A stretch of 64,000 nucleotides of DNA, from the NCBI GenBank assembly GCA_964035015.1, contig OZ036003.1, positions 4,268,407 to 4,332,406 of the forward strand. Reading direction: 5' to 3'. The translations under genes were made by a program, and so were the position numbers. The stretch is from Corallium rubrum. Lineage: Eukaryota; Cnidaria; Anthozoa; Scleralcyonacea; Coralliidae. Positions 1 through 64,000 of this stretch are shown piece by piece; the stretch's first letter is position 1, and each line of letters begins with the position of its first letter. Under the pieces are notes generated by a model, which saw only the letters and a list, made by a program, of their open reading frames with translations, searched no databases and had not been told where the DNA came from.

Positions 1-1109
1 GCAGAACCCTTCATCGCATTTTACTCTAATGAAGGGCTCCACTTGAAACGTCAGTATTTCGTTACTAAAATTCTCGGCAGTTTATCATCTTTTCACTTAA
101 TTTGTTCTATCTAAAACACTGCCTACACAGCATTCTTTTTTATAGAACATAAGATATTAGCATTTAAACACAGTTTAAGTTTAGAAATTGAAAGACTTTC
201 ACGGTTCTTAGCACTTTAACTCTTTCCTGACCGAGTCGGTCTTTGGTATTTGACTCTGGTTAACGCCAGACGATTTTATTCACCTCAGGGGAAACACTCG
301 GACAGGAATGAGTTATAGGTATCTAATTATTAATTAGTTAGATTAAACTTTAAATTAAACTTACTCTGTGATGTTTATTAAAAGAACTGAATGCTTCATC
401 CGCGTAATTCGTAACATTTTCATTGTGACCTAAACGTAATGGTCATAAAATATCTAAAACATCAAATCAAGCTAATGCATCAAAGCATTTTATGATAATG
501 GAAATATAGTAAGGTTAGATATACTGCCGAAACAGAGAACGGAGGAGTCTAACGTTTCGAGCGAAGGCCCTTCGTCAGAGAGGACGTTTTTCTTTTATTT
601 AACACCTCTGAAGACATTATTTCTGTTTAGCAAGGGGAGCGTTTTCACTTTATATATTTATCTATTTTTACTCTCGCTCATCCTTTTTACACCCCCTAGC
701 TTCTTGCTCATCGACGGTATGAATAGCAAATGTCTTTCGCATCTCATTATCGATTTGTAATTGTTATTTTGATTTGATTGGCTAATTTTTCGTATCTCAT
801 TATCAATTTGTTATTGTTATTTTTATCTGATTGGCTTATTTTTGGTCACATGATTACCTTTCGTATATAAGGTTAGACTCCCACGTTCTCTGTTTCGGCG
901 GTATATCTAACCTTACTAAATTTCGATTGTTGTTTCTACACTGCCTACGCAGCACGCTACTTTTATTGCATTTTTATGATAGTTTAAATATTCAAGATCC
1001 ATTCATTTCTTTATTCATTTCGTATATACGTATATCTTTTAGTTATTCGTATGTATTTTTGACAGAATATGTCCTTTATTAAAAATCGAATATTGTTTCA
1101 CCATCTTAC
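1..1109. other. Left edge: repeat-rich intron of the ADAMTS-like gene
   Basis: No coding exon is seen here. This should be the intron after the last visible ADAMTS-like exon. Positions 200-330 hold one copy of a dispersed ~105-bp repeat (core AACGCCAGACGATTTTATTC) also found near 42950-43265 and 63346-63560. Positions 1-60, 500-590 and 838-950 carry motifs of a dispersed hairpin family (AAGGGC-loop-GCTCGAAACG) seen again near 14185 and 48940. The rest is unrecognised AT-rich sequence. Confidence 0.6.
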
Positions 1110-3117
1110 CACATTGGAATGGCTCGGAGTTGATATCATTTGAACGGTAAACAACGTGAAGTGTTGTCTGAAAAGAAGTGAACGATGTTTTATCAGACCT
1201 TCCATGCATGATTTTTGACGAGTGCAAATGGTTTTACAAGCTAAATTACGTCTTAAAAACAATCAATGTTATTGGTGATACCTTTTGGTCTTTTGTTACC
1301 AGAGGCTGGATGTAATAGGTATTGTCATTAATCTTGAAATAGCCACTGCAAGTACAGGAAATAAAACATATATTGGTGTTGATGCTGCTGTTAGTGTTGG
1401 TGAATGTGTTAGCGTAATTAGCGTTATAGTGCGGTGTTGATGTTGACATAAGTTTTAGTGTTGGTGTTAGCTAGTGTTAGTGGTGGTTTGATAGTAGTGA
1501 CAGTGTTGGTTTTAGCGTGTTAGCGTAATTAGCGTTTTAATGTGGTGTCGGTGTTGTAATTTGGTAGTAGTAGTAGTGGTGTACGAGGTTGGTAGTAGTG
1601 GTGTTGGTAATGGTGGTGGTAGTGGTGTTGGTAGTGGTAATGTTGTTGTTGACGGTGGTGTTAGCCGGTGTTAACGATGTTAGCAGTAGTTCTGTTCATT
1701 GGTGATGGAGTTGGTGATAGTTTTGGTAGTAGTGATGGTGTTGATGGTGTTAGTGATGGTAATGTTGTTAATCATGTTGGTGTTGGTGTTGTTGGTGTTG
1801 GTGTTGGTGTTGATGGTTAGTGATAGTGGTAGTATTGATGATATTGGCGGTAGTGTTGGTGGTGTTGATGGTTAGTGGTAACGTTTGGTGGTGGTGGTGG
1901 TGGTGGTGGTGGCGATGTTAGTAAGAGTGTTGGTGGTAGAATTGATGGTAGTGGTAGTGATGATGATTGTGATGTTAGAAGCAAATATTTCTGGGTCATA
2001 TATATGGTTCTACTTACTGATATCCGTCGCACGTGCTTAAAGCAAGAATTGAATTTTCTTCTTCCCCTCTCACGTGTCCATGAAAAAAACAATCATGCGT
2101 TCTCTATAAAATATATAGTCATATATTTCGACACTTTTATAACAAGTATTTTTAAAAGTACCAAACAGCTTTCGAAACCAATGCAGGTCTTTATTAAATG
2201 TTGTTACCTTTCTTAGAACAGGCGTGCCATCTTTGAGAAAATATCTTTCTTTGTATTTTGGCGAAATCAAACCTCTTAAACAAAACAATCAAAACGAGTT
2301 TTAATATTTTTAATTTAGACACGAACACAATGGCATAGATAAATGTATTCTGTCTTCTTAAAAATCTTCATACCTGTTTGGAACAAGATCTAAGATAATT
2401 GTTTTGCTTTGATAAGAAAAAGATACGCTCTTTTCGACGTTTTCATCCTAAATTAATTAAGAAGTTATAATGATAACAACCACCATAATGCGGTCATGGT
2501 GGTAGTAATGATAATGATAATGGTTATAATGATGATGATGATGATGATGATGATAATAATGGTGGTGGTAGTGATGATGGTGGTGGTGATAATGATGGTG
2601 GTGGTGATAATGATGGTGGTGGTGGTGATAATGATGATGGTGGTGGTGGTGATGATGGTGGTGGTGATGATAATGATAATGACAGTGGTAGTAGTGATAA
2701 TGATAATGGTGGTAATAATGGTGATGTTGATATTGGTGGTAATGATGATGGTAATAGTGGTGGTGGTAATGGTAGTAATAATAATGGTAGCAATTGTGAT
2801 AGTGTGGGTGATTATGATGGTAGAGGTGATGATAGTGATAGTGATATCATGGCGGTAATAATGGTGGTGGTGGTAATGGTGGTGGTGGTAATGATGGTGG
2901 AGATTAAGTACTAAATAAATTAAATATACCATGTACCTCTACAAATTAATTTGTAATATGCATACCTGCTGATGTCCATTCGTAAATATTCCGTTGGAAT
3001 TTATGGAAATTTCCTGTGGATGAACTAATTCATAAGCTTTAAGATTATCCAGGAGTTCTTTGTCTTTAAAATGCAGCACACTATAAATGCCGTGAGTAGT
3101 TTCTTCCAAATGAACAT
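1110..3117 (-). CDS. ADAMTS-like metalloprotease propeptide, exons 2-7 (partial gene)
   Basis: Six minus-strand exons: 3117-2966, 2447-2374, 2274-2208, 2103-2018, 1345-1300 and 1167-1110. Each is bounded by AG...GT and all phases join without a break. The translation reads like the propeptide of reprolysin (M12B) proteases of the ADAMTS type: a YELVHPQEIS segment, then FSYQSKTIILDLVPN and GLISPKYKERYFLKDG. Next come a cysteine-switch-like region with CFFHGHVRG and LALSTCDGYHGYF, then YYIQPL, and finally HVVYRS ending in FQCG. The family is secreted zinc endopeptidases of the extracellular matrix; the propeptide keeps the enzyme latent. The HExxH catalytic domain and thrombospondin repeats must lie left of the window, so ADAM versus ADAMTS rests on the propeptide alone. 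Exon 1 lies 10 kb upstream. Confidence 0.85.
1380..1965. repeat. Imperfect GTT/GGT-rich simple repeat in ADAMTS-like intron
   Basis: About 580 bases of degenerate GTTGGTGTTAGTGTTGG-like sequence, passing into a pure GGT run near 1890. It lies in the intron between the exons at 2103-2018 and 1345-1300. Long proline/threonine or glycine reading frames across it are artefacts of composition. Confidence 0.9.
2475..2890. repeat. GAT/GGT trinucleotide repeat in ADAMTS-like intron
   Basis: About 415 bases of mixed GATGATGGTGGTG triplets starting roughly 30 bases from the exon that begins at 2447. On the sense strand it forms a long CAC/ATC tract shortly upstream of the splice acceptor. All long open frames here are isoleucine/threonine or valine/methionine runs and are not genes. 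Confidence 0.95.
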
Positions 3118-3255
3118 CTATAAAAAAAATTGACGACGATGAACATTGCTAAGAATTTAACATACCGTAAAATTACCGTGTACCAAAAAAACGTTGAACG
3201 CAGAATACATCACAGTATACAATGAATTGTGTGTAAGTGTTCTTCGAGCCGTTTT

Positions 3256-3470
3256 ATTCAGAAAAAAAATTATCTGAGTTCCTAAGCGGGACTCGAAACC
3301 ACAAACTTCCGATCACCGGTGAGATGCTGTAACCATTGAGCTACTGAGACTGCTCAAATGGCAGGGCAAAGATTACATATGTGTTCAATTTGTACACTTT
3401 CTGATCGCTGGTGAGACGCTCTATAACCATTGAGCTACTGGCATGGGACCGCCTAAGTGATTTAAACGTA
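3256..3470 (-). mobile_element. tRNA-derived SINE fragments
   Basis: On the minus strand there is a tRNA-like module with an A box (AGCTCAATGGTTACAGC) and a B box (GGTTTCGAGTCCCGC), near 3277-3353. A second partial A-box copy lies near 3398-3448. Related modules occur at 15085-15370 and 44775-44880, so this is a dispersed SINE family rather than a tRNA gene. The flanking SINE sequence (3881-3911 and 10754-10790) is also the target of the large transposon. Confidence 0.75.
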
Positions 3471-3512
3471 GGTTGAGTTCGATGTATGACAACCTACGTT
3501 CAAACCATCTCA

Positions 3513-3880
3513 GACCCCGTTTACACGATGCCGGTACAATTTGAAAACGGAACAAAATCGTGCCGGTGTGTAGATACAGGCCAAAAAGTCTTGCGTTTAC
3601 ACGGTGCCGGTATAATATGAGAATTAAGAATACTTTGCGAATACTGCTGACCCAAATACAGTGGTCGTATATATCGTGATTACCGTCATCAAACTGTTAC
3701 GGCACGGGCGTTTACACGATACCGGTTAGTGTTCCGTTTTCATTTCATGCCGTCAAGGAACCCGTCTTCATTTTGTGCCGTTTTCATGTCATTTTTGTGA
3801 CGGTATCGTGTAAACGCAAAGCCTAAACGGCATGATTTTGTTCCGTTTTCAAATTGTACCGGCATCGTGTAAACGGGGTC
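3513..3880. mobile_element. MITE with GACCCCGTTTACAC termini, TCA target duplication
   Basis: Ends are inverted repeats: GACCCCGTTTACACGATGCC at the left and its complement at the right. It is flanked by TCA on both sides (3510-3512, 3881-3883). Inner arms also pair (GGTACAATTTGAAAACGG). A second, larger element with the same GTTTACAC end and a 3-bp duplication lies at 34029-35401. The 3-bp duplication is in the PIF/Harbinger size range, but the superfamily is not proven. Confidence 0.85.
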
Positions 3881-3911
3881 TCAGTCGATCAATGGTTAGA
3901 GTATCACTGGT

Positions 3912-4219
3912 GTATGGTGGCCTATCGTTATCATTCACATTTTTATAATGTTCTAAACAAATGTCAAATTATATCAAAATTAAATTGTAAATGCACTTTT
4001 AATTTGCAAATTAAATTAAAAAATTAAAACTTTATGAATACAAAAGAGAAATTAATTTATTTCTAATTGAAAATAAAATTGAAATTAAATTCAAAATAAA
4101 AATGTAAGTATATTTAAAATAAAAGAAAATTTAAAGTAAAATGAATTTTCAAATGAATTCTCAAATTGAATGCAAATAAAAAATTTTATCGGCCTAGCGC
4201 TATCACAGTATCCCATCAT
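3912..4219 (+). repeat. Left terminal inverted repeat of the alpha-kinase transposon
   Basis: AT-rich 308-base repeat that aligns almost base for base with the complement of 10448-10753. The inner end is CGGCCTAGCGCTA followed by ACAGTATCCCA; the left copy has a small TC insertion there. It ends 17 bases before the transposase ATG, so it probably contains that gene's promoter. Confidence 0.93.
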
Positions 4220-4236
4220 GAATTCCTTGGAACAAC

Positions 4237-6635
4237 ATGGCGGCTGGCTATCTGAGAAATGATGCTTGGCAAAATGATTGTTTGCTACAGGAACAGATGG
4301 AATATTTTGTAAGGCAGGGAATTCATCGGAAAGAAATGTTAGATTTTCTCCAACGGGACTTTCCTCAATATGCATGGAGCATGCCCACCCTTGATAGACG
4401 CCTTCGACATTTCGATATAAGCTACATTGACACCCATGTATCTGTCGATCAGATACGAGAAGCTGTCTCAAAAGAACTCTGTGGTCCTGGCAAACTTTTA
4501 GGGTACCGGGCGATGCACAAGAAAATTCGACAAGAACATGCGTTAAATGTGCCTAGAGATCTTGTTCATGCTGTAATGTACGACCTAGATCCGGATGGTC
4601 TCGAAGCTCGTGCTGTTGGGGCAAAGAAAAAGAAAGCCAAAGGTTGTTTCACAAGCAAAGGACCAAACTGGGTTCACTCGGTTGATGGACACGACAAGAT
4701 GATGGGCTACCATAATAGTACTTTTCCTTTGGCTATTTATGGTTGCTTGGATACATGTAGTAGGAAATTGCTTTTGGCTGCGTATTTGGACCAGTAACTC
4801 CGACCCTAAACTTATTGGACGCTGGTATCTAGAATACTTGTATGAAACTAGAATCATGGCTTCATATATTAGGATGGATAAAGGTACGGAAACTGGAGTA
4901 ATGGCTACCATGCATGCCTTTTTGCGGAATAACCATGCAGATACCACAGATGCGAGTGATACTGTTCTCTATGGTCCATCTACATCTAATCAGGTCAGTA
5001 TAATTACAAATTAATTGGTGAAGGCTTGATTACTAAAAAATAATATGTGTTACTAAGCGTAAGTCTTTAATCTGGCATATCATGTAGATTGAGAGGTGGT
5101 GGAAAGAATTACATGAGAGGATGGAGAAATACTTCAAAGCACAACTTTCTCAGCTGAAAGGCGATCATCATTATGATCCCCATAATGAGACAGATAGGTC
5201 AGTTGTTACAGTTCTCAAAGTTGAAGCCTCAGACTCTTCAGTATAAGCAAACCAGGGGTCCTGTGGCACAGGGTTGTCTTCAATGTTGAATAAAATTCAA
5301 GTAAAATAATGAAAATTTAAATTAAATAAATTTATAAATATAACATTAAGGGTAACAAGCATTTGTTATCCAGTGCTATATTTCCCTTTAATTTTGCATG
5401 ATTTAATTTCATGGATGTACAGTGAATTTCAGTTGGGAGAAAATGTTGTTTTGCCAACTCATAAAAGTGTTTTAGGGGTTGTTGTGGTTATACTTTAAAT
5501 AGGTGGAGAATTGACTTACATGGGCATGTGAGAAAAGTAAAATAGATATTGGAAAAGGAGATGTATAATAATCTTATGTATCATGTGCATTTCAACAACA
5601 TGTATATTCAAACATTTTTGTACTTTTAAGGATGATACTAGCATTTATTCTAATCCCAGTGCTCCAGAAAGAGTTGGATTCTTTCAAAGACACCATTTGG
5701 AACTCTCATAGAATCCGTCAGCAGAAGGATACGGAATTGCCAAAAGGTGTCCCTAATCATATTTATGCATTCCCAGAGGAATATGGGTTAGAAGATTGTG
5801 GTATGTTAAGCATTTTTGAGTCCAGTGATTGCGTTTTTGTACTCCTACTGTATATTGGGTGATGTTCTCTACTTCTCTGAGCTATGTACACATTGATCAA
5901 GCAGAAAAGTGCTTGGCTGCAGTATAAATGGAACCCATAACCTTGGTTTCCTACAGTAGATCCAGTGCTCTAACCACTGATATACAAGCTCTAGTCAGTT
6001 TGGTTTCTACTGCAGTCGAGTTGTTTTCTGGAGTGTGCATAGCTTGGAGAGAATCATCCAACATAGGATGTTGCTCAATGTGGACATGACTCTGAGAGCA
6101 TCAATCAATATATTAGAATCCATTCTAGATGTTGACAGTTTACTCATTATTGGCTTACTGCCTGAAGTTTTGTGATGCATGTGTATAGGTTGTTCACATA
6201 ATTTTTTTCTGATCAGTAGGGATTTCTCTTTGATCAGTAGGGATTTCTCTTATTCAGATTGATTCGGCTTGAGGATCTAAAGCAAATCCATAGATATAAA
6301 GGAGTCAATTTGATCTGATTTAAAAATTCAAATGATTATGATAATGTTGGTGTGTTATGTTTAATGCAAGTGTTGATCATGGTGAAATGATCAGATTCCA
6401 TTGTATATCTTAAGATGCTTTACTTTAATTTTTTATTATTTATCTAGGTTGGCCAGTTACTGAAGATGAGCTTGAAAAAGTGGCACATCAGTCTGGTGTT
6501 CTAGAATATGGTGATGATTTCCTGGAGCAACCTGTAAGGGAAGAATGTAAACGATGGGTGCCAAATGTTAATGATGTTACTTCTGAAGATTGGACTGATG
6601 CCTATTTATATGTTAGAGAGAACTTTTCCCTGTGA
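4237..6635 (+). pseudogene. DDE/integrase-core transposase, 4 exons, one frameshift
   Basis: Exons: 4237-4993, 5088-5197, 5631-5800 and 6448-6635, with GT...AG introns and matching phases. The protein resembles the family annotated in fish, cnidarians and fungi as 'integrase core domain'. An N-terminal DNA-binding region (about residues 1-110) precedes a basic linker GAKKKKAKG and the catalytic core. Candidate catalytic residues are Asp in HSVDGHDKM, Asp in RMDKGTETG and Glu in IERWWKEL. C-terminal segments include LQKELDSFKDTIWNSHRIR and an acidic tail ending at the TGA at 6633-6635. A single extra T in the run at 4772-4775 breaks the frame between the first and second catalytic Asp, so this copy is probably dead unless the base is a sequencing error. 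The start sits 17 bases inside the inverted repeat. Confidence 0.85.
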
Positions 6636-6649
6636 TTCTAAACACAGCA

Positions 6650-6945
6650 TATATATGTAAGAGATAAAGCCCGAGAACAAGGGCTGTATGCTATATACAG
6701 CCCCGAGGACGCGAAGTGTCTTCGTGTCCGTCCTCGCGTCCGAGGGCTGTATATCGCATACAGCCCGACGTTCAAGGGATTTATCTGACTTAATTTATTA
6801 TTGAGGAGGTTTTCCAACAAAGTTTTGTCTTTTTTTCTACCTTGGACAAAGATTTTCCTAGTTTTTTTCTTCATTTCGTATCTAATTAGTATTCAAGGGC
6901 TGTATGCTATATACAGCCCGCGGTACATCAAAGAAAACCGACTCA
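6650..6945. mobile_element. Dispersed MITE (GGGCTGTATGCTATATACAGCCC family)
   Basis: Contains repeated palindromes of the form GGGCTGTATG...ATACAGCCC around CGAGGACGCGAAGTG. A diverged copy in opposite orientation lies at 22583-22862, sharing the stretch with ACCTTGGACAAAGATTTTCC. Both copies start or end near GGGCTTTATC-type sequence. It is a later insertion or a passenger inside the transposon. Confidence 0.7.
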
Positions 6946-6954
6946 ATAATAAAG

Positions 6955-6957
<3 letters not shown>

Positions 6958-7003
<46 letters not shown>

Positions 7004-7060
7004 TAATATATATAATATATATATATAATATATATACAGTATATAATATATATATATATT
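6958..7060. repeat. AT dinucleotide microsatellite
   Basis: A run of alternating TA, about 40 perfect bases followed by imperfect TATAATATA repeats. No gene. Confidence 0.95.
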
Positions 7061-7504
7061 TATTTATACAGTATTCATAATATTTATATACAAAGTTTCA
7101 ATATCTCCAGAACCATTGTAAATATTTCGTTAATATGCCTTTGTCATTTTTAATTGCATACCAGTAATGCTTCAATGCAAACAACTAAGCCTATGAAGAT
7201 AAAAGGACGTGAAAGTATGCAGGCTGAATATTTCTGAGTAGTTTTGTTGCAATGCAGTTATTATCCTTTAATGAAACCAGGTTAAAACAATATTTCCAAT
7301 CCAGTATTTCCAATGATTCTAGAATAAACAATCTAACAGATGGGGCTAGACAGTGAAATTTAAGTGCATGTAGGCAATTGTCGATTTTAGTGATTTTCAT
7401 TTTGTTAGAATAACCAGTTTTATTAGTTATAGCTATATACAAACTTTTACAGGCATATAAACTTTTAAACAACATTTTGTTGCAACGAAAATATATAATA
7501 TTGT

Positions 7505-7625
7505 CTGGGATATGCAAGGGTGTGGGTTGAAAAGAGAGGATGCACAGGAGAAGGAGAAGTGGAGGAAACTGCTGTGGGGAGCTGCCAGCCAACCTCTGTG
7601 TAAGCGAGGAAAACAACTATAAAAC
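7505..7625 (+). mobile_element. 3' end fragment of a non-LTR retrotransposon
   Basis: Plus-strand translation gives a KREDAQEKEKWRKLL-like end followed by a CAGCCAACCTC...GTAAGCGAGGAAAAC hairpin. The same C-terminus and hairpin occur, better preserved, at 48790-48040 on the other strand ([15 protein letters not shown]). This is a short, 5'-truncated copy inside the alpha-kinase transposon. Confidence 0.75.
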
Positions 7626-7904
7626 AAATGTTTTTTTGTTGACTGGTAAGGTCATGCACATGTGTAAAATGGTAAAATAATAGGTAAAATAATAGATTAC
7701 TAGAGTACAATCACAAATCGTAAATCGCAAAAAAAGTTCTCTTCATACAAAAGCTTTATGTTTCACCTTTATATCAATCCATAATCAAAGCTATTTCCCC
7801 TACAAAGTGCTATTAATATCAACTCAACGAAAGTGAACAAGTCAGTCAATAAAGGATAAAATGAAGGTAAAAGTTCCCAAATGCATAATAATTGCAAAAC
7901 AACA

Positions 7905-10364
7905 TCATGACTGCTGCAACTGTGATAAACCTAACAGATTGCAGTAGTCATTGCAGACATGAGAAGATGAAAAATTGGTGATCGCATTAGTGGATAAGTT
8001 TCCAGTGCAAAATAGAAATTCACCATCTGAAAAGGACTCTTTTGTTGCAACTTCAGGATCAAAGAGGTAATAGTCACAACCTTGTATGTCTAAAACCATC
8101 AGTTCCTTATCTGATCGCACAAAGGAATAATGAACAAAGCACTCTGCCTTCTTACACACCTCACTTTCTTCGTCTCCACAAACATCTCCAGTATTGTTAA
8201 TATGTTTGTTAAAGGTGCCAGGAATGAACTCTTCAACAGTGACACATTCATCTGCACACAGCTTTCCAAAGAATATTTTATTGTATTTCAACACTGGACC
8301 AAATTCCTCTAGAACATTGTTTTTCTCCAATTCTTGCTGCAGTCGTGCAGAAAAATTTCTTGCAAGGCAGTGCATTTGGACTACTTTTTTCGTATGCTGC
8401 TCGACAGTTTGACCCAAACTCTCGATATCGGATACAGTTTTGGGCAAGTATTTCTTAACGATCCATGTGGTGCCTTTAAATTCTTTTGTTTGGCTAGTTG
8501 CTTTGAATGCCTGTCGGAATCCCCCTGTGCCAATTAGATCCTTGCTTACAACAAAGTCAACTTTGTCAGGAGTCGGGGCCCAAGCCAAGTTTTCGAAATG
8601 GAACTGATACACAGGTATTTCGGTTACTGATGGCGACTTTATTTCTTTTCCAAGCTTCAACATTTCGACGGCGGACATAAACAACAACAACAACAACAAC
8701 AACAATTTATTTGTACCATACATACAAATTACGTATATACATAAAAATAAAACACAGAATTAAGATGTTCCACATCTTACAATAGATTGGTACTAGCTGC
8801 CTGTAATAACCATATGGGCTAAAAAATACAAGCAGCTAATAAAATGAATTAAATAGTTATTTATATATAGTGACGGAACATTTCAAAATTGGCCTGGCAT
8901 AATATTACAAATATTGAATTAAATATATTATAGTAAATCAGCCAAGCCATCAATAATTATCAATAAATAAAGACAAAAGAGATCTTTTAAATTTAGTCAA
9001 TGAAAATTGCCTCAATTGTTCATCAAGAGAATTCCATATCTTGGGGCCTTGGTATTTTATACTGAAAAGACCATAATTTGTTCTTACCAAAGGAAGGGAA
9101 TATGAAGCCTTAGAGGAGTGTCTAGTATTGTAATTGTGAATTTTATTAACTTGTTTAAAAAAAACTTTCAAAAGCTGGTGGTAGAGCTTTATTATGAAAT
9201 TTGTACATAAAAACATTAATGTGGAAAGTAATTAAATCAGTCAATTTAATTATCTTGGTTTTTCTAAATAACGGACTAGAATGCTCATCAAATTTAGAAA
9301 AAGTTATAATTCTCAATGCTTTTTTTTGTAAAATAAAAAGGGCATTCAAATTTGTGGGTGACGCAGATCCCCAAGCAATTATACCATAAATTAAAAAAGG
9401 ATAGATCAAAGCATAGTAAAGAGTAATTAAAGTGTTCAAATTTATAAAATAGCGAATTTTAGATAACAATCCAATATTTCTTCTTAATTTACTGCAAATA
9501 TATCTAACATGATTTTTCCAATTAAGATTTGAGTCAATAAATATGCCAAGATATTTAACACAATCCTTATTTTCCAACTCCTGATTATTAATATTTAAAA
9601 AAATGGATTGGGTTAAACGCTTTTGTCTTGAGTGAAAAAGTACGAAGTTAGATTTTTCAATATTTAAGGAAAGTTTATTTGCACACAGCCAAATAAAAAT
9701 TTTATCCAATTCCTCATTCAAAACCGCCTCCAACGTTAGCAAATTTTTATTGGCATAAAATAGATTAGAATCATCAGCAAAAAGATGTACATCAAGTAGT
9801 GTACATCTATTGAAATCATTTATATATATACATACTTCGTGGAATGAATTTGCTTGCAGCAGCCTTTCCTCTCACCGGACTTGACTTGGTGGGCACGGAT
9901 TCTACGTCTACGATGTGGATTTTTCTTTTCTTTCCACTGGCCTTACGATACATGTCAGCTGACTCGGACGATGCAGTTCCTTCGGCTTCCACTTTCAACT
10001 TTTTGGCTTCGCCCTCGATAAACCGTACGTAAATTACATTTAGATTTGGAACTTGCTTAATAGATGAACAAGATGGGCCTTGTTCTCCGGCTAATATATC
10101 GCAAACAGTGCCTTCACAAACAACGAAGTGATTCAAGCACACACGTTGTATATTTGGTACCGTCACTTCCTCATACTCGAACGGGACAAACTCTCTCGCA
10201 CCAATTCTTGTGTATTTTTGGGCCTTACCAGAAACATCAGCGCTCAATCGTTGAACAGTAATAGATTCTTCTTCTAAAATTCTAGTACCTGGTGTACTCT
10301 TCTTCCCTGCTCGTTTTGCTGTCATTTGTTTTTTAAAGTTTTTCCACGCTGCTTGATCCGCCAT
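7905..10364 (-). pseudogene. Alpha-kinase (atypical Ser/Thr kinase) cargo gene, split by a LINE
   Basis: Two minus-strand blocks, 10364-9831 (178 codons, starting MADQAAWKNFKK) and 8675-7905 (256 codons plus stop), flank a LINE. Removing it restores one frame, about 434 residues, without needing an intron. The first block is a basic/low-complexity N-terminus. The second is an alpha-kinase domain (MHCK/eEF2K/TRPM7 fold): glycine-rich GTGGFRQAFKA, the likely ATP lysine in WIVKKYLP, EEFIPGTFNKHINNTG, the catalytic-type Asp in LMVLDIQGC, FDPEVAT, GNLSTNAI, and a zinc-type C-x3-C in HVCNDYCNLLGL. Such enzymes phosphorylate Ser/Thr, often in helices. It starts 84 bases inside the right inverted repeat, faces the transposase, and is therefore cargo rather than host sequence. 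With the LINE in place no full product is expected. Confidence 0.85.
8679..9830 (-). mobile_element. 5'-truncated non-LTR retrotransposon inserted in the alpha-kinase gene
   Basis: Minus-strand reverse-transcriptase remnants. They begin at HLFADDSN (the FADD-type catalytic motif, ~9780), continue through WLCANKLSLNIEKSNFVLF, then shift frame near 9160-9200 into a C-terminus with YNTRHS...GPKIWNSL ending at 8950. The element ends in a TTG microsatellite tail (8680-8712). A possible short target duplication (TATG or ATG) lies at both ends. Truncated and frameshifted, so inactive. Confidence 0.85.
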
Positions 10365-10447
10365 TTTAGCATTCGATGCGTCGAAGACACGGCGTGGACA
10401 ACACGAATTACACGAGTCAACACGCGCGACATAGCCGTAACGCAATG

Positions 10448-10753
10448 CATGTTGGGATACTGTAGCGCTAGGCCGATAAAATTTTTTATTTGCATTCAAT
10501 TTGAAAATTCATTTGAAAATTCATTTTACTTTAAATTTTCTTTTATTTTAAATATACTTACATTTTTATTTTGAATTTAATTTCAATTTTATTTTCAATT
10601 AGAAATAAATTAATTTCTCTTTTGTATTCATAAAGTTTTAATTTTTTAATTTAATTTGCAAATTAAAAGTGCATTTACAATTTAATTTTGATTTAATTTG
10701 ACATTTGTTTAGAACATTATAAAAATGTGAATGATAACGATAGGCCACCATAC
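10448..10753 (-). repeat. Right terminal inverted repeat of the alpha-kinase transposon
   Basis: Complementary to 3912-4219 with only scattered differences. It lies directly upstream of the kinase start codon at 10364 and is likely to drive it, as the left copy would drive the transposase. It ends in CCACCATAC, followed by the interrupted SINE. Confidence 0.93.
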
Positions 10754-10799
10754 TGGTGATCAGAAGGTTACAAGTTGTACATATATATTTAATCTTTGC

Positions 10800-12985
10800 T
10801 CAGTGCCGTAGAATCCCGAAAGTAGCGGCCCCCAACAGTGGATAAAACCGAAAGTATAGGGGGGCCGCTACTTTCGGGGGACCTCCACTTTCGGGGACCG
10901 CTACTTTCGAGTGGTAAAATACTGTGAATAAGTAAGTAAAGCAAATACAAACTAAATTTGCTGTATTACATAAAACGAATGCAAGATATCCTCTTAATAT
11001 GAACGTGAAATAAAGTTTTTGGATTGATTTTTTCTCATTAATCGTATTCACCGCTGTTTACGGGGACCGCTACTTTCGAGTGGTAAAATACTGTGAATAA
11101 GTAAGTAAAGCAAATACAAACTAAATTTGCTGTATTACATAAAACGAATGCAAGATATCCTCTTAATATGAACGTGAAATAAAGTTTTTGGATTGATTTT
11201 TCCTCATTAATCGTATTCACCGCTGTTTACGGGGACCGCTACTTTCGAGTGGTAAAATACTGTGAATAAGTAAGTAAAGCAAATACAAACTAAATTTGCT
11301 GTATTACATAAGACGAATGCAAGATATCCTCTTAATATGAACGTGAAATAAAGTTTTTGGATTGATTTTTCCTCATTAATCGTATTCACCGCTGTTTACG
11401 GGGACCGCTACTTTCGAGTGGTAAAATACTGTGAATAAGTAAGTAAAGCAAATACAAACTAAATTTGCTGTATTACATAAGACGAATGCAAGATATCCTC
11501 TTAATATGAACGTGAAATAAAGTTTTTGGATTGATTTTTCCTCATTAATCGTATTCACCGCTGTTTACGGGGACCGCTACTTTCGAGTGGTAAAATACTG
11601 TGAATAAGTAAGTAAAGCAAATACAAACTAAATTTGCTGTATTACATAAGACGAATGCAAGATATCCTCTTAATATGAACGTGAAATAAAGTTTTTGGAT
11701 TGATTTTTCCTCATTAATCGTATTCACCGCTGTTTACGGGGACCGCTACTTTCGAGTGGTAAAATACTGTGAATAAGTAAGTAAAGCAAATACAAACTAA
11801 ATTTGCTGTATTACATAACACGAATGCAAGATATCCTCTTAATATGAACGTGAAATAAAGTTTTTGGATTGATTTTTTCTCATTAATCGTATTCACCGCT
11901 GTTTACGGGGACCGCTACTTTCGAGTGGTAAAATACTGTGAATAAGTAAGTAAAGCAAATACAAACTAAATTTGCTGTATTACATAACACGAATGCAAGA
12001 TATCCTCTTAATATGAACGTGAAATAAAGTTTTTGGATTGATTTTTCCTCATTAATCGTATTCACCGCTGTTTACGGGGACCGCTACTTTCGAGTGGTAA
12101 AATACTGTGAATAAGTAAGTAAAGCAAATACAAACTAAATTTGCTGTATTACATAAGACGAATGCAAGATATCCTCTTAATATGAACGTGAAATAAAGTT
12201 TTTGGATTGATTTTTCCTCATTAATCGTATTCACCGCTGTTTACGGGGACCGCTACTTTCGAGTGGTAAAATACTGTGAATAAGTAAGTAAAGCAAATAC
12301 AAACTAAATTTGCTGTATTACATAAGACGAATGCAAGATATCCTCTTAATATGAACGTGAAATAAAGTTTTTGGATTGATTTTTCCTCATTAATCGTATT
12401 CACCGCTGTTTACGGGGACCGCTACTTTCGAGTGGTAAAATACTGTGAATAAGTAAGTAAAGCAAATACAAACTAAATTTGCTGTATTACATAAAACGAA
12501 TGCAAGATATCCTCTTAATATGAACGTGAAATAAAGTTTTTGGATTGATTTTTCCTCATTAATCGTATTCACCGCTGTTTACGGGAACCGCTACTTTCGA
12601 GTGGTAAAATACTGTGAATAAGTAAGTAAAGCAAATACAAACTAAATTTGCTGTATTACATAAGACGAATGCAAGATATCCTCTTAATATGAACGTGAAA
12701 TAAAGTTTTTGGATTGATTTTTCCTCATTAATCGTATTCACCGCTGTTTACGGGGACCGCTACTTTCGAGTGGTAAAATACTGTGAATAAGTAAGTAAAG
12801 CAAACACAAACTAAATTTGCTGTATTACATAAGACGAATGCAAGATACCCTCTTAATATGAACGTGAAATAAAGTTTTTAGATTGATTTTTCCTCATTAA
12901 TCGTATTCACCGCTACTTTCCGGGGGGCCGCTACTTTCGGAAATTTTTAAGACATCTGAAATCTGCCGCTACTTTCGGGGGCCCG
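10800..12985. repeat. 169-bp satellite, 12 near-identical tandem copies
   Basis: Unit starts are at 10893 and then every 169 bases to 12752; the last copy ends near 12920. Copies differ by single bases. Each contains GGGGACCGCTACTTTCGAG and a GAAATAAAGTTTTTGG segment. Both flanks hold extra short copies of a CCGCTACTTTCGGGG motif (10815-10910 and 12905-12985). Each unit has a 60-codon minus-strand frame overlapping the next by 14 bases; because 169 is not a multiple of three the frame moves one step per unit, so these are structural artefacts and not genes. It lies in intron 1 of the ADAMTS-like gene. Confidence 0.95.
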
Positions 12986-13120
12986 CTGGTGATGTGAAGG
13001 TTGTGAGTTTGAGACCCCTTGGGAAGCGGCTCAGAAATTTTTCTGCGTAAAATAACTCGAAGAATGTGCACTCCATTCTCATGTCCGAGTAGCATATAGT
13101 GATCTCTTTTCTTAGTATAC
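12986..13120. mobile_element. SINE-like remnant right of the satellite
   Basis: Carries a B-box-like GAAGGTTGTGAGTTTGAGACCCC followed by GGCTCAGAAATTTTTCTG, similar in layout to the tRNA-derived SINE modules elsewhere in the window. Diverged; assignment is tentative. Confidence 0.4.
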
Positions 13121-13365
13121 ATTTAGATTTAGCTTGCTAATCCTAATCCTAATCAAAATACTAACCCCAAACAAACCTGTAGCTTTTTAATAAACGACTA
13201 ACTTCAGTAATGGTTAGAGATTTAACCAGCAAGCAATATTTTATAACATGCTGTTTATAAGCCAGCAAAAAATCGCAACGCAAATGGCAGTCAAAGCTTC
13301 ATAACTTTTTTTGCTTTAAAATATTCGAGATATAGCAGAATTATATTTTAGTATAAATTTCTTAC

Positions 13366-13414
13366 CATGCTCATACGATCCACAAACCAAGAACAAAAGC
13401 AAAAAGACCAGCAT
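13366..13414 (-). CDS. ADAMTS-like gene, exon 1: start codon and signal peptide
   Basis: A 49-base coding exon starting at ATG 13414 and ending at the donor GTAAGA at 13365. It encodes MLVFLLLFLVCGSYEH plus the first base of a split Gly/Asp codon, a textbook signal-peptide core. It ends in phase 1, which completes an Asp codon with the AT that begins exon 2 at 3117. The intron is 10.2 kb and filled by a SINE, MITEs, the alpha-kinase transposon and a 169-bp satellite. The start was chosen because it is the only ATG ahead of the hydrophobic stretch with a matching donor. RNA evidence would be needed to exclude another first exon. Confidence 0.7.
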
Positions 13415-13840
13415 CTTTAAGAAAGAGAGGGAGACTTTAACACATACAAATATGCCGAACGCCTACTGCAGACCACATGAAGTCTCAGCAAGCAGCAACT
13501 ATATTTAACATTTTAACTTCTAAAACTCCATATGAGGTCGTCGTTTTTGATAGCCATTGAAAACCCACGCTTAAATCTAGGACAATGCAAAGGGTTATAT
13601 TATCTGTTGATTGTCAGAAAAACGAGAGAGCAAAATGTTCACAAACATATAATGTCAATTATAATGAAGTTCACCTTTTTTTTGTCCGCACAGATACCCA
13701 TAAGCTGATCGCCAGACGAGTTTATTCAACTCTAGAAAGAATCATAGACATGAATGAGTTCATATTATATATCTTTAATTCTTTCTTGTTGACATATAGC
13801 AGTCTTAGTAGCTAGGAAAGTAAAAAAGTGAGAGTGCTGC
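13415..13840. promoter_or_regulatory. Upstream region of the ADAMTS-like gene
   Basis: This stretch precedes the start codon at 13414 and should hold the 5' UTR and promoter if 13366-13414 is the true first coding exon. No clear TATA box or other element stands out. The short plus-strand open frame at 13585-13815 has no recognisable features. Confidence 0.3.
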
Positions 13841-14300
13841 GTAGCAGTGTCTTAGGTATAGAGCAAAAGAAAAAGTTGGCCGTAAACTGCTGCGAATATA
13901 GTCTTAACGAAATACTGACGTTTCGATCGTGCGGAACCAGCTTCATCAAAATAAAATGTAGAGTGATGCGTTAGAGAGTGTTTTAGATAGAGGAAAGTGA
14001 AAAGGTGGTAAACTGCTGAGAATATAGTTTGGATAATGAAATACTGACATAATTTGAGCGGAGCTTTTCATCAGAGTAAAATGTCATGTACTGCGTAGGC
14101 AGTGTTTCAGGTAGAGCAAAATAAAAAGGTGGTAGAATAAGACTGCCGAGAATAGTTTATATAATGAAGTATTGTCGTTTTGATCGGAGCCCTTCGTCAC
14201 ATTTTGTCAAAACTAATCCAATCACACGTTATCAAAACCAATCTCAGCAGTTTACCATCTTTTCACTTTACAGAGGTGTTTGGAATAGTGTGTAGTAATC
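13840..14300. repeat. ~125-bp tandem repeat related to the CGAAACG hairpin family
   Basis: About three to four diverged copies of a unit that contains GCTGCGTAGCAGTGT, a GGTGGTAAACTGCTGAGAAT segment and GAAATACTGACGTTTCGATC. The same unit, in the opposite orientation, forms the first 180 bases of the window. Such units contain a conserved CTGATGA/GAAAC-spaced core discussed under findings. Confidence 0.7.
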
Positions 14301-15080
14301 AGCGTGTTCTCTACCACGAGTAGATCGAGGTATAAAGGGGTATAAAAACAGCTCAAATTTAATATTTACCTTCAATTTCCAAAGTAATACACTGTAGTCT
14401 CCTTACAGAGGTGTTTAGAATAGTCTGTTTTAATCAGCGTCTTCTCTGACCAATGTATACCTCATGCATGTTTTCACTACAGGTGTACCATATATGTGTA
14501 TATAGTATACTATCAAACTGCTCATCCATTTAATCATTCACATGTTAATTTCTCGTTACCAAGACAATAAATATCAATCAATATATTTTCTCTGCATGAC
14601 AAAGGAGCTTTTGTTTAAAACGTTATACTTCCTCAGCGGTAAACCAATTTTTAACATTATCAATTTGTATTACGAAAGTGCATGCCTACGCAAAATGAGC
14701 CATTAATTTCTCTCTCCCCCTAGTACTGTTTAACTGGTAAAAATTCACCACAAAGTTATATAGTTAGAACTATATTCCATGTTGTTACTCGTTTGCAATT
14801 AACAACCTCTATCGGTTACGACAGGTTTTATAAGAACCTATTAAGATTATTTTCCGCCAACGCAAATAAACTCAGTGTGGGGTCAACAATTAAGATAAGT
14901 GACCCAATTAAGTAAGTGAATGTAAACTGGCCATCATCGTTCTCATGCTATCGAACTTTCTAACGGAAATAGATTCCGGAATCTACTGATCGCCGAGTAA
15001 GTACTCTGCGCACATGTAAGCACGGTAAAACGTTTAGTAGATGTTTGTCAAGCTCAAAAGTGCACAGTCACAGAAACAAA
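14300..15080. other. No recognised feature
   Basis: AT-rich sequence with a short repeat of TCTCCTTACAGAGGTGTTTA near 14270 and 14400. I see no coding signal, RNA gene or clear mobile element. Confidence 0.5.
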
Positions 15081-15084
15081 GCTA

Positions 15085-15370
15085 TCGAAGACGGCGAATG
15101 GGTCGAACCTGCAACCTTGTAAATACCAGTTGGACGTTCTAACCATAGAGCTACTGAGGCTCGGATGGAGGCCTAAGGTTGAAAATGCATAGTCATATGT
15201 GTCCCTAAGTGGTAGCGTTTGCATATGAAAGCAGATGTTTGTTAGACGTTCGAAAAGCTCAAATACTCAGAAAATGTTTCTGAGCCCCAGACAGAGATCA
15301 AACTTGCAATTTCTAATGACCGGTTAGACGTAATCGTTCAGCTACCGAGGCTCGGATGGAGAGCTAAGGA
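15085..15370 (-). mobile_element. Two tRNA-derived SINE modules
   Basis: Two minus-strand tRNA-like modules (15090-15190 and 15275-15370), both ending in CTCCATCCGAGCC on that strand. Both show box A (AGCTCTATGGTTAGAACG type) and box B remnants. The better-preserved copy at 44775-44880 keeps a pairing acceptor stem. Confidence 0.75.
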
Positions 15371-15589
15371 TGTAAATTCATAGTCACATTCTTATTGAAA
15401 TATTTCTTGTTTCACTACCCCCAATATAGGGTCACTGATCGCGTAAGTGAAATTGATCCAGTTTAGGTCAGACGCCTTAGTACAACGTTGCCACAGAATA
15501 AAGATAGTTGTTCTTTCACTCCAGCAAAACCACTTGCGGTTTCCATGGTATTGGAGTGCATTCGCATTCGCTGAGTTTCTCAAGGACTG

Positions 15590-16540
15590 CTGAATACCAA
15601 AAGATTGAGAACGATTGATTTTAAACTACTAGAATGTTACGGTGTAAAAAAAGTAATTATATAATACTTAACATGTTTTAAGCCATTGTGACTTCTCATG
15701 AGGCAAGCGATCATATTAAACGATTAATAAATTGATTGATAAATCATGTGAACTCTTCGTCATTCAAAATTCCGCTTCCAGAAAGAATAACATAGTCTGG
15801 CATACAATTAAGAAAGAAAAAACAACAACAATAAAGAAACACTCTAATAGGAGGAGTTATACAAAGAGCATTTGCTAAAGGAAATGATTCAAATAAATCT
15901 GAAGAGCCAATTGCAAAAACGTCGTTTAACCGTTGTTTACGATAATCAGTGTTTAAAGGACTTTTAAAACACTTAGATGAGCTGCGAAAATGCTGACTAT
16001 GTTAATCGACAATTCACTATTGTCTTTGGTTTTGCAATGTTGTGGTCGACGACGGTTAAATCCGTGGTTAAATCTTGTTTAACTACTCACTGTCGAATCC
16101 CTAAACGCCCTCTGATGTTTAAGGAATACCAAATATGTGAAAAAGGAATATGTGTTCGTGGGAGCATGATTGGCTAATCTTCTGCGAGTGTCCATGCAGA
16201 CATATTTACGACAGGACAGGTTAGTAAATGAGTAGACAAGGAAACTCTTTAAATTATTATATAACGATTAAAATTAGTATTGGTGCCACTTAGATTTACA
16301 AAGAATATACTGTATTGCAAAAAAGTTATAAGGACAAAATTTTAAGCACAGGTTATCTGAGTAACAGAATTAAGTTAGCAAATATAATATTATCTTATAT
16401 ACAGATTTGAATAGAACAGATTACAGATTGGAAGAGACTAAACTAAATTTAAGCAAGTACAGAACTAAAGAGTGGTTCTCTGTTTGGTGTGCTATCGATT
16501 CTGGACAACGATCGGACGAACGATCGAACGATCGAAGGAA
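15590..16540. other. No recognised feature
   Basis: Unremarkable AT-rich intergenic sequence. A 66-codon plus-strand frame at 15977-16177 has no recognisable motif. Confidence 0.5.
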
Positions 16541-16786
16541 CGAACGAACGAACGAACGAACGAACGAACGAACGAACGAACGAACGAACGAACGAACGAA
16601 CGAACGAACGAACGAACGAACGAACGAAACGAACGAACGAACGAACGAACGAACGAACGAACGAACGAACGAACGAACGAACGAACGAACGAACGAACGA
16701 ACGAACGAACGAACGAACGAACGAACGAACGAACGAACGAACGAACGAACGAACGAACGAACGAACGAACGAACGAACGAACGAAC
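16541..16786. repeat. CGAA tetranucleotide microsatellite
   Basis: About 60 copies of CGAA with a single phase slip near 16626. All six frames stay open through it (NERT or VRSF repeats), which creates long false open reading frames on both strands. Confidence 0.98.
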
Positions 16787-16799
16787 CCCATGAGGACAA

Positions 16800-17149
16800 C
16801 GCCTATTGCTGACCATACAGTGGACGGGACGGGTTTTTTCATTCTGGTTGTCAAATGTAGTGGATAGTAAAAATTGTCTTCATTAGCCCTGACTTCATTC
16901 AATTTTTGATAGTCCCCTGGTGTCTGTGATGGCGAGGCATCTGGCACCAAATAAGTATCTTGCTTTAATAATGAAGCAGCATTCTGTCGTGCATGTTCTT
17001 TGATTCGTTGCGTTGACTCTTCTTCGGCAAATCCACTGACTTCCTAACAACAAACCAAAGCCAAAAATAATTCCAGCAATGAGAGAGATGAAAACAATAT
17101 ACCACTCAATTCCCTCGTTGAAATTTTCCCGAAACTTTGCCTGACCCAT
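16800..17149 (-). pseudogene. Possible single-pass membrane protein remnant, frame broken
   Basis: From ATG 17149 the minus strand encodes MGQAKFRENFNEGIEWY followed by a clear membrane helix (IVFISLIAGIIFGFGLLLG). After that the original frame turns into an unconvincing Cys/Arg-rich tail, while another frame reads a very protein-like hydrophilic tail: SGFAEEESTQRIKEHARQ, then VPDASPSQTPGDYQKLNE, with a YxxL-type motif. The switch lies at a GTCAGT duplication near 17036. This could be a frameshifted pseudogene, a sequencing error, or two exons with an unseen junction. The family is not recognised. Confidence 0.35.
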
Positions 17150-17299
17150 AGCTTTATAGTAAGAACGAGAGAAAGTATAAAAGTTGCAGTTATAAATATT
17201 AAGTTCAACGTTGCAGAAAAGCACTATCGATTTAGTTACAGGTGAGTAGTGCTTTTCACGCAATCTGATTGGTTCCTCAAGCTTGGGATATCCTGCATT

Positions 17300-17440
17300 G
17301 TTATATGCTAGAGTTTCACTGGATACAACGATGACTGTCATTGGTTAGTTTGTGGTCACATGACCTTAGCTAAATTTCAATGTACACCGAGCGGGCAACA
17401 ATTGAGAACTTATTGCCTGCTCCGCAAATCAAGAGTCATC
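17300..17440. mobile_element. Dispersed repeat copy shared with 46938-47100
   Basis: GCTAGAGTTTCACTGGATACAACGATG... through TTATTGCCTGCTC aligns with the second copy at 46938-47100 at high identity. The second copy shows that the end is a palindrome around CAATAATTGAGAACTTATTG. A MITE is likely. Confidence 0.7.
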
Positions 17441-17683
17441 GCAATTTAATACACTTTAGTGCGCCACACAGACGCTGACATGAAATTACTTTCTTATTAA
17501 TAGCGCTATACTAAAGTTTTTGTGAGATCATCGTCGGGCAGTGGCTTTGGGACTTTTAAATTTTTAGACATTTTCGGGAGGTGGGAGTTGGGGGGATTAT
17601 CATGCACCATTGAAATTGGACGCCCTCTCTCAAGATCCTGGCTATAAGCCTGTCAACATGACAGGGAACGTGCAGCCCCTTGA

Positions 17684-17875
17684 AATGGCGTTATAAAAGA
17701 ATGGCTCAAAGATTGTCGTCTCTTTCAAGAATGTCAATCCGGCGATGGCGCGTACCTAGATATAAATCCGGTCATCTATATTGTTGATATAGACGGCAAA
17801 GGAATCGTGCAAGGTCAAGATTTCAAAGCTGCATCTTTCGCAATTCAGTCCCTGGCTGCAAGTAAGGATGATTAG
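17684..17875 (+). pseudogene. Orphan coding-like fragment
   Basis: A 63-codon open stretch without an ATG, ending at TAG 17873-17875. It includes EWLKDCRLFQECQSGDG, then DINPVIYIVDIDGKGIVQG and FKAASFAIQSLAAS. Amino-acid composition looks like real protein, but no family is recognised and no splice acceptor was confirmed. It could be the last exon of a lost gene or a captured fragment. Confidence 0.3.
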
Positions 17876-17879
17876 CCCC

Positions 17880-18400
17880 CCAGTCCTTTATCCTTTATCC
17901 TTTAAGCTACGCAGTCCACTCAGTTTCCGCTCTACCCATGCAGAGAAGCCTGATGTAAAGATTGGAATAGAGCAGAAGCAATCAGGGGAATTAGATTTTG
18001 TTCTACGACTACTTAATTAATTCTGTTCTAACTTTCTAACTTATCTATTATATGATCACACATTGTCGTTTGAACGGCAAGCTCAAGTTTCACATTACAC
18101 ATATAGGCGTAACTCAGTTTATTCATATTATTCCAGTGGTTACCAATGTTTGTATTGACATTCTATTTTTGTTGATTTCCTATTAAACTCTGTTTTTGTT
18201 GCCTATATACTGTTATTTTGTGCACCGCATTACAGTGGAGGATTACAAAATAACCAAGTAGTCTGAGTAGGCTGAAGTCTACAGGCCCAGACTTGCAAGA
18301 GGCCCGTAATTTCCAGCGAGATTGTGGTCAGACACAAAACTAGCTTTATTCTTTTGAAAAATTTCAATTGCGCCGTAGAAGAAGTTCTCGTTACATTCTT
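17880..18400. other. No recognised feature
   Basis: Ordinary intergenic sequence; nothing with coding or repeat structure was noticed. Confidence 0.4.
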
Positions 18401-18404
18401 AATC

Positions 18405-18731
18405 ATGTCTTCGCAAAGAAACTTGTGTAATCCTACTATACCTACTGACATTGGCAAAGAGAAAAGATTTCTAAGCCACCGCCAAAAACTGATTGAGGAA
18501 AAACTGCTTAAGTGTTATGCCAAGCAAGTTGCAAAGAACATTACAGCCTTGATATTTAAAAACTGCCTTGAGTGTGAAATCGAACATGGAAGTCAAAGAC
18601 AACACGACTGCATGATGATGGAGACCTACGAGAGAATATGGTTGTACTTTGACATCGCGTTGGAAACAGTCTCCGAAACAAAGATAGTTGAAGAGTTTAT
18701 GAACAATTTACACCGCCAGTTAATGGACTAG
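18405..18731 (+). CDS. Hypothetical 108-residue protein with C-x2-C/H-x-C cluster
   Basis: Intact frame from ATG 18405 (MSSQRNLCNPTIPTDIGKE) to TAG. The core has NCLECEIEHGSQRQHDCMMM, a C-x2-C...H...H-x-C arrangement typical of a small metal-binding module, followed by a helical ERIWLYFDIALETVSETK region. There are no neighbouring genes on this strand. Small proteins of this look recur in cnidarian genomes near mobile DNA (recollection, not checked), so it may be element-encoded. An upstream in-frame ATG at 18324 is possible but gives a less natural N-terminus. Confidence 0.45.
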   Translation: MSSQRNLCNPTIPTDIGKEKRFLSHRQKLIEEKLLKCYAKQVAKNITALIFKNCLECEIEHGSQRQHDCMMMETYERIWLYFDIALETVSETKIVEEFMNNLHRQLMD

Positions 18732-18734
18732 AAT

Positions 18735-19410
18735 TGTTAAAAAAGTATACATGTATACATTATATTGCTAGTTTACGTTGTAGAGAATCGATAGACGGGT
18801 AGCCAAGCGGCTGTAGTAGGGCGAGGGCCTCCCAACAACTTCAGAACAAATATGGTTTTTCTTTATATCACAGATGAAGACCAAATCGAATAATCGAACG
18901 TAGACTATAGTCTTCCCTCGGCCCAGGCTCTTTGGTGTTGAAAACGATGCGTTAGTGATTATTTACTGTATTTTTTCCTTAAAGGTTTTATTTTATATGT
19001 ACATCTTTTACGTCCTTAAGAAAATTTGCGTTGTCATTTCACATGCAAAACTGAAACATTTTCACTTGAAATATTCTTATATCCGATTTATCCGTAAAAT
19101 GGCAGGCAAAATTTTCGCAAGGGGGGCCCCAATTCTTTATTTTGGCCCGGGCCCACTTTAAACTCTGTGCGGGCCTGAACAGAATACTTACTCATAGCGC
19201 TCGCGCTTTAAATTCCTCCAATATGGGGTCTCATCTATAAGTAAACATCTATCGCCCTGTCGGGTGCTCTATAGAAAGGGGAGATAAAAAGGATGAGGAC
19301 AGAATAAAGAACATACAATGATAGAGTCAAATGCTAGTCACGACTAATTTCACGACAAGTATAGTGTCACTTCTTTACAAGGGTAAGTTCTAATTTCTAG
19401 GGTACTTACT
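18735..19410. other. No recognised gene; weak tRNA-like trace
   Basis: Near 18795 there is GACGGGTAGCCAAGCGGC, which resembles a tRNA/SINE A box, but no matching B box or stem was found. The rest is unassigned. Confidence 0.35.
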
Positions 19411-19582
19411 TGCAGCAAACTTGAAAGATGTGTCGAGTGCCGGGCCGCAAGCCAACAAAAAAATATTTTCCCACAGCTGGGATCAGGACACGGTCTATTT
19501 GAGCAGACTTGAAAGATGCGTCGAGTGGCCACAAGCCAACAAAAAATATTTTCCCACAGCCGGGATCAGGACACGGTCTAGA
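19411..19582. repeat. 84-bp direct tandem duplication
   Basis: Two copies of a unit containing CTTGAAAGATG-GTCGAGTG, AAGCCAACAAAAAATATTTT and CAGGACACGGTCTA, about 90% identical. No coding content. Confidence 0.9.
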
Positions 19583-19739
19583 TGCTAGGAAATACACAAG
19601 AAGAAATGTGATCATTTTAAACAGGAGATATAACTGTCACAGAATTAACATTTAGTGAGACAACTTGAAAGACCTGTAATACTTACAGATTGATGATGAA
19701 CTTGAAGTCATTTTAATTCTGATCTCTTCGTTTGTTAAG

Positions 19740-20225
19740 TGAGACGTTGTGGGTTGTCATTTAAATATCCAAGGCTGTACCTGGTGCGTGGGTGGTTGGA
19801 AAGTGGTCCATGTTATTTTTTAATTTTCTCATGAGATTTCTTTATACGACTAGAAATGAACCAAGTCTAACCGTTCACTTGTTAAGAGGTTGAGGGTTGT
19901 AATTTTGTTGTCAAAAAAACAATACCAATTAGAAATATCCGACTGTGTATTTTTACAATATTACCAAACTTGTAGTGTGGTTTATTGGCAAAGAAAGAAC
20001 ACCAATTATAAATATCTGACTGTGGGGTTTCAAGTGTTAGGTTAAGTGCTATAATTGTTTATGTGTGTTTAATATTTTGTATACTAAAAGAAATGATCAA
20101 ATGGAAACGCTCTGAAAGGTGATATAATTTACCATTTTATAAAAACGTTGAAGAATATCTGACTGTAGGTTTCAAGTGTTAGGTTAATAAGTACTAATAT
20201 TATATCCCAACTGTAAATTGTCCAG
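19740..20225. repeat. Dispersed short repeat (AATATCTGACTGTG family)
   Basis: The motif AAATATCTGACTGTGT or a variant occurs near 19930, 20000 and 20155 and again near 22025. Several copies are followed by TTTCAAGTGTTAGGTTAA. The sequence 20098-20170 matches 21985-22040, suggesting the block between them was inserted into an older repeat. Confidence 0.6.
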
Positions 20226-20379
20226 TCAGAGAGCTTGATTTGTACCACGTGACCAGTTAATTTATCGTAGAATTACCCGCCTCAGCGGGGTATAACCTCG
20301 AATTCCCCGCTGTGGCGGGGTATTCGAGTCGAATACCCCACTGTGGCCGGGATATTCGAGTTCGTGTACCACGCGTGAA

Positions 20380-20600
20380 TGTCACGCACGATTCACGAAG
20401 CTGTCAACAATGGCGGAGTTTGGCGAGACAAGAAAACGTTTCGCCCGAACATTCAGATGTTGAAAAGAAGATTGTTTAAAAGGTTACAAGAAAATAAGGA
20501 TTCAGGGAATACAAAGAAAGCAACAAACAATACATCAAGAAGCCTTGAGATGACAACAGAATGGAAACAGACAATGAAAAGCGGACAAAAGTTAAGCTAA
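20380..20600 (+). pseudogene. Degraded transposon-gene fragment, possibly Crypton/DUF3504-like N-terminus
   Basis: An ATGGCGGAG start at 20410 gives MAEFGETRKRFA. After frame changes the segment ENKDSGNTKKATNNTSR follows. The NKDS-x-NTKKAT pattern resembles the N-terminal part of cnidarian tyrosine-recombinase-derived (DUF3504) proteins from memory. The frame is broken and the catalytic part is absent. Confidence 0.3.
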
Positions 20601-20661
20601 GCAAACTTTATTAACATTATTTAAGCTTTTTTGGAAAGGTTAATATGTTTCGATATAATAT

Positions 20662-21212
20662 ATCATTTATAGACCTTTCGCTCGGGGAATTCGATGAAAT
20701 ATTACCCCTCGGCATGATATATCCCTCGGGCTTCGCCCAGGCGGTGTGCGCACTGGGATCGCAAAGCATGACAGTTATTTTAGCAAATACGACCATAGCG
20801 CGTCCGACCGTCGTCGAGTGAAGAGCTCCCTGAAGTTATCTTTGAAAGATTCTGGACCAAATAAAGTCTGGAGATGCTTAATATCGATAAATTGTCTTCT
20901 TGTAAACTTGTTTCTAATAATAAGTGCTCCAAGCGTGTTTTATCGTCTAAATGAAAAACGATAAAGTCATATAGCCAGTCGGTTTATCGATGCGACGATG
21001 CCTTACAGCTCATTAGGATTACTGATCATGAACCGAATTGAGAGAAGAGAAATGCCGCAAATCGACCGAGAAACTTAGTTGCCTCTAAGTCCTGTAAATT
21101 GGAAAAGCTGCTTGTTGATTCAAGAAGGAAACTGCGGCTTTTGTCGTTATTTTTAATTGTTCTGTTCGCTAGCCATCGACAGACCGCAATATTAACATAT
21201 TATATTAAATAC

Positions 21213-21262
<50 letters not shown>

Positions 21263-21962
21263 GAGAAGAATGTGCTTCATTTTTTAAAAATCGCCAACCC
21301 AAGCGCATTGCCTTGTTTATGTTTCCAAGCGCATTTAATCAAACTCTATAGCTTACTCTGAAACGTATTTGCTACGAATCTCCAGCTGTCAGTGCAATAT
21401 TATATCATTGTATTAACTCATCAGTCGTGCTCGACGCGCTGTCGTCGCTGTAAAAATGTATATTTTCAAGTTGTAAATAGAAGGTGATCCCAAGGAGAGC
21501 GTTGGAGAGCGATCACATTTTTACATAGCTTAGGGTCTATATAATACATCCAAATAGTCAAAACTAAGTTTTCTTTGGTAGTTTAAAATATATTTGCCAA
21601 AAATCTAACCGTAGTCAAATTACATCTTCATTCACGTAAAATAACAACTCAAATTCACCACCCCTAAATTCCGATCAGAAACTAGTTTTCTTCCCACTTG
21701 AGATGTAAATACCCGCTTTTATATGTAAATTTCACAATTATGTAAAAATAATTGACAAATATTAACAACTATTTCAAAAAATAAAGCCTAAACGCACTGC
21801 TGTTTGAGTGTTAGTTTGCCATGTTGGTCACTGCGAAGCGATAATTGCCAACAATGCATTACGATGCCAGTGCGCACACCGCCTGGGCTTCGCCCTCGGG
21901 ATGTATCATACCTCGGGGTAATATTTCATCGAATTCCCCTCGCTCCAGGCCTATAAATGATA
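20662..21962. mobile_element. 1.3-kb MITE-like element with ~100-bp inverted ends
   Basis: 20662-20760 and 21855-21962 are inverted copies (CCTCGGGCTTCGCCCAGGCGG and its complement, plus GAATTCGATGAAATATTACCCC). The interior has an AT microsatellite (21218-21260) and no recognisable gene. Confidence 0.8.
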
Positions 21963-22039
21963 ATAATTATTTATATATGTTTGATAAAATGTGATATCAT
22001 TTACCATTTTATAAAAACGTTTAAGAATATCTGACTGTG

Positions 22040-22580
22040 TATTTTTAAGGTAAGGAAAGCCATTAACATGAATTAAGTTAAAAGCCGTTAGTGTTTATGT
22101 TAATCTTGATGAATATTTTTAACGTCAAATACGTCGATTTACATCATTAAGGCCTGTGATAAACGGCGTATTTCTCATGCGCCGTATAAAATAGGTGAAT
22201 TAAGTTCATTATTCGTGACTAAACGGTCTTCTGGGACTGGTGTTTAGTATTTTACTCTTGTTAACACGACCTTGCGATTCTTGTGCAATGCTCTGACGCA
22301 TTTTGAGCTTATATGTGACTCTTGCTCGAATTGTAATTGGTTAGTTTTCCCGCTGAAGAGAGAAGTAATAATGTTCTAATTGGTTAGCAAGTGCCGTATC
22401 ACTTGTTTTTCACGTGCACTAGCAAGCTGGAAGAAAACGACCTTTAGAACTATCTGGCATATATATCGGTTGTTGATAGGTGGAAGTAACACCTTGGCCA
22501 ACCTTCCTGTTCAAGGTTTTGGCACAGCTTGTAGTGAACGTTGTCTCATTAACTTTAATTTATCTATTAGCACTAAAATA
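22040..22580. other. No recognised feature
   Basis: AT-rich intergenic sequence with TGACTAAACGGTCTTCTGGG-like traces of the AACGCCAGACG family. No coding signal. Confidence 0.4.
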
Positions 22581-22582
22581 AT

Positions 22583-22862
22583 TATTGAGTCGGTTTTCTT
22601 TGTTCTTGCGAGGGTTGTATATAGCATACAACCCTATGAATACTAATTAGAAAATAAATGAAGAAAAAAACTAGGAAAATCTTTGTCCAAGGTAGAAAAA
22701 ATAGACAAAACTTTGTTGGAAAACCTCCTCAATAATCATTCAAGTCAGATAAAACCCTCGAACGTCGGGATTTATGCTGTATAAAACCCTCGGACGCTTC
22801 GACGGATCTTTATATAGCATAAATCCCTCGTTCTCGGGCTTTATCCTGTACATATAAATTGG
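22583..22862. mobile_element. Second copy of the GGGCTGTATGCTATATACAGCCC-family MITE
   Basis: Inverted and diverged copy of 6650-6945. It shares GGAAAATCTTTGTCCAAGGT, TTGGAAAACCTCCTCAATAA and palindromic GTTGTATATAGCATACAACC. Confidence 0.7.
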
Positions 22863-23401
22863 CTTAAAGTCTGGTTTTTATATAATCGCTACGATCGCTC
22901 AAAAATGAACTTGCATGGCGATCGCAGCGATCGTAGCGATCATGTGGAAACCACTGACGTAACGATCGCGATCGCCAAGATAGAAAATGTTCTATCTCAG
23001 CGATCGTGGCGATCGTTGCGTTTTATATGGAAACGGTGATTTTGCAATCTCAGCGATCTTGGCGACCAGTATGCACCCCAGCAGACCATTAAAACAATGG
23101 CCGCGGTCAACCATGTCCTCCTTAAGGCGGATTTCCATTCAACTTTTTTTGTCGAGCGAGCGACTTTTTGCGATGGCTTTCTTTGTTTCATGCCTTCTCG
23201 GGTGGAACGGAGCCGGTCCAGAGCCCATATGACAAAAGAAAGCGATCGCAAATCGTCGATCGCGCGACAAAAAGCACTGAATGGAAATCCACCTTTACTA
23301 TCATATGGAAACAGCGACATGATTGTGGATCGTTGCGATCGCCGAGCTAATTTTTGAGCGATCGGGGCGATCGTAGCGATTATATGGAAACCAGGCTTAA
23401 G
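22863..23401. mobile_element. MITE with GCGATCGTAGCGAT-rich arms and a nested hairpin
   Basis: Outer inverted arms: AAAGTCTGGTTTTTATATAA-CGCTACGATCG at the left and its complement ATTATATGGAAACCAGGCTTAA at the right. The arms hold many GCGATCG palindromes. A second hairpin (GGCGGATTTCCATTCA/TGAATGGAAATCCACC, 23126-23294) is nested inside. Confidence 0.75.
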
Positions 23402-23436
23402 GGGTAATTGCGTCCCATGCGCATGTTACACGTGTA

Positions 23437-24222
23437 CCGTAATTATTCGAATAAACGCCGCGGCGTTTATTAAATTTTTGGCGCTTCAGGTGCGGCGTTT
23501 ATTCGAGGGCGGCGTTTATTCGAGGGCGGCGTTTATTGCAAATTTTGTAACAACAACTGTGAATTTATTAAAAAACTAAGAATAAAATTCATATGTCTTT
23601 TAAATATATATAAATATATATGAAAATTGAACTGTTCACTGTCTTATATAATGACTAAGTTTCATTCTATTTCAATGTCACTGTCTCCTTCGTGGTCCGA
23701 GTCTAACAGCTGAATAGTAGGGCATGCCTCTTCAACATCGGAAGACGTGTATTCTTCAGTGTCGAAAGGATTCGTTTCTGGCTCGTCGAGAATATCCAGT
23801 TGTGATTTCAGGACGGCTTGTCCAGTGTTGCACGGCTGTCCCTCCTTGAAACAGTGAATCGCATCATCTTCTGAGCCGTCAACTGTAGTTGTACCGGCAA
23901 AATTCTCGGCTGTCACCACGGAACTGCGCATAGCAGAAGTTTTAGAGAGAGAACTAAGTAGCAAAGCTATGAAGTATAGCCACTTTGAACTAAATAACAT
24001 TGTAATCGAGAAGAATAAATATCCAAGACTGCTTTAGATTTAATGTTGTCTTATTTTTTAAAGATAAGTACCGAATAAACGCCGCGGCGTTTATTAAATT
24101 TTTGGCGCTTCAGGTGCGGCGTTTATTCGAGGGCGGCGTTTAATAATATTTTTGCTTGTCCCTGCGGCGTTTATTCGAGGGCGGCGTTTATTCGAGGGAG
24201 GCGTTTATTCGAATAATTACGG
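23437..24222 (-). mobile_element. Pogo/Tigger-like deletion derivative (786 bp, TA target)
   Basis: Ends are inverted (CCGTAATTATTCGAATAAAC at the left and the complement at the right), flanked by TA. Subterminal GGCGTTTATTCGAGG repeats flank a short minus-strand frame. That frame, 24000-23662, ends with DGSEDDAIHCFKEGQPCN followed by an acidic tail (LLDSDHEGDSDIEIE). In my recollection this matches the C-terminal end of pogo-type (Tc1/mariner superfamily) transposases. The DDE domain is deleted, so this is a non-autonomous derivative. Its first ~25 residues look like a signal peptide by chance. Confidence 0.7.
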
Positions 24223-24394
24223 TAATTGACTTGGTATATACAAGTTTGGTATAGACAAGTTCAGGAGTGAAGATACCAACAAAAGGCAACTTTCTATAAT
24301 ATTTCATTTATTAGGTTTTCTTCTCTTGGCTCTTTCGTATTACATTAATTTGAGTATTATATTGAACCAAGAGATTCTCTGTTTTTAATGTGCT

Positions 24395-24742
24395 TCAAGG
24401 CTTTACGTGTCTGTTCTTACTTCCTGTGTGGTATTTTCTGTTACAGTAGACACAAAATACATAGGGGATCTCACACTTTCTGCAGACCGTGCCTCTGTAC
24501 TTTCCAGTTATCTCACAATGGTTTGCGTACTTTATACCATTTCTTTGGAATTTCTTTTTGCAGATGTTGCACTTCTTGGCGAGATCATGTTCTTTGCGGT
24601 TTTCCACAGTCCAGTTGTATGTTATGTAGTACATTTTATGGCATTCTTTCTTCTTTTCCTTATATTCTGGAGTTCTCCACGAGATGTCTTCACTAACATA
24701 ATCTTCGTATACTGCTTGATAAGTATTTGTTGGTTCCTCCAT
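24395..24742 (-). CDS. Orphan 115-residue protein with endonuclease VII-like zinc module
   Basis: Intact frame from ATG 24742. A basic, aromatic N-terminal half is followed by KKCNICKKKFQRNGIKYANH, then EITGKYRGTVCRKCE, then C-x2-C and a basic tail. The C-x2-C...H-x4-TGKYRG-x2-C-x2-C layout resembles the treble-clef zinc module of recombination endonuclease VII and of some B-family DNA polymerases in large DNA elements. The usual DH-DH acidic/histidine pair is changed here (NHCE), so nuclease activity is doubtful. It stands alone, with the decayed Gypsy element next. Possible remnant of a virus-like or Polinton-like element. Confidence 0.45.
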   Translation of the reverse strand: MEEPTNTYQAVYEDYVSEDISWRTPEYKEKKKECHKMYYITYNWTVENRKEHDLAKKCNICKKKFQRNGIKYANHCEITGKYRGTVCRKCEIPYVFCVYCNRKYHTGSKNRHVKP

Positions 24743-25427
24743 ACTGGCACACTAACTATTTAGTGATATATTTACTGTACTAGTACTCTTTATTGTATTT
24801 TCTCACGTTTGTCATTTTCAGGTGATGACGTAGCTATTACATATGTTTGTGCTTTTTAACACGTTTTAATGCACGTTATTTTTTTATTTAAGCTCAATTT
24901 CAAAACATTGTTTGCGCTTGCCCTTGTGTTTGGAGAAAAAAACAAACAAATTAAGTGTTTGTTAAAGCAAATTAAGCAAACAATTAAGTGTTTGAAGTAA
25001 TCACAATATCAACGTTCGCGTTGTGTTCATTTACATCCGCATTTGCTCCTTGAGCGCGCGTTTAAGTTCGTATTTGCACTTCGAGTTTGCATTTGTATTG
25101 GCATATAACCAGAAAATGACGTGATGACTAAAAGACCGGTTTGACAATGATACTCATCATTCCTGCTGACATAGGTGAAGAAGAGAAATTTTTATATTTA
25201 GTCACCGGCAGAATTTGACTGAAGGAATACTCTTAAGTAACTGCTCGCTTAAGGTTTTGTAGCTATGGATAAAGTCTTTATAACTCCGATGAAATTCGCG
25301 TACGGGAAGCCCGTGTTTCTGACAAAGCATGATCAAGACGAAGTTTACATATATTCCGATCATTTTTTCCAAGAGATGCATGTATATTTGAGAAAGTTTC
25401 GGGATAAGTATGGGCCTACCTCGCCAT

Positions 25428-27480
25428 CTTTTGCTTGACTTTCGAATCCGAGGACTGTGCCTTGTGCTGTGCTGACGTAAGGGCATTCGTCACAGGTATT
25501 TCCACCTGAGGAACTTTGGTACGAATCTCACGACTCAAATGAAATAACGCGGGAGAAACACTTGTTGTTGTATGTGGTGTCGCTCTGCATGTACTTCATT
25601 AGAAAAACGTACAGTTCTTTACGCCAATCCTTCCCTTCAACGTGTGAACCACGAATTGCCTTTTCAATGGTACCGTTGAACCTTTCCGCTTGTGCGTTTG
25701 CTTGCAGGCAGTATGGTGTAACTTTTTGATATGTGATACCATGATCTTTTAAGGTTTTAAATAGCCTAGTTTCTATGCCTTGTGTTTTCGCCATGATCTT
25801 GGCCGCGTAGTCGGTTTGGGTTCTTGGAAAGACTGTTGAGAGGCTGGAAACGAGAAGGCCTTTCGCAAAAAGGTCCTGCCCAGAATCGTTCTGGCCCTTC
25901 AAGTGTTCCTGGGATCTAGCGTAGCGACAGTAAATAGCATAAGGATGTCTGCGAAGATTTTACCGAAGATCTTGGCGATCGAAAGAAGGAAATTATGGAA
26001 TATATTCCAATTGGAGCTCGAAATGAAAATTTAACTGTTTAACTTTAAACTTTAGGCGGTTGCAGAAGGAAAGCTAGTGATAAGAAGCTAGGACAGTGAA
26101 CCTTCGTTGATCAGAGGTGAGTAGGCTTGTATTATTTTATGCAGATGGAATAGTAAGTGTCGGGAAACACTTAGGACGTCATAACATCACAATTCTTCCT
26201 CAATAAACAACTGAGCTGTAAAGTGAAAGTGTTTACGAATGTTGCTTGGCCTTCCCCAGCGGGTGTGTTCGGATCACTTCCGAAACGTGTCAACGGAGGA
26301 AGGCCTAGAAACTAGGCTAGGTTTTAACCTCTTCGGAAACGAACTGTGGCCCGTTGTTGGTGATCACTTTTTCGGCTATTCCTTTGCTGCAAAGATCTTT
26401 GTAAGATGGCTGATTGTAACTGTTGTGGTGGTTGCTTTCAGGATAGTCATTTCCGGCCATCGTGTGCATGCATCCTCACATACTAGCAAGCTTTCTCCTG
26501 TTGGGAATGGCCCACATAAATCAATATGTATGTCTTGCCAATTGGTTTATCTAGCATCACTGTAGGTCTGAGGGGCTCTGGTGCTGCCTTAGGAGCCAAG
26601 GACTCAGAGTTGGAAAAAGTATTCAACCTTCCTCCGGATGGGTTTTTAAGTTTAGATAACCTTCCTCAAAATATATAGCGAGAATAGTTTGTGTTTTGCA
26701 ACGTTCATAAACACTGCGTGACTTTTACAGTACCTTGGTTTTCTAGGTTTTCCTATACAGGTAAGCTTTGGCATACTACAATAGCTAGCTAGCTACTAAT
26801 AACTGACTGCTGCTGACTGACAGCCTACTAACTACCCTCGACTGCTGCGAAGATACAGACATATATCACAGCAGACATTAGCGTACATGTCTCACACATG
26901 TAACTGCTGCCACTGCCAGTGCTGCATAATTGTTGGTTAGCCAATGTTTTGCTGCAAATCGCTTTTCTTCTCGACACCTTGCTTGGTCAGTTGTAATAAC
27001 TTTCTCAGATAACAGGATGTGTTGTTTCACGTGTTTTCACGTTAAACCTTCCTCCGGGTGGTACCCTCATACCCGCAGCTTTTTTTCGAACTCTGCATGG
27101 ACTGACATGGTAAACACGACTTGATCATCGATTCTATTTCCCGATCGATTCCTAGCAACCATACCTTCTCTCGCACCATCTGCTTGGTACGGGCCACCCC
27201 TTGATGTCCTTTATGAGCGCTTAGTAAAATGCTTGCCCTTAGACATTCTGGCAGGATGATTCTTGAGCCGCGTAGAACTAACCCGCGTGGTGTGGAAAGT
27301 TCGGCATTAAGCCTTTTAAACGGCTGGATCTTTTTGTGCTTCGCCTATCGGCCAGAACTTAATTGTGCTCCTTCACTCGCTGAAGAACTGCATCTGCTTC
27401 TGTAGCTGCGCGTATCTGCTCCAGACTGAATGCTTTTGGAACTGGCCCCATAGTGAATGTATTCCTCAGTGAAATACGAT
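25428..27480 (-). mobile_element. Decayed Ty3/Gypsy retrotransposon, integrase region
   Basis: Minus strand, in order: a pre-integrase segment (VPKAFSLEQIRAATEADAV, ~27455), an H2C2 zinc domain (LPECLRASILLSAHKGHQG to SCLPCQS, ~27270-27085), and the integrase core. The core starts at IDLCGPFPTGESLLV (~26520), followed by TNNGPQFVSEE (~26340), where the second catalytic Asp position reads Asn, and NAQAERFNGTIEKA (~25690), which keeps the Glu. It ends in ALTSAQHKAQSS...KQKMAR (~25430). Frame breaks and a ~250-base unrelated stretch (about 26700-26930) interrupt it. No LTR was found. Inactive. Confidence 0.85.
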
Positions 27481-29600
27481 CAAAAACGATTATTTAGCGC
27501 AAATGAAGCCTTTTTTTAGCTTATGGAGCAAAAAAGTAGACTTTATTTTTGTTAAATATTCATATCTTAGCCTTATTTCAAATATTAAAAAGATGGCAAA
27601 AATCGGTTAAAAGTAAAGGAGTTAGCCTTTACATTTTGACCAATTTTGGCCAGTTTTTCAACATTTAAGATACGGTAAAAAACCCCGATTATTTAACCCA
27701 AATAAAGCCCTTTTTTTTGCAAATGGATTTTTTGCATTCTGTTAAATATTCATATCTTAGCCTTTTTTCAAAGTTGAAAAAAACTGATAATGCATTTTTT
27801 TAGCTTCTGGAGCCATGGCAAGGCTTTATATGTGCTAAATATTTATATTTTTGCCTTACTTCAAAAGTTGAAAAAGGCCAAAATCGGTCAAAAAGTAAAG
27901 GGGTTAGCCTTTTCGTTTTGACCGATTTTAGCCATTTTCCCAACACAAATGACTTTTTTTTGCTTCTGGAGCAATGGGAAGGCTTTATATGTGCTAAATA
28001 TTTATAATTTTGCCTTACTTCAAAAGTTGAAATAGGCCAAAATCGGTCAAAAAGTAAAGGAGTTAGTTAGCCTTTAGGCCTTTTTTTCAACATTTAAAAT
28101 ACGGTAAAATACCCGATTATTTAGCCCAAATAAAGCCCTTTTTGCATATGGATTTTTTGCATTCTGTTAAATATTCATATCTTAGCCTTATTTCAAAGTT
28201 GAAAAAAACTGCTAATGCATTTTTTTAGCTTCTGGAGCCATGGGAAGGCTTTACTTTTGCTAAATATTACAATATTGCCGCCTTATTTCAAATGTTTAAA
28301 AAATGGCCATAATCGGCCAAAAAGTAAAGGGGTTAGCCTTTTCGTTTTGACCGATTTTAGCCATTTTCCCAACACAAATAATAACTTTTTTTTTTGCTTC
28401 TGGAGCAATGGGAAGGCTTTATATGTGCTAAATATTTATATTTTTGCCTTACTTCAAAAGTTGAAAAAGGCCAAAATCGGTCAAAAAGTAAAGGAGTTAG
28501 CCTTTACTTTTTGACCGATTTGGGCCATTTATTCAACCTTTAAAATAAGGTCATATCATAAAACGATAATTTAGCGCAAATAAAGCCTTTTTTAGCTTAT
28601 GGACATGAAAGAAAGCTTTATTTTTGCTAAATATTCATGTTTTAGCCCTATTTTAAAAGTTGAAAACTGGCCAAAGTCGGTCAAAAAATGGGGTTAGCCT
28701 TTACGATTTGACCGATTTTGGCCATTTTTCCCCCAACACAAATGCCGTTTTTTAGCTTCTGGAGCAATGGCAAGGCTTTATTTTTGCTAAATATTAATAT
28801 TTTAACCTTATTTAAAAAAAATATGGCCAAAATCGGTCAAAAAGTAAGGGGTTGGGCTTTACTTTTTGGCCATTTTTTCCCAACACAAATGCCTTTTTTT
28901 AGCTTCTGGAGCAATGGCAAGGCTTTATTTTTGCTAAATATTAATATTTTAACCTTATTTCAACAGCTTAAAAAATGGCCAAAATCGGTCAAAAAGTAAG
29001 GGGTTAGGCTTTACTTTTTGGTCGATTTTGGCCATTTTTAATACGGTCAAAAACGATTATTTAGCACAATTAAAGCCTTTTTAAGGTTATGGAGCAACGG
29101 AAACGCTTCATTTTTGCTAAATATTCATGTTTTAACACTATTTTAAAAGTTTAAATCTGGCCAAAATCTGTCAAAATGTAAAGGTGGTTAGCCTTTTCAC
29201 TTTGACCGATTTTGGTCATTTTTCCAAAACAAATAATTTTCTTTTTGTTTCTGGAACAATGGGACGGCTTTATATGTGCTAAATATTTATATTTTAAAGG
29301 TTGAAAAATGCCCCCAAATCGGTCAAAAAGTAAAGGAGTTATAGCCTTTACCTTATCGATTTTGGCCATCAGTACTCAACCTTTAATATAAGGTCAAAAA
29401 CCCGAATAATTTAGGGCAAATAAAGCATTTTTTTAGCTTATGGTGCAACAAGAAGGCTTTACTTTTGCCAAATATTCATATTTTAGTCTTATTTCAAAAT
29501 TTTAAAAAATGTCCCAAATCGGTCAAAAAGTACAGCACTTAGCTTTTACTTTTACTTTTAGCCATTTTTTCAACCTTTAAAATTAGGTTGAAATTCTTTA
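27480..29600. repeat. Hairpin-rich satellite (GGCCAAAATCGGTCAAAAAGTAAAGG), block 1
   Basis: Diverged tandem units of roughly 250-300 bases. Each contains an imperfect long palindrome: GGCCAAAATCGGTCAAAAAG, a GTAAAGG-GGTTA-GCCTTTAC centre, and the complementary arm. Other shared segments are TTCTGGAGCAATGG-AAGGC and TTTTGCTAAATATT. The reading frames it contains repeat FFSFWSNGKALFLLNI and are by-products. A second block lies at 31985-33125. Confidence 0.85.
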
Positions 29601-29905
29601 CATTCCTAACATTCTTTCCAATCCAAACATTCTTAAAAATCCCTTTGCATTTTTAAAATGCTTTAGAGTCCTAACATTTTTGAAATTCTTTACATTCATT
29701 CATAACATTCTTCGAGGAATTATTTGAGTGACAACAATTTGAACAAAAACGCGTTTGAAAAAGAGATTTATTAGAAATTAATACAAAATATTAATCTAAA
29801 AACATGGCAATATTTTTCCAAAATGTGCTTGGCTCTCATCAGTTTACTAGTTAAAAAGAGAAGAAAATAAAAATTGAACTCAAATAATACCTTCTCCAAT
29901 ATAGG
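29600..29905. other. Low-complexity junction next to the satellite
   Basis: Short CATTCTTA/CATTTTT-type imperfect repeats (29600-29720), then ordinary AT-rich sequence. No gene seen. Confidence 0.4.
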
Positions 29906-29906
29906 G

Positions 29907-30720
29907 GGTGTTTACATGAGACCGGACTAACTTTACGGTAGATAGATAGATAGATAGATAGAAGAACTTTATTTAGCCACGCTAACCCCGTCAACCGAAG
30001 CTGATTTCCACAGGGGGCGTGTAAAGAGAAATTACATAAGTATAATATTTAAAGTTATATAAATAAGCTCTGCGGAAACACCACGCAAAATATTTCTATG
30101 CTAAATATTTTACGTGGTGCTTCCACAAAACTCATTTACACTACCTTATTGCCATGAAAACTTTCAAATAATTCAATATTTAAAGTTATTTACAAAATAC
30201 GAAGTATAGTGTCAAAATAGTACAATGTTTAAAGTTACCTACAAAATATGAAATATAGTGTCAAAATAGTACAATGTTTAAAGTTGTCTACAAAATATGA
30301 GATATAGTGTCAAAATAGGAAATATATAATTAATGGGTAATCTATTTACAAGGTTAATATTTTCACGATTGAAAAATGTGAGTGGCAATTTCTTTTGAAA
30401 ACATGAAAGGGATTTGCTCTCCCTAAGCTCTTTTGGAATAGAGTTCCATAGATGAGCACCATCATACATGAAACTATTTTTCATATTATTAGTTCGTGGT
30501 AGTGGTAAACAAAGACTACTTGAAATGTCACGAAGTTTATAGTTTGTCATCTCGCTTCCGTCAGTCCGACCTGAGATTCAGTCCACGCCGGCCTAATCTC
30601 CGGTCGCCTCAAACTCAATACGTTGTTTCAAATGAGATTGGTGTCAAATCCACATAAAATAATGATTCCCCGGCCGTCACGAGCTGTAAGGCAACCGACA
30701 CAAAACTTGAAGTAACAGCG
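29907..30720. mobile_element. MITE (GTTTACATGAGACCGG type) interrupted by a LINE 3' end
   Basis: 29907-29940 and 30550-30720 look like the two sides of a repeat also present, uninterrupted, near 42813-43395 (GTTTACATGAGGCCGGCCT; inverted GTCCGACCTGAGATTCAGTC side). Between them sits a minus-strand LINE fragment, 30550-29941. Its C-terminus reads TNYKLRDISSSLCLP and AHLWNSIPKELRESKSL, and it ends in a TATC/TAGA microsatellite tail, typical of some non-LTR retrotransposons. Confidence 0.65.
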
Positions 30721-31612
30721 AATTAGTTTGAATACAGGAGTCACAACTCTGAGTTTCACGCTATATGCGATCTTCAGGCAACTGACAGATCAGATTAAAC
30801 TATAGTTACTATATACATGTCATTATTTGGTGTCCCATTACATGTCGACAACTCGAAAAAATCTCACTTCGTCTGTTTAGGAAGTCTTTTTTCTTAGCTT
30901 TCATGAGTAGAAGTTTTTCTTCCAGGCATAGTCTGCATCTTTTTGAGCCTGGTTTGTACGCTCCAATCTGCTTCATTATGCACCATTTAATGTCAAAGTC
31001 GCGCCTAGCCGTTTTCAGCTTCCAAACATGTTTTGAAAGTTCAGTGTCACTTGCGTATTTAGCGTTTCTGAAAGATTTCAAATGATTTCGGTATCTTTGT
31101 TTAAAAGCGTTGACTGTTATTCCGATGTACTTCTTGGTCTCACCGTTGTCTGTCGTAGTGACTTCGGCTTGGTAGACTACGCTTTTCTTCATGCAGTTTC
31201 CTGCGATTGGGCATTCGTCTCGTTTTCGGCAGTTGCAAGTTTGTTCAACGGAATTTGCGTCGTGTTTATGTTTCGCGTCTTTGTTCAAAATGTGATTGTT
31301 GTGCCTGCGAATAAAATTTTGCATGTTGTCCATGCAACTGTAGCTAACTCTTATCGTATGTCTGTTAAATAATTTGTTAAGTTTGTGTGATGGTGGGAAG
31401 TGCTTGTCAATAAGTTGCAAAAAGTTTCGTGCAATGTTTGTTCTGACGTTTTTACTGTAAGGTGGGTTGTACCATATTTTGTTTCGTCGTCTGTTTTGTC
31501 TATAGTATTGTTGTTTATGTTGCCTTCCTTCCTTCCTTCCTTCTGAATATAGCGTGAAACTCAGAGTTGTGACTCCTGTATTCAAACTAATTCTATTCCG
31601 CTCTACCTGCAA
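30720..31612 (-). mobile_element. Penelope-like element, 5'-truncated, GIY-YIG endonuclease end
   Basis: A long minus-strand frame. Recognisable sequence begins at NKIWYNPPYSKNVRTN, the linker after the reverse transcriptase, followed by a cysteine cluster (CNCRKRDECPIAGNC). Then comes a GIY-YIG nuclease: VVYQAEV, YIGITVNAFKQRYRNHLKSF, LSKHVWKLK, KRCRLCLEEKLLL, ending EIFSSCRH. This is the C-terminal half of Penelope-like retroelements, where the nuclease makes the nick for reverse transcription. A ~40-base sequence (AATACAGGAGTCACAACTCTG...) lies at 30727-30766 and, inverted, at 31552-31592, so the copy sits between inverted ends. The reverse transcriptase itself is missing. Confidence 0.9.
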
Positions 31613-31669
31613 TGGTATTGAGCGCTCTCATATCCAAGTCATTTTTGTAACTCATCTGTTACTTATATC

Positions 31670-31675
<6 letters not shown>

Positions 31676-31741
<66 letters not shown>
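31676..31741. repeat. TA dinucleotide microsatellite
   Basis: About 33 copies of TA at the junction between the Penelope-like element and a LINE fragment. Confidence 0.98.
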
Positions 31742-31742
<1 letters not shown>

Positions 31743-31985
31743 TCTTACCTAAATACTTGTCTGACGACCTAGAGCGTGTTCAAAAACGGTCATTGGTAAT
31801 AATTTACCGAGGACAGCCCTACTCAGTTTTCTTCAGCAATCTAGACTTGATTCCCTTCTCGAACGAAGAGAAGAACTATGTAAAAAACTCTTTAGTAAAA
31901 TTACATCGGACAGTAATATAAACTTGGTGCATTACTGCCTCCAAAACATCATGCTAAATATAACCTTAGACACAAGCCTAATTAG
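31742..31985 (+). mobile_element. Non-LTR retrotransposon C-terminal fragment
   Basis: Plus-strand translation, with small frame slips, reads YLSDDLERVQKRSL, then IYRGQPYS and LERREELCKKLFSKITSDSN. This is the usual C-terminal region after the reverse transcriptase of cnidarian LINEs. Truncated on the left by the TA run and on the right by the satellite. Confidence 0.7.
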
Positions 31986-33125
31986 TCTTATTTCAAAAGT
32001 TAAAAAAAATGCAAAACATCGGTCAAAAAGTAAAGGGGTTAGCCTTTACTTTTTGACTGATTTTGGCCATTTTTTCAACATTTAAAACACGGTAAAATAC
32101 CCCGATTATTTAGCCCAAATAAAGCCCTTTTTTTGCATATGGAGCAAAACAAGTAAACTTCATTTCTGTCAAATATTCATATCTTAGCCCTATTTCAAAG
32201 TTGAAAAAAATTGATAATGCATTTTTTTAGCTTCTGGAGCGATGGCAAGGCTTTACTTTTGCTAAATATTAATATTTTTCCGCCTTATTTCAAATGTTTA
32301 AAAAATGGCCATAATCGGTCAAAAAGTAAAGGGGTTAACCTTTTCGTTTTGACCGATTTTGGCCATTTTCCCAACACAAATAATAACTTTTCTTTGCTTC
32401 TGGAGCAATGGGAAGGCTTTATATGTGCTAAATATTTATATTTTTGCCTTACTTCAAAAGTTGAAAAAGGCCAAAATCGGTCAAAAAGTAAAGGAGTTAG
32501 CCTTTACTTTACTATTGAATATATTCCCCTAAAACAACAAAGGAAACCGAGGCATGTGGAAAATAAGTAATTAAATAAAGTATTTACTGTATTAGTGTAT
32601 TACATAAAACGAATGCATGATTATCCTTGTCACGCAACAATGACTTAGTTGCAAGTTGAAAAAATTTGTTGTAAAAAGTAGTCTCCAGTTCTACTTGCTG
32701 CAACATCATATTTCATCTTGCAATAAAATCATTGTTTGAGGTGGGTGGTAATACGTGCAACAACGCTATTCAACATTTCAACTTGCAACGCAACAATGTT
32801 GCAGCAATTTGTTTCCCGTATTACTTCATCTTGAAAAAGGGGCCAAAATCGTCTCCAACTCTTGAAATAAGGCTAAAATATGAGTATTTTCATGGCACAA
32901 ATAAAGCCTTCTTGTTGTTAGATTATCATTTTCGGACCATATTTCTAAAGTTGGAGAAAAATGTAAAGGGGTTAACCTTTACTTTACAACCGATTTCGGT
33001 CATTTTTTTCAACTTATGAAATAAGGTCAGGAAATGATAAAAATTTTTTTTTTATAAAATAGAGTCCTTCTGTAGCAACGAGAAGGTTTTATTTGGGTTA
33101 AATATTCATATTTTAACCTTATTTC
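31985..33125. repeat. Hairpin-rich satellite, block 2
   Basis: Same unit as 27480-29600 (GGTCAAAAAGTAAAGGGGTT-AGCC palindromes), including near-identical copies of the 28215-28500 segment at 32211-32500. The right part is more diverged. The two blocks probably formed one array before the 2.4-kb insertion of the LINE, MITE and Penelope-like DNA. Confidence 0.8.
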
Positions 33126-33300
33126 ACATTCAAACATCTAGAGTTGTTCTCAACTATCATCTCGAACACTTGCGCTTTTTTCGTGTTTTCCAACTTCCCG
33201 CGTGCATTCATAACTCGATGGAGCACACCAAACCATGAACCATTTCGCACAACAAAAAAAAGAAGCATGCTTACCTCTCCATCCATTTCCACTTTTTAGT
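33126..33300. repeat. Copy of the CATAACTCGATGGAGCAC hairpin repeat near the NOP58 stop
   Basis: 33170-33245 matches the hairpin element at 55316-55456 (CAACTTCCCGCGTGCATTCA, TAACTCGATGGAGCACACC, AAACCATGAACCATTTC). It lies within about 140 bases downstream of the NOP58 stop and so in or near the 3' UTR. No clear AATAAA was picked out. Confidence 0.6.
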
Positions 33301-33309
33301 TTTCCGTTT

Positions 33310-36144
33310 CTATTCACTTTCTTCTTTAATTTTCTTTTTCTTTTTCTTTTTTTCTGAACTTTTAGAAGTTTCCTGGCAAATAATAACAGAGTAAAATTAC
33401 GCCACATTGTAAGATGTGACGCTACGTCGTAAGACATCACGCCACATTGTAAGATGTTACGCTACGTTGTAAGACGTCACGCTACGTTGTAAGGCGTTAC
33501 GCTACGTTTTAAGACGTTTAGTTACGTTATAAGCTGTTACGCTACGTTGTAGAAGTTACGCTACGTTGTAAGCCGTTACGCCACATTGTAAGATGTTACG
33601 TAGACTTGCTCCAAGTCTGCCTCTTGTTGTTTCGAGACGGGTTTGTTTCGAGATGGGTTATGTTTTGATTTAAAGGTGTACGTGTAAAAACGCTCGCCCG
33701 CTTTTCCTCCCGTGGCCGACCGCCTTTTATCTCGAAACAAACCCGTCTCGAAACAACAAGAGGCAGACTTGGAGCAAGTCTAGATGTTACGCTACGTTGT
33801 AAGACATTACGCCATATTGTAAGATGTTACGCTACGTTGTAAGACGTTACGCTACGTTGTAAGACGTTACGCTACGTTGTAAGACGTTACGCTTCGTCAT
33901 AAGATGTTACACTACGTTCTACGATATTACGCTACGTTGTACGACGTTACGCTACCTTGTAAAAAGTATACGCTATGTTATAAGTCGCTACGTCGTAAGA
34001 CATTCCAGTTTAGAAATGCGGCTTCTATGACTACGTTTACACTAGAGCAAAAGTTTCCGGATTCGTAAAAGTTTCCAGATTCACTTCATATCGAGTATAT
34101 ATTCGGATTCGTTAGGCGTTTACACTACAACAGTATTCGGATTCGGCCGTCTACTACACCTAGCCTGCGTAGCCGGCGCTGGGGATTGGGACGGACAGTG
34201 AAAGGAGCGCCAGTGTTCGCCGGCGAACGCTCGCAATCTATTGGTTGACACGCTAATGACCTACCAATCAAAGAGAGTTTGAATTTCCGCTGCAGACGTT
34301 GGCGAAAAAGAGCGTTGTGAAAATGTGCCCTGCATAGTAGAAGGAAACGAGTTCAAAATAAACTTTCAAAATAAACTGAGATTGAGAAGAGAGTGGCCAT
34401 AAGGCAGCTGTATGTGCATCCGAAGGAAAATGTTTATTCGCTGGTTAATTCCCCAACAGTTAATTATGGTGAGGTTTTCACGCAAGACGTGGCGGCAAGT
34501 AACTGAATTGTCTGACCATGGCTTGAGCAAAACATCATTTAGATCGAATTTCTTACAGTCGCATTCGAAATTTCGAATCAGTGGGATCTACTCAGGCGTA
34601 CTTCTCCGGCTGCATAGCCCATCAGCGCCAGTTGTCAATGGAAAATAAAATTCGCTATTAAATTTAACTATTATTGACCGCCATAGTCATATGTGTCACA
34701 TATGTGTCACATACACATGTTTTATAACTACGAAAATAGTCTGTTTGAGCTTTCTGTAACCCACTCAACATAAATTGTTTAAGTATTTAAAATATTTTGC
34801 AGCCAACATATAGCAACAGCAGAATAATGTGTTGTCAGACGCTGACACAGTAAACATATACCACACAAACTCCTGAATCAAAATTGCACTTTGATACACA
34901 TGCTCATTCATAACTGTACCATTTTAGTTAATTCTAGATACGTGTTTTTTAAACGGAGTAAATATTCTATCAACTTTCAAATTAACTAAGCTATTTAGCT
35001 AAGCCTAAGGTTTTTGAAATTGACAACTTCCAAAAATACACTGTTTTAATTAGGGGGCGGCACGAAAAATAACAATAGGCACCTGCAGCGCCGGCTACGC
35101 AGGCAACACGACACCCGGAATTTCTTGTGTTTATCATGTTGGTTCCACCGCAAACTCATATGACTGCAGGCGGAAATGTATCCGGATTCATTGGAATAAC
35201 CGTTCACACTACGTACTACTTCGGATCCAAAAGTATTCGGATACGAAGTTTCAACTTTTTTTCCGGATTCGAAATCTCCGGATATGTGATCAAACCGGAA
35301 ATTTTTTATCCCGGATTTATTCTCTTGTGTGTAAAGGGCTGAAGAATCCGGTAACAAAACGTTTCGAATCCGGAAACTTTTGCTTTAGTGTAAACGGGGT
35401 CTATAATTTAATACGGTAAACATAAATACGGTATGTACGGAGCTTTATGTTTCATTTGTTAAAGTGCTTATATCACTTGTGGGGGTTTGACGTATTTAAA
35501 TAGAGCAGAAAAAATCAGTTAATAAGTTATTTTGCCGTTTCTGATTCAGTCAAATAGTTCCTGACATATTGGCTTCGGAACAAGCCAATTCTCAAAAATT
35601 TCCGTCGTTCATTTTAACACCTTGGAGGCCTGGGACTCAGCAACCTAAGTCGACTGTTTTCGTAGTTGGAACTCTCGTGCGTACTGGAAAACGGGTGTGA
35701 GCTCGACATTTCGATTTTTCAGTCAAATATAATTAATATATTTGTTCTTGTGGATCAATTAGCCGAAACGTAGTTGTTTTGGATTGACTCGTTCCTGAGT
35801 CCCAGGCCTCCAAAGTGTTAAAATGAACCACGGAAATTTTTGGCGAAAAGTCGAAATTGGCATGTTTAAAGGCTTATATCTCAGAAACTATTAAAGTAAA
35901 TCAAAAACGGCAAAATAACTTATTAACTGACTTTTTTGCTCTATCCAAATACGTTAAAACCCCACAAGTGATATAAGCACTTGTAAAATAAACTCGACTG
36001 TGCTTTATCAAACATTTGAGATTATTAGAACAGAATAAAATTTTTGAGGTGCTTGATTTGATTGTACCTCTTCTCCAGCTTCTTCTTTTTCTTTCTTTAG
36101 TTTCTTTTTCTTTTCTTTCTTTCTTTTCTTTTCCTCAGTAGCTT
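33310..36144 (-). CDS. NOP58: NOP58 last two exons (lysine-rich tail)
   Basis: Exon 36144-36068 enters with two bases that complete a Glu codon from the previous exon. It reads [20 protein letters not shown] and ends GAAGAG before GTACAA. Exon 33372-33310 is in phase 0 ([20 protein letters not shown]) and ends with TAG 33312-33310. The KKE/D-type tail is normal for NOP58. The intron between holds a minisatellite and a 1.4-kb MITE. Confidence 0.88.
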
Positions 36145-39100
36145 CTAAAAAAACATGTTAATATAATTCTAAGTATAATTATTAAAATTGGTGTTCGGGC
36201 GCGGGCGGTAGGCGGGCAACGGGAAATACCGCCTGCCCCCAAACCATGTGTTTTTTAATTCCGCCCACCGAAGTTTGTTTAAGAGAACGAATCAGAACGT
36301 GAGCTAATAATAGTGATTTTGACAACTTTGTTTCAATGGCTTTCTCTGCTGTGCAGTAAATAAATTGAGGCGGTGATCGCACTACGTCCGTAAAGTTTCA
36401 TTGGAGAGTTCAGCTGCTGTGCAGTTAAGCGATTCAAGGGTAGGGTGAGGCGGTTAATCGATAAACCGGAAAAAACCGATGTTTTTCGAAAACCGATTCG
36501 ACCGATGTTGCTCCAGGCAAAAAACCGAAAAACCGAAAAAACCGAAAAAACCCGTTTGAATCTCAGTAACATTGAAACAAAATGGCAGTAATAATTACAG
36601 GGAAGCGAAGCATCAAAGCTAAGCCGGATCACACGCTTGATTGGTTCAGCAAATCAGCGCCCTGATTGGTTCAACAGAAAGCGGACCTCTGCGAAGACAG
36701 GTAGCGTATGACTCATCGCAAAAATATTCAGAGTTAACAAATTAACATATAAACACGTGCAATAGCATTCAAACATTAAACTTCAGTTGGTCGTTTGCTT
36801 ACACTATCCCGAAGTCTTTCTGTTTTTGTTAAAATGAGTAAGAGTGCAGTTTGGAATTTCTTTAAGAAGCCAGAAAGAGGAGAGGATTTTGCCGTGTGCA
36901 AAATCTGTACGCAGTCCGTTAAAAACAAGGGAGGAAAGACAACCAATTTGCTGCAACATCTTCGAAGAACCCATCCTTCCCAATATGCGACGATGACTCC
37001 ATCAGGACGAAAGTCAGCACCGAGTCGAGCGACAAGCGATAGCAGCCCAGTTTCATCAGATACGCAAGTTACCCAACCTACAGTAAAGAGCCTCTTTGCC
37101 AGCAGCACGCCATTAACACCTGGTAACAAGCGCCACGAAAGTATAACAGATGCCATCACATACTTTCTCTGTAAAGACAACGTCCCGTTTAACGCAGTGA
37201 GCCGACCAGGATTTCAAAAACTATTGAACGTATTAGAGCCACGCTACAAGATTCCAAACAAGACAACGTTTTCGAAAAACAAACTTGCAAAGCTGTATGA
37301 TGTCACCAGAGAAGCAGTTATGCTAGACTTAAACAGCATAAACTACTTCGCATCTACAACTGACATGTGGTCTTCTCACGGCTTGACACCGTACATGGGA
37401 TTCACGTTGCATTGGGTAGACGCTGAGTGGAAGTTACAAAGCCGAAACCTTGGGACAAAGTTTGTTCCTGATGACCACACTGCCGAACAGTTGACCGAGA
37501 CGATGAACGACATGCGTGGGCATTGGAAACTGAGCGCTTCGAAGCAAATTGCCATAACCACAGACAATGGTTCAAACGGGTCCTACTAAACACCGTCCGG
37601 GACCGTCCGTGAACCGTCCGGGACTGGTCCGTGCCATTAATTTAATCCTCTATGATCAAGAGAATCTTTAATGTACTTATAACTTACCTTGATTACATTC
37701 GTCAATTGGTTTTTCAATTAAAAAAAAACTCGAGAAATGAAATGTTAAAAAAATATACAACTCCCGTTTCTTTTGTAACATATTTATTGTCCTTAATTGA
37801 TTAGACTGATTAATGCCCTGACGTTTTTGAGTTCTAGCACATTTCACTCTCTTTCGCTGACCAGGTTTTCTTGCTGTTTTTTGAGTTTTTGGTATGGTTA
37901 GCCTTCCATCTGCTGACTTGACAAAAGAGATTTTGGCGAACGGCCATTTTGCCGAAAGACATTTCACCGAACGGCCATTTTGCCGAATGGACAACTTTTT
38001 GCCGAAAAGTACATTTTGCCGAAGGGACAATTTGCCGAAAGACATTTTGCCGAATGTTATCTCGCCAAAATAAACTCATCCAAATTTTTAAATTTTCTTT
38101 GAGACGACGACTCATTTGTCAGGTCTGAAAAGAAATCCACTCTTTCGGCAGCATTGCGGCATCGCGATTAATTGTGAATCGGAGAATAGTGAATAGATCG
38201 TACATTGAGAATAGTGAATAGAACATTTAATATTGTTGAAGAGTATTTAAAAAGCTGATTTAACGTCGCTTAATACATAAAACTAACTAATATTTATCAC
38301 GGACGGTCATAATGACATCCCGGACGGTCACGGGCGGTCACGGGCGGTCCCGGACGGTGTTTAGTAGGACCGGTTCAAACATAAAGAAAGCCTGCAAAGA
38401 CAACAAATGGACAAACTTGCCATGTTTTGGACACAATCTCCACCTCGCAATCACCAATACCATGAAGAACAACCCAAGAGTACAGCGTGCATTGGGTGTA
38501 TCCAAGAAAATCGTGGCAGCTTTTGGCACAAGCTGGAAGAGACGGAGAGATCTTGCCGCAGCTCAAGTTCAAGAGGAACCTGGACAAAAGTTCAAGAATT
38601 TGTCATCGGTGGGTATTGAGTAATTGAGTATTTTTAATATCATTATATTAATAGGTTCGTGAGCAATGTGTTATGTATTATTGAGACTATATAAACTTAA
38701 GTCAATCAAAAGTTTCAAAACTTAGTTACTGTTTTTTACTAAACAATTTTTGTTGTGTCGCATGAACAATGATTTTAGATGTGCCCAACACGTTGGGGTT
38801 CCACACAACACATGATCAGCAGGGTGCTGCGCAATAAGAAGGCCATTCGACGAGTTCTTGGCAACGACAAGGATACTTCCCATTTGGTCCCGAAGTGGCA
38901 AGATTTGGAAGTCTTGGAGTGTGTGGATAAAGCACTTGGTCCGCTGAAGGCGTTCACAGATATTATGTCTGCGAGCAACTATGTGGCAATAAGTGCGTTA
39001 AAGCCAATTCTCCATCGCCTGTCAACAACTGAATTGGCCCCTCAAGATGACGATTTGCCATTGGCCGCCGAAATCAAGGAGGAGGTCATGACGCGACTAC

Positions 39101-42100
39101 AAGCGCGTTATGTTGCCGATCGATTGAAAGGTTTGATGAATGTCGCATCATTCTTGGATGCTAGATACAAGACTGATTTTTTAGAAACAGAAAGCGAAGA
39201 ATTGAACAATGTCAAAGAGGAGCTCTTGAAGAATGTTGTTCTTCTAGAGTGCAGCATTGAAGAAGAAGAAGAAGATGTCTTGCCATCGCCCGCTGCAAAG
39301 AAGGCAAAACTCAGCCTTGGGGCATTGACCAGCCTGAAAAAGAAAGAAACGGCGTCACCAGCAGCCTCTCCACATAGCCGTCTCTCCAAGGAGATTGACA
39401 CTTACCTCAGTTATCCAGTCATTGACGGAGACGACGAACCTTTAGAATGGTGGAAGGTTAACGCAAAAGAACTTCCGTTACTGTCACAATTGGCAAGAAT
39501 ATACCTCGCCATTCAAGCCACCAGTTCGCCATCAGAGAGGCTTTTTAGCAAAGCGGGGCAAGTTGCTACACCAGCGCGAGCGCAACTAAAGCCCGAGAAA
39601 GTTGACAAACTTGTCTTCCTAGCGGAGAATTTGTAAGGATAGACTATCGCATTCGCTTGTATATAGATAGAAAGAAAGCCAGTTTTACTGTTACTTAGTC
39701 ATTTCCTTGTGTGTAGAACGTATATAGCTACAATGTTTGAAAATTTAATTCTTGTAAATATTACGATACATTGTACTAACTGTTTTAAAAACTAAAGTCT
39801 TGAACGTGTAGCGTGAAGTTTAATCAAGTAAATCTACAGATATAAATATCGATTTTTTCGGTTTTTTCGGTTTTTTCCAGGCGGTTTTCGGTTTTTACCC
39901 TGAACCGCCTCACCCTATTCAAGGGAAGAGATTAGATCGTTTATAATACTCTTCAAGGGAGAGACCACGAGTACAGAACAGTCATCATTAATAATGCCAG
40001 ACATTGTCATCATCTCATGCTTCACCAAAGTCTACACGGTAAATATCATACTTTTACAAAATCCAGTTGGCAAAATTGCAATCACATCTCTACCAAGAAG
40101 TAGATATTCAACTGAAATTCGTTGTTCACTCTTCAAAACGACGTGACGACCGTAGCGCTTGATTGCCCACTCACGTCTTCCAAATTCGAAGCCGTCAATC
40201 AAAATCAATATTCTGACCAATCAGAATTCTTCGTCACCCAGCGGACGGACAATTCAAAAACACATGGTTTTGGGGCAGGCGGCACGGCACGATCGAGAAT
40301 CGCATAGAATATCGGCCACGCTCATGGGGCAGTTCGCAGTTCACGTGCGTGCTGGCTCAAGTGAGTTGTCGCCGACTCGGCCGCACACGCACGCACGCAA
40401 AACAATAACAAGTGAACTGTCCATACAGTATATAGCCAAAAACAGAATCAAGACAAATAAAAAATCAATCAAAGTTATCTGATAGTTGAGATATTTATTC
40501 ACCCTCCAAAGTTGATTGGGTTTGTTTTATGTCACCTCGTCACTTCGTCAGTCGTCAAGTACACTTTCCACGACTGATTCGAACTTTAAAATCCGTTTTA
40601 AAGGTCAATTGGGTACACACATCTGCCAACAAAACAACCCGGCTTCCTTTGGGGGTAGTAAACGGCCAACAAACAACATATTTTAGTCCTTTTACATGGA
40701 CGTTTACCATACTATATCGCATCTTGTTGTTCGTCTAATTTTTCCGCCATATTTGATTTCAAGTCAGCAAATCCTTGATATCCTACAATATCCCTGGTAT
40801 CCTCTTCAACGGATCCATTGTTTACCTCTATCTTCCTAATTTTATCGTATGAACCCACATGTACCACAGCGCTCCTTCGCTCCTCATTCATCTCACGCCA
40901 GTCTCGCGTGTATTGATGACGTTTACACGCAAGATATTCGTTCTACGCATGCGTAACTAAACGAGGTCAGCCTGGATTTCGCGAGACACGACAACCGCGA
41001 TTTCTGATCGTGTATTTCCCGTTACCCGCCTACTGCCCGAGCCCGAACCCCCTAATACCGCCAGCTACGCAGGCTAAAGAAAGTACATTTATTATAATCC
41101 CCGAGCCGGGCGTAGGGCCGAAGGCCCGAGCCCGGTGAGGGTGCTAATCTCGACATGCGTGGAGTCCACTTTACACGCGTGTAGAAAAAGCGAGGGAGAC
41201 GAAATCTGTAAATAGTTTATATATTTATATATATATATATGTTTGGTACGGTGTCACGCGGTAAGAATAGTTGGACACTGGTGACTAGCTATGAAGAAAA
41301 CTAAATCTCCATATTTTGCGAAACAAAATGGTTTCGTTTAACGAAACGGAATGAAGCCGGAGCTACTTAGCTTAAAAGGGAACAGCGAAGAAAAGAAGAA
41401 GACAAACAGCCGGTTTAATATATGTTGAAGAGAAACCAGAGAACCTGAAGAAACCAAACACCAACATCAGTGGTCTCAAAATCAAGTTAACGGTAGGGTA
41501 TTTGTATTTATTTATTTTGCTGATTGGAATCAGAATATTTATATATTCTGTAAACGCCAAGATCAGGTTAAAGTTTCAGTATACCTTGGGCTTGTCCTTT
41601 ATATGTTGTTTTCAAGTTTTCGCTTACCTAAACAATATACAGGTTCACGTTTTCGTGCTCGTCCAAACCATATGTCAGCTTATTAACTATAGCTAACTTA
41701 AAACACTACCTTAAGCTTAAGTGGACGTGAGGTTTTTCATTGACTTTGCATGCACTATTATTAAAAATAGTCATGGGCTTTGCCGATTTTCTTGGCGGTA
41801 TTTCCAAATTTTCGACTGAAACGTTGTCTGTTCAATACTTCTTTCTGGAATCCGATTCTACTGACTCTGTTAAAAATGTTATTTTTGAGCTATTAACGTT
41901 TAATTCTGCCTTTGCAAAAGTATAAAACATGTATGGATATGGAAGCCATTTAAAGGCTTGCTAAAAATATTAAACCCTTTTGAAACCTCCTAAAAACAAT
42001 ATATTTTTTACAACAAGAATTTAATGAAATCTAAGTTTTGCTTTGATATCCTATCTATAAATTTTATAATTATCCTGAGGTTTATATCTGTTTGTTTTTA

Positions 42101-45100
42101 TATTGGCTGTATATCAAGGGTGCTTATTTCAATCAGTGGGTGGGTGGGTGTTTGGGGGGTGTTTAAAAAAGTGGGCGAGGGGTTGTTGCGTTGATGTATT
42201 TCTAGTATGCAAATTTAAGACCAATTTTTGGCTAGGATTGTATGTTGTCACTGTCAGGTTTTATTCTCGTTTCCGCTAAAAGGAACGAGTGGGGGCGAGG
42301 CAGGCAGGCGGGCGAGAAGACGAGAAAAATAAAGCCTGATACAATGCTTTACCTGGCCGCTTTCCGCAACCAAATGAATTTTCTGAATCTCCCAATCGAC
42401 GCAGCTTTAATCGCACAATCCATCCGTTCCAAGTTTGAAATTTGCTGTTTCCTTAGATATTCAAGCCGACTCACGACTGCAATCCAGAATTATTTCAAGT
42501 AATTCTTCTTTCATGAGCTTGCTTATACGTCTCTTCGTAGACGATTGGGAGAAGTTGGTATGTTAAATTCTTGCCACAACCAGTACGGAGTAGAGCTAGC
42601 ACATCCTCATTAAACAGGACTAAAGGAAAGGCTCTTTTCCACTCATCGCAGAAACTAGTTCGCAGCTTGCTGCGAGTACTTGTATCTCATTAGAAAGAAC
42701 TCACAACGAGAAAACAAGCACTGCGAGTTGTTTTTAATTAGATGCAAACACTCGCAGCGAGCTGGTTTTTGCGATGACTGGAAAAGAGCCTTTAGGGGAT
42801 GTTAACATGAGGCCGGCCTGAATTTTGCGTTTCAATTTTTGTTTACATGAGGCCGGCCTTGAAACTATATTGGTTTGGTTTCGTCTTCAAGATTTGTGTC
42901 AATTGCCTTACAGCTCGTGTTCGCCGAAGAATCATTATTTTACCCCTTTGAGGCCTGGACCTCTCCCTGTGCTGAATAAAATCGTCTGGTGTTAGCCCGA
43001 ATAAAATACTAAAGACTCGTCTTCAGGCTTCAAAGTGTTAAAGAGATAGGTTTAACATTTTGAGGCCTGGACCTCTCCCTGTGCCAAATAAAATCGTCTG
43101 GCGTTAGCCAGATAAAATACTAAAGACTCGTCTTCAGGCTTCAAATTGTTAAAAAGATACGTTTTAACACTTTGAGGCCGGGACCTCACCCTGTGCTGAA
43201 TAAAATCGTCTGGCGTTATCCAGACTAAAATACTAAAGACTCGTCTTCAGGCTTCAAAGGGTTATGTAGATGTGACACCATATCTCATTTAAAACAACGT
43301 ATACGAGTTTGAGAGGTGGAAGTGCTTCAGTTCGGTCTAACAGGCGATCTGAGATTAGGCAACTGAATTTCAGGCCGCTCTCATGAAAACGAAATTATGT
43401 AAAAATCATAATTCATAATTAAATTTTTGTCTTATGGACCAATCAGACGAAAAAGCCAAAATGTTTTTTTCTTTGCATGCGGCCAGGTAAAGAATTTTAT
43501 CAGGCCCTACTCTTTCTCTTCCTCCGCAGTTTCACTCTGTTTCACTCAGCCTGCAAGTTTCCCGTCTCACGGGAAGGTAAAGCGGGCCTGATTCTGTCAG
43601 GTTAGGTTGTCACACACGATCGGAAATGGCGGCTGTCGAGGCTCGCGAAATACGGGCTGACCCGTATTAGCTACGCATGCGTAGAACGAATATCTTGCGT
43701 GTAAACGTCATCAATACACGGCCGACAACTCACTTGAGCCAGCACGCACGTGGACTGCGAACTGCCCTATGAAAGTGGCCGATTTTCTATGCGATTTCCG
43801 ATCGTGTCAAACAGTAAATTCTTTTTACTATCTATGATAGCACTCTTATCAGTACACCTTAAAATTATGCTGAAAGTAATTGTGAGCTACTTTGACAAAC
43901 CTTCAGTATCTTGTGTAGTGCCTGGCTTTGCGTCGTGATCATCACCGTTACTCAACTCTTCATGTTTTCTCTTCGCTGATTTTTTCGTGATTGTTGAATC
44001 AGTAGCAGGGTTGTAACCTTTCACTTCACTAACAAAACAAAATAAAATAAAATAATGATTGTTGCAAAGACAGCATCGTTATTTATCCCCCCACATTTAT
44101 GCACTATTCATTTGAATGGCTACCAGCGACCAGATGCTCAGATAGCTAAAGCTCGATTTCCAGTCGTATCTCGGGCTCCGGTACTTACCTCCCCCGAATA
44201 AGGGCTAATTTATATCCGCATGAAAGAATTCTAATTCGACGGCCATTTATGAATAAGGTCTATGGCCAATATATTTTCGTCTTTTAGCCTACAGAACCAG
44301 GGAAGTCACTTATATTTCAGTCAGCTTCTATGGTTTTTGATATCGTAAAATTAATTTATGCAAAACGTCACAGACATGCTCTGTGGCTCACGCGTCCAGC
44401 CGTCTGCCGTCTCTTTCGGAGGAGGTATGTATACCGGGGCCTGGGAGACGGTTGGAAATCGAGCCTACCAGATAGCCAATCAAATGAAAGGTCAAAACAA
44501 TTTTGTAAGGAACTTCTGAAATACGTGTACTGTACTGTACTGTACTGTACTGTACTGTACTGTACTGTACTGTACTGTACTGTACTGTACTGTACTGTAC
44601 TGTACTGTACTGTACTGTACTGTACTGTACTGTACTGTACTGTACTGTACTGTACTGTACTTACCCTTTCATTTCATATTTCTCCGCTTTTGCGGCAGAT
44701 TTCCCTGAACCACTTAATTTCTTCAACTGAAAGGCAAATAATATAATTTATAACAGACGTTTGGTGGACGTTACTCAGAAAATATCTCTGAGCCCCAGAC
44801 AGGGTTCGAACCTGTAACCTTCTAATGACCGGTTAAACGCTCTAACCATTGAACCACAGAGGCTCAGATGGGAAGCTTAAGTGGTAGCGTTTGCATATGT
44901 GCTGTAATTTAAGTGCCAATGCAGCGAAAATTAAGTTTGTCTAGTTTGAAAGAACATTGAAAATGACAAAGTAACATCTTTTGTAGAATTTCGTTTCCTT
45001 ACTTCATTCTTGAGATATTCAGGTTTGTTTGATATGTAAATGACCTACTTATGACATCACACTGCATAATGACTTTTTTAAAGAGCATCAATTTTAGATG

Positions 45101-48100
45101 GTCCAAATATTTTACACACAACTACGCACGTTTAGTGACCAGTCACGGCTACATGCATGTACGTGAAAATTCTTAAGTACTTTCGATAAGTACTCTCAAA
45201 GAAAATCATACTTTCCTAAAAAGTCATTATGCAGTGTGATGTCATATTATAAAGTAGGCATTTACATATCAAACAAACCTGAATATCTCAAGAATGAAGC
45301 AAGGAAACGAAATTCTACAAAAGATGTTACTTTGTCATTTTCAATGTTCTTTTAAAGTGTATATGAAACGAAAATTTAGTTTGTCTTATTTGAAAGAACT
45401 CTTAAAATAATGGGGAATATCAATTTACAGGTTTTTCATATTTTACTTAGTTCTTGAGATATTTAGACTTATGTGATATTCAAATGAGATAACTTATGGT
45501 TCGTTTTTTTCTAATTAACATATTCGAAAATCGTGAATATTTTTAAGATTATTGATCAATATCACTTGTAACTTGTCTTTCATGTTTAGTTGCATGAACT
45601 GTAGCAATATGCAAAGTTTCAAGTGATTTTGTTCAATAATCTTAAAAATATTCGCGATTTTCGAATATGTTAATTAGTGAAAAAACGAACCATAAGTTAT
45701 CTCATTTGAATATCACATAAGTCTAAATATCTCAAGAACTAAGTAAAATATGAAAAAGCTGTAAATTGATATTCCCCATTATTTTACGAGTTCTTTCATA
45801 TACACTTTAAACTAGACAAACTTAATTTTCGCTGCATTGGCACTTTAAATTGGTATGATAAGTTGGTACGTTTACATGCAGTGCATGTGGTACGTTTGAA
45901 AGCTTGGTGTAATGCTTGGTCTGTTCCATTACACCAAGCTCAGCTCGCAATCTTACCACATGCACCACATGTAAACGTACAACTTATCATATCAATAGAA
46001 TTTATCATGAGCTAATCACGTGGCACAAATCAAGCAAGAGGGTGTGCATGCAGTTCTGACTGGGCAAGTGCTCTCAAAAACAAGAGAACAGGGTCATACA
46101 GTAAAAACCGCATAAAAGAAACCCTATTTTTTCAAGTCAGGCTGAAATGGTTCTTACATGTGTGGTGTGTAGTGATAAATCAGGCTGATACGTTCTTAAC
46201 AGGTTTGCATTTATATATACAGTAGGGCAAAAACAATTGTCCCTAAGATGGTGTGCCCCCTTATAGAGCACATGCACCTGGTTAAAAAAGAGTGTATTAA
46301 TACATGTATATCCATGCAGACACAATGTATCACACTATAATTATTGCTATAAAGAAGCAAACCAGCAATAGAATAGCACCATTTACTATTAAATAGGACT
46401 ATTTTTCTGGCATTGATTTAGCAACATTGATAGCAACATTGCAATATTGATAGCAACATTGCACTTAGCAAGTTGCTAAAAATTCGCATTTTAAATATCG
46501 AAATTCACATAATATGAAGTTCTATTGAAAGTCAGAACAACTAACTCTAAGTAAACTTCATGTTATGTGAAGCTCGATACTTAAAATGCGAATTTTTAGC
46601 AACTTGCGAAGCAGTCGCCGTGTCGTTAGCTAGTCAACATTGCAATGTTGCTGTCGATATTGCAAGGTTGCGCGGCAAAGAACATCGGGTTTGACTGTAA
46701 AGCATGCTCTATACCTACGTGTTCTTTGGCTTTCTTTTATGCGGGTTTTTACTGTAGTAAGACTAAGGGTAAGCTAACCTGTCCTTCTTCCAAAAACTTG
46801 AGTCTTGATTCCAGTTTGGCACGACTTTCCATGCCTAACTCAACGTTAGAGTCCTCTCCTAATGCGTCAACTCTGGCGGCCAAGGATGCTTTAGCAGCTA
46901 ACATTCTTGACACCTAAAATAACATAAATCGTTATATAGCTAGAGTTTCGCTGGATGCAACGATGACTGTCATTGGTTGGTTTGTGGTCACATGACCTTA
47001 GCTAAATTTCAATGTCTACCGAGCGCGCAATAATTGAGAACTTATTGCCTGCTCGGTCAATAAGTTTTCAATTGTTGCCCGCTAGAACTTTGAACTCTTC
47101 ACGGCATCCTATAAACAAAAGCTTGTTTGGTACGAAAAAAAAGAATATTTATAGGTCTTCAAAGCATGTGTGAAGATTAACTGGAGAAATGTACTTCTGT
47201 TCTTTTGTTCTGAGACTCATATCTGTTTGGTTGAAGTGAAATTACGGAGCCAGGCGAAATGTTTTGGTAAGTCTTAGCGTTTGTCTTTTGTGTACTTTCC
47301 CTTCATAAACATCGAAATTATTCAGCGAAACTCAAGCTATATAGCAAAACACTTACTGTCTGATCCCTCGGGAAACAGTTAGTTTTGTTTTCCCTCGGGT
47401 CTCGATGTTTGCCTCGACTTCGTCTCGGGAAATATCAAGACTCTCGGGAAAACAAAATTAACTGTTTCCCTCGGGAGCAGACATTAAGCGTATATTATAT
47501 TTTTTTAAAAAGTGAAGTAATACAAAATAAAATTTCTGCAATTGTTTCGCACGATTGTTGTATACACAAGTTGTACAGGGAGCAATAAAATAACTGAAAA
47601 CTAACCTTTCCTTTGTTTTTGGCATTGGTTTGACCAACAAGTGAAGCATGGTAAATCAACCCATATTTTGGAGTATCATGTTTGGTTTTCAGAGCCCTTG
47701 AAAAGAAGAAAATACAACATTAACAAGAGGCAGACTGCAATAACCTCCACCAGGGGGTTATTATTAGAGATGTTTAAAAAGAAAACGGGCCATCCCGCTA
47801 ACCAGGCTGGCTCACAAGGCTTACACATGTACGAATGAATATTCTCAAACTAATTAATAATTCATGAGTATCGTAGCCAAACCATGAACGTATACCACAT
47901 CACATTCATGAGTTTTGATACCCAATGAAAACCTGTAGGAAACTTCCTAGTGAACTGGATCACATTTCTTCATCTGCATATTGAAATCAATGGAAAAACA
48001 CCCCGCAAATCGCGATGCGAATACTCGTTTGAGAAGCAAGATCAAACACTCATTTATCGTGTTTCATCAGGGGCACTCCAAACAAAACAAAAAACAACAA

Positions 48101-51100
48101 TCGTTTTACGGCCGTTTTCCCCGCTTACGCGGGGGTTGGCCGGCGGCTCCCCACACACAGCAGTTTCCTCCACTTCTCTCTCTCCGGAGCATCCTCCCTT
48201 TTCAACCCACAATCTCTCATATCCCTTTCCACCACCTGACTCCATGTCATCCTCGGCTTTCCTCGTCCTCTTGTACCTTCCACCTCGAGCGACATGCTCT
48301 TCTTCACCCAGTCACCATCGTCTTTCCGCAGCACATGTCTCCATCTCAACCGATTCCGCTTTATGACATTAGACACCAACTCAATCTCCATTCTTTCCCT
48401 CAGCTCCACACTGGGCACTCTATCCTTTAGCGATACATCACACATCCATCGCACCATCCTCATCTCTGTCCACTCCAATCTCCCCCTCTGCTCTGCAGTC
48501 ATGGTCCATATCTCACTTCCATACACCACAGCACTCCTCACACACGTCACAAACAGCTTCCCCTTTAGCTTTAATGACACTTTCTTCCTTGTCAAGATCC
48601 CAGACAACTCTTTAAACTTCCCCCACGCACAACGCGCCCTCGCCACAAATGCCGAATTCGTTCCTCCACCCCCATACAGCATATCCCCCGGGTAACAAAA
48701 CTTTCCAACATTCTCTAAATGTACCCCATTTCCCAGATCCATGCTCTCATCTACATCACTATCCTCCCCATCACCTGCTCGAAGACAATAAAGACCTCGG
48801 GACTATACGCCATCGGTTTTCATTTGTTTTCCCGTGTTTGGAACCCCTGATGAAACACTCAAACTCGTGTTTGATGATATATTACAACAAAATATATAGT
48901 AAGGTTTGATATGTTGCCGAAACAGTGAACGTATATAGGAGTTTAACGCTTCGAGCAAAGGCCCTTCATCAGAGAGAAACGTGGGCCTTCGCTCGAAACG
49001 TTAGACTCCTTTACGTTCTGTTTCAGCAGTATATCAAACCTTGCTATATTTCGATGGTTCTTTCCATACTGCCTTTGAATCACACTACTGTGATTTCTAT
49101 GAATGAATAAAATATATTGCTCGCACTCGTACCAAAATTATGCAAGAAAGTTTGCATAAAATAAGGATAATGAGCGCAATCAAGCATTTTTTCGACATCG
49201 AGAATTCTGTGGTCAGATTTTTATTAATTTCTCATCCAAATTTCAACCAAAATTGAAAGGTTTGATCCTTGATCTATACAATCAATCTTTCCACAAACTT
49301 TCACGAAAACCTGTCAAGTATTGTGTGAGATATCCTGGTGACAGACAGACTCGCAGATAAACAGACAGACAAACAGAGGTGAAAACAAAACCTCCTGGCG
49401 GAGGTAATTAACCAACCTGCAGCCATCTAACACAACATAAAATAGAACAAATATAAAAGACTGAATCCACTGTTTTCTGATTTTTTCAGACACTTTGTGA
49501 TTTCTCCAGCTGTATTTGAGCACTATTACCAACGCTAAACTGTAACCACGTCAACTGAGGTCTTACCTGAAAAGTGCCTTTTCTGCTCCCAAGATCTGCA
49601 CTGTTGATGAAGGATGCTTGGCCAAGTTAACCAACGAGCCTAAAATGAAACACAAGTTTCACAGTTATTTTACTACAATATTAAAGGATGAGTACCCAGA
49701 TGATGCATTGCGCGCTCACAATCTCGCTGGCGGCCATTTTTCGGGCGACGAAATTCATTTGCTGTTTGTATCCCTCAGTATCTGAACAATCCTTTGTAAA
49801 AATTAGTAGTACTATAGCATTCTATGCTAAGAAGACATACCTGGTTTACCATTCGTCATGTTATTTCATCGAGTACTCGACGCTGTTCTTTAAAATACAC
49901 AGCTAAATCATGTCTTTCACGGATGGTGATCCGTAACAGTTTAAAGTGCATATAACCCCAATGTTTTTATCACCTAAATACGTTCTACCTTTGCCAAATA
50001 GTTGAACAACGAAATATTTTTTTAGATTGGAGCAACCTTTATTGCTTTAATAGAGATTTTTGTTTTCAGAATGGTAATGAGATGACGCCAAAATAGTCAT
50101 GATTATCTATACAATATTTATTTGCAGGAGTGACATGACCCAATTCGTCCATTAATGGTGTTTGAACAACATGTTCCATATTGTATGAGTTTTTCCACAA
50201 AAATTCTCAGGTAGTTTATCTTGCCAAAAAGAGAAAGAAACCCAAACGCCTACACAGACGTCATCTCATTACCATACTAGAAATGCGAATCGCCAAAAAA
50301 CATTGAAGAATAGCTCCAATCAAAAAAAATATTATACTGAACAACTGTTTGCTCTATGTAGAACGTATTCAGATGATAAAAAAAATTGGGTTTATATGCA
50401 CTTTAAGTCTGGTAAATAGACTCATTCAACTCTGAATCAGATTTGAAGTCAGACATTTAAAAAACAAAACAAGATCAAACTACACAAGGTTGTGGAGAAT
50501 CGCTATATTGAAGTATTCGCTGTGATCGCCCAAACACACGCGTGAGCTCTGTGAAAGGTCAAGTTCCCGTATGTAAACACAAGCGCGCAATGCATCCTTG
50601 GATACTCATCCTTTAATTAATACTGCATATTACAATCGATTCACTCAAATCCCACTAACATATTCGACCTACCTGCATGAGCTATGAGTCTTGCGCCAAC
50701 CAGTTCACCAACAAGGACGGTTAAATTTGGAGCAATTGCTGTCATTCGGTTCTTCAGATAATCATACAATTGACCCCGGTAATCAGATATTTCAATAATC
50801 TGGTTGAAAACAAACAAAACAAAAAAACAACTAAAATTACTAATTATTAGTGAGTGAGGGTCCTGACGAAGCAGGCTAATAGCCAGAAGGTTGTCATCGG
50901 ACACCTACAATATACGCAGACACCTTTGCTGATGTCCAAAATTTTCAGAAAACAATAAATTCTCAAGGATTTGCCTTAATCAATGCCACTTAATACTAAA
51001 GTTCACGAGTTTGGGGCCTCTGTTTGTAGGGATGAGCCGACAATCGGAAATTAATCGCTAGAAGCCAATAATAGGCCGAGGCGGTTTTTCGGTATACCGG

Positions 51101-54100
51101 AAAAAATCGGGGTTTTTTCAAAACCGGTTTTACGGTTCCGCTTATATTCGAAAACCGAAAAACCCGACCGAAGAATCAAATATCGCCGTTCATTCACACA
51201 ATATTCGAGACCTATACGCGCGACTGATATGCGACGAAGCTTAATCCGAATGCGGATCAAACTCGGAATGCTAATTAATTTTACTTATTAAGTATTTCAT
51301 AACAGAGAAACAAGAAACAACTGTATAGACCTTGGTATCATTTTTCCCAGTCCGTTTTTCGTGTTTTTTTCGGACAAACTTCAAAAGCAAGCGACGTTTT
51401 TGACAACGCGGACGTCAAGCGAATGTTAGCGTAGCTTATTTCGGCGGTGATTTTCATCATAATGGCCGTCTGGGCAAGTCACAGACTTTCAAAATCTCAT
51501 GTTTTGCCTTATCTGTTGATGATTGCCACAAATGGCGATAAACGTCGTTTTTTAATCCAGTATACTCGCGGCCAACTGACGTCCGCGTTGTCAAAAACAT
51601 CGCTTGCTTAAGCTCCCTAATGACGCAATTAAACGGGGTTTCAAACGTCAAGATGGCGGACAAAAAACCCGGTTTTATCGGTGTTTTCGCGTCGGTTTTC
51701 GGTTTTCTTCGAAAACCGCCCAAGCCTAGCCCATAAGCGGCAGAGTTACAGGCCCGACCACATCGACATATATCGGCGGTCCAATAAATACTATTCTAGC
51801 TTTTATACTTGTGAATTTCATTCTTCTAGTTCTCTTTTAAGAAAAACGCTAAGATGTAGTGATTCCACAAAGAAACTGTCAAATTTAATCAATCTGATAA
51901 GGTGCATCATGTTCAACATGTCATATTTCTTGTTTGGTGAAAGTGTGAAACAACATTTTTTGTTTCCGAGTTCCGTCAATCGTATTTCATTTTTCATGTT
52001 TCAACTTAAACTCCGTCTTGCAGATGACTGATGGTTACTGATCACATTATCTTTGCCAAACAATTAACAGTTATACCATGAGCTCGAGTTGTATATGAGC
52101 TCATAGCCAAACGAGGCGCTTCGCCGAGTTGGCTATTAGTTCGTATACAACGAGAGCGAATGGTGTAACTGTTTTATTATATAGCCAAGCACTGTACAAG
52201 ACAAAATTACAGCGAAATGTTTGAAACAACAAACAAACTTCCGGCATATGCAACTAATTCTTCCGCCATGCGTACGCCACGAGACGCAGTCGAGTGGTGT
52301 GACTGTTGTTCTTTACATGCTGTGACGTCTTCTGTGCGTTATTACAGTACATACGAACGGGAAAATGTCATCTATTTGTTTTATACATCAAATTTTATTA
52401 TTTTAATAATAAAATATTTTTGATATTTTTTAATCGTCGAACCGAATTGAAAATTTTACCTCCTATAGCCCTGCCAGGTTTAATTTTATTTGACACCAAA
52501 CTCCTATGTGTAGACAACTAAGACCTAGGTGTTGATTTTATGGAGGGAGGAAAACCGGAGAACCCGACGAAAAACCCCCGGAGCACAGGAAACACCAACT
52601 AAACTCTACTAACATAAGTCCCAAGCTGGCGGAGTACGGGGTTATTCCCAAACGGTCATCCATCCGGGCTTAACTATTGGTGAGAGGCAGCGCCTTAACA
52701 GCACACGCCACCCGTGCTCGGTAATCGCCGATAAATCGAATTTATCGGATCGGTAAATTTGATTTTTCTTGATCGGCTCATCCCTATTGTACTGAGGGGA
52801 AAGCTCCCTTAAATACTTACTGTACACTTTCCGGAAGGAGGGGAGGGTCAATCACTACCACTGATATCAGGTGGTTATAAGTTTGTGTTAAAGAATGTAG
52901 AATGTGAAAAAAGCATTGAACTTGTGGTCAACATACCTGATCACAAAGGTACAAAATATTCTCAATGTCTTCATCAGAAATCTTTGAAATAATAAACAAA
53001 GTATATATATATATAATTTTTTAATGCTAAATTGATAAAATCATAGCATACTATCCTGTATATACCTATGTTATACCTTTCTTTCACAAAGTATTATCAT
53101 TTTAGTATAATTTCAGAGGTAAACTGAAAGATTCCTACATTTTGATCGGTCCACTGAGCAGTCACTCTGAAATGATAAATATCCTAGCGCCTATATAGCG
53201 CGGGGACTATTGCATCACAAGAAATTGTTCTTCAAAAGTAGTTTTGGAGAAGGACCAGTATTTCTTCGAAACTACACTGACTTTACTCGTTTCAGTCTCC
53301 CCTCGGAGTTGTCATTTTGAAGTATGAGATTTTAGAATTTGTCGATTCATTGAGACGTTCTACACATCAAATATTATAAAAACAAAACTTTGTAAACGTG
53401 AGGAAGTATACTTTCTATAATTCTTCGTATTTTGTAGTAAGTTTGGTTAGGTTTTGGTCATAGCGACGTAGCGATGTTTTCAAAATTTAGTCGAGTGGAG
53501 AACATATTGAACATGAATTAAGTGAAACACAGAAGTCAAAACTCCAGAATAAAAGTCGTTTCAGCATATATTTGAATGCTTGGACAAGTTCAGTTCTAAA
53601 TTAGGATACATGTTGTTTACATTTTTTGAAATTATTTACTGACAAAGCCTGTGGCTTGCTAACATTGTGTCCGAATAAACATAATCACCACTGTTAAAAT
53701 GAAGGCAGTTTTTTGAAAGTTTTTGTTTCAACTTTACTGTTTTTTCATCGACCTCTGAAATTATACTAAAACAATTAGTCACCTCAGTCTCGGTAACTAT
53801 CGGTGTACATGTATTTACCTCGCCGCTTCGCGGCTACTGAGCCGCGAAGCGGCGAGGTAGATACATGTACACCGATATATCAGTAAATATTCACCGATAC
53901 TCACCCCGACTTCGGTGACTAGGCTCGTTTCAAACGTCACTCTTCTCATGCGCCGACCCTAATACAAGCATTAAGTGCGGCAGAAGAGCGACGTTTGAAC
54001 AGTGCTGTAATAGTTACATAGTTTTTGTAACTAGTTACAGTTACAATTACATTATCAGAAAAGTAACTAGTTACCGATACAAGTTACAATGAAAAAAAAG

Positions 54101-57100
54101 TAACTAGTTACAGTTACAAAGTTACTTTAAAAATTGTATAACTAGTTACAATTACACTTATACCTATACTTCTGTTCGGCTATTAAAATCGAGAAAGCAT
54201 GTGAATTAGACAAAACTATTGTTTAATTTGACCAGAAGAGAATTTTCAACATCTTGATGCGCTACAACGTGTGTAATCCCTCATGTCGACGAATGAATGA
54301 ATAAATGCACGTATGCGTGTTATTAATATCGCATTGGCATATAGATTGTCTAGAATGCATTGCAGCGGTGTGTGACGAAGATTCTAGCCTGGATACGACG
54401 TTAAACGACGACTCGGCGAGGTTGGGAGTATTATGGATATCGCAAAAAGTAACGACGCCCTCGACGGCAGATGTAACTAGTTATCGTTACTTTTTATTCC
54501 TACTTTTTGTAACTAGTTACAGTTACAGTTAGTTACTGTATCTTCTGAAAAAAGTAACTAGTTACCGGTAAAGTTACTCAAAAAAGTAACGATTACATGT
54601 AACTAGTTACTTGAAACGAAGTTAGACTGCGTTTGAATCAATTAAGAGCGGCAGATTGTATTAGGAGCGGCAAGGCCTGTCGCATTATGCGACGCTGGAG
54701 CGACTCTGATTCTAGCGTCAAACTTCTCATGTGCCGAACCTAATGCATAAATTATTTTAATGTATTATCGCTGCCACTGATCATGCGCAAGGTTTTTGGC
54801 GGTTTTTAATAGTTTGAGGAATTAGGTTCGACGAATTAAGTTCGACGTTTGAATCGACGTCGCTCCAGAGCCGCTCCAGAATCGCTCCAACGTCGAATCT
54901 ATTTGCATGAGAAGAGCGATGTTTGAAACGGGCCTAATTGTTAAATAAAGTTCAACTACAATGTATAATAACATATAGCTTTGATATAGCAACGTTTATG
55001 ATTGGCTGTCGTGCGTGCTCCATAACTCGATGGAGCACGGCAAAAAAGCGGGGGGAAAAATTTCAAAACAAAACTGAGTTTGAAATTGACTTTTTATGCC
55101 TTTTATATTATCAAAATACCGAGTCATTTAATTTTATTGAGTAATAAAGAACAACGACCCAGAAGACATAAACTGGGTCTGGGTAACCGAGTTTAAACTG
55201 TCCTTTTGGTTGGGTTTTAGTGAACAAAAAAGACTTGGCTACGAAAGTAGAAAAACACAACAACCAAAATGATTCGCCGGCTTGTGAAAGGATTTAATGC
55301 TATGCTATAAAAGAAATGGCTCATGGTTTATTTAGTGTGCTCCATCGAGTTATGGATGCACTTGGGAAAGTAAACTCTTACGATCTTTCCGTGCTCTCCC
55401 AATTTCCCGCGTACATCCATAACTCAATGGAGCACGCTAAACCATGAGCCATTTCTTAAACAGAACATATCTCACCTCAGTACCCATGGATATTTCAGCT
55501 GCAGCTTTGATTTCTTCCTCAATTTCCTCTGGCAGGGTGTCTGACAGGTCAATTTTCTGAACATTTTCACGTAAGCCTATTAAAATGTAAGAACAAGTTT
55601 TGGAACAAGCTGAACTAAAATTATATTCCAGAATCTACCTAATCCACCAGCCTGTTGCACTGAAGAGATGTGTTCAATTTTTTAACGAAATTTTTATATT
55701 CTTTCTTTCATTTTCCCACATTTTCATTATTTTTTACTTTTTGCGGATGCTGGTTGCTAAACGATATCGGCTATGTCATAAGACTAGGGTTAGGCGCGAT
55801 TGTGTGTATTTAAGAACGTTTCGTCTGATAACGTGATCAAGGTAAAATACCAATAATCGGCATACTTGAGAAGCCTTATTCGTATGTTGAAATCTGAATT
55901 CTGAATACCCTTTCAACTATATTTCAAGTGTTGGCATGTTAAGCGCTCGGCCAAGTTTTTATAGCTATAAGTTTACACGCAGAAATCCACTTCGCTTGGT
56001 ACCGCTTGGGTGACATGTAGACGTATCTAATACTTATTCAAAAAGCGGGTTGATCATTTTTGAGAAATCCGATGCCTGTATTACCAAAATCTAACATAAT
56101 AACATTAGAGCGAGAGCAATAACAACGCGATTAGCGACCGCGTTTTCTGTTTTTAGAGATTTATACCTAAAGCCTGTTTTTTGTATGAGGTATTTCTATG
56201 GGCGGCCGTTACCACCAAAAATACTACGGTAGTGAAACAGAATAGCCTATTGCAAAACGACTCAACAAGAACACAAATGACTCATCTTAAATTCAAATTA
56301 CTTAACGTTTCGTAGTGGAATGACTCATGCTAAACAGAAATTATTCAACACAATTAGAAATGACATAACAGCACACGACCAAATGACTCAACTAGTTGTG
56401 AAATGACTCAACTAATTATGAAATGACTCAACTAGTTGTGAAATGACTCAACTAGTTATCAAATGACTCAACTAGTTATCAAATGACTCAACTAGTTGTG
56501 AAATGACTCAACTAGTTATCAAATGACTCAACTAGTTGCGAAATGACGCGACTAATTGTAAAATGACTCAACTAGTTGTGAAATGAGTCGACTAATTTGT
56601 AAAATGACTCAACTAGTTGTGAAATGACTCAACTAGTTATCAAATGACTCAGCTAGTTGTGAAATGACGCGACTAATTGTAAAATGACTCAACTAGTTGT
56701 GAAATGAGTCGACTAATTGTAAAATGACTCAACTAGTTGTGAAATGACTCAACTAGTTGTGAAATGACTCAACTAGTTATGAAATGACTCAACTAGTTGT
56801 GAAATGACTCAACTAGTTATCAAATGACTCAACTAGTTATCAAATGACTCAACTAGTTGTGAAATGACTCAACTAGTTATCAAATGACTCAACTAGTTGC
56901 GAAATGACGCGACTAATTGTAAAATGACTCAACTAGTTGTGAAATGAGTCGACTAATTTGTAAAATGACTCAACTAGTTGTGAAATGACTCAACTAGTTA
57001 TCAAATGACGCGACTAATTGTAAAATGACTCAACTAGTTGTGAAATGAGTCGACTAATTGTAAAATGACTCAACTAGTTGTGAAATGACTCAACTAGTTG

Positions 57101-58422
57101 TGAAATGACTCAACTAGTTATGAAATGACTCAACCAGTTGTGAAATGACTCAACTAGTTATCAAATGACTCAACTAGTTATCAAATGACTCAACTGGTTG
57201 TGAAATGACTCAACTAGTTATCAAATGACTCAACTAGTTATCAAATGACTCAACTAGTTGTGAAATGACTCAACTAGTTATCAAATGACTCAACTAGTTG
57301 TGAAATGACTCAACTAGTTATCAAATGACTCAACTAGTTGTGAAATGACGCGACTAATTGTAAAATGACTCCATTACTTGTCAAATGACTTGACCTGGCC
57401 GAACGTAATTTGTATCGGTTTAATGATTAATGGTGGAACGTATGGAGCTGTCACGTCAATCAATGTGTCATCAAACGACTCAACCAAAATTGAAACGACT
57501 CAACCAAAATTGAAACGACTCAACTAAAAGTGAAACGACTTAAGAAAGCAGCAGGGGGCTTCAAAATCATCTGTAAACTGTCATGCAACTTCCGACCACG
57601 AGGGATTTTCCAGGCAGAAAATTTTCACCAAACGAACGCGTCGTATTCTGCTCTATTTCTCTGTCTCTTCGATTCTGTTTCTTGAAGCCGTATACATCTA
57701 AGGTAAGTAGATTAACTTTAACGCGGGTGGTCGCTATAACAGAATATCATACAAATACACAATTTTCTCAGCGCTATTCTATAGGATTTCTTCAAATTAA
57801 CATATCTTGTACAGAATTTCATGCTCTTTCATCTAGTATAAGTCTCCAGAGTAGCAAAGACCAATGGACGACGTAGGAAAGCTTTAAACAAAATGCGGCG
57901 CGGCGTTATTAATACGACTGACGGGGGTTGTGTTGTATATTGCATATACATCAGATATAAACACAATTTTCTCAGCCGCTATTCTATACGATTTTTTTAA
58001 ATTTACATATGTTGTAGAGAATTTCAAGCTCTTTAATTTAGTATAAGTCTCCAGAGTGGCATAGACCCATGAACGACGCAGGCAAGCTTTAAACAAATTG
58101 CGGCGCGGTGTTACGACTGACGGGGGTTGCCTTGCATGTTTCAGATTACATCGGAAAAAGTACAATTTTCTCAGCCGCTATTCTATACGATTTTTTTAAA
58201 TTTATATATGTTGTAGAGTTTTTTAAAATGTAAAATAAAAGTAAAAGTAAATCATAAGGTTCAGGTATTTGGATCCTGGCTGTGACTTACCATCCTTGGT
58301 GTATTGTGTTGGTGAATAGTGGTGGAAAATGGTTAATAGTTTGAGGTTTAAGGTGTTAGGGATTGAGATTATGGAGGTTAGGGTTAGGTTTTATGAGGTG
58401 GATTTTAGGTTTTAAACTTTAT

Positions 58423-58484
<62 letters not shown>

Positions 58485-61400
58485 TATTATAATTTATTTT
58501 TAATTTTAATTATAATTTATTTTTAATTTCTAAAGTAAATCTCTTCTGAAGAGGTGAATTCTGTTTCTGTTGTGGTAAGGAGTCCAGAATTGGGGATGCT
58601 CTGACTTGTGTTTCCTTGAGATTGGAGTACGTAGATCGACGCTGATGTATAGTAGAATTTAGCACCGGTGGCGATGAGGCGAGCTCCAATGATATGAGTT
58701 TGTTGAGTGATTCGTCGAGATTTGTGAGAGTTTCCGTATCAAGAGAGAAAATTTGGGGGAGCAATTGCATAACCCAAAGTGGGTCTATGCCACTCCGGAG
58801 ACTTATACTAGATGAAAGAGCATGAAATTCTCTACAAAATGTAAATTTAAAAAAATCGTATAGAATAGCGGCTGAGAAAATTGTACTTTTTCCGATGTAA
58901 TCTGAAACATGCAAGGCAACCCCCGTCAGTCGTATTAATAACCGACCGCGCCGCAATTTGTTTAAAGCTTGTCTGCGCCGTTCATGGGTCTATGCCACTC
59001 TGGAGACTTACACTAGATGAAAGAGCATGACATTCTCTACAACATATGTAAATTTGAAAAAATCGTATGGAATAGCGGCTGAGAAAATTGTGTTTATATC
59101 TGATGTATAAGCAATATACAAAACAACCCCGGTCAGTCGTATTAATTACACCGCGCCGCAATTTGTTTAAAGCTTGCCTGCGTCGTTCATGGGTCTATGC
59201 CACTCTGGAGACTTATATTTTTAAATGAAAGAGCATGAAATTCTCTACAACATATATAAATTTAAAAAAATCGTATAGAATTGCGGCTGAGAAAATTGTG
59301 TATTTGTATGATATTCTGTTATAGCGACCACCCGCGTTAAAGTCAATCTACTTACCTTAGCTGTATACGGCTTCAAGAAACAGAATCGAAGAGACAGAGA
59401 AATAGAGCAGAATACGACACGTTCGTTTGGTGAAAATTTTCTGCCTGGAAAATCCCTCGTGGTCGGAAGTTGCATGACAGTTTACAGATGATTTTGAAGC
59501 CCCCTGCTGCTTTCTTAAGTCGTTTCACTTTTAGTTGAGTCGTTTCAATTTTGGTTGAGTCGTTTCAATTTTGGTTGAGTCGTTTGATGACACATTGATT
59601 GACGTGACAGCTCCATACGTTCCACCGTTAATCATTAAACCGATACAAATTACGTTCGGCCACTTCCGCGCAAGCTGTCGTGATCCGCAACAGGTCAAGT
59701 CATTTGACAAGTAATGGAGTCATTTTACAATTAGTCGCGTCATTTCACAACTAGTTGAGTCATTTGATAACTAGTTGAGTCATTTGATAACTAGTTGAGT
59801 CATTTGATAACTGGTTGAGTCATTTGATAACTAGTTGAGTCATTTCACAACTAGTTGAGTCATTTCATAACTAGTTGAGTCATTTCACAACTAGTTCAGT
59901 CATTTCACAACTAGTTGAGTCATTTTACAATTAGTCGACTCATTTCACAACTAGTTGAGTCATTTTACAAATTAGTCGACTCATTTCACAACTAGTTGAG
60001 TCATTTTACAATTAGTCGCGTCATTTCGCAACTAGTTGAGTCATTTGATAACTAGTTGAGTCATTTCACAACTAGTTGAGTCATTTGATAACTAGTTGAG
60101 TCATGTGATAACTAGTTGAGTCATTTCACAACTAGTTGAGTCATTTCATAACTAGTTGAGTCATTTCACAACTAGTTGAGTCATGTGATAACTAGTTGAG
60201 TCATTTCACAACTAGTTGAGTCATTTCATAACTAGTTGAGTCATTTCACAACTAGTTGAGTCATTTCACAACTAGTTGAGTCATTTGATAACTAGTTGAG
60301 TCATTTCTCAACTAGTTGAGTCATTTGATAACTAGTTGAGTCATTTCACAACTGATTGAGTCATTTGGTCGTGTGCTGTTATGTCATTTCTAATTGTGTT
60401 GAATAATTTCTGTTTAGCATGAGTCATTCCACTACGAAACGTTAAGTAATTTGAATTTAAGATGAGTCATTTGTGTTCTTGTTGAGTCATTTTGCAATAG
60501 GCTATTCTGTTTCACTACCGTAGTATTTTTGGTGGTAACGGCCGCCCATATATTTCATCACCGAATCGCCGATACAGCTTTGCGATGAATTGCGACGAAA
60601 TAAGATTATGAAAACCTGCAATTGGGGACAATCCCCGATCATCGGCGATCATCACAAGAACCAAAAAAATTAGTTTCCCCCGATGATCGCCGATACCATA
60701 AGACAAAAACAAATGAAAAACCGAAATCCGATGAAATAAGACAAATTAGGACTCAGTCTCTAAAAGAAAACCAGGCACTTCAAAACGCACCAACGTGCGA
60801 AATTGTCCTGATTCTTCCCTTGTCTCGAATATTTTTCGCATCCAGAAACTCTTATTTCTATATTACTTACGCCACAGGAACCTTTTCTTTTTCAGTAACA
60901 GCGCTACGGCGAATAAAAGCTTCGTATAACGTAACTCTTTATTAACTTGTTGTTTAAGGGGCGCCCATTTTGAAAAAAAATATTATTTTCCCGACTTGAT
61001 CGGCGACCGTCGGCGATTGTCTGGGATCATCGCCGATCATTCCAGACAATCCTCGATCGTCGCAAATGTGAGCATCGGCGATGAAATGCGACAAATGAAA
61101 ACCAGGCTGAATTAAACGGGACTTCAAACAGGCAAAAATGTCAGTTTAGGATTAGGAGGGTAACATTGTTCAATCATTATATGTAAGCCAAAATAAATAC
61201 CAGTATCCGCAAGTACGGAATGCGTACCTATTTTTGTGTTCATGGTTGTTCAAATATTAAATTTTCTATTTTTCATGTTCATAATTTTTGTTCTTATGTT
61301 TGTACAATTGTACAATTAATAAATCTGATTCGTTATTTTATAATAATCAATAGTTAACTTTTTTTTTCATGTACTGTACCTATCTTTTTAACTGCCTTCG

Positions 61401-62944
61401 CAAATGCCAGGTTATCGGACACAATCTTGCCAAATTCTGGAAAATGCCAGCCGTACCACTCCCGACAACGCATAACATAATTATTCAGTTCCTTGTCCAA
61501 GTCATCCAAAAGAGAAATTGCTTGAACAATCATTGTGTCCACTTTGTCAGGACTGAATTTCAGCTTATAACGAGAGAGACTACAAAAAACAAAAACAACA
61601 AGAATACTATACTGTATACTGTATTATCAAATTCATTAACAATCCATGAAGAAAACTCAAAAGAAATGAATATCTAATTAATATCTGTAAATCGCATACA
61701 GGTTCGTCCTGATTTACGTAAACTTTTCCCTCAATTTACTTGGCTAAAATCACTCCAACTTGAAAAATAGTTTGAAAACATGGCTATTTAGAATAGATGC
61801 GAATAGATACAGATCGCTGCTCATGCTTTATCTACTACTTATAAGTGATGTTTTATTCTGGCTACTGCAGATGATTTTATTCAGTTTTACAATTACCATA
61901 AATCAGGGCCGCATTACAGCAATTTCCATGATCCCAAAAAAATAACAGCCATTCAGTAAATCGCGACAAACATTTTCATTTAATGTTTACGATATTGTAC
62001 AATCCCTAAACGAATCTGCTGAACAGCTGTAATCTATTTAAAACGGCCAACCATAAACTTGCGTTAAAACCTGCGTCACAGACAGTTTGGTTTTCAATAA
62101 AGCAAATTTGGTGACCAATTGCAACTTGACTAAGGTGGATTCTTCACACTATCAGAACAACAAGAAACAGCTCGACTCCTGATATTTTACAGTTTCGTGG
62201 GCGAAACTTTAGAACTCTTACTTTCCAACGCTCCTATATTACAAAGAATGTGTATCGAGGTTGGACGGCCGTCTATACAGTCAGATTTTATGCTAGGATC
62301 AGCCCACTGATCTCTATATACAACTGGATGGGCCATTGGGCCGGATTTTGCGTGCCAGTTGTATGATGACGTGACCGCTATCCAAGATGGCTGCCACTCA
62401 AGTTCATAGCTTTCGTAGATTGAAAACAGACAAAAAGACTTATTTTAAGAAAATTTAAATTTCGACTGTATTTGGTGTTAAACAGTGAAAACTAAACAAA
62501 CCGGCATCTGTTGTTTGCTTTACGGCTTTTCCAACTCCCCGGATAATATGACCGTGCTGATGTCAAGATTGCTTATGTCAGTCAACTTTGGGATTGGGAA
62601 CAAGTTCTAAGGCCGCAATGCGTCATATGTCCCACTACGTAAGATGGCGGCGACTGCCACAAAAAGTTTGACTGCTGGCTATAGGGAATGGCCCATCCAG
62701 TTGTATATAGAGATCAGTGGATCAGCCCCTGGGTCGAAGACCCAAATTTGATCTAGTACCCAGGGCCCCGCCACAGCTTAATGCGGCAGCTCTGCCATAA
62801 AGTAACCAAACAATTGTATGAAAATATTTTTAAAAACTACCATTAATAGTCCTTATTTATGTAAAAAAATATATATTTAGAACTCCTTGCAGTACCTATG
62901 AGCTAAACCCAGTGCCATTGTGGATATATCCTTCTCTGGGAGAC
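33310..62944 (-). CDS. NOP58: NOP58, box C/D snoRNP core protein, 12 exons, 5' end outside window
   Basis: Exons (minus strand): 62944-62896, 61579-61380, 55576-55476, 52981-52937, 50799-50673, 49639-49567, 47696-47606, 46913-46779, 44726-44665, 44028-43901, 36144-36068 and 33372-33310. Every junction is AG...GT and phases agree, giving about 382 residues plus stop; metazoan NOP58 is ~530, so roughly 135 N-terminal residues lie beyond 64000. Diagnostic stretches: [51 protein letters not shown], then the Nop domain ([64 protein letters not shown]) and a lysine-rich [11 protein letters not shown] tail. NOP58 binds box C/D snoRNAs with NOP56, fibrillarin and 15.5K in the nucleolus to guide rRNA 2'-O-methylation. 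Introns are unusually loaded with mobile DNA. Confidence 0.96.
33395..34005. repeat. ~20-bp minisatellite GTTACGCTACGTTGTAAGAC, split by a MITE
   Basis: About twenty diverged copies (33395-33600 and 33792-34005) in the last NOP58 intron. The array is interrupted at 33601-33782 by a hairpin element. Confidence 0.9.
33601..33782. mobile_element. 182-bp hairpin MITE, 9-bp target duplication
   Basis: Inverted ends of over 50 bases (TAGACTTGCTCCAAGTCTGC...). The direct repeat GATGTTACG lies on both sides (33592-33600 and 33783-33791). A 9-bp duplication points to a Mutator-like origin, although the target is itself repetitive. Confidence 0.85.
34029..35401. mobile_element. 1.37-kb MITE (GTTTACACTA ends) with a nested element
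   Basis: Ends GACTACGTTTACACTAGAGC and its complement, with TAT on each side. Subterminal arms repeat TTCCGGATTCG. Nested inside, 34163-35107 is bounded by CCTGCGTAGCCGGCGCT and its complement. Same end type as 3513-3880. Confidence 0.8.
35459..35993. mobile_element. Fold-back MITE
   Basis: Nearly complete inverted arms: AAGTGCTTATATCACTTGTG (left) and its complement (right), then TTAATAAGTTATTTTGCCGTTT and GAGGCCTGGGACTCAG with complements. The loop is about 110 bases. No coding content. Confidence 0.85.
36834..39636 (+). pseudogene. hAT transposase with BED zinc finger, split by a MITE
   Basis: Blocks 36834-37577, 38381-38608 and 38779-39636, about 609 residues in total. The first junction is the MITE insertion; the second is a GT...AG intron (38609-38778). 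The N-terminal BED finger has VCKIC...HLRRTH (residues ~22-52). The RNase-H-like core follows, with the first part interrupted at a TTDNGSN motif and continuing with [13 protein letters not shown] and [11 protein letters not shown]. The C-terminal dimerisation domain reads [20 protein letters not shown] and LFSKAG. The frame is otherwise open from end to end, so the copy was probably coding until the MITE arrived. Resembles ZBED-type hAT proteins. Confidence 0.92.
37578..38371. mobile_element. 794-bp Mutator-like MITE inside the hAT transposase
   Basis: Ends GGTCCTACTAAACACCGTCC and complement, rich in GGTCACGGGCGG-like repeats, with the 9-bp direct repeat GGTTCAAAC at 37569-37577 and 38372-38380. 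The interior holds a decayed minisatellite of TTTTGCCGAA-type units (37925-38070). The 9-bp duplication suggests a MULE-derived element. Confidence 0.9.
40032..40175 (-). pseudogene. RecQ-like DNA helicase N-terminal fragment captured in a transposon
   Basis: Minus-strand reading gives [20 protein letters not shown], then [18 protein letters not shown]. This matches the start of a RecQ-family helicase: the Q/0 motif region and the Walker A box, where the usual GK is CK, so the ATP-binding lysine is kept but the glycine is lost. No helicase motifs follow. It lies inside the element at 36187-41052 and is probably a captured or internally deleted gene. Confidence 0.6.
40281..41018. mobile_element. 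MITE with CACGATCGAGAATCGC ends
   Basis: Left end CACGATCGAGAATCGC and right end GCGATTTCTGATCGTG. It shares the CAGTTCGCAGTTCACGTGCG segment with the shorter element at 43609-43811. It disrupts the right arm of the surrounding element. Confidence 0.75.
41060..42810. other. NOP58 intron sequence, nothing recognised
   Basis: Contains a short palindrome (GAGCCGGGCGTAGGGCCGAA, 41105-41140), an AT run (41220-41240) and ordinary AT-rich sequence. No coding exon fits between the flanking NOP58 exons, whose phases already join. Confidence 0.5.
42813..43395. mobile_element. MITE (ACATGAGGCCGGCCT type) with three ~105-bp internal repeats
   Basis: GTTTACATGAGGCCGGCCTTGA at the left, CAGGCCGCTCTCATGAAAAC at the right. 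The interior has three tandem copies (42950-43262) of a unit with GAGGCCTGGACCTCTCCCTG and AAAATCGTCTGGCGTTAGCC. The complement of this unit occurs at 200-330 and twice at 63346-63560. Confidence 0.7.
43609..43811. mobile_element. 200-bp MITE (ACGATCGGAAAT ends)
   Basis: CACGATCGGAAATGGCGG at the left and CGATTTCCGATCGTG at the right. Internal sequence is shared with 40281-41018. It lies 90 bases from the NOP58 exon at 43901-44028. Confidence 0.8.
44526..44661. repeat. NOP58: TGTAC pentanucleotide microsatellite touching a NOP58 splice donor
   Basis: About 27 uninterrupted copies of the 5-base unit. On the NOP58 strand the intron begins GTAAGTACAGTACAG, so the array starts four or five bases after the donor of exon 44726-44665. 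Plus-strand frames repeating YCTVL are artefacts. Confidence 0.97.
44775..44880 (-). mobile_element. tRNA-derived SINE, well-preserved tRNA-like head
   Basis: The minus strand reads GAGCCTCTGTGGTTCAATGG-TTAGAGC (box A), GGTTCGAACCC (box B) and GGGGCTC. The 7-base acceptor ends pair. The anticodon region is not a clean 5+7+5 stem-loop, and diverged copies exist, so I call it a SINE and not a tRNA gene. Confidence 0.7.
44905..45850. mobile_element. Compound fold-back MITE, two nested palindromes
   Basis: Outer arms TTTAAGTGCCAATGCAGCGA and complement. Within, 44960-45350 folds around TTGAGATATTCAGGTTTG and 45360-45830 around GAACCATAAGTTATCTCATT. Both halves share a motif TTCTTGAGATATTNAG. No coding content. 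Confidence 0.85.
45852..46680. repeat. Further hairpin repeats in a NOP58 intron
   Basis: 45855-45995 is a palindrome (ATGATAAGTTGGTACGTTTA... and complement). 46390-46680 is another, centred on CGCATTTTAAATATCGA with TAGCAACTTGC arms and ATTGCAATATTG repeats. The stretch between is plain sequence. Confidence 0.7.
46779..50799 (-). CDS. NOP58: NOP58 Nop-domain exons
   Basis: Exons 50799-50673, 49639-49567, 47696-47606 and 46913-46779. They encode the RNA-binding Nop domain: [48 protein letters not shown], the [13 protein letters not shown] signature and the [20 protein letters not shown] helix that contacts box C/D RNA and protein. Split codons (G|GC, AG|G) join cleanly at each intron. Confidence 0.95.
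46938..47110. mobile_element. Dispersed repeat copy shared with 17300-17440
   Basis: Begins GCTAGAGTTTCGCTGGATGC and ends with the palindrome CAATAATTGAGAACTTATTG / CAATAAGTTTTCAATTG. Second member of the family in this window. Confidence 0.7.
47365..47478. repeat. Palindrome (CCCTCGGGAAACAGTTA)
   Basis: TCCCTCGGGAAACAGTTAGTTTTGTTTTCC and its complement surround a CTTCGTCTCG centre. A short hairpin element in a NOP58 intron. Confidence 0.8.
48040..48790 (-). mobile_element. 5'-truncated non-LTR retrotransposon, C-terminal region
   Basis: The minus strand keeps a 205-codon frame: [10 protein letters not shown] near the start, then [46 protein letters not shown] and [15 protein letters not shown], ending [19 protein letters not shown]. 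This is the region following the reverse transcriptase in many invertebrate LINEs. The 3' UTR has a CCCCCGCGTAAGCGGGG hairpin and a T/G-rich tail. The catalytic domain is lost. A shorter copy is at 7505-7625. Confidence 0.85.
48895..49080. repeat. Hairpin repeat of the AAGGGCCTTCGCTCGAAACG family
   Basis: Two inverted copies of TAGTAAGGTTTGATAT-CTGCCGAAACAG flank CTTCGAGCAAAGGCCCTTCATCAGAGAG and its complement. The family is also seen at 500-590 and 838-950. Confidence 0.75.
49681..50616. mobile_element. MITE with TTAA target duplication (piggyBac-like)
   Basis: TTAA at 49681-49684 and 50613-50616. Ends AGGATGAGTACCCAGATGAT and complement, with inverted repeats ~32 bases (ATGCATTGCGCGCT). 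A second inner pair (GTTTAAAGTGCATATAACCC, 49937 and ~50410) forms a nested palindrome of ~470 bases. It lies 42 bases upstream of the NOP58 exon 49639-49567. Confidence 0.88.
51028..52791. mobile_element. Element with TAGGGATGAGCCGA ends, containing a hAT MITE
   Basis: TAGGGATGAGCCGACAATCG at the left and CTTGATCGGCTCATCCCTA at the right. No clear matching target duplication. The interior is disrupted by the hAT-type MITE at 51072-51728 and otherwise shows no gene. Confidence 0.6.
51072..51728. mobile_element. 657-bp hAT-type MITE
   Basis: TAGGCCGAGGCGGTTTTTCG at the left and AAAACCGCCCAAGCCTA at the right, with AAAACCG subterminal repeats like the full hAT at 36441-39917. Flanks GCCAATAA and GCCCATAA match in 7 of 8 bases, consistent with an old 8-bp duplication. 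Confidence 0.85.
52937..62944 (-). CDS. NOP58: NOP58 N-terminal and coiled-coil exons
   Basis: Exons 62944-62896 ([17 protein letters not shown]), 61579-61380 (200 bases, strongest match), 55576-55476 ([18 protein letters not shown] and [15 protein letters not shown]) and 52981-52937 ([15 protein letters not shown]). They cover the end of the NOP5 N-terminal domain and the coiled-coil that pairs with NOP56. The first visible exon needs one base (G) from an upstream exon not present before 64000. Confidence 0.95.
53101..53772. mobile_element. MITE (TTTTAGTATAATTTCAGAGGT ends)
   Basis: TTTTAGTATAATTTCAGAGG near 53101 and its complement near 53772 define a ~670-bp element. The interior includes TTTGAAACAAAA-rich but non-coding sequence. 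Confidence 0.75.
53800..53925. repeat. Near-perfect hairpin (CTCGCCGCTTCGCGGCT)
   Basis: ATCGGTGTACATGTATTTACCTCGCCGCTTCGCGGC folds on its complement with a loop of a few bases, giving a stem of ~38 bases. Next to it, CACCGATACTCACCCCGAC and CTTCGGTGACTAG continue the palindromic pattern. Confidence 0.85.
53922..54934. mobile_element. 1.0-kb element (GGCTCGTTTCAAACGTC ends) with nested GTAACTAGTTAC repeat element
   Basis: Left GGCTCGTTTCAAACGTCACT, right complement ending GGGCC, with TA on both sides. Inside, 54000-54170 and 54470-54625 are inverted arrays of GTAACTAGTTAC/AGTTACAGTTAC, themselves a MITE-like unit. No coding content. Confidence 0.8.
55316..55456. mobile_element. 140-bp hairpin repeat (CATAACTCGATGGAGCAC)
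   Basis: AAGAAATGGCTCATGGTTTA and its complement define the ends. TGTGCTCCATCGAGTTATGG and its complement form the arms. Partial copies at 54995-55045 and 33170-33245. It ends 20 bases from the NOP58 exon at 55576-55476. Confidence 0.85.
56385..57380 (+). repeat. 20-bp satellite, left arm (AAATGACTCAACTAGTTGTG)
   Basis: About 48 units. Most contain ATGACTCAACTAGTT; variants have GTCGACTAATT or CGCGACTAATT. Higher-order repetition of several units is visible (for example 56501-56700 versus 56860-57050). Confidence 0.97.
58425..58486. repeat. TG dinucleotide run followed by a poly-G run
   Basis: About 20 TG copies followed by ~17 G, at the centre of the fold-back element. Confidence 0.97.
59700..60365 (-). 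repeat. 20-bp satellite, right arm (inverted)
   Basis: About 32 units of the complementary repeat GAGTCATTTCACAACTAGTT. Shorter than the left arm, so the arms have diverged by unit gain or loss while single units stayed nearly identical. Confidence 0.97.
60555..61115. mobile_element. MITE-like GATCATCGGCGATC repeat
   Basis: Multiple copies of GATCATCGGCGAT and complement, with ATGAAATGCGACAAATGAAA near the right end mirrored by GCGATGAATTGCGACGAAAT near the left end. Non-coding. Confidence 0.6.
62305..62719. mobile_element. 415-bp hAT-type MITE, perfect 8-bp target duplication
   Basis: Ends CACTGATCTCTATATACAAC and complement, with GATCAGCC at 62297-62304 and 62720-62727. It lies in the intron between NOP58 exons 62944-62896 and 61579-61380. 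Confidence 0.93.
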
Positions 62945-62949
62945 CTAAA

Positions 62950-64000
62950 GTGATTCAAATAATTAACATTCAAGCTTGTTTTTTTATTACGATTACAGAA
63001 CACCCTAGTTAGTCCCTTTCGCAGATGTTTTTATGGCTCGCTCACACTCCCCAACCAACGTCTGCTGAAACGAGCAACACTTTCTATTCCCTTTGTGTAC
63101 ATGGACCAATGAAATTACACCATTGCGTGCTAAATAAAGCCGTCCTGGGTTAGTGTTATGTGTATTTATTAATTTGTTTAGTCGAAAGCTAATATTTTGA
63201 AAAGTTTAGCCTAGAACTTCACGAAATTTACGAAGAATATTGTTTTGACTATGTTCTTGCTGCCTATGCAAACAAGTAAGCGTGAAAGTCAGTGTAGAGC
63301 GTAAATGAAATTTAAGATTGTAAACAAAAGCTCAAAGCTAAGGTGTTTAACTCTTTCTTGTCCGAATTGGTCTTTAGTACTTTATTCTGGCTAACGCCAG
63401 ACGATTTTATTCACCTCTGGGGAAGCCCCCGGACAGGAATGAGTTATAAACGATCTCTTTAACTCTTTCTTGTCCGAATTGGTCTTTAGTATTTTATTCT
63501 GGCTAACGCCAGACGATTTTATTCACCTCTGGGGAAGCCCCCGGACAGGAATGAGTTAATGTCTGAATTAGCGACTGCCGAATTAGTTTACTTGAAAGCT
63601 AATACAATTTCGCTTACTATAGCTCAGAGCTTTACAAAATTTACGAAGAGTGGTATTATGAATATGTTCTTGCTGGTCGTGTAAATAAATCTGGGCGAAA
63701 AGCTTTAAGAAAGCTACAAGTGCCGGCGAAATGTATCTAGCGGATAATAATTTTTTACCAGAATGTCTAGCCATGTCTGGGTAGCAACCTCGATGATATT
63801 ACTCAGCTGATATTACTCAGCTATTCCAGGCGATGACGCCTTTAACTTTATTTCATGTACATGTATTCATATCGCGATTCACAGTTACAACATCATCTTA
63901 TTGAATATTGATTCTACTTATGCAAAATTTTTACTAAACTATAAGCAATAGTCTTCGAAATATTCAGGTTAAAACAGTCAGCTCAAGCCTCAAGGTCAGG
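62950..64000. other. Right edge: NOP58 intron with two tandem copies of the AACGCCAGACG repeat
   Basis: No NOP58 exon was found here on the minus strand. Positions 63346-63560 are two tandem copies (~108 bases each) of GTCCGAATTGGTCTTTAGTA...CAGACGATTTTATTCACCTC. Two related stretches around 63180-63250 and 63590-63690 share AGCTAATA and ACGAAGA-type sequence. The rest is unassigned. Confidence 0.6.

Follow-up and report, generated by a model that had tools for sequence, protein, structure and literature searches.

A two-gene IS3EU transposon lineage of Corallium rubrum in which a facing alpha-kinase is the probable partner of the transposase

The stretch of Corallium rubrum DNA analysed here (the window; 64,000 nucleotides of contig OZ036003.1) contains a 6,840-bp DNA transposon at positions 3913-10752, in a genome of 474 Mb on 312 contigs. 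By its hallmarks, i.e., TAYGG..CCRTA termini, a 6-bp target duplication and an integrase-like DDE transposase, the element can be assigned to the IS3EU superfamily. The integrase-type transposase and the facing alpha-kinase that the original prediction had described are both present, with start codons at 4237 and 10361, respectively, just inside the inverted ends. The ends may, as had been suggested, act as paired promoters. The element probably represents a two-gene IS3EU lineage in which the alpha-kinase is a co-inherited partner or regulator of the DDE transposase and not an accidental cargo. The features of the window copy are listed in Table 1.

Table 1. Features of the IS3EU copy and its target site, in window coordinates
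Feature	Position	Strand	Basis or remark
IS3EU transposon copy, starts TATGGTGGCC, finishes GGCCACCATA	3913..10752	+	6,840 bp
Left target-site duplication CTGGTG	3907..3912	.	flank reading
Right target-site duplication CTGGTG	10753..10758	.	flank reading
Left terminal inverted repeat, about 310 bp	3913..4224	+	inverted-repeat comparison
Right terminal inverted repeat	10444..10752	-	inverted-repeat comparison
Outer motif GGCCTATCGTTATCATTC, left end	3919..3936	+	motif comparison
Inner direct repeat of terminal motif, GGCCTAGCGCTATCACAG, left end	4191..4208	+	13/18, shuffle p 0.005
Inner motif, right end, 3 bases shorter	10460..10474	-	11/18, p 0.265
Outer (terminal) motif, right end	10729..10746	-	motif comparison
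Transposase exon 1, frameshifted in window copy	4237..4993	+	frames; splice site inferred from sequence
Transposase exon 2 (IERWWKELHERMEKYF...; Glu presumably catalytic)	5088..5197	+	frames; boundaries inferred
Transposase exon 3	5631..5800	+	frames; boundaries inferred
Transposase exon 4, includes stop codon	6448..6635	+	frames; boundaries inferred
Alpha-kinase C-terminal part (alpha-kinase domain)	7905..8679	-	PF02816, E 8.6e-34
LINE fragment with reverse-transcriptase remnant and (TTG)n tail	8680..9829	-	comparison with L010; remnant recognised by eye
Alpha-kinase N-terminal part (conserved domain, fold without match; basic start)	9830..10361	-	frames, relatives

The near-identical inverted ends, previously put at about 307 bp, were confirmed: the arms 3912-4202 and 10463-10753 are 99% complementary over 291 nt without gaps, and a gapped alignment of the two ends (3912-4224 versus 10444-10753; this copy is element L009) reaches 97.8% over about 313 nt. 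The element is real, but its earlier limits, 3912 and 10753, each include one extra base: the G and the C that the two CTGGTG duplications contribute at these positions pair by chance. The target had been placed inside a SINE. When the two flanks are joined over a single CTGGTG, at least 152 places in the genome match them (40 of 582 candidates were scored). Of the matches listed, nearly all span the junction, one is the right flank of the window itself, and many belong to tandem arrays with a spacing of about 87 bp. A tRNA-Thr(ggt)-like gene of the window (44790-44863) also aligns with the joined flanks (79% over 53 nt), and by the alignment coordinates the duplicated CTGGTG corresponds to the anticodon of the tRNA-Thr-like unit. 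The duplication within a repeat thus stands, but on account of these arrays and this alignment the repeat is better named tRNA-Thr-like than a SINE.

Several observations concern the surroundings of the element. Tandem tRNA-Thr(ggt)-like units, about one every 87 bp, occur at many places (contigs C53, C46 and C52, and also 44790-44863) and can be read either as clustered tRNA genes or as a tRNA-derived satellite. A 169-bp tandem satellite lies near the element at 10889-12000 and possibly further, with six copies of about 99% identity in the part searched. Just left of the insertion, an inverted repeat at 3509-3884 (57-nt arms, 96% complementary, 262 nt between them) is possibly another small transposon. 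Farther along the plus strand, two long frames (36780-37586 and 38779-39633), the first of which starts like a BED-type zinc finger, may together represent a hAT transposase. Elsewhere, contig C129 contains several broken COX1 frames and an intact one, which is open under the standard code, an odd feature for an animal mitochondrion.

The four-exon structure of the transposase gene was drawn by eye from GT-AG signals and from the intronless relatives in L058 and L059. The exon 1 frame of the window copy closes at 4794 and coding continues in the next frame, while the same frame is open in relatives. In Pfam, the integrase core PF24764 is found in the intronless relatives (2.3e-22 in L059, 3.2e-21 in L058); the exon-1 frames of L010-L012 match it weakly (6e-4 to 3e-5, short of the curated cut-off), and the transposase pieces of the window copy gave no Pfam match. 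NCBIfam yielded no family for the transposase or the kinase of L010. Among the transposase matches listed, relatives with species names come from octocorals, sea anemones, a hydrozoan and a tunicate.

The kinase gene of the window is interrupted by the LINE fragment, which measures 1,150 bp, is associated with a 5-bp duplication (ACATA) and has no reverse-transcriptase match in Pfam. The window copy is dead in both genes, since exon 1 of the transposase is frameshifted and the kinase is divided by the LINE fragment; open frames for these genes persist in relatives. Element L010, which is 98.4-99.2% identical to the window copy over three main aligned stretches, encodes the N-terminal part and the kinase domain in a single open frame. 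Only PF02816 (1.6e-33) exceeds the Pfam cut-off in this protein, with no further domain detected.

Nineteen elements were examined whole: 12 located by their ends (L009-L020) and 7 of 68 further listed pairs, chosen for diversity. The genome search with the ends, which had been proposed as a check, showed that all 12 elements with both ends contain both genes in opposite orientation. The other four loci from this search contain a kinase fragment only (L021), the transposase only (L022 and L024) or neither gene (L023), so that ends without a kinase do occur. Such copies (L022, L023 and L024) had been named in advance as evidence against a mobilised kinase; they exist, but they are outnumbered by paired copies. 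TATGG..CCATA termini are found in 18 of the 19 elements, the remaining one being L055, whose ends were not located. Perfect 6-bp duplications flank 17 elements and represent 16 different sites, one being common to L017 and L018; the misses are L055 and also L058, whose flanks differ. With both genes between the ends and with these duplications, the elements bear out the claim that an alpha-kinase is mobilised by cut and paste. A consensus from 16 sites (15 elements and a short element in L023) gives, when symmetrised, a target of about A-CWSSWG-T, with 20 of 48 palindromic pairs versus 12.5 expected (p 0.012).

The two ends of a copy are 97.8-99.7% alike in nine of the ten copies of families A and B; those of L016 are 90.4% alike, with a gap, and those of the other nine elements 82-99%. 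The short element in L023 (3716-3977, 262 bp) has ends of the same kind and its own 6-bp duplication, GTTCAG. It is likely a non-autonomous miniature form, and its ends and duplication suggest movement in trans.

The pairing of the two genes was analysed genome-wide at 119 kinase places, left from 147 rows after removal of 28 that were further fragments of a locus already counted, and at 144 transposase places, likewise freed of such fragments, from at least 152 matches. Close and distant transposases were separated at 91 bits, a cut chosen after the table had been seen. A facing kinase lies within 13 kb of 85 of the 101 close transposases, while 5 have a kinase in another orientation and 11 have none. 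For the 41 distant transposases (31-38% identical), the corresponding numbers are 1, 2 and 38, and two transposase fragments, counted separately, divide into one with a facing kinase and one with none. In a control with transposase positions shifted by 50 or 100 kb, 0 or 1 of the 144 was paired. Conversely, a facing transposase is present at 87 of the 119 kinase places and none is listed for 32, a proportion to be read with a kinase query that favours transposon kinases. A PF02816 search, compared by eye, revealed no additional kinase beside the distant transposase group. PF24764 is very common in this genome (1,351 candidates, 150 scored) while pairing is nearly confined to the close transposases; the kinase is therefore characteristic of a single clade within a large family of transposases.

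Alpha-kinases are normally host enzymes, and a host alpha-kinase locus in or beside which a transposon landed by chance is one alternative to a two-gene element. The highest-scoring Pfam matches of the genome (contigs C1, C23 and C46) look host-like and lie outside transposon copies. However, the kinase is found within the same ends and target duplications in many copies and diverges along with the transposase, which leaves this alternative next to no probability. A host locus or an accidental neighbour was therefore rejected: many copies share the ends, both genes and the target duplications. As a separate observation, about ten places (on C124, C197, C141, C188, C8, C82 and C1) contain short alpha-kinase pieces outside the transposon-kinase table; these lie within positions 36-149 of the profile, mostly 70-149, and are perhaps an exon of another family.

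Kinase and transposase are co-inherited. Across 11 families, represented by one element each, their distance matrices correlate with r 0.93 (permutation p 1e-4). Both trees contain ((A,B),C); H, I and J are grouped in the kinase tree and H and I in the transposase tree. No conflict exists among supported branches, with 4/8 and 5/8 of the inner branches of the two trees unresolved and J forming a long branch in the kinase tree. The comparison of kinase dN/dS between copies, proposed at the outset, gave a divided answer. Between L010 and four family B copies, dN/dS is 0.06-0.08 for the kinase and 0.07 for the transposase, at a dS of 2.5-3.1 (saturated) and 1.3, respectively; the kinase ratios are thus rough, because dS is saturated between families. 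Within family B (6 pairs with few changes), the kinase ratios of 0.36-1.7 show no sign of selection, as expected for drifting young copies, and the transposase gives 0.29-0.58. Among 35 frames, some of which represent one place twice, no kinase pair with a dS of 0.05-1.5 was found.

These data bear on the possibility that a host alpha-kinase was captured once and has since been carried passively, without function. Ratios of up to 1.7 among young copies would fit such a cargo, as would the state of the frames: in 12 of the 19 elements one stop-to-stop frame of 414 codons or more encodes the kinase, and 7 lack such a frame. Against it stand the identity of 70-72% that families A and B retain despite saturated silent sites, the pairing of most close transposases with a kinase and the preservation of the active site in relatives (see below), so that passive carriage is very improbable. 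A good case therefore exists for the kinase as a partner and not as cargo. The view of the kinase as an unusual cargo is likewise not upheld, since this IS3EU lineage regularly has it as its second gene (85/101) and since section 4.1 of PMC12730594 has put the arrangement in print for fungi.

That section, from 2025, describes fungal IS3EU elements with a transposase and an alpha-kinase in opposite orientation. Compared by description, they resemble the present elements in their 6-bp duplications, TAYGG..CCRTA termini, terminal inverted repeats of more than 30 bp and opposed genes. A TET/JBP gene between both genes characterises the fungal TET+ families in the accessible text of PMC12730594, where the TET genes are interpreted as an escape from silencing; none was noticed among the frames here. 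IS3EU/GingerRoot elements, with TA..TA termini, usually 6-bp duplications and an integrase-like transposase (PMC10045372), have termini, duplication length and transposase type in common with the elements described here. That account does not mention a kinase (the word occurs 0 times), whereas a kinase is the second gene here. The IS3EU-derived fungal element Styx has four coding sequences, in contrast to the two genes found here, and its ancestor is drawn as an IS3EU element 'encoding two proteins' (PMC10853768). The second of these proteins has no name in the text accessible from that source. In the portion available of a 2012 meeting report, several transposon superfamilies are said to contain conserved host-acquired proteins that are thought to be regulators of transposition (PMC3520738). 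Given these three accounts (PMC12730594, PMC10853768 and PMC3520738), the transposase-kinase architecture and the general idea behind it are already known, and the animal elements are new members. A search of the open-access literature (PMC) found no paper on an animal IS3EU element with an alpha-kinase.

Conservation of the kinase was assessed in an alignment of 107 proteins, namely L010 and 106 of the best 120 of 335 hits, 14 having been dropped as short or outlying. All 107 match PF02816 (E 0.01 or less), and a P-loop is also among the alpha-kinase features that accompany this membership. In a profile search against PDB, the first match is 1ia9 (1.9e-29), followed by MHCK A and eEF2K. The catalytic Asp and Gln are invariant (107/107), the ATP-site Lys is present in 106/107 and the second Asp in 105/107; the first His of the Zn ligands occurs in 107/107 and the others in 101-104 of 107. 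The roles of the active-site and Zn residues are presumably those of their TRPM7 counterparts, with positions transferred by alignment to 1ia9. The kinase relatives with species names, among the matches listed, are from octocorals, sea anemones, a stony coral and an acorn worm, and some relatives carry database labels such as 'TRPM6-like' or 'alpha-protein kinase vwkA-like'. Of 133 pattern matches to possible relatives in virus contigs, 0 were confirmed.

The transposon kinase has its alpha-kinase domain in common with the TRPM7 channel-kinase, MHCK A and eEF2K, but is set apart from them by a distinct N-terminal domain. Of the 19 invariant columns of the alignment, 8 fall within residues 1-115, and this domain has no match in a profile search of PDB (best E 1.9) or in Pfam (best E 0.14, in 1 of 11 members). 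The first 36 or so residues have a mean net charge of +5.5, and the linker contains a K[KR]x[KR] basic cluster in 49 of 107 kinases versus 12.6 expected from shuffled linkers; the cluster is absent in 58/107. A nuclear location of the kinase is plausible on the basis of this linker cluster. A pattern search for end-encoded peptides upstream of the relatives' starts (usable in 1 kinase and 5 transposases) found none. By eye, relative P0015 combines a transposase-like start, a motif-like peptide and a kinase in a single frame.

The ends of the elements contain a second, same-orientation copy of the terminal 18-mer, which lies 169-370 bp inward, within the inner portion of each end. This inner copy was found at 35 of 36 ends in 18 elements (p 0.01 or less; 200 mononucleotide shuffles per end, which keep composition only, L055 being left out). 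The one exception is the right end of the window copy, where the inner copy has lost three bases and is at chance level; in L060 an inverted match is nearly equal (15-16 of 18). Inner and outer motifs agree at 15.0/18 positions within a family versus 12.6/18 across families (10 families, p 2e-5). Two binding sites per end are thus probable, and the simplest reading would be that one protein binds the inner and outer motifs and that both sites keep pace with it. Sleeping Beauty-type IR/DR ends likewise have two direct motif copies per inverted end. The Sleeping Beauty transposase belongs to a superfamily unrelated to the one found here, and the likeness is one of sequence alone.

In the mechanism proposed for the two-gene lineage, the transposase would probably bind the outer and inner motif copies, two per end, cut, and then insert at weakly palindromic CWSSWG-like targets with duplication of 6 bp. 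The kinase, probably nuclear, would most likely phosphorylate either the transposase itself or a host protein involved in chromatin or repair, and this phosphorylation would license or time transposition. A stricter version, put forward tentatively as one possibility, makes the kinase an obligate part of the transposition machine, with its N-terminal domain docking on the transposase or on the paired motifs and phosphorylation switching the complex on. Alternatively, the kinase may target the host by blunting silencing, DNA-damage signalling or defence, and may be kept since the element survives better. This host-directed role, which is rather unlikely in itself, overlaps in part with the proposed mechanism, where a host substrate is also allowed. 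It equally predicts an active, co-inherited kinase, accords with the nuclear-type basic cluster in nearly half of the relatives and has a parallel in the fungal transposon TET genes, as interpreted in the accessible text of PMC12730594. Nevertheless, the near-confinement of the kinase to one transposase clade and the fixed facing layout fit a partner of the transposase at least equally well.

A kinase that belonged to the transposition machine would give these elements a post-translational switch of their own. The pairing also contains a warning for annotation, as transposon kinases may pass as host genes (87 of the 119 kinase places have a facing transposase). In rusts, the alpha-kinase family is described as highly expanded (two genomes tabulated in the accessible part of PMC4469406 have 79 and 39 copies), and such published expansions may count transposon genes. 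Should the kinase prove obligate, transposon genes would account for much of the rust-fungal 'alpha-kinase gene family expansion' and of what is labelled 'TRPM6-like' in marine animals.
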